DNA of 22,276 nucleotides from a virus. Position 1 is the stretch's first letter. Every line of letters starts with the position of its first letter. The notes beneath the pieces were generated by a model. That model was not told the origin of the DNA. It made no database searches and was given only the letters and a program-made list of their open reading frames with translations. The DNA lies in IMG/VR virus record IMGVR_UViG_3300050124_000005, positions 1 to 22,276 of that record. One strand, written 5' to 3'. The position numbers and the translations under genes are program-made. Positions 1 through 22,276 of this stretch are shown here, in pieces.

Positions 1-74
1 TATACTGCTCCGGCATCAATAAGCAAATTGTTAGGTGTATTTGTGGTAAAGCCTATTGTATTTGTGCTATTAAT
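1..74 (-). CDS. Probable major tail (tube) protein, 5' end only, ATT start
   Basis: Only the first 24 codons lie in the window; the gene runs off the left edge. The N-terminus reads as an Asn/Thr-rich stretch followed by TPNNLLIDAGAVY. A Pro-x-Asn-Leu-Leu-x-Asp-Ala-Gly-x-Val-Tyr start is common in siphophage tail-tube proteins, and the position just after the tail-completion gene fits. The frame has no ATG, GTG or TTG between its upstream stop and the TTG at codon 17, which has no ribosome-binding site. A GAGGGAG Shine-Dalgarno at 81-87 lies 6 nt before an ATT at 72-74, so that ATT is the preferred start; a second ATT at 78-80 is only 3 nt from the core GAGG. Tail-tube identity is inferred from a short piece plus gene order. 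Confidence 0.6.
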   Translation of the reverse strand, partial: MNSTNTIGFTTNTPNNLLIDAGAV

Positions 75-87
75 GTTAATCTCCCTC
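72..87 (-). promoter_or_regulatory. Shine-Dalgarno with apparent ATT start codon
   Basis: On the minus strand GAGGGAG (81-87) is followed by ATTAAC and then ATT (72-74). No conventional start codon is available near this ribosome-binding site, which places initiation on ATT. AUU initiation is known for E. coli infC, where IF3 discriminates against it. Confidence 0.55.
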
Positions 88-92
88 TTTCT

Positions 93-467
93 TTATTTAT
101 TGTAAACCGTGACGACATATCTTAGCTGCCGCCTTTGAATGTGAATTATCGGGTCAGGTAAAACAAGCCTGTAAGGTGTATTGCGATTGATAGAAACATT
201 CATAACGCTGTCGTTATATTGCAAGTGGTTCAGTGCCTTGTGAATTGCATCTGCTATGCCCTCGATCTCCGTTATGTCCGTACTTTTATCGTCCCATATG
301 TCAATTTCTAAAAGGCAACTGTCTGAATATGAGTTATTGATCAGAGTATTTGGAAATTTTATCTCTGCATAAGGATAAACTTTTACTTCTTCCTCGGGAT
401 AATGATCTGCAAAAGCCATACAAATGGGATTAATCATGTTGTAAATTAAAGTGTAAAGTTCTAACAT
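93..467 (-). CDS. Tail-completion / tail terminator-like protein (124 aa)
   Basis: This 124-aa protein sits just before the tail-tube gene and just after the gp10-like gene, the usual place of the tail-terminator or neck protein (lambda gpU / SPP1 gp17-like, DUF3168-like). Such proteins form a ring that ends tail-tube growth and joins the tail to the head. The sequence fits in length and pattern: an N-terminal helix, a YPYAEIKF strand, a LLEIDIWDDKS strand like the EVDIW-type core of this group, a helix with IADAIHKAL, and a C-terminal YVVTVYN strand. GGAGG lies 5 nt before the ATG and there is only one base between it and the upstream gene. The role is inferred mostly from synteny and strand pattern, because no catalytic motif exists in this family. 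Confidence 0.7.
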   Translation of the reverse strand: MLELYTLIYNMINPICMAFADHYPEEEVKVYPYAEIKFPNTLINNSYSDSCLLEIDIWDDKSTDITEIEGIADAIHKALNHLQYNDSVMNVSINRNTPYRLVLPDPIIHIQRRQLRYVVTVYNK

Positions 468-468
468 T

Positions 469-825
469 TTATCCTCCCATCTTCTTGTAAATTTGCACCG
501 CTTTGTTATAAATTTTTGGTATGGCGTTCATTGCGCCCGGCTCTAAAAAAGGCTGTGCTGTTTGTCCTATGCCTTTTTCAACATCAATTGCATAAGGGGC
601 AGAGGCATTTGCTCCGATATAAACACCTGCATTGTCAGGCATAACATCAAAGATTATTGACCGCTTTAAATTTCCCTTGTGATGGTCTTTGTAATCTTTT
701 CCAACTGGTGTAATCGGCTGTATCTCTGCCACTGCTAAAACACCAACACCTTCACAAAACTCTTTTTTATGGAGTTCCATAGCTTTTAACACTTGTGCCT
801 TGAAACTTGTATATTTCATTTCCAT
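469..825 (-). CDS. HK97 gp10-like head-tail connector / neck protein (118 aa)
   Basis: The 118-aa protein carries the two hallmarks of the HK97 gp10 family (SPP1 gp16.1-like neck proteins). These are a central ITPVG segment followed by a basic GNLKRSI strand, and a C-terminal YAIDVEKGIG ... AQPFLEPGA segment, which matches the usual Y-A-x-x-V-E-x-G-T ... Q-P-F-L-x-P-A pattern. It probably helps assemble the interface between the head completion ring and the tail. An AGAGGTG ribosome-binding site lies 5 nt before the ATG, and the start overlaps the upstream stop as TAATG, so translation is likely coupled. Length is normal for the family. Confidence 0.85.
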   Translation of the reverse strand: MEMKYTSFKAQVLKAMELHKKEFCEGVGVLAVAEIQPITPVGKDYKDHHKGNLKRSIIFDVMPDNAGVYIGANASAPYAIDVEKGIGQTAQPFLEPGAMNAIPKIYNKAVQIYKKMGG

Positions 826-1124
826 TATTGCACCTCTAAGGTCATAACTTCAAAGTAATCCCATTCAATTATTTTTTTAACTTCGTGCTGCTCTGTACCG
901 TATTTTAAGATTGTGCCTATCTTTATATCCGCTATATCATCAATAAAAAACCGCTTTGTAACTTCGATATTGTAGCCGTAATTTTTTAGCATCAATGCTG
1001 TTGAAAATGGTTGCATGTCGCAATCTATATCTCTTATCCAAGTTAATACACCCGGTATTGTAACGCCATTTACCTTTGTGCTTGCCGCCCTGTTCCAAAC
1101 CCCCACCGTATAATTAGTAAACAT
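825..1124 (-). CDS. Head closure / stopper-like protein (99 aa)
   Basis: This 99-aa protein lies between the gp6-like connector and the gp10-like protein. That is the usual slot of the head-tail joining stopper (SPP1 gp16 / HK97 gp7-8-like). It is beta-rich, with strands such as YNIEVTKRFFID, a Gly-rich turn near IKIGTILKYG, and a final FEVMTLEVQ strand, consistent with the small beta-barrel fold of stoppers that close the channel after packaging. The ATG has an AAGGGA-type ribosome-binding site inside the end of the upstream gene, which it overlaps by 11 nt. Assignment rests mainly on order and size; sequence alone would not settle it. Confidence 0.6.
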   Translation of the reverse strand: MFTNYTVGVWNRAASTKVNGVTIPGVLTWIRDIDCDMQPFSTALMLKNYGYNIEVTKRFFIDDIADIKIGTILKYGTEQHEVKKIIEWDYFEVMTLEVQ

Positions 1125-1473
1125 AATTGCCGTCCCTTGCTTGAGCCATGCGGATAAAAGGTGAGGGCAAAAGGTCTTTTACACCTTGTCCTAAACCGTC
1201 CTCATATGTTCCACTGCGTAAGCCTTGTGCAAACTGCTTTATGCCCTCGTTGCCACGCTTGTGGTAACATAAGACTACGTATTCGATTAGTGCGTCGGTA
1301 TAGACAGTTGTAACGTCTGTGGGTAGTGTGGGCGGGTCTGTGACAGGCGGGTCAGGGGCGTTCATATATGCCGTGATAAGGGTAACGCCTTTGCGGACAT
1401 AAAGCGTGAGCAAGGCGTCCTTCGTCGTGTCCGATATGTTTAAAACTGTTTTAATATCGTCTAAAACTGCCAT
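1114..1473 (-). CDS. Head-tail connector, HK97 gp6 / SPP1 gp15-like (119 aa)
   Basis: The N-terminal helix VLDDIKTVLNISDTTKDALL, followed by a second helix with a Y-V-R-K-G motif, then YTDALIEYVVLCYHKRG and a late DGLGQGVKDLLPSPFIRMA segment, is the typical pattern of the phage gp6-like connector family. These proteins form a ring below the portal and help retain packaged DNA. GGAGGTG lies upstream; the in-frame ATG is the second of two ATGs 4 nt apart, and the first opens a different frame. A Pro/Thr/Asp-rich loop at about residues 39-53 is locally more GC-rich than the neighbouring genes. The gene follows the hairpin at 1498-1525. Confidence 0.8.
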   Translation of the reverse strand: MAVLDDIKTVLNISDTTKDALLTLYVRKGVTLITAYMNAPDPPVTDPPTLPTDVTTVYTDALIEYVVLCYHKRGNEGIKQFAQGLRSGTYEDGLGQGVKDLLPSPFIRMAQARDGNYVY

Positions 1474-1497
1474 TCATTTTACACCTCCTAAAAAGGG

Positions 1498-1525
1498 AAA
1501 GGGCAAGCTTTACGCTTTGCCCTTT
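1498..1525 (-). terminator. Hairpin between capsid-distal small gene and connector genes
   Basis: On the minus strand AAAGGGCA pairs with TGCCCTTT (8 bp) around a 12-nt loop, and CCCTTTTT follows. The stop codon of the 49-aa gene lies inside the loop. On the opposite strand the same stem is followed directly by TTTTTAT, so the element could work in both directions, and its U-tract is better placed for the plus strand. In the late operon it could act as a partial terminator or as an RNA 3'-end protector that lowers connector expression relative to capsid. Confidence 0.55.
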
Positions 1526-1659
1526 TTATAATATTCCGCTATTTTAGCTACGTAAACTACTTTTGCGGCAACCTCGGCGAAACCCTCTTTTAAGAGTTTT
1601 GCCTTTTCTTGTTCGGTTTCAACAATTCTGTGAACGTTCAACTTTTTAAGTTCAAACAT
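1510..1659 (-). CDS. Small capsid-distal phage protein (49 aa)
   Basis: This short gene starts on the major capsid stop codon (TAATG overlap, ATG at 1657-1659) and encodes a charged 49-aa protein: MFELKKLNVHRIVETEQEK, then a KLLKEGFAEV segment and a Lys-rich tail. Many siphophages carry such a short gene right after the major capsid gene, with the same pattern of a basic N-terminal strand, V-x-R-x-V, a helix, and a GF turn. Its job is not established; a small head-associated or regulatory role is possible. Its stop codon falls inside a hairpin. Translation is presumably coupled to capsid translation. Confidence 0.7.
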   Translation of the reverse strand: MFELKKLNVHRIVETEQEKAKLLKEGFAEVAAKVVYVAKIAEYYKKGKA

Positions 1660-2582
1660 TATGCCAGAGCCTCTTTGATATTTACAAAGACTGTTGACAT
1701 TTTGTTATCCATAATCCATAAATCATGATATTTGCGATAGTCAAGTTTCCAAGCATCAGCAACCTGATTGACATCAGGTGCAAAGATGCGCATGTTGTCG
1801 GTTTTCGAAATAGCAATAGGAGTAGTCGCAGCTGAGATAATCCAGTTGATTGATTTTGCTGTGCCTGCTGGAGTAAATCCACCTGCTGTTTGTCCTGCAG
1901 TTTTGCCATCATTAAAGACATAAGCGGTTTTCATTCTTGCGGATGGAACTTCTTTAATCGGGCATTCGTCTATCGATATAACGCCGGATTGTAGTTGACC
2001 GTTAAATGCACCAACCTGTAACTGGCGCTGCATTTCGGTAGAACTTTCAAGGATAGCTAATACTGATGTCGGAATTGTGACAATAAGAGGAATAGCGCCG
2101 ATTGCATCTTGAATTGCTGCAATGTCGGCTTTCAGTTTGCTGTAAATATCAGCCACAATAGGAGTGTATCCGCCTGATGCTCTGCTGCCTGCAATAGCAA
2201 GTGAAGCAATGGTTGAATAACGGTAAGCATCTATTTCAGGGATAACCATTGTGCGCTGAAATTCTCCCATGAGGTTAGAAGCGTTCGCCACAAAGTTGGT
2301 TTCGTTAACGTCCATGCTGTCAAGGCTGAATGTCCTGCCTCTGTCCTGCCCCATTGTTTTAGTTTCATAGGCAAGAGTAGCAGCACCTTGAACAAAACCT
2401 AAAGAGCGGTCATAGTTGCCTAAGCCGTCCATAGAGATTTTTGGAATCTTAACGGTATTACCGCCGTTGTAAATTACAAGTCCTGCATTGCCTTCCATCC
2501 AGCCGGATGTAGAAGCCGCCACGACTTGCTTGTCGAGTTCCTGCATAAATAAGGTTGCGTAAGTTAAAGTATTTATTGCCAT
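1659..2582 (-). CDS. Major capsid protein (307 aa)
   Basis: This 307-aa protein follows a scaffold gene and precedes the connector genes, the standard place of the major capsid gene. The N-terminus (MAINTLTYATLFMQELDKQV) leads into a Gly/Asn-rich loop and the strand VKIPKISMDGLGNYDRSLGF. This is followed by LDSMDVNETNF, a long helix with IDAYRYSTIASLA, and a C-terminal strand in MRIFAPDVNQVADAWKLDYRKYHDLWI. This layout matches HK97-fold capsid proteins of low-GC Gram-positive siphophages that use a separate scaffold. There is no N-terminal protease-cleaved delta domain, which is consistent with the separate scaffold gene. GAGGTAA lies before the ATG. Confidence 0.88.
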   Translation of the reverse strand: MAINTLTYATLFMQELDKQVVAASTSGWMEGNAGLVIYNGGNTVKIPKISMDGLGNYDRSLGFVQGAATLAYETKTMGQDRGRTFSLDSMDVNETNFVANASNLMGEFQRTMVIPEIDAYRYSTIASLAIAGSRASGGYTPIVADIYSKLKADIAAIQDAIGAIPLIVTIPTSVLAILESSTEMQRQLQVGAFNGQLQSGVISIDECPIKEVPSARMKTAYVFNDGKTAGQTAGGFTPAGTAKSINWIISAATTPIAISKTDNMRIFAPDVNQVADAWKLDYRKYHDLWIMDNKMSTVFVNIKEALA

Positions 2583-2609
2583 GATATATTACCTCTTTCG
2601 TTTTTTAAA

Positions 2610-3170
2610 TTATTTCATGTATTTTGCGATTTCTGCTCTTGCCTTTTCATCGCCAACGTTGCCACCTTTAGCGGCTGGAGGAACGTAACTATTGCCCTTT
2701 GCAAATTCGGTCTTGATGGCCTCGTCGTGCGTTGCAAACAGATTTTTTAACATTTCTATATTCTTTTTTGTCGATTCTTCATCGCCGACAATAAAATCAA
2801 CTAATTCACTCGGCAATTTCAATTCCTGAAACTGCTTTAAAGTTTTATTGGTCAATTTCTCTTTTAAAGTAGAATTTTTCATGTTCTCAAATTCTGCTTT
2901 TAATTGAGCCATTGCCACGTCTTTCGGGTCTGCATCTGGAAAACGCTTTTTGACTTCCTCGTCAACCATTTTTGTAAGATTATTTGTTTTCCACGATTCG
3001 AGCCCTTTGTTGTGGTATGTGTCTAACCTAGGCTGTAGAAGCTTTTTACCATCCTCACCCTCTAAAAATGCATTAACTCTATCAACTGTAGTAAAACCGT
3101 TGACATAATTTTTAACTTCGGGTAAATCTTTGTTCGTGTCTAAAAATGCTTGTACTTCTGCAATATCCAT
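2610..3170 (-). CDS. Scaffold protein, DUF4355-like (186 aa)
   Basis: The 186-aa protein is highly charged and helical, with a central coiled-coil region (DEEVKKRFPDADPKDVAMAQ onward) and a LPSELVDFIVGDEESTKKNI segment. It ends in a Gly/Pro linker (YVPPAAKGGN) and a basic tail. The L-P-x-E-L-V-D-F-x-V-G-x-D-E-x-x-T-x-K-N-I motif is characteristic of DUF4355 scaffold-type proteins found just upstream of the major capsid gene. It would direct capsid shell assembly and then leave the head. AAAGGA lies before the ATG. It is the first gene after the terminator at 3230-3257, so it may need its own promoter or depend on read-through. Confidence 0.82.
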   Translation of the reverse strand: MDIAEVQAFLDTNKDLPEVKNYVNGFTTVDRVNAFLEGEDGKKLLQPRLDTYHNKGLESWKTNNLTKMVDEEVKKRFPDADPKDVAMAQLKAEFENMKNSTLKEKLTNKTLKQFQELKLPSELVDFIVGDEESTKKNIEMLKNLFATHDEAIKTEFAKGNSYVPPAAKGGNVGDEKARAEIAKYMK

Positions 3171-3229
3171 AATTTTTCCTTTCGCCCTATGCGTAATTCA
3201 ATCCGCAGAGTGCATAATTAATTTTTGAT

Positions 3230-3257
3230 ATAAAAAATCGCCCCGTTTGGAGCGATT
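3230..3257 (-). terminator. Rho-independent terminator between head-morphogenesis and scaffold genes
   Basis: On the minus strand ATCGCTCC pairs with GGGGCGAT (8 bp including one T-G wobble) around an AAAC loop and is followed at once by TTTTTTATA. That is a textbook intrinsic terminator. It sits 16 nt after the 47-aa gene and about 60 nt before the scaffold start. A further short stem (TGAGAT/ATCTCA, 3263-3280) overlaps the end of the 47-aa gene. Confidence 0.8.
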
Positions 3258-3272
3258 AATCGTGAGATTTTT

Positions 3273-3416
3273 TTATCTCAATTCGTATTTCTTGATAGAA
3301 AAGCATCTGCCTAACCACATTTTCCAGATTGTCACATAGTTTTTGCCATTTTCGCTGTATTCGGTATCATATTTTAGAGGAAATAGTTGTTTCAAGTACC
3401 ATGTTAATTTACTCAT
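3273..3416 (-). CDS. Small basic protein of unknown function (47 aa)
   Basis: A 47-aa ORF starts 8 nt inside the MuF-like gene (ATGAGTAA overlap) with a strong GGAGGTGA ribosome-binding site 6 nt upstream, so it is very probably translated. The protein (MSKLTWYLKQLFPLKYDTEY, then an aromatic, basic C-terminus with WKMWLGRCFSIKKY) is basic and rich in Trp and Tyr. It could be a small membrane-associated or nucleic-acid-binding protein, but no family is recognised. It is the last gene before a strong terminator and thus ends the transcription unit that includes terL and the portal. Confidence 0.65.
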   Translation of the reverse strand: MSKLTWYLKQLFPLKYDTEYSENGKNYVTIWKMWLGRCFSIKKYELR

Positions 3417-4299
3417 TGCTGTCACCTCCAATTCCCTTATCTTTCGCCCAATCGGCGTAATTTGTATAATCTATAATCTCTTTTGTTTCATTGTCTTTGC
3501 GACTTGTGGGATTCCAACCGTCGTATGGTACATTTATCAAGCAGCAACGGCAATTTGGGTGAAGTGGTGGTTCTGGGTGATCTTCATTTATGCCCCATAC
3601 TTTGCCATCAAGGTCTGCATCTTCGGGAGCGGTCAGCATATCCAGCGTTGCGCTCCACATGACCTGTTCAACGCCCGTGTCTCTGCCCATGTCCTCGCTG
3701 GCCTGTGTCTGCACTCGTGCCGTTTCAGTATTTACAAGACGTTGGCTCTCATAGGCGTGAACATTAAAAGCATCTCTTATCTGTCTGCCGATTTTATCTA
3801 TTGTTATATCACCTTTCATGGCACCGGTAATGTTTTTTTGTAGAGCGTCAATCATATCACCCTTATTAGCCCAAATACGGTCTGAAAAAAGATCCCCCTT
3901 GTACTTTGCATTTACCGCAGCATCGACAAACTCTTTTTTAAGGATATTAAACTTTAAATTTACCGTCATGCCGCTTTCTAATGTATAAATATTCTTATAA
4001 AATGTATCTTTATACACTTCTGAAAGAACATTTTTAACGGTGTCAACTTCTTTTTTACCTAAATTCAAGCCCATATCCTTTAAAGTTTTATCAAATTCGG
4101 ATTTTACTTTTGCTTTCTGTGATGTACTTAATTTAAGCAATCCGTCAATGGCATACGCTATAAACAAAGCACCTATAGCAGTATGAATTTTGTCTAAAGC
4201 CTCTTTTTGGTCTTTGTAAACTGGTTTCATTCCTTCATTTGCGAAGTCCTCACCGTCAACTTTAATGCTCTCTACTTTTTTTCTATATTCTTTATCCAT
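3409..4299 (-). CDS. Minor head protein, phage Mu F-like (296 aa)
   Basis: This is a MuF-domain head morphogenesis protein (SPP1 gp7 family). Family members sit inside the capsid near the portal and may be ejected with the DNA. Its defining C-terminal region is clear: VNTETARVQTQAS at about residues 189-201, then DLDGKVWGINEDHPEPPLHP and the HPNCRCCL motif at 247-254, the usual H-x-N-C-R-C signature. The N-terminal half is helical and charged. No C-terminal toxin domain is fused, unlike polymorphic MuF toxins. The ATG overlaps the stop of the 106-aa gene (TAATG), with a GGTGG ribosome-binding site. Confidence 0.87.
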   Translation of the reverse strand: MDKEYRKKVESIKVDGEDFANEGMKPVYKDQKEALDKIHTAIGALFIAYAIDGLLKLSTSQKAKVKSEFDKTLKDMGLNLGKKEVDTVKNVLSEVYKDTFYKNIYTLESGMTVNLKFNILKKEFVDAAVNAKYKGDLFSDRIWANKGDMIDALQKNITGAMKGDITIDKIGRQIRDAFNVHAYESQRLVNTETARVQTQASEDMGRDTGVEQVMWSATLDMLTAPEDADLDGKVWGINEDHPEPPLHPNCRCCLINVPYDGWNPTSRKDNETKEIIDYTNYADWAKDKGIGGDSNE

Positions 4300-4619
4300 T
4301 ATTCGCCACCAATATTCTCTAAAAATGTTTTAATTGCTTCATCGGAATAGCCAAACGCCTTGCCTAAAATCCAATGTTCAAATTTTGTCTTAGGTTCGGG
4401 CAGTGATTTGATTATTTCAAGCATATATTTATCTTTATAAATCCAAAGTGTTTCCCACCCCTCAGCTAAATTTTCGACATGGGTTTTTAGTTTAAATTTA
4501 TCAACCCTGTCAACTATTTCTTCAACATATCTATCTTGGATTGCCAAACTTACACATGGTTTTCCTGTCTGAACCATCTGACAATACACATCAACATTTG
4601 CTATTATAGTTTCATTCAT
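4299..4619 (-). CDS. Unknown protein between portal and MuF-like gene (106 aa)
   Basis: I do not recognise this 106-aa protein. It starts MNETIIANVDVYCQMVQTGK and has a central strand with W-E-T-L-W-I-Y-K-D-K-Y, followed by two helices ending FGYSDEAIKTFLENI. It looks like a small, soluble, mixed alpha/beta protein. It overlaps the portal stop by 4 nt (ATGA) and the MuF start by 1 nt, so it is locked into the head-gene operon and most likely has an accessory part in head assembly or acts as a portal-associated factor. The ribosome-binding site is a GGTGG inside the portal C-terminus. Confidence 0.75.
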   Translation of the reverse strand: MNETIIANVDVYCQMVQTGKPCVSLAIQDRYVEEIVDRVDKFKLKTHVENLAEGWETLWIYKDKYMLEIIKSLPEPKTKFEHWILGKAFGYSDEAIKTFLENIGGE

Positions 4620-6022
4620 GGTTTAGCCACCATCAGGGGCTTATCTGGCATGGTTTGTGGGGTCATAGGAGGCTGTGGAGGGTTTAAAAGCCCTGCCCCT
4701 ATGCTGTTAGCCTTTGCCTCTGCCTGTGCCTTCTTGACCTCATTTTGAGGGTTGTCGATGAAACTAAACAAACTCAAGGCGGTTTCAGTACTTAATTTAT
4801 CACCCAAAGCAGTAACTACCGTACTATTTGTCAAATCATCACTTGGAATATTAGGCGTAAACTTGATTTTTATGTCCCTGTAATCGTAATTAGTGCCTTT
4901 CAGATTGTTCATATAGCAAAGTAACATACAAAGTCTTGTTTTTACACAGTTCGCAAGAGCTTTTTGATTGAGCTTACATTTTTCTTCAAGGCTAATTAGC
5001 CGAGCCCTTAAAGCCAGACTTGAAGTATTAGAACTCATTTTCTCGTTGCTGTTTATGTGGCAAGAAATTTGAAACATTTTATCTTCAAGCGTTGTTAAGG
5101 TGTTTTGAATGAAAGTGTCGTTGATTGTTTTAATAAGCCACACCGCAGAGCCATCTTTGCCCTTGGTTTTCATAATGCCCTGCTTTTTCATCGTTGCAAG
5201 GTCGCTGTCCTGCAAATCAAGGTTATTGAGGACTAAATAAGCGTTGCGGAACTCGGTAATCTCGCTTGATATGTCGCTTAAATTCGTTTCGTAAGCATCT
5301 TGAAGTGTCTTAAGGTCCTTATATAAACTATCAAGCCAACCTTCTTCGCTCAAAACAGCAACGCCCACAGGTACGCAACCGAAGGGGTGAGATGTCCGGT
5401 TTATCTCGGTAAACACATCGTTGCAATGTATAATCTCCGAATCAGTGTAAATATCAATATATTGCTTCGTATCGTAGGCTTTTCTGAAAATATGCAGAAA
5501 AAATATTACGTTATCGCAGTGGTCTAAGTAAGCAATACCATGTCTGGGGGAAATAACCCTTGAACAGAATTGAGCTTCTTTGTCGATGTAATATAATTCG
5601 TATGCGTTTGAATATATCAGCATATTTTTTGCCAGTGTTGCATCGTGATCCGCTTTCCAGTGAGCCGTTGAAATTCTAAGCAGATCAATTATCTTGTCGT
5701 CGCCTTTGTGGCTCGTGTATGTGAGGTCATTGCCGACGCTGTAACTGACTTCCTCTTTGACAAACTTCTTAATAAAATTTGTATTAATACGGTGATCATA
5801 GCGATCGTTTACATAGTTGTAATTGCCGGCACCCTCCGCATCAAGGTTAAATTCATCAATAAAAATATCATCATATGAGCCATTAGAAGAAACGCTCAAG
5901 TCATGGCCGGTATCGGTTATTCCCATGTAATACATATACATTTTCATATTAACGTGGTATTGCCGTTCGAAGTTGCTTTTAACTTTTGTTAATATTTCTC
6001 TATTTGCATCTACATCAAACAT
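4616..6022 (-). CDS. Portal protein, SPP1 gp6-like (468 aa)
   Basis: This 468-aa protein matches the SPP1 gp6-type portal family in length and layout. The N-terminal region has YNYVNDRYDHRINTNFIKKF and YSVGNDLTYT, then YELYYIDKEAQFCSRVISPR, a long stem/clip helix region with ETNLSDISSEITEFRNAYLV, and SNTSSLALRARLISLEEKC near the C-terminus. Each of these resembles a conserved block of gp6 portals. Twelve copies would form the channel at one capsid vertex through which the terminase pumps DNA. The C-terminus is Pro/Met-rich (NPPQPPMTPQTMPDKP) and probably disordered. GGAGG lies before the ATG and overlaps the last codons of terL. Confidence 0.92.
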   Translation of the reverse strand: MFDVDANREILTKVKSNFERQYHVNMKMYMYYMGITDTGHDLSVSSNGSYDDIFIDEFNLDAEGAGNYNYVNDRYDHRINTNFIKKFVKEEVSYSVGNDLTYTSHKGDDKIIDLLRISTAHWKADHDATLAKNMLIYSNAYELYYIDKEAQFCSRVISPRHGIAYLDHCDNVIFFLHIFRKAYDTKQYIDIYTDSEIIHCNDVFTEINRTSHPFGCVPVGVAVLSEEGWLDSLYKDLKTLQDAYETNLSDISSEITEFRNAYLVLNNLDLQDSDLATMKKQGIMKTKGKDGSAVWLIKTINDTFIQNTLTTLEDKMFQISCHINSNEKMSSNTSSLALRARLISLEEKCKLNQKALANCVKTRLCMLLCYMNNLKGTNYDYRDIKIKFTPNIPSDDLTNSTVVTALGDKLSTETALSLFSFIDNPQNEVKKAQAEAKANSIGAGLLNPPQPPMTPQTMPDKPLMVAKP

Positions 6023-6025
6023 TTT

Positions 6026-7762
6026 TTACCTCCTAAAGAGTAATTTTTTATCCATGAAAGTAATCCTGCCAATAACAACAATGTCATTAATTCGATTTGC
6101 AAATTCTGATACGATGTCAGGCGCATCATCATGTTGTGAAAAGTCCTGCCCTGCAAAGTCCATGACCTGCTGAATGAAGTCCGTGTCCTCTGCATTGAAT
6201 ATTATCCTGCCATTGTTTACATCTGCGACACAGCTCGCTATTTTGTCGTCTTTATTTGCCCTTGTGGGTTCATTGACGATGGTTAAATCTCTACCCCTTA
6301 GCAACGGGTCTGCTTCAATAAACTGCTCAAGACGGTTCGCGTCAGAGCCATTGAATGTGTTCTTTTCAATGTAGATACAAGTTATATCTGGATAATCTTT
6401 AAGCAGTTTTATAATATGCTCAATATATTTGTCAAACTCGGTTCTTGCGTCCATCTTTAAGAGCTCGGCCTTGCGAACATATTTGAAGTCGTTGTCAGCA
6501 AGTGAGCCGACAAGAAAAGCAAAACTGTCACTACTCTTGGTTGATGTACTCGCAGGGTCCACGCAGAGCATTGTCTTAACAAAAATATGATTTTCAATAT
6601 CTTCTTTCGGCTTTGACAAATTTGACTTAAACCATTTATCACCAATCTTTGAAGCATCGTTCATCATTTCCTGTTTAAAGGCTTGCGGATTAGTGTAATA
6701 ATCAATTGCCAGATCTAAACAGTCAAACTTATCTTCCCAAATTGTCTTGTACTGCATTTCTGATTCATATTGATAATAAAACTCTTTGGCAGCTGAAACG
6801 CTGTCTTGAAGTTTATCGTTAAAATAAATAAGACGAAATTCTTCCCACAATCCCTCATGAAAATATTCGTCTACATCAAATTCAACTGCTCGTTTTAAAA
6901 CGTGCTTATAATCCTTGTTGGTTAATAATCGAGACATAAAGCAATCTCTATGTAAGATCGTACCGCAAACAATAAACTTTGTTGCTTGCTTAATCTTTAT
7001 CTTTTTACGGTAAACCGCTTTGTCTCCTGCGTACCCCGAATCTTCCATCCAAGTGTTATATTTTTTATCCCGGGCCTCCTGCGTTATAATATCAATTCGC
7101 CCTTGGTAATCGTCTGCAATAATAACGCTTGGGCGGTTGCCATCATATTTTTTACCACGCATGGAGGATGTGGATGATATAGCCTGTATCTTTGTTTTGT
7201 TGGATAATTCAAGTTCTAATTTATTGACCGTAAATTTACTTGTATTTACTAGCTTCCCAAAAGCATCAAGGATATACTTATTTTCCTCAAATGCTTGCCG
7301 TGTTTGTGCAAGAAATTCTGTACTGTCCTGCTCTGTGCGTCCACATACTAATGTATAAGTTGATTTTTTGTAGCAGTGAAGCCACACGGATAACGCAAAG
7401 TCAACTATTGTTGTTTTGGCACAGCCTCGGGGCAGTACAAATTCTTCTTTGTCGAATTCGTCCTTGAGGAACATCCTGTCGAGTTCGTCCCATACTTCTA
7501 AATGCACTGGGGCTAATTCCCTGGCGGCATTATTTTCTTTCGGGATGAACGTATCTTGTAGAAAATATTTGCAGAAAAAAGGGAAGGATATTTCGCCCAT
7601 CTGATAAGCAAGCCCGCGAAAGCCAAATAGATTATTAATATGCTTATATATTAATTGCTCGGTTGCTGTTTCTGATTCTTTTAAACTTGCACCTGCGGAT
7701 ATATATTTCTGATAAACCGCAGCATATAATAATTGGCGGTTTTGTTTGTCCTCTTCGTTCAT
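6026..7762 (-). CDS. terL: Terminase large subunit (578 aa)
   Basis: This is the packaging motor and nuclease. The ATPase domain has a Walker A at residues 111-118 (PRGCAKTT) and a Walker B at 213-218 (VIIADD), with a GRTEQDS adenine-side region near 141 and a CGT coupling-type motif near 266. The C-terminal RNase H-like nuclease domain shows the expected acidic residues in MLCVDPAST (D402), CIYIEKNTF (E466) and HDDAPD (about 545-549). The start has AAGGTGA 5 nt upstream. Length is typical for siphophage terminases. Unusually, terS does not directly precede it: two genes and a long AT-rich gap lie between. Confidence 0.95.
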   Translation of the reverse strand: MNEEDKQNRQLLYAAVYQKYISAGASLKESETATEQLIYKHINNLFGFRGLAYQMGEISFPFFCKYFLQDTFIPKENNAARELAPVHLEVWDELDRMFLKDEFDKEEFVLPRGCAKTTIVDFALSVWLHCYKKSTYTLVCGRTEQDSTEFLAQTRQAFEENKYILDAFGKLVNTSKFTVNKLELELSNKTKIQAISSTSSMRGKKYDGNRPSVIIADDYQGRIDIITQEARDKKYNTWMEDSGYAGDKAVYRKKIKIKQATKFIVCGTILHRDCFMSRLLTNKDYKHVLKRAVEFDVDEYFHEGLWEEFRLIYFNDKLQDSVSAAKEFYYQYESEMQYKTIWEDKFDCLDLAIDYYTNPQAFKQEMMNDASKIGDKWFKSNLSKPKEDIENHIFVKTMLCVDPASTSTKSSDSFAFLVGSLADNDFKYVRKAELLKMDARTEFDKYIEHIIKLLKDYPDITCIYIEKNTFNGSDANRLEQFIEADPLLRGRDLTIVNEPTRANKDDKIASCVADVNNGRIIFNAEDTDFIQQVMDFAGQDFSQHDDAPDIVSEFANRINDIVVIGRITFMDKKLLFRR

Positions 7763-7771
7763 ATTGTCACC

Positions 7772-8062
7772 TTATAGCATAGTTTTAAGCGCTTCCCAGA
7801 GCGCATCGGCGGCATTATCACCTGAACTCTTTTTAATATCATCATGACCATCGTCAATATAAATTTCATATCGTCCTTGACCAAAAACAAGTGATATTAA
7901 AGCATCGGGGTTTAGCTCATCGAGCAAATTAATGACACCCATTGCATCAAATCCCAAAATTTCTTTTGTTTTTATCCCGGTTAATTCTTTAAATCTCTTA
8001 AGTTGAACACTGGTTAATTCTAAAATTTGATTTTGTGTTATTATAAATTTGAGCTTTTTCAT
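7772..8062 (-). CDS. Unknown protein upstream of terL (96 aa)
   Basis: I do not recognise this 96-aa protein. The N-terminal part is basic with short helices (KFIITQNQILELTSVQLKRF, then KELTGIKTKEILGF); the C-terminal part is acidic (YEIYIDDGHDDIKKSSGDN) and ends in a helix with ALWEALKTM. It lies 1 nt after the RepL-like gene and 9 nt before terL, so it is probably co-transcribed with both. The nearest ribosome-binding-like sequence, GGAGAT, is 13 nt from the ATG, which is rather far. It may belong to the same inserted module as the RepL-like gene. Confidence 0.65.
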   Translation of the reverse strand: MKKLKFIITQNQILELTSVQLKRFKELTGIKTKEILGFDAMGVINLLDELNPDALISLVFGQGRYEIYIDDGHDDIKKSSGDNAADALWEALKTML

Positions 8063-8063
8063 A

Positions 8064-8597
8064 TTATTTTAAATCTCCCCAACGTTTTTTAAATGTCTGT
8101 ATGTAGTAATCTGCAAATAATGTTTTGAGCGTTGCGTTTACTTTTGTACCACGCATAACAAGCCACGGATTAATAACAAAAGCTTTGCCGTTTTTGATTA
8201 ATGCAATCGCCAATATGCCTTTATCCCTTAAACTTTTAATTACTCTGTATATAACCGGTTCGGATAAGTTCGATACCTTACATAGGCCGCCAATATCAAC
8301 AGGTTTATTATTCCTATAAGTAACCACGCAACTATCGAAAGCAATATATCCCTGAATAGAAAAAAGAAATATTCTCTCGTTATTGTTTAACGTAGGCATC
8401 AGTTTTGAAAATTCATCTGTATTTATTTTGGTGAAATGTTCGTGACAGATTGAGATTAAATCTTCGCTACCCTGATATTTTTTGTACTCTAAATTCTCAT
8501 AGGCATCCCGACTTGACTTTCTAACAATCCTGTCGCCCTCATACAGTTCAGTAGGCGCGCCGTTTAAGTCAACAACATAACCTCTTATTTCTTGCAA
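8064..8597 (-). CDS. RepL-like winged-helix replication/regulatory protein (177 aa, TTG start)
   Basis: The layout resembles Gram-positive plasmid RepL proteins. An N-terminal strand region has RGYVVDLNGAPTELYEGDRI and VRKSSRDAYE. A helical region is followed by a winged helix-turn-helix at about residues 105-150 (DIGGLCKVSNLSEPVIYRVI, then KSLRDKGILAIALIKNGKAF). It ends in INPWLVMRGTKVNATLKTLF, close to the N-P-x-L-hydrophobic-M-R-G motif at the end of RepL. The start is a TTG with GAGGTGA 5 nt upstream; no ATG is available nearby. A 535-nt AT-rich gap with phased repeats lies just upstream. It could start replication from that site or regulate late genes; the sequence does not decide between them. 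Confidence 0.65.
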   Translation of the reverse strand: MQEIRGYVVDLNGAPTELYEGDRIVRKSSRDAYENLEYKKYQGSEDLISICHEHFTKINTDEFSKLMPTLNNNERIFLFSIQGYIAFDSCVVTYRNNKPVDIGGLCKVSNLSEPVIYRVIKSLRDKGILAIALIKNGKAFVINPWLVMRGTKVNATLKTLFADYYIQTFKKRWGDLK

Positions 8598-8771
8598 TTA
8601 CTTCACCTCACTAAAGTTTTTATCTGTACAGATAAAGTTAAAAGTGCTTGTTTTCTTGATACCTATGCGGTTAATTGATACTTTTTGGCGAATTGGCCAC
8701 TCTGTAATAATAACTCTACTTAAAGGCTTTGAAAATTTTATAAAAATAATTGTTGAGGTGAGTGTGGGCAT
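8598..8771 (-). CDS. Doubtful small ORF before RepL-like gene (57 aa)
   Basis: A 57-aa reading frame ends directly against the TTG start of the RepL-like gene, and its last codons contain that gene's ribosome-binding site, as is usual for neighbouring operon genes. It starts at an ATG with a poor GGGG 9 nt upstream, or at a TTG three codons earlier. The protein begins MPTLTSTIIFIKFSKPLSR and ends with FNFICTDKNFSEVK. No family is recognised. The weak ribosome-binding site and the odd composition leave it uncertain. Confidence 0.25.
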   Translation of the reverse strand: MPTLTSTIIFIKFSKPLSRVIITEWPIRQKVSINRIGIKKTSTFNFICTDKNFSEVK

Positions 8772-8896
8772 ATCTGCCAACCCCGAAAAAGAAGGTCACC
8801 CCCTAACTATACCATTAAAGTCTATTATACAAAATCATAATTTAGGCTAATACACATTGGCTTACCTATGCCATTATATATGCTTATAACAATTAA

Positions 8897-8957
8897 ATGT
8901 ATATATACATGCATAATTACTGCATAAACTATGTATAATCGGCATATATAGTGCATA
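8897..8957. repeat. 14-bp palindrome plus five helically phased GCATA/GTATA repeats
   Basis: A perfect 14-bp palindrome (ATGTATATATACAT, 8897-8910) is followed directly by GCATA at 8911 and 8922, GTATA at 8933, and GCATA at 8942 and 8953. The steps are 11, 11, 9 and 11 nt, close to one DNA turn, so a protein could bind all copies on one face. This resembles iterons of replication origins or a multi-site operator. It lies about 300 nt upstream of the RepL-like gene. Confidence 0.6.
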
Positions 8958-9132
8958 TTTATACAATAGATTTGGTGTTGTTTGAGAGGGTGCACTCGGG
9001 CGAGGCTTAGCCATCTTATCCCCATACATTCGCCCTATATTTTATTTAACTACATATAATGAAGCAATTATTTAAACATTATGTTATGTATAACAATCAT
9101 ATTGTAATCAATATTATTTACAACATTACATA

Positions 9133-9558
9133 TCAATCATCAAAATTAACACTATTATCAATAACTACATTTGTTTTATACGTTTTAAATTCATTCTCTA
9201 ACTCTTGCCTTGATGGTATCTTTGCCATTTCAACAGGCTCTAGTTCTATCCTTGAAACAGTCTTGCCTAATGCTCTATCTACTAAATAAGTCAATACGCT
9301 TGCTTTAGTGCGTGCATCAGTACTATTCATTGCAAGATCATTTAATTGTTCGAGATATCCGTTTGTTCTTGCTACAATAAAATCATTGCCGGATTTAATT
9401 ATTTCTTTACGCCTTGCTTCAAGTTCAGCTATGAATTCAGGGTCTTTCCTCCAGGCGTATAGTGACGGCCTCGATATATTTATATCTTTACAAATATCTG
9501 TTATAAAGTCACCTTTTAATAGTCTTGTTATTGCTTTTTCTTTTTGCTCTGTTAACAT
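9133..9558 (-). CDS. terS: Terminase small subunit (141 aa)
   Basis: The N-terminal helix-turn-helix at about residues 5-45 (KEKAITRLLKGDFITDICKD, then INISRPSLYAWRKDPEFIAE) is the DNA-binding domain of phage small terminases that recognise the packaging start site. A coiled helical oligomerisation region follows (LEARRKEIIKSGNDFIVART, then NSTDARTKASVLTYLVDRAL). The C-terminus is acidic and probably contacts TerL. Length is normal. The ATG overlaps the stop of the 43-aa gene, with GAGG 9 nt upstream. The gene is separated from terL by an AT-rich gap and two genes, which is not the usual order. Confidence 0.85.
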   Translation of the reverse strand: MLTEQKEKAITRLLKGDFITDICKDINISRPSLYAWRKDPEFIAELEARRKEIIKSGNDFIVARTNGYLEQLNDLAMNSTDARTKASVLTYLVDRALGKTVSRIELEPVEMAKIPSRQELENEFKTYKTNVVIDNSVNFDD

Positions 9559-9683
9559 ATAGGTTTTCCTCTTTTCTTACGTTTTTTTCGCCATTCTGCC
9601 CAATAAGCGTCAGCATCCCTACATATCGCATCAAATAGATATTCATTCCAAATTGGTCTATAATTTTGATATTTTTTTACCAT
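9552..9683 (-). CDS. Small basic protein overlapping terS (43 aa)
   Basis: A 43-aa frame ends 7 nt inside terS (ATGTTAA overlap). It encodes an aromatic N-terminal half (MVKKYQNYRPIWNEYLFDAI) and a very basic C-terminus (EWRKKRKKRGKPIC). The Tyr/Trp spacing and basic tail suggest a small nucleic-acid-binding protein; its translation would be coupled to terS. The ribosome-binding site is weak (only AAGTG upstream), which lowers confidence. No family is recognised. Confidence 0.5.
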   Translation of the reverse strand: MVKKYQNYRPIWNEYLFDAICRDADAYWAEWRKKRKKRGKPIC

Positions 9684-9713
9684 ATGTCACACTTCATTTC
9701 GAGCATAGAAATA

Positions 9714-9735
9714 AGCGCCCGATTTCTCGAACGCT
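9714..9735 (-). terminator. Stable hairpin with GAAA tetraloop between regulator and terS
   Basis: On the minus strand AGCGTTCGA pairs with TCGGGCGCT, giving 9 bp with two G-U wobbles, closed by a GAAA tetraloop. TTATTTCTAT follows, a poor U-tract, so termination would be partial. The position, after the late-regulator gene and before terS, fits a boundary between middle and late transcription. Confidence 0.5.
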
Positions 9736-9767
9736 TTTAACAAATACACTATATCACTTATCTGGTA

Positions 9768-10184
9768 TCAATTACTATCAAGTAATATACAATTTATTGA
9801 AATTAATGCTCTGCCATGAAGTTCGCAAACCCATTGATACGAAATATCAAGGTCTACTGCAATCCGCTCCCACGTTTTACCGTTTATGTACCTCAAAACA
9901 AGAACTTGGCGCTGTTTTGCGTTCCCGACTTTTCGTATTGAATCACAAATTTCATGTTTTAACTCAATCAGTTTGTCGATCTCTGAATTAACTTCATTCT
10001 CCATATCCACAATCTTTGCCACTATTTTCTCGGTCTTGTTTTCCTGCGAAGATTGCACCTTGTCAGGATTAAGCGTTGAAGTGGTTTTAGTTGCCAGCTC
10101 CCGCAGCCGCCGGATTTGATCAAGCTTTGAATTAATTTCACGATCTGCATTGCGGTATTGCTGTAAGTATTCTTTAGCGGTCAT
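9768..10184 (-). CDS. ArpU / DUF1492-like late transcription regulator (138 aa)
   Basis: The 138-aa protein has an N-terminal coiled coil (YLQQYRNADREINSKLDQIR and on to about residue 85). It ends in a sigma-70 region-4-like helix-turn-helix at about residues 90-130, with KQRQVLVLRYINGKTWERIA followed by VDLDISYQWVCELHGRAL. This layout is that of ArpU/RinA-like phage proteins, which switch on late (packaging and structural) genes. It sits exactly at the junction before terS. GGGAGGTGA precedes the ATG, and the start overlaps the 28-aa gene by 4 nt (ATGA). Its target promoter cannot be identified by eye. Confidence 0.85.
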   Translation of the reverse strand: MTAKEYLQQYRNADREINSKLDQIRRLRELATKTTSTLNPDKVQSSQENKTEKIVAKIVDMENEVNSEIDKLIELKHEICDSIRKVGNAKQRQVLVLRYINGKTWERIAVDLDISYQWVCELHGRALISINCILLDSN

Positions 10185-10267
10185 CTGTCATTCACCTCCC
10201 ATATTACAAAGTGGTTTTTACATTTTGAGCAATCTGGCGTGCTTGTCCAGATTATATTATTTGTCAT
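10181..10267 (-). CDS. Tiny Cys-knuckle protein (28 aa)
   Basis: A 28-aa frame starts at 10267 with GAGG 7 nt upstream and ends in a 4-nt ATGA overlap with the late regulator gene. The protein carries DCSKCKNH, a C-x-x-C pair followed by His, which could bind a metal, perhaps as a dimer. It may be a real micro-protein or a translated leader that couples ribosomes to the regulator gene, because the regulator's own ribosome-binding site lies inside it. Confidence 0.5.
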   Translation of the reverse strand: MTNNIIWTSTPDCSKCKNHFVIWEVNDR

Positions 10268-10412
10268 TTTGCCTCACAATCGTATTTAAATCTCCACCAT
10301 TCTCAATAGCAATCACCACAGCGTTTAATTTTTTATTGGCTGCGTCAAGATTGCCCTGTTTGGCGTCCTCGTGTGCCTCTTTTATAAGGTCATAAACTGT
10401 TTTACTGCTCAT
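10257..10412 (-). CDS. Small helical protein (51 aa)
   Basis: A 51-aa frame starts at an ATG with GGAGGAGG 6 nt upstream, inside the end of the ASCH gene (11-nt overlap). A longer upstream extension of the frame lacks this ribosome-binding site and is less likely. The protein is one or two amphipathic helices (TVYDLIKEAHEDAKQGNLDA, then AANKKLNAVVIAIENGGDL), similar in look to small TPR-like helical hairpins, but too short to assign. It overlaps the start of the 28-aa gene by 11 nt. Confidence 0.65.
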   Translation of the reverse strand: MSSKTVYDLIKEAHEDAKQGNLDAANKKLNAVVIAIENGGDLNTIVRQNDK

Positions 10413-10788
10413 TTTGTGCCTCCTCCTTTGTATAGCACCAACTTTGAGGGGCTCTATCAAATCCAAACGTTTTTAAATCAATTGGTTTATCATATTTGAC
10501 TGCATCAACAATATGCCATCCGTATGCCTTGCCTTTTCCATAATTAAACAATTCTTTGTCAGTTAAACAACTATAGCCATCATTATAATTTTGATAATTA
10601 CACCAAAATCTATTGACAATAAATTCCCCTGTAACAGCGCCGACACCCTCTTTGGTTTCATAAACAAATACCCTGAACGGTAAGCCTTTATGCGGAATTG
10701 TTTTACGGATTTCAATATCCTTTTCACCGTTAAATATCAATCTGCAATATTTTGGCTTAAGACTTAAAATTATCTCTGCATTAATCAT
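10402..10788 (-). CDS. ASCH-domain protein (128 aa)
   Basis: This 128-aa protein fits the ASCH/PUA-like family common in phages. It begins EIILSLKPKYCRLIFNGEKD, then IEIRKTIPHKG, the usual I-L-S-I-x-P-x-Y-x-x-x-I-x-x-G-x-K-x-x-E-x-R-K pattern. It ends YGWHIVDAVKYDKP ... RAPQSWCYTKEE, as in many phage homologues. ASCH domains bind RNA or modified nucleosides (some, such as YqfB, are amidohydrolases), but the substrate here is unknown. GGAGGTG precedes the ATG, and the gene overlaps rusA by 8 nt. Length is normal for this phage subgroup. Confidence 0.82.
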   Translation of the reverse strand: MINAEIILSLKPKYCRLIFNGEKDIEIRKTIPHKGLPFRVFVYETKEGVGAVTGEFIVNRFWCNYQNYNDGYSCLTDKELFNYGKGKAYGWHIVDAVKYDKPIDLKTFGFDRAPQSWCYTKEEAQNEQ

Positions 10789-11194
10789 TTTGCACCTCCA
10801 AAATTTGTACTCTTACAAGTGGAATTTCTGCATAATATTTGTAAGCGTGTATGCTAACAATTTGCGTGTCGTCATGGTATGCAATCCCATTCAAACTATC
10901 TGCAATAATTTTTATTACGTTATCAATATCAGGCTTTTTTGTTGGTCGTATTGTTTTATTTAACATTTCAAGTGATCTCTTTTTGCTTGTGCTTTTGGGT
11001 ATTGTATAATAAGCACTTATTGACATTTGTACTTCGCCCTCATGCAATTTACCTTGTTCTTGCTGATATGTAAGTTTTATTAATGTTTCGTAATTCACCG
11101 TCTTTTCTGGTGTATACGCAGCCACAAAATTACCGCGCTTTGCAAATCTCGGTCTGCCTTTTCCCATCGGTTCACCCATTACTGTAAAAATCAT
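10781..11194 (-). CDS. rusA: RusA-family Holliday junction resolvase (137 aa)
   Basis: RusA is a dimeric Mg-dependent endonuclease that cuts four-way junctions. It removes branches made by recombination before packaging. The sequence starts FTVMGEPMGKGRPRF, the typical G-x-P-x-x-K-x-R-P-R motif. It carries the catalytic KKPDIDNVIKIIADSLNG block (D89, D91) followed by YHDDTQIV (D108, D109), all in the expected order. GGAGG lies before the ATG, which overlaps the stop of the 55-aa membrane protein (ATGA). Length is normal. Confidence 0.92.
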   Translation of the reverse strand: MIFTVMGEPMGKGRPRFAKRGNFVAAYTPEKTVNYETLIKLTYQQEQGKLHEGEVQMSISAYYTIPKSTSKKRSLEMLNKTIRPTKKPDIDNVIKIIADSLNGIAYHDDTQIVSIHAYKYYAEIPLVRVQILEVQND

Positions 11195-11358
11195 TTTTCC
11201 CTCCTAAATTGTAAAACGTAAATTCCCAAAGCTAATCCAATCCCAGCCGCAACCGCCATGTCATAATTAACAAGTATTACAGAGAGTATAAAAATAGCGG
11301 CGATTAGGATTAAGCAGACGATTGTCAAGAGGTCGAGGATTAAGTTAGGTTTTTTCAT
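11191..11358 (-). CDS. Small two-helix membrane protein (55 aa)
   Basis: A 55-aa frame lies between the 129-aa unknown and rusA. It has GAGG 8 nt before the ATG and a 4-nt ATGA overlap with rusA. The protein has two hydrophobic segments, about residues 10-30 (LLTIVCLILIAAIFILSVIL) and 34-50 (MAVAAGIGLALGIYVLQ), separated by a short NYD turn, and it ends in a basic FRREK tail. It is thus a probable inner-membrane hairpin with both ends cytoplasmic. Small membrane proteins among middle genes can be superinfection-exclusion or holin-like factors, but nothing here decides the role. Confidence 0.7.
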   Translation of the reverse strand: MKKPNLILDLLTIVCLILIAAIFILSVILVNYDMAVAAGIGLALGIYVLQFRREK

Positions 11359-11734
11359 GGGTATTCCTCTTTTCCAGCTCTGCTTCGGCTTCGGCTTTAG
11401 TTAAAAATATGGTTTTGCCAAATGCAGATAGCGGATATTGTGGATATCCTTTTTTATTCATATAATCAGGTGTCAATGGCAATACTTTTATAAGAGTTTG
11501 TTTTCTGCCTATTTTGATTGAAAGTACTTCTGCTTTTATGTATTTATCACGAATACGTGTTAATGGATGGATATAAAATGTTTCCCTATCAATCCAAACC
11601 GCATCCCCCACCTTACACGGCAGCTCCACAACTGTTTTCCCCACACTATCCATCAAATCGGGTAACATATTAAATATTGCGGCATTGTCGCCCATGAGGT
11701 ACGCAGATTGTATTTGTTTTAAGATTTCAAACAT
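11345..11734 (-). CDS. Unknown phage protein with KOW/SH3-like core (129 aa)
   Basis: Start chosen at the ATG with GGTGA 6 nt upstream; a longer frame exists but has no ribosome-binding site. The N-terminus is helical (MFEILKQIQSAYLMGDNAAI). Then VVELPCKVGDAVWI opens a beta-rich core with KAEVLSIKIGRKQTLIKV, and the tail has AFGKTIFLTKAEAEAELEKR. The pattern L-P-C-K-V-G-D-x-V-W and G-K-T-x-F-L-T-x-E-E-A-E-x-x-L is very common in phages of the Bacillota, where the protein has no known function. It overlaps the gene upstream by 8 nt and the membrane-protein gene by 14 nt. Confidence 0.75.
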   Translation of the reverse strand: MFEILKQIQSAYLMGDNAAIFNMLPDLMDSVGKTVVELPCKVGDAVWIDRETFYIHPLTRIRDKYIKAEVLSIKIGRKQTLIKVLPLTPDYMNKKGYPQYPLSAFGKTIFLTKAEAEAELEKRNTHEKT

Positions 11735-12002
11735 TTTTTTCACCGTCCTTTCTGTGCTCCAGCGTCGGGTCGTTTTCAAAGAGCCAGTCCACAAAAGTAT
11801 TTCTAATAAGTTGAATCCGCCCCTCAAAGCTTGCCAATTTACGGTTGCTCAAAGTATTTTCGATAGCGGCTATCAGTTCTTTTTGCACTGCATCATTTTC
11901 TACTTCACGGGCTTCTATTCCTGCAAAGATTTCAGCCGCCGGTCTACTGTCTCCGGCGGGACCTTTATATCGACTGCTATGATTTACAATTCTATCACTC
12001 AC
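11727..12002 (-). CDS. Unknown small protein (91 aa, GTG start)
   Basis: I do not recognise this 91-aa protein. It starts at GTG (MSDRIVNHSSRYKGPAGDSR), overlapping the upstream stop as GTGA. It has an acidic helical middle (IEAREVENDAVQKELIAAIE) and ends FVDWLFENDPTLEHRKDGEK. The first third is polar and probably disordered; the rest looks helical. GGTG lies about 10 nt before the start. It sits in a run of small middle genes of which most are zinc ribbons, but it has no Cys itself. Confidence 0.6.
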   Translation of the reverse strand: MSDRIVNHSSRYKGPAGDSRPAAEIFAGIEAREVENDAVQKELIAAIENTLSNRKLASFEGRIQLIRNTFVDWLFENDPTLEHRKDGEKNV

Positions 12003-12289
12003 TTTTCAACACCGTCCTTTCGTTCGCCGTCCATTTTTGCACCGCACCGTGGGCAATATTTAAAGTTTTTTGGAATCCAAGGAATTCTACAATTGCATTT
12101 AGAACATAGCCCATAATCTCCTTGGCATTTTTGCTTAATCCACTCTGCGTGCACAATATCCACATGATTTCTCACTATCTCGGCGGCGGAATCAAACGCT
12201 ATATAATCCTCGGCATGATTAAAAAACATTTCATTCCGAATTATTTTAAGTCTCTCCGCTATCTCTGCCGGTTGCATTTTATTTGTCAT
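11999..12289 (-). CDS. Zinc-ribbon protein (96 aa)
   Basis: The N-terminal half is helical (MQPAEIAERLKIIRNEMFFN, then AFDSAAEIVRNHVDIVHAEW). The C-terminal half is a zinc ribbon: CSKCNCRIP at about residues 62-70, then FKYCPRCGAKMDG at about 76-88, two C-x-x-C pairs that together would bind one Zn. This phage family is widespread and its function is unknown; nucleic-acid or protein binding is likely. GGAGG lies 6 nt before the ATG and is read as codons of the upstream gene, which it overlaps by 11 nt. Confidence 0.78.
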   Translation of the reverse strand: MTNKMQPAEIAERLKIIRNEMFFNHAEDYIAFDSAAEIVRNHVDIVHAEWIKQKCQGDYGLCSKCNCRIPWIPKNFKYCPRCGAKMDGERKDGVEK

Positions 12290-12530
12290 TGGTGGCCTCC
12301 TTTAGATGTTTATCAAGTATATTTTTTATAGATTCCACTATCGGCAAATGGTCTACTATCTCAAACTTATCTGTTTTGAGGTCATTAGAATAGTAATGGC
12401 TGAATCTAAGGCGTTTACCGTCAAAATAAATTACTTTCGAGCATCTTCCCTCGTTTTGGATATAGACAAAAAATCGCGTGGGATTGTTTTCTCCGGCGTA
12501 ATGATTTCGCACAATATCTCCACATTTCAT
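12279..12530 (-). CDS. Unknown phage protein (83 aa)
   Basis: The protein begins MKCGDIVRNHYAGENNPTRF and continues FVYIQNEGRCSKVIYFDGKR, a beta-rich start with the G-D-I-V-R-N-x-Y-A-G-E-x-N-P pattern. It ends in a charged helix. Small proteins with this start occur widely among phage middle genes, without known function. The ATG lies almost directly after GGGGGAGGA and overlaps the upstream gene by 4 nt. The beta-rich N-terminus suggests an SH3-like barrel. Confidence 0.72.
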   Translation of the reverse strand: MKCGDIVRNHYAGENNPTRFFVYIQNEGRCSKVIYFDGKRLRFSHYYSNDLKTDKFEIVDHLPIVESIKNILDKHLKEATNDK

Positions 12531-12796
12531 TCCTCCCCCTCCTTGTTGCTGATGGCGGAGCGGGCTAATCTTTTAAAATAATTTGTTATGCATTTTGGGC
12601 ATTCCTTAGGAAAGTCCTTATCACATGTAAATCCTGCAAAATGAGTACAATAGCCATAATCGCTGACAAGTTTGGCAATGCCTAATAGTGCTTTTTTAAG
12701 GGTGACATTTTCCTCCTGCAATTTTTCAACCTGTTCTTTCCACTCGTCATGGGTCAAATAATAAATGCAAGTGTCACAATCATTACTATCGTTCAT
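12527..12796 (-). CDS. Cys-rich coiled-coil small protein (89 aa)
   Basis: An N-terminal C-x-x-C (DCDTCIYY) is followed by a coiled coil (EWKEQVEKLQEENVTLKKAL), then a second Cys cluster with CTHFAGFTC and CPKCI. The cysteines could bind one or two metal ions, with the coiled coil making a dimer. No family is recognised with certainty. GGAGGGA precedes the ATG, which overlaps the upstream gene by 4 nt. It belongs to the run of Cys-rich small genes at 11999-12981. Confidence 0.65.
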   Translation of the reverse strand: MNDSNDCDTCIYYLTHDEWKEQVEKLQEENVTLKKALLGIAKLVSDYGYCTHFAGFTCDKDFPKECPKCITNYFKRLARSAISNKEGEE

Positions 12797-12981
12797 TTTT
12801 CTTTTCCCTCCGGTTCTAAAAGTTCATCTGGCAAAGTAATTTCTATGCGTCCGTAAGAATCTGAATAGTGATACCCGCATTTGCATTTGATATCAGTTTC
12901 CACAAGTCCACGTTCGTCAAAGTAAAGGTGCCTTGCGACTTCATTTTCACAATAAGGACATATAGTCTTAATTGTTTTCAT
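12793..12981 (-). CDS. Small zinc-ribbon protein (62 aa)
   Basis: The 62-aa protein has CPYCENEV near the N-terminus and CKCGYHYSD in the middle, four Cys spaced as a single zinc ribbon. An acidic ELLEPEGKEK tail follows. It may bind nucleic acid or a host protein. AGGGAAGAGG lies directly before the ATG, a strong but close ribosome-binding site. It is the first gene after the 107-nt gap downstream of the 196-aa gene. Confidence 0.7.
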   Translation of the reverse strand: MKTIKTICPYCENEVARHLYFDERGLVETDIKCKCGYHYSDSYGRIEITLPDELLEPEGKEK

Positions 12982-13088
12982 CCTCTTCCCTCTCTGCCCC
13001 TCTACGAGGCTCTACAATCGTTTTTGCTATCTGCCCCTAATCTTTATCGCTTTTACTGGTTTAATCGCTCTACGGTCACGCTACGGGG
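12982..13088. other. Non-coding gap with short direct repeats
   Basis: No gene is visible in this gap. It holds short direct repeats: CTGCCCCT at about 12994 and 13031, and several CTCTAC/GCTAC copies (around 13001, 13011, 13070 and 13080). No clear promoter or terminator can be defined by eye. It separates replication genes from the small middle genes. Confidence 0.35.
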
Positions 13089-13679
13089 TTAAGACGGCTT
13101 TTCCTCTTTAATGTTTTCCAACCCTGCTTTTAAAATTTCTATTTCAGATATACACTCTTTAAAAAACTTGGTAAGGGCATTAAGGTTTTGCTCAAATATT
13201 TTCACACGTTCAGGCGTACGCTTAATTTCATAATCGCCGCCGCCAACACTGCACGATGTAGTACTGGGCAGCTTTAAATATTTTGTAAGTTCCGGCTGAA
13301 TATTAAAAACTTTGCCGTAGTAACCATCATCAAGTTTGATTTCTTTTTTGTAGATTCTGTTTTTCTGCAAATAATCATTAATGGCACAAAATTGAGGATA
13401 TTGTTTTCTTAAATCTTTGATACAGGTAATGTGTCTACTAGCATTTTCACAGGCTTCGAAAACATCATCGTCATAAGAGATATAACATTCTTCTTGACTT
13501 ATAATGCCGTCAATCTCTATTTCGTAATAGACCAATACTGATTCGGACTGAATTTTAGCAAATACCTTTTTAACTTCCTTGACGTTTTTGGCAAATGCCT
13601 TTACTATTTCATCCAACATTACTTTTTCGACCGCTTCTGCCATTGAGCTTTTAATGTTATAATAATTATCGAGTTTCAT
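13089..13679 (-). CDS. Unknown protein after helicase gene (196 aa)
   Basis: I do not recognise this 196-aa protein. The N-terminal region is helical and charged (MAEAVEKVMLDEIVKAFAKN). A beta part follows (VLVYYEIEIDGIISQEECYI), then a Cys/His-containing helix (DVFEACENASRHITCIKDLR), a Tyr-rich middle, a Gly-rich SCSVGGGDYEI turn and a C-terminal helix. It lies just after the DnaB-like helicase gene, so a link to replication is possible. The ribosome-binding site is weak (AAAGAAG). A small hairpin (GCCC/GGGC, 13697-13708) lies upstream. Confidence 0.65.
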   Translation of the reverse strand: MKLDNYYNIKSSMAEAVEKVMLDEIVKAFAKNVKEVKKVFAKIQSESVLVYYEIEIDGIISQEECYISYDDDVFEACENASRHITCIKDLRKQYPQFCAINDYLQKNRIYKKEIKLDDGYYGKVFNIQPELTKYLKLPSTTSCSVGGGDYEIKRTPERVKIFEQNLNALTKFFKECISEIEILKAGLENIKEEKPS

Positions 13680-13709
13680 GTTTTAACTTCTTTCTGCCCT
13701 TGTGGGCGT

Positions 13710-14996
13710 TTAATCGTATCTCTTCTCAATTTCTTCAAAAGTTTGAACTCCACCCCGAAAAGTCATATCCGTAACCCCTGTTTGGCCGTATTTGTTTTTA
13801 TCAAGTAAAAATTGCGTTTGCTCTGGAATAAACTCTTCTTTTGATTTTTCGTAAACATAGGGACGGTGAATTAGTAACACATAGTCGCCATCAGCTTCAA
13901 GATTTCCACTTTCTTTCAAGTCACTCATGCGTGGTGGTTTAGGCTTTCCTGTTTTATCGGTTTGTCTTGCAACTTGACTAATTACCATCACATGACATTT
14001 ACATTGTTTCGCTAATTTTTTAAATGCTTGGCTTATGTAGTCGATTCTTTCTCTTGCGCCTCCGAATTTCTGAACCGTCCTCACACACTGAATAAAATCC
14101 ACTATCACAAAATCCGGCTTTAACTCGTAAACTTTTGCGGCGATTTCCTCAACTGTATAAATATCATCGAAAATATAAAGCTGCTTGGTGTCGTAAACCT
14201 CGGCAAGTTTTTGAGATACTTTATATTGCTGCGGCTTGTCTAAATATTTGTCTGTAAATGCCGAATAAGGAATACTAAGCATCGAACTAAAAAGGCGGTC
14301 ATAAATCTGTGTTTTGCTCATTTCTAAACTAAAAAATGCTACTTTGTTTTTGCTTTTAAATTGATTAGCTGCGATATTGATAGCAAAAGTTGTTTTACCT
14401 GTACTTGGTGGTGCTCCCAGATAAGATAAGCAGCCCTTTAAAAGTCCACCCAGCTTTTTATCAATTTTTGAAAAGCCTGTCCAAATCCTATCTTCTCGGT
14501 CAAGTGGCTTATAAATCTGCTCGTTATAACTTAATAAAAACTGCTTTTGCTCTTCGTCACTTGTGGCAACTGCTGTTTTGTTTTGTTCTTCGTCAACAAT
14601 TTTTGTAAGGGCAGGGATGAGGGTTTCCGGTTCTTCATCCCCGTAAACAATATCTTGTAATTTCGCCATCACTCGCCGCTTTTGTGACTTCGCCCTCACA
14701 ATTTCCACATATGCCCCCACGTTCCCCGTGAACGGCACTATCTGTGCAAGGTGCAATATATAGCTTTTTACATCTTCAACGCCTGTGAGGTCATTTTTCA
14801 AACGTTCGTGCAAAGTTACAAAGTCAAGTGGTTTGTTTTGGCTGTGCATTTCAAGCATGGCTGTAAAGGTTTTTTGATGTTCCAATAAGTAAAAGTCACT
14901 TGCAATTATTTTGCTGATAAGCGGTATTGCTTCTTCGGGGCTTATAAGTATTGCACCTAAAACTGACTGTTCCGCTTCAAGGCTATAATCTGTCAA
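13710..14996 (-). CDS. DnaB-like replicative helicase (428 aa, TTG start)
   Basis: This is the ring helicase that unwinds the phage replication fork. The N-terminal DnaB domain starts LEAEQSVLGAILISPEEAIP. The RecA-like domain has Walker A at about residues 195-203 (GAPPSTGKTT) and Walker B at 296-301 (FVIVDF). Next come VISQVARQTDKTGKPKPPRM and the SDLKESGNLEADGDYVLLI motif (about 358-376), typical of DnaB. FLLDKNKYGQTG near the C-terminus is the arginine-finger region variant. The start is TTG, overlapping the upstream stop as TTGA, with AGGGG 11 nt before it. Length is normal for phage DnaB proteins. Confidence 0.93.
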   Translation of the reverse strand: MTDYSLEAEQSVLGAILISPEEAIPLISKIIASDFYLLEHQKTFTAMLEMHSQNKPLDFVTLHERLKNDLTGVEDVKSYILHLAQIVPFTGNVGAYVEIVRAKSQKRRVMAKLQDIVYGDEEPETLIPALTKIVDEEQNKTAVATSDEEQKQFLLSYNEQIYKPLDREDRIWTGFSKIDKKLGGLLKGCLSYLGAPPSTGKTTFAINIAANQFKSKNKVAFFSLEMSKTQIYDRLFSSMLSIPYSAFTDKYLDKPQQYKVSQKLAEVYDTKQLYIFDDIYTVEEIAAKVYELKPDFVIVDFIQCVRTVQKFGGARERIDYISQAFKKLAKQCKCHVMVISQVARQTDKTGKPKPPRMSDLKESGNLEADGDYVLLIHRPYVYEKSKEEFIPEQTQFLLDKNKYGQTGVTDMTFRGGVQTFEEIEKRYD

Positions 14997-15724
14997 AGTC
15001 TGTCCATCCCCTCATAGCCAAAATTATTAGATTGCTTTGGTTTACTATCTTTTTCCCACGTCCTAACAGCAGCTTGCCAGTCTTTCATTTTGTTTTTGCC
15101 AATCATCCACCCTTTGCTTTCATAAAAATCAAAATATCGTTGAGGATCTACGTTGTTTTTCCTCTCCGTGCAATAAGTGGATATTTCTATAATTGTCGGT
15201 GGAATGAATTTTGTGTGTTTTCCCCCTTGGGGGTTTGGGGGTATATATTCTTTATCTATATCTACTTCTATATCTAACTCTGTAGCGTTACCTTGCGTTA
15301 CTGTAGCGTTACCGCTAACGTTACCACTCGCTAAAAGCTTTTTATTTTGTTTATATTTACTAACTCTTAGCCTTGTTTGTTCTCTTATTCTCTCTAATCC
15401 GTCAATGTTTTGATACTCGCTCCAATTTTTAACGTAAATAATATCTTCAAATATTTCAATCATTTCAAATTTTTCTAAAACATTTAAAGCTAATTTAATC
15501 ACATCAATTGGAAAATCAAACTGAATTGCAAGGCCGTCAGGATTATAAGGAATTGTGTCGGTAAAATATAAAGCACCGCTTTTATTGCTTTCCCCTGCTT
15601 GTGCCAAAAGGAATACCCATATTAAAACAATACTGTTGCCATCTGGCATTTTACGGATTCGCTTAATTTTGTGGTTGCTCATTATGCTTGTGTAAATTTT
15701 TATCCATTTAACTTCTGCCGTAAT
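14993..15724 (-). CDS. Replisome organizer / DnaD-like protein (243 aa, ATT or ACG start)
   Basis: The N-terminus reads AEVKWIKIYTSIMSNHKIKR, then GNSIVLIWVFLLAQAGESNK, the winged-helix replisome-organizer domain that binds the phage origin. A low-complexity linker (about residues 130-160) follows. The C-terminus has the GKNKMKDWQAAVRTWEKD motif used to contact the helicase loader or helicase, which is encoded directly downstream. The conserved EVKWIKI block lies upstream of the first ATG (15680-15682), which has no ribosome-binding site. GGAGGTGA at 15728-15735 instead points to ATT (15722-15724) or ACG (15719-15721). The linker DNA carries iteron-like repeats, so the origin may lie inside the gene. 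Confidence 0.88.
   Translation of the reverse strand: MTAEVKWIKIYTSIMSNHKIKRIRKMPDGNSIVLIWVFLLAQAGESNKSGALYFTDTIPYNPDGLAIQFDFPIDVIKLALNVLEKFEMIEIFEDIIYVKNWSEYQNIDGLERIREQTRLRVSKYKQNKKLLASGNVSGNATVTQGNATELDIEVDIDKEYIPPNPQGGKHTKFIPPTIIEISTYCTERKNNVDPQRYFDFYESKGWMIGKNKMKDWQAAVRTWEKDSKPKQSNNFGYEGMDRL
15241..15325. other. Candidate replication origin inside replisome-organizer gene
   Basis: Four CGTTAC(C) repeats start at 15286, 15296, 15307 and 15319, about one DNA turn apart. Two of them lie in a perfect 12-bp direct repeat, TGTAGCGTTACC (15281-15292 and 15302-15313). Next to them is an AT-rich tract (15241-15280) built of TCTATATCTA-type repeats. Iterons followed by an AT-rich unwinding tract inside the initiator gene is the layout of lambda ori in gene O. 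A G/C-run block (15221-15241) flanks the other side. Confidence 0.6.
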
Positions 15725-15735
15725 TAATCACCTCC
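15719..15735 (-). promoter_or_regulatory. Shine-Dalgarno with apparent ATT or ACG start codon
   Basis: GGAGG (15731-15735) is followed by TGATTA and then ATT (spacing 6) and ACG (spacing 9). An in-frame TGA lies just upstream, and no ATG, GTG or TTG occurs before codon 15. The conserved family N-terminus begins exactly here, so initiation must use one of these two codons. Confidence 0.6.
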
Positions 15736-16031
15736 TAAAATTCTTCTTGACCGTCTAAAGGCGTATTATCTATTTCCTTTTTGTTGTGCTTTAAAACATC
15801 AATTAATGGCGTTCTTTTGGTAGCTTCAAATGGCACGCCGAACATACCACAAGCATCATTTTTGCCCGCCCAATCCGTAGCCTCACTATGAGTTAAGCCA
15901 TAAGCCTTGCATTTTCTTAATATAGTGTCGTGATATCTCCCCTTAACGAAATTACAGCACTCTTTGCATTGGTGATAAATATGAGTTATGCCGTATTCTT
16001 TGTGCATAGCATTTATTTTGCGGTCTGCCAT
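15735..16031 (-). CDS. Cys-rich phage protein, probable zinc binder (98 aa)
   Basis: Start chosen at the ATG with AAAGGA 7 nt upstream rather than at a GTG nine codons earlier, which falls in a hairpin. The protein begins MADRKINAMHKEYGITHIYH and carries CKECCNFVKGRYHD, then RKCKAYGL and DACGMFGVPF. The four or more Cys and His residues make a likely metal-binding fold seen in phage genes beside RecT or replication modules. Function is unknown. Its stop codon overlaps the ribosome-binding site of the replisome organizer. Confidence 0.7.
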   Translation of the reverse strand: MADRKINAMHKEYGITHIYHQCKECCNFVKGRYHDTILRKCKAYGLTHSEATDWAGKNDACGMFGVPFEATKRTPLIDVLKHNKKEIDNTPLDGQEEF

Positions 16032-16045
16032 TTTTAATCCTTTCG

Positions 16046-16063
16046 GGGCAGTTTTCACCGCCC
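16046..16063 (-). promoter_or_regulatory. Hairpin in leader of the Cys-rich gene
   Basis: On the minus strand GGGCGG pairs with CTGCCC (one G-U) around a TGAAAA loop. It lies just upstream of the AAAGGA ribosome-binding site of the gene starting at 16031. It lacks a U-tract, so it is not a terminator; it may affect mRNA processing or translation. Confidence 0.35.
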
Positions 16064-16092
16064 ATTTATACTAACTGTAATCAAAAATCTCC

Positions 16093-16794
16093 TTAAGCAA
16101 TATAAACTTCTGCGCCCGTAGCCGCCTGCACTCTCTTTTTAAAATCTGTAGCACTGGCATTGTTGGCACTTAAATGTAACAAATAAACCTGCTTAATTGT
16201 GTTCTGCGTGTTATTAGCTTTTAGCAATGCAATGGTGTTTTCAATATCCATATGAGATTGATATAATCGCCTTTTAATCTCTGCGGCCGTCTGCCCATCT
16301 TCAACGGCTTCGTTAAGCGTATCAACCGAATAATTAGCTTCAACCATCATGTGACTGATTCCTTTAAAAACATAATCTACATAATAAGTATCGGTCACAA
16401 ACAAGAGTTTTTCTTTGGTTTCGACACTTTTAATGAGGTACCCGAAATTTGTAACATCGTGGTGGACCGGAAAAGGAATAATCTCAAAAGTGCCAACTGT
16501 AAACCGTTCTAGAGGCTTGATTGTATGTAGTCTGTAACCCTCTAGCGTGAGTTCTGCGGCGGTATCTGTCGAACAGTATAATTCTATTCCTGCGCTCATA
16601 ACTGCTCTCGCCGCCTTGCTATGGTCGCCATGCTGATGACTTATAAGGCAAGCACTAATTCCCGACAAATTAAAGTTACAGCCCTCTTTGATTCTTTTTA
16701 TTGGGATTCCAGCCTCGATTAAGAGGCTGGTTGTCCCATCTGAAATTCTGTAGCAGTTGCCGGAGCTGCCGGAAGCAATCACATTAATTTTCAT
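16093..16794 (-). CDS. Metallo-beta-lactamase-fold hydrolase, YycJ/WalJ-like (233 aa)
   Basis: The start MKINVIASGSSGNCYRI and the ISHQHGDHSKAARAV motif (H53, H55, D57, H58) are those of metallo-beta-lactamase-fold hydrolases close to YycJ/WalJ. Further metal ligands are probable in FPVHHDVTNFGY (about 109-120), VTDTYY (about 133-138) and VYLLHLS near the C-terminus. Related proteins include DNA and RNA nucleases; YycJ homologues have been described as 5'-3' exonucleases. Here it directly follows recT (11-nt overlap), which suggests it supplies the nuclease of the recombination module. No clear ribosome-binding site, so translation is likely coupled. Confidence 0.85.
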   Translation of the reverse strand: MKINVIASGSSGNCYRISDGTTSLLIEAGIPIKRIKEGCNFNLSGISACLISHQHGDHSKAARAVMSAGIELYCSTDTAAELTLEGYRLHTIKPLERFTVGTFEIIPFPVHHDVTNFGYLIKSVETKEKLLFVTDTYYVDYVFKGISHMMVEANYSVDTLNEAVEDGQTAAEIKRRLYQSHMDIENTIALLKANNTQNTIKQVYLLHLSANNASATDFKKRVQAATGAEVYIA

Positions 16795-17806
16795 TGAATG
16801 GAAGCTTTATGCCAGGTGCTATATCGGGTATAACCTCACCTGTTTCAGTGTCAACATCCGTATATGGAGTTTCGGGCATTGGCAACCGATTCGCGTTTTC
16901 TGAAATTTCTTCGTCAATATAAATTTTTTCAAATTTGTCCTCACGGTCACGAATACGCAAAGTTTCAGCATCGATTTTAGCAGGGTCACGAGTAATATTA
17001 CTTTCGCCATAAACGAATCGCTTTAAAGTCTTTAGACACATTTCATCATGCCATCCGTCAATATGCTCCGTGGTACTTTTAGCTTTGCCGTTGTCATCTT
17101 TGCCCCAAATGGTTTTATCCCCACCCCAAAACTCGGCAGCAGCATATTTAGGTTTACGCTTTAAAATATCTTTGTAAGATAAAAATACAAGTTTATTTTT
17201 AGTTGGGTCTGCAAATTCAAGATACCCAAAACCGCCTTTAATCTCGCCCCTGTCAAATGGATTAGTTATACTAAACGTATAGCGGTCAAAAGGTGTTTCA
17301 TCAGATTTTTTAATAATTCCAAACTCATCAGTAACATAAACAAGCTCACAAGTTACATTTTTAGGCGGTTCGCTTGCATATTTCATAGCCACAAGTTCTA
17401 TGCCCAGATAGCCAAGCATAAAGGTAATATCATACTTGTTAACGGTAGTGTCTTTATAAGGGATAGCGTTAATATTGTTCTTGCTCATAATATCAAGCCC
17501 AAGTTTTGAATAATGCACCACATCGAGTGCAACATCATTAAGGTTGATGTTATCCCACGAGTAAGCTAAACTGTTGACTTTATCAGCCTTTGCATATTTA
17601 TTTTTTGCAATACGCTCTGTTTCTGCCTTTTTTAAAGCTCTGTCTATACCGATAAAATAGCCTTTAATTAAATTGCGCTGTGCATTTGAAATTTCTAACT
17701 TTTCGCCGCCCGTGCCTTGAAATTCGACAAGCACCTTATTTGTAAAACGTTCGCTTTGAGTAGGCTGCACCTTTGCAATTTCCTGTGTTTTTTTAGTTTC
17801 TGACAT
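16784..17806 (-). CDS. recT: RecT-family single-strand annealing protein (340 aa)
   Basis: RecT anneals complementary single strands and drives phage recombination. The protein has the family layout. An N-terminal helix region (SNAQRNLIKGYFIGIDRALK) leads to NDVALDVVHYSKLGLDIMSK and NNINAIPYKDTTVNKYDITF. The core strands are MLGYLGIELVAMKYASEP and VYVTDEFGIIKKS, and then comes ITNPFDRGEIKGGFGYLEF. The C-terminus is acidic and Pro-rich (DTETGEVIPDIAPGI), as is common for a tail that binds the host single-strand-binding protein. The ATG overlaps the ATPase stop (TAATG), with GAGG upstream. Confidence 0.92.
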   Translation of the reverse strand: MSETKKTQEIAKVQPTQSERFTNKVLVEFQGTGGEKLEISNAQRNLIKGYFIGIDRALKKAETERIAKNKYAKADKVNSLAYSWDNINLNDVALDVVHYSKLGLDIMSKNNINAIPYKDTTVNKYDITFMLGYLGIELVAMKYASEPPKNVTCELVYVTDEFGIIKKSDETPFDRYTFSITNPFDRGEIKGGFGYLEFADPTKNKLVFLSYKDILKRKPKYAAAEFWGGDKTIWGKDDNGKAKSTTEHIDGWHDEMCLKTLKRFVYGESNITRDPAKIDAETLRIRDREDKFEKIYIDEEISENANRLPMPETPYTDVDTETGEVIPDIAPGIKLPFNEN

Positions 17807-19701
17807 TATTCTTTTACCTCAACTTTCAAATTTTTTACGCCTTTTACGGCTTTCAAACAAATTAACTGTGCTGTGGTTTCAAGGTCTTTTGTTATACCCT
17901 CGGCATCATCGAAAAATATAGGTGCAGACACACCGTAGAACTCGCTAAGAGTATTGATAATATCAAGTCCTGCGTGTGCTTTTTCGCCCCTTGAAAGTCC
18001 TGTTGAACCGTTCGGATAAAGCACGTTGCAGCATTCGGATTCTTCGCCGTTTTTCTGCATTTCGAAAAGCTGAAACTTAACAATCTTAAACTTACCATTG
18101 ACTGCGATTTCAAGCGCTTTTGCTTTGGCCTTAACGTAATTCTCACAAAGCTTAACCGCTTTTTGATATTGTTCAAGTTCAACATTTAAGGCCTTTTCTT
18201 GCTCCATGAGTTCAACAACGCGCTTTTCGCGTTCTGCTTTTAATTTAAGCCATGTGATAAGTTTGTCCTTTTCCTCTATGCCCTCTTGTAAGGCGTTTAT
18301 ATCAACCTGTAGCGCATCAATCTTCTCCTGCTTATTACTTGCCGCTGCTCCCTTTATGCGCTCGTGTAGGGCGTCAAGTCTATCCTGCAAAACCTTGCAT
18401 TCATCTGTGTTTTCAAAGTCTGGGGTTATCCGCATTGAAGTGCTGCTTTCTATTCGGACTGTGAGGGCTGTAATCTCAACATTGAGTGCCGCGGTACCGG
18501 CCTTTTGCTCGTCAATCAACTTTTGATTTTCAATGTAATCGGAATTGATTTTATCTCCCTTGGTGTGGATAAGTTCAAGGGCGTTGCTTCGGCGCGTGTT
18601 GAACGCTGATTTTGCCGTCTCGACTTGATCTTCTGGTAAATCACGATTACAAGTTGGGCAAACAGTTTCACCGTCCCAAACCTTGTTTTCCCACCCTTTT
18701 TTATCAGTTTGTAAATCCTTTCTGACATAAGAAAGAGTACCCAATATTCCAGTAATCTGCCCTATCGCATATTTACAATCATTTAGGATGTGGTTTTTAT
18801 TATTAAGTTCAGATTCGAGTTGAGAAATTCCGCTTTTAATCTTTGCGTTTTCAGCCTCAATAGCCTTAACATATGTAGCCCTTGCCTGAATAATCTCGGT
18901 TTCTGTGTTGGAAATATCACGCCGTTTTTGGTTCATGGCGGTGTCGCTTTTGAGGTTGCTTAACTCGGTTTCAAGTTGGATTTTTCTGACCTTTAAATCT
19001 CCGGTCTCACGCCATATCTTTTTAGCATCGCCCTCCACCTGGGGAATGTTTCGGCGAGCCTCGTTAATAACTGACGGCATGGCATCAATCTTTTTGGAGA
19101 ACTCTTTAGCTTGCTGCTTTTTAAGGGCGTAAAATTCCTCAAACGAGCGGCCGGCTGATAAACTTTCAAGTTCTGCGTTCATCTGCACATAAAGCCCGCC
19201 CGCAATTTTAACCAGTGTTTCGCGCCTGTTCTGCCACGAAAGCGATTCGCTAAAATATCTCGGATTAGTGATAAGCTTAAAAACATCTTCGCTGATAAGA
19301 GAGCTGACCGCCGCTTGATATTCCCCAGCCTTGACTTCAAGTTCGTTTATAAAATATCTTACCTTGCTGCCGTCATATACCTTAATACCATCACGTTTCG
19401 GCCACTGCTCGGCATAGATCTTTTTAAGGGTAATTGTCTTGCCCTCGTGTTCGAGCGTACCTATGACCGTAGGCTCTAACTGCTCACCTGTAATCGGATT
19501 ACCATCAAGGTCATGCGGTTTTAAATCATAGTCTTTGCGGTCTGCGCTATCTTTACCAAACATAAGCCATAAAAAAGAATCCTCAACTGTGGTTTTCCCT
19601 GCTCCATTTTCGCCATAGATATTAATGTTTTTGCCTTGCGCATCAATGACGAGTGCCGATATTCCCCTAAAGTTTGTTATGCTGTTTTTTAATAATTTCA
19701 T
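17806..19701 (-). CDS. SbcC/Rad50-like SMC-type ATPase (631 aa)
   Basis: The N-terminal ATPase part has Walker A at about residues 30-38 (GENGAGKTT), inside INIYGENGAGKTTVEDSFLW. Long coiled coils follow, broken by a zinc-hook motif CPTCNRDLP (C348, C351). The C-terminal ATPase part has the ABC signature TGLSRGEKAHAGLDI and Walker B PIFFDDAEGI. The layout is that of a short Rad50/SbcC protein, which tethers and opens DNA ends for a nuclease. No SbcD nuclease gene is present; the neighbouring hydrolase may fill that role. GGAGA precedes the ATG. It overlaps the 42-aa gene in another frame. Confidence 0.9.
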   Translation of the reverse strand: MKLLKNSITNFRGISALVIDAQGKNINIYGENGAGKTTVEDSFLWLMFGKDSADRKDYDLKPHDLDGNPITGEQLEPTVIGTLEHEGKTITLKKIYAEQWPKRDGIKVYDGSKVRYFINELEVKAGEYQAAVSSLISEDVFKLITNPRYFSESLSWQNRRETLVKIAGGLYVQMNAELESLSAGRSFEEFYALKKQQAKEFSKKIDAMPSVINEARRNIPQVEGDAKKIWRETGDLKVRKIQLETELSNLKSDTAMNQKRRDISNTETEIIQARATYVKAIEAENAKIKSGISQLESELNNKNHILNDCKYAIGQITGILGTLSYVRKDLQTDKKGWENKVWDGETVCPTCNRDLPEDQVETAKSAFNTRRSNALELIHTKGDKINSDYIENQKLIDEQKAGTAALNVEITALTVRIESSTSMRITPDFENTDECKVLQDRLDALHERIKGAAASNKQEKIDALQVDINALQEGIEEKDKLITWLKLKAEREKRVVELMEQEKALNVELEQYQKAVKLCENYVKAKAKALEIAVNGKFKIVKFQLFEMQKNGEESECCNVLYPNGSTGLSRGEKAHAGLDIINTLSEFYGVSAPIFFDDAEGITKDLETTAQLICLKAVKGVKNLKVEVKE

Positions 19702-19795
19702 TTATATTCTCCGTTTCGTTTAATCTATCAGGCTCTAAAAACCGCTGTTCTTGTCTTTCAACTTGTGAGGTGTTGTATGCATTAAGATCAGACAT
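19667..19795 (-). CDS. Small charged protein overlapping ATPase gene (42 aa)
   Basis: A 42-aa frame starts with GAGG 7 nt upstream and overlaps the gene before it by 8 nt (ATGTCTGA). It ends 35 nt inside the ATPase gene in another frame. The protein (MSDLNAYNTSQVERQEQRFL, then a polar helix with NEIIKKQHNK) is polar and helical. It fills what would otherwise be an 86-nt gap and may serve to couple translation of the ATPase gene. No family is recognised. Confidence 0.5.
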   Translation of the reverse strand: MSDLNAYNTSQVERQEQRFLEPDRLNETENINEIIKKQHNKL

Positions 19796-20006
19796 TTAGA
19801 GCCTCTTTGTAAGGGAAACTCGCAGAATGCATATCAATATGGTTTTCTTCATGTACTGTGTTCCCAATACAGACACTATCACCTAGCACATAGGCGGTTA
19901 TGTACCCGTCCGGCGTATTGTGGTACTTCTTTGAATATCTTTTTAAGTGTCTCATTAGGGCAATGGTATCCTGCTCAAAAGTAGTTAATTTTTCCTCTGC
20001 CATCAT
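19788..20006 (-). CDS. Unknown small protein (72 aa)
   Basis: The 72-aa protein has an N-terminal helix (TTFEQDTIALMRHLKRYSKK) and a beta part (DGYITAYVLGDSVCIGNTVH) with several His and Glu residues (HEENHIDMH). Two adjacent ATGs follow AGGAGG, at 4 and 7 nt; either could be the start. It overlaps the 244-aa gene by 4 nt. No family is recognised. The His-rich loop could bind a metal, but this is only suggestive. Confidence 0.68.
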   Translation of the reverse strand: MMAEEKLTTFEQDTIALMRHLKRYSKKYHNTPDGYITAYVLGDSVCIGNTVHEENHIDMHSASFPYKEALNV

Positions 20007-20737
20007 TCAGCCTCCTTCACGTACTTCACGCCGTCGACGATAACCTCATGCTTTGCGGGCTGTGGGACTTTTTCGAGCATTCCAGTGCTGAACCACCAAT
20101 TCCGACCGTAAGAGATGAAGCAAGTACCCAATTCGTATTTTGGCTCGCATTTATCGGCAACAAGAATTTTGAATTTTTTCCCTTTAAACTTTTCGTATTC
20201 TAGCGGCCCAATTCTGGCCAAACTACCAGACACTTCAGAAGCTACCCTCACTGTCTCCCCCACCTCGAACGTCAAGGGCTTGTCCTCCTGTGGTGCGCTC
20301 TGCTTAGGGTTTATGACAATCTCAATATCATCCACCTCTTGCCCTAAGGCCCTTGCATAAGCCAACGCAACGCCTTTAACGGGGTTAAATGTATCTTCTG
20401 CGTTGCAAACAGATTCACCTTTTCTTGCCCCTTGCAAAAATATAACCGTTCTGTTACCCCTAACAAGCATTCTTTTGATTGAGTTGTCTATTGGGGTTTC
20501 TATGTAGGGGTTGAAGTCGAAAGCAGAAAAAACACCAGTACATTCAACAAAATAAAAATAACCGCCGAATTTACTGTCACCAAGTTTACTGTCAATAGTT
20601 ACATATCCATTCCTTTTAAGGAATGCTTCGCCACCCCGAGTTTTAAGCCAAAAGTTAAAATCAAAACCACCAGAAGTTGCTACTGTTTTCTGAAAAGGAA
20701 CAACTCGCATCCCTATTTTTACATCTTCAAATTTCAT
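20003..20737 (-). CDS. Unknown early protein with beta-barrel-like domains (244 aa)
   Basis: I do not recognise this 244-aa protein with certainty. The N-terminal part (KFEDVKIGMRVVPFQKTVAT) and a C-terminal part (LTFEVGETVRVASEVSGSLA, then EYEKFKGKKFKILVADK) both resemble KOW/SH3-like barrels that start with a G-x-x-V-R-V turn. Between them lies a basic region (KRMLVRGNRTVIFLQGARKG) and a helix with ALAYARALGQ. A final strand (KHEVIVDGVKYVKEAE) ends it. GGAGG lies 6 nt before the ATG. It could bind nucleic acid; function is unknown. Confidence 0.72.
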   Translation of the reverse strand: MKFEDVKIGMRVVPFQKTVATSGGFDFNFWLKTRGGEAFLKRNGYVTIDSKLGDSKFGGYFYFVECTGVFSAFDFNPYIETPIDNSIKRMLVRGNRTVIFLQGARKGESVCNAEDTFNPVKGVALAYARALGQEVDDIEIVINPKQSAPQEDKPLTFEVGETVRVASEVSGSLARIGPLEYEKFKGKKFKILVADKCEPKYELGTCFISYGRNWWFSTGMLEKVPQPAKHEVIVDGVKYVKEAE

Positions 20738-20870
20738 GATTTTCCTCCTTCGTATTTTTGCATTTTGTGTGTTTAATAATTTCTTTTATGTATTCGTGTT
20801 CTGAATCTTCTTTGGGAATTTGATTTTCGTATTCCAATTCTGCCCTGTCAAAAAAGAAATCGTTTGACAT
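20727..20870 (-). CDS. Small acidic phage protein (47 aa)
   Basis: A start at 20870 has a strong AAGGAGG ribosome-binding site 6 nt upstream and gives a 47-aa acidic protein (MSNDFFFDRAELEYENQIPK, then helical EHEYIKEIIKHTK). This internal start is preferred over the longer frame from 21050, whose first 60 codons look like a remnant of a different gene. Small proteins beginning M-S-N-x-x-F-D-x-A-E-x-E-Y occur in phages with unknown function. It overlaps the 244-aa gene by 11 nt. Confidence 0.62.
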   Translation of the reverse strand: MSNDFFFDRAELEYENQIPKEDSEHEYIKEIIKHTKCKNTKEENHEI

Positions 20871-21050
20871 CTTTGCCTCCTTGGTGCATACTGTCTTTGT
20901 GATTTTTCTAAAATGGGAAGGTTTTGTTAATACTGAATTTTTACAATAAGCGCACGGAACGTAAAATGAAGTTCTAAGGGCATCCCCAATTTTATTTCTT
21001 GTTTCCAAACAGGTTGTGTGACCCTTTTGATATCCCTTAATTCCTATCAT
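20871..21050 (-). pseudogene. Remnant of HNH homing endonuclease N-terminus, fused in frame
   Basis: The 60 codons from the ATG at 21050 read KGYQKGHTTCLETRNKIGDA, which resembles a NUMOD3-type element (G-x-x-x-x-x-E-T-R-x-K-I-x-x-A-L). Next come VPCAYCKN and KPSHFRKITKTVCTKEA. C-x-Y-C ... K-P-S-H-x-x-K-x-x-x-x-F-C-S-x-x-C is the usual zinc-ribbon start of phage HNH homing endonucleases. Here the second Cys pair is broken (VCTKEA), and the frame runs directly through the ribosome-binding site of the 47-aa gene. The catalytic HNH part is absent, so this appears to be a truncated remnant left after loss or recombination. The ATG overlaps the YopX-like stop (ATGA). Confidence 0.55.
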
Positions 21051-21448
21051 TCTTTTACCCCGTCGTGGATATTTCCAATAATTTCAGCTTCTCCGCAGTG
21101 CCATTCGGCAGAATCTAAATATTCTACTTCGTCATTGTCCACCAAACACCAACCATATCTGCACCAAACGATTTTAAATATTGCTTGCCTTTCAGTAGTT
21201 ATAAAATTATACTTAACTATATCTCCCTCAAATATTTCCTTGCCGTTTTTGTCGAGTAAACCTGTGAACTCGCCTACAGTTTCGGGCAGAACGGAACTCC
21301 ATTCATCGCTGAACCCAATATAATCTTCATCTACATCGGTAGCACCTTTTACGACTATAATGTCATTTTCCAAAAGACTGCCGTAAATCCATTCTTTTGT
21401 GTCATAGCGTTGCCCTCTAAACTTATGTTCTCTTATTTGCTCTTTCAT
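21047..21448 (-). CDS. YopX-family protein (133 aa)
   Basis: This is a YopX-family phage protein. It has the N-terminal HKFRGQRYDTKEWIYGSLLE, the central LPETVGEFTGLLDKNGKEIF followed by EGDIVKYNF, and the C-terminal AEIIGNIHD. These match the usual K-F-R-G-x ... W-x-Y-G-x-L, T-V-G-x-F-T-G-L-x-D-K-N-G-K-x-I-x-E-G-D-I-V and x-V-I-G-N-I-x-x blocks. The family is very common in Gram-positive phages; the protein makes oligomers and its role is unknown. GAGG lies before the ATG. Confidence 0.92.
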   Translation of the reverse strand: MKEQIREHKFRGQRYDTKEWIYGSLLENDIIVVKGATDVDEDYIGFSDEWSSVLPETVGEFTGLLDKNGKEIFEGDIVKYNFITTERQAIFKIVWCRYGWCLVDNDEVEYLDSAEWHCGEAEIIGNIHDGVKE

Positions 21449-21468
21449 AATTTACCTCCTCAAATTTT

Positions 21469-21648
21469 TTAAACTGTGTCAATATTGCTAACCCTCATTT
21501 CCTCCCCTTTGTGCAGAGCATTCAAAAAAGAACAACTTATTTCACTTTTACCGTTGCAAACCGCCATATATTGCTTTGTGTCGTAATTGTAAAATATTTG
21601 AAAATCTTCGGTTTTGAGATGCAGCCGGAACCCTTCAACTTTTGTCAT
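21469..21648 (-). CDS. Unknown small protein (59 aa)
   Basis: A 59-aa frame starts at 21648 with AAAGGA 9 nt upstream and overlaps the upstream gene by 4 nt (ATGA). The protein reads MTKVEGFRLHLKTEDFQIFY, then NYDTKQYMAVCNGKSEISCS, a beta-rich start, with a helix and a polar tail after it. No family is recognised. It fills the space between the 55-aa gene and the YopX-like gene, which argues for a real gene. Confidence 0.6.
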   Translation of the reverse strand: MTKVEGFRLHLKTEDFQIFYNYDTKQYMAVCNGKSEISCSFLNALHKGEEMRVSNIDTV

Positions 21649-21812
21649 TTTAACTTGTCCTTTCTATTAATCAGCCTCTCGTCCTCTCTCTTAATATGTG
21701 GCAATGCACTGATATCCATAGGTTCAAATTCAATTTCAGGTATCTCTATTTCTTTAATGCCGAGTTCTTCTGCACGCTCTGATAAAATTTCTGCAAGTGA
21801 TTTTTTAAACAC
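21645..21812 (-). CDS. Unknown small acidic protein (55 aa, GTG start)
   Basis: Start chosen at GTG (21810-21812), because AGGAGGTGA lies 4-5 nt upstream; the frame extends 12 codons further but those codons read through the ribosome-binding site. The 55-aa protein begins FKKSLAEILSERAEELGIKE, a helix, then IEIPEIEFEPMDISALPHIK, and ends basic. The acidic repeated I-E-x-P-E-I-E-F-E-P part is probably an extended segment. No family is recognised. Confidence 0.6.
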   Translation of the reverse strand: MFKKSLAEILSERAEELGIKEIEIPEIEFEPMDISALPHIKREDERLINRKDKLK

Positions 21813-21843
21813 TTTCTCACCTCCTGCTTGTCCAATTTTTATC

Positions 21844-21868
21844 AGCACCTTTACGGTGCTATTTTTTT
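21844..21868 (+). terminator. Hairpin with U-tract on the plus strand
   Basis: AGCACC pairs with GGTGCT (6 bp) around a TTTAC loop and is followed on the plus strand by ATTTTTTT. On the minus strand there is no U-tract after the stem. As written it would end plus-strand (antisense) transcription. It overlaps the stop codon of the excisionase-like gene. Confidence 0.55.
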
Positions 21869-22047
21869 AAATCTTGTCCATTCAAATAAGCTTCAAATCT
21901 CGTACGTATTATTATGTAGCGCCATGACTTAAACTTTATAGCGTGCCCAAACGGACAGGCAGGGTCTTTAGTCCACTCTCGAATTGTCGGAACGTCAAGG
22001 CCCATGATTTTTGCAGCCTCTTCGGCTTTGATTAGTGGCTTGTCCAT
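21859..22047 (-). CDS. Excisionase-like MerR-type HTH protein (62 aa)
   Basis: This 62-aa protein has the layout of a small excisionase or HTH_17 DNA-binding protein. A helix-turn-helix opens with LIKAEEAAKIMGLDVPTIRE, then WTKDPACPFGHAIKFKSWRY as the wing, then a helix RFEAYLNGQDLKK. The E-x-A-x-x-x-G-x-x-x-x-T-I-R-x-W pattern and the short strand with W-R-Y-x-I are typical. It could act as Xis or as an early regulator. The ATG overlaps the upstream stop (TAATG). No integrase is present in the window, so an excision role is inferred only. Confidence 0.72.
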   Translation of the reverse strand: MDKPLIKAEEAAKIMGLDVPTIREWTKDPACPFGHAIKFKSWRYIIIRTRFEAYLNGQDLKK

Positions 22048-22276
22048 TACATCACCGGCGATACTGTTAGTTTTATAAGGCTGATTAATTCAGGGTCACT
22101 GCTATAATATTTTTCGATATCTCCGCCAACTGCATCATAAAGGTCTGCAAAAAAATCCTTGTATATCGTCTTTACAGTCATAAATGCTATTTTCAGATAT
22201 TCTAATGTAAAGTTCCCATGCCTCCACCGTTTCAGGAGATAAACCGCAGCATTTTAAAGTGCCGTTGTAATAGTCC
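22047..22276 (-). CDS. Incomplete unknown gene(s) at the window edge, possible frameshift
   Basis: A frame open at the right edge reads DYYNGTLKCCGLSPETVEAW, then ELYIRISENSIYDCKDDIQG, and stops at 22135-22137. A second frame, with an ATG at 22181 but no ribosome-binding site, encodes 44 aa (MTVKTIYKDFFADLYDAVGG, then EKYYSSDPELISLIKL) and ends at 22047 in TAATG with the next gene. The two frames meet at a run of seven T (minus strand). Removal of one T would join them into one continuous protein. So this is either two overlapping genes or one gene with a frameshift. Confidence 0.45.

Follow-up and report, generated by a model that had tools for sequence, protein, structure and literature searches.

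A RepL-related winged-helix gene and a putative packaging site between the terminase genes of a tailed-phage fragment

Genes and features between terS and terL

The window analysed here, 22,276 bases long, comprises an entire IMG/VR record and represents a tailed-phage fragment in which the minus strand carries every main gene. The region of interest consists, in this order, of terS, a 535-nt gap, a gene encoding a 177-aa winged-helix (wHTH) protein, a 96-aa gene and terL (Table 1). An earlier note on this DNA had described an AT-rich gap, a RepL-like gene and an additional gene separating the two terminase genes, and had mentioned the usual DnaD/DnaB replication genes; the coordinates of the former were correct and both of the latter were found. 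The wHTH gene starts with TTG and is preceded by the ribosome site GAGGTGA. It is separated from the 96-aa gene by 1 nt, and the 96-aa gene from terL by 9 nt, so that the three are probably expressed from a single transcript with the wHTH gene in first position.

Table 1. Features of the window (positions refer to the whole 22,276-nt stretch)
Feature	Position	Strand	Remarks
terL, terminase large subunit	6026-7762	-	phrog_38, 2e-84
96-aa protein	7772-8062	-	69% identical copy in L006/L007/L213
RepL-family wHTH protein, 177 aa	8064-8597	-	profile, homology, structure prediction
terS-wHTH gap, 535 nt	8598-9132		31% GC (about 38% in the window)
wHTH leader GCACTTTT...AAACTTTAgtgaGGTgAAG, conserved with the wHTH gene	8602-8650	-	alignment
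18-bp perfect palindrome TTTATCTGTACAGATAAA, presumed wHTH operator	8619-8636		22-39 nt 5' of the wHTH start
Counterpart of the inverted-repeat element of sister wHTH genes, degenerate arms	8690-8719	-	alignment with L003, L149, L005, L008
BLOCK, about 85 nt, AGGGGGTGACCTTCTTTTT...CACCTCAACAATTATTTTTATAA	8724-8810	-	profile matches, about 20 related loci
12-bp palindrome TGTATATATACA	8898-8909		overlaps the last repeat; read directly
Six phased GYATA repeats	8899-8957	+ (exact)	shuffles, conservation
Conserved GGCTnAGGC..CGCTCG-like motif	8990-9014	-	alignment of relatives whose wHTH types differ
terS, terminase small subunit, 141 aa	9133-9558	-	phrog_2538, 2e-20
Terminator-like hairpin ahead of terS	9713-9736	-	one found, 1.2 expected by chance
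Late-regulator-like protein	9768-10184	-	phrog_36, sigma region 4
Replication module of the phage itself: DnaB helicase and DnaD-like replisome organizer	13710-15682	-	

The assumption that terS and terL normally adjoin did not apply to this terminase family, in which a non-adjacent arrangement is normal: a gap of several hundred nt is typical of the relatives, with inserted genes present or absent. In wHTH-less relatives the gap can contain, on the terS side of the conserved BLOCK, a gene for a small tyrosine (about 190 aa, phrog_216) or small serine (phrog_125) recombinase (L022:5111-5689, L113:6551-7108, L021:5182-5763, L031:3293-3931, L041:8-631 and L219:2112-2684), and recombinase and wHTH genes appear to be mutually exclusive there. 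Small metallopeptidase-like genes, with an HExxH-type motif recognised by eye, lie between the wHTH gene and terL at L005:5711-5998 and L008:3932-4342. The terS-wHTH pairs of L158, L196, L207 and L216 are directly flanked by sugar-nucleotide biosynthesis-like genes (named by eye as aminotransferase-, formyltransferase- and NeuB-like). The wHTH gene of contig 3300025009_000094 (66,526 bases; L199 and L217) is split across both contig ends with an overlap, indicating that this genome is probably complete and its map circular.

Phased repeats and the conserved BLOCK

The GYATA units start at 8899, 8911, 8922, 8933, 8942 and 8953, in steps of 12, 11, 11, 9 and 11 nt. Five GCATA/GTATA repeats with steps of 11, 11, 9 and 11 nt had been noticed before; these are real and phased, but the chain has a sixth unit and an extra step of 12 nt. 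A chain of six GYATA units did not occur in any of 2000 dinucleotide shuffles, nor was a chain of six obtained in 500 shuffles in which the motif could be any 5-mer containing a single degenerate position. The 12-bp palindrome overlapping the last repeat is altered on both sides in L008, where it reads TGCATATATGCA.

These repeats had been interpreted as the RepL-like protein's own iterons, and their conservation in relatives was therefore compared. They were found to be conserved, but across unrelated wHTH types. The DNA extending from terS to BLOCK is 76% identical between the window and L003 (shuffled 57%) and 86% identical between L005 and L006 (shuffled 59%), and within each of the two pairs the wHTH proteins share 25% identity. 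TerL is near-identical among relatives whose slot holds quite different wHTH types. In an iteron-type replicon the initiator would co-evolve with the adjacent iterons, whereas these repeats stayed constant across wHTH types, and on the evidence of the two pairs the reading of the GYATA units as RepL-specific iterons was rejected. Between L203 and L200 the repeat region is 89% identical although their terS sequences are 42% identical, which suggests that the region follows TerL or the locus and not strictly terS.

All profile matches of BLOCK in about 20 related loci were on the terL strand and between terS and terL. In L015, L010, L041, L021, L022, L113 and L119 BLOCK stands directly 5' of terL, and no wHTH gene is present. 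It could also be recognised by eye in the C. difficile phage HGP05 and in more distant relatives. Since repeats and BLOCK occur with unrelated wHTH types, and BLOCK also without any wHTH gene, both belong to the packaging genes. Their position beside the terminase genes and their conservation with TerL suggest that they most likely form a packaging site of the cos/pac type, in which BLOCK would be the candidate cutting part and the GGCTnAGGC..CGCTCG-like motif, presumably, the terS-side end. Packaging sites of this type in tailed phages include cosB/cosN of lambda and pac of SPP1. As in these, the window has repeats plus a conserved block near terS and terL, conserved with TerL; unlike them, the candidate is located between the two genes and not ahead of terS. 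Mapped 3'-cos ends have been described for C. difficile phages (PMC5557969). A search of 50,697 phages revealed no close relative that has been characterised, and the ends of the contigs, inspected for evidence of cos, had no common end point. The possibility that BLOCK acts as an RNA was considered and rejected: there was no credible Rfam match, single-sequence folds gave z values from -2.6 to +0.5 without a common structure, and no hairpin was consistently significant.

The wHTH protein, its leader and its distribution

Against Pfam the window protein had weak matches only, RepL (PF05732) scoring 12.0 bits, below the cut-off of 20.3. The cut-off was exceeded by the phage sister L018 (23.6 bits) and the plasmid proteins L045 (30.7) and L047 (21.3). 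By tblastn the window protein had relatives on small plasmids of Bacilli, with a match to Priestia megaterium at 4e-7 that covered 61% of its length, and an iterative profile search connected the plasmid homologs to proteins occupying the same slot in many phages. Profile-profile comparison of the type-B/phage set with the set of window and plasmid proteins, two sets that have members in common, gave 99.9% over 151 columns. By these comparisons the window protein is probably a divergent RepL relative; the earlier designation as a RepL-like winged helix is borne out by the sisters and plasmid homologs, but not by the score of the window protein itself. Like RepL, the Firmicute plasmid replication protein (pSN2 family), it is about 18-20 kDa in size and has a central wHTH and a C-terminal NP-x-G-F; unlike RepL, it is sub-threshold and encoded in a terminase operon. 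The leaders of two plasmid homologs (L046 and L047, from Heyndrickxia and S. mutans plasmids) are able to form hairpins over the ribosome site (CTAATTCC...GGAATTAG), resembling attenuation-type copy-number control. The family phrog_31110, which has no assigned function, matched 9 of the 15 wHTH proteins in an alignment, at best with 7e-30, the window protein being absent from the matches listed.

Structure prediction gave the window protein a wHTH core with moderate confidence (pLDDT 65.6) and performed better for the type-B sister L013 (pLDDT 84.8). The matches in the PDB were generic wHTH proteins (MarR, TubR, plasmid Rep and DnaD), none with an E-value of 0.001 or less. MarR-type and TubR DNA-binding proteins matched best, but the window protein differs from these in having additional N- and C-terminal parts. 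Fold searches failed to distinguish a regulator from an initiator; the fold by itself is not sufficient to tell the function.

Two profile scans, which partly re-sampled the same contigs, yielded 72 loci, many of them on contig fragments and several on near-duplicate contigs. The wHTH gene flanks terminase genes in 67 of these, and no terminase was detected near it in the other five. The arrangement was terS-wHTH-terL in 34 loci; in 14 the gene immediately preceded terS, in 10 it preceded terL and in 9 it followed terS, and in none of the 72 was it behind terL. The linked terminases include terS of phrog_2538, 309, 606 and 51 and TerL of phrog_38 and phrog_2. A scan with one type-B profile detected 69 viral contigs (E-values of the profiles built here are relative to small sets); the bacterial viruses that carry the gene form a large and mostly uncultured set. 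The type-B protein was matched by none of 50,697 named phages and by none of 72,556 plasmids; a second type-B query gave one weak match in the plasmids.

The leader of the wHTH gene was conserved together with the gene. In L149, which lacks BLOCK, a wHTH gene of the L003/L005 type adjoins an unrelated TerL; despite the different terminases its leader matches that of L003 over 65 nt at 81.5% (2e-12). Among type-B sisters, 18 loci contain a 41-43-bp inverted repeat, CATGYAAAGATA-N17-19-TATCTTTRCATG, which was found in none of the shuffled loci and is mostly 44-139 nt 5' of the gene. The exact pattern had 11 matches in 2.9 million viral contigs and 2 in 83 genomes, and all 13 lie in the terS/wHTH slot. 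Both genome matches are upstream of a type-B gene, and nine of the viral matches adjoin one. Of the remaining two, one lies on a short piece of the L191 contig, 111 nt upstream of the L191 gene, and the other (L226) is between terS and a more distant, L019-type wHTH gene (35%, 8.5e-19). In a type-B subset (L186, L195, L178 and L218) one or two CACATTTTTGTG-like operators upstream of the wHTH gene replace the 41-43-bp element.

The strict inverted repeat is absent from the window, which has a degenerate, type-A counterpart at 8690-8719. The palindrome reported earlier as 14 bp long is real but extends over 18 bp (8619-8636). A general rule that every wHTH gene has an adjacent palindrome was not upheld in the larger set, where 3 of 54 leaders had a short-spacer palindrome at p<0.05 (control 0/120), and was dropped; the operator proposed for the window is therefore based on leader conservation plus one palindrome. 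The stretch directly 5' of the wHTH gene, about 8602-8720, fits better as its putative operator than 8897-8957 does. Of the earlier alternative of a late-gene regulator with a multi-site operator, the regulator would thus be retained in preference to a replicon, but with its operator placed away from the repeats.

A proposed packaging site and regulatory module, and alternative functions

The arrangement is best explained by two separate neighbours, a packaging cis-site and an independent autoregulatory wHTH module ahead of the terL operon, an explanation which we consider about as likely to be right as wrong. The packaging genes would have their cis-acting site at about 8724-9014, where TerS would bind the repeats and TerL would cut BLOCK. 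The wHTH gene with the approximately 120 nt before it would be a module inserted between this site and terL, its product binding inverted-repeat elements directly 5' of its own gene and thereby controlling that gene plus the co-transcribed 96-aa gene and the terL/head operon. The protein is thus probably a RepL-derived, putative autoregulatory DNA-binding protein at the head of the packaging operon; we infer its DNA binding, autoregulation and operon control, and the function of the packaging site, from sequence comparison. Several findings count against the model: a phrog_36 late-regulator-like gene is already present ahead of terS, the window lacks the strict inverted repeat, short-spacer palindromes do not characterise wHTH leaders at large, the repeat region does not strictly follow the type of terS, BLOCK has no consistent hairpin, and the plasmid homologs are compatible with a role in replication.

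The main rival to operon regulation is initiation of replication from the same upstream element. A RepL-type initiator would start replication directly 5' of its gene and provide a second origin at the packaging locus. In plasmids a site just 5' of the initiator's own gene is the usual layout. RepL is a recognised family of plasmid initiators (PMC5703833). Moreover, small plasmids of Bacilli (Priestia, Heyndrickxia, S. mutans) carry homologs and have no other obvious initiator annotated, and two of these homologs as well as L018 pass Pfam RepL. We nevertheless think initiation unlikely, in view of the terminase linkage, always ahead of terL, the near absence of type-B homologs from plasmids, the DnaD/DnaB genes of the window, the lack of a DnaA-box match in the terS-wHTH gap, and close relatives that have integrases and no ParA. 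The latter observations bear also on the earlier proposal of an iteron-bearing second replicon in a phage-plasmid or plasmid-phage fusion. A phage-plasmid would be expected to lack an integrase and to carry genes for plasmid partition or replication. Of the close relatives, the two longest encode a serine integrase of 507 aa (G002) and a tyrosine integrase of 347 aa (G003), and ParA was not found in any of the 15 records searched, the judgement resting on these relatives as the window fragment has neither. Together with repeats that do not follow the wHTH type, this makes such a replicon very improbable, in spite of the RepL similarity and of repeats phased beyond chance. A distant homolog (L048) is carried by a 64-kb Brevibacillus plasmid with terminase and portal genes, which indicates that the wHTH family can occur on elements of this kind. 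The presence of DnaB was also considered as a sign that replication is encoded independently; only 4 of 15 records were positive, which is uninformative, since a record can be incomplete and a phage can use another helicase.

The wHTH protein could also act in packaging itself, binding near the packaging site and aiding or modulating the recognition of DNA by terminase. Its strict neighbourhood to unrelated terminases and, in terS-wHTH-terL loci, its position directly adjoining the presumed packaging site would be accounted for, but relatives with homologous TerL manage without it, neither the wHTH type nor its element changes in step with the repeats and BLOCK, and the gene also accompanies a terminase family lacking BLOCK (L149), so that we regard such a cofactor as rather doubtful. 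That the gene is a mere passenger, lodged in a hotspot of recombination and serving neither packaging nor late expression, might be suspected from the recombinases, metallopeptidase-like genes or nothing at all that occupy the same gap in relatives; it is improbable given that terminase linkage, strand and order are conserved across unrelated phages and that the gene is accompanied by a conserved upstream element. More speculatively, a plasmid-type initiator family may have been recruited to the packaging locus of many unrelated phages as its permanent third component. Bound at its inverted repeat, the wHTH would then link the completion of replication with the onset of packaging, or initiate replication at the packaging site; we give this little credence.

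We found no description of the terminase-linked wHTH module in the open literature. The locus exemplifies a widespread gene-plus-site module that is tied to terminases of unrelated families and includes a precise DNA element. It also offers a candidate packaging site in a TerL family for which the search revealed no near relative whose ends had been mapped. Repeats near a RepL-like gene are not necessarily its iterons, and comparison of relatives can tell the two apart.
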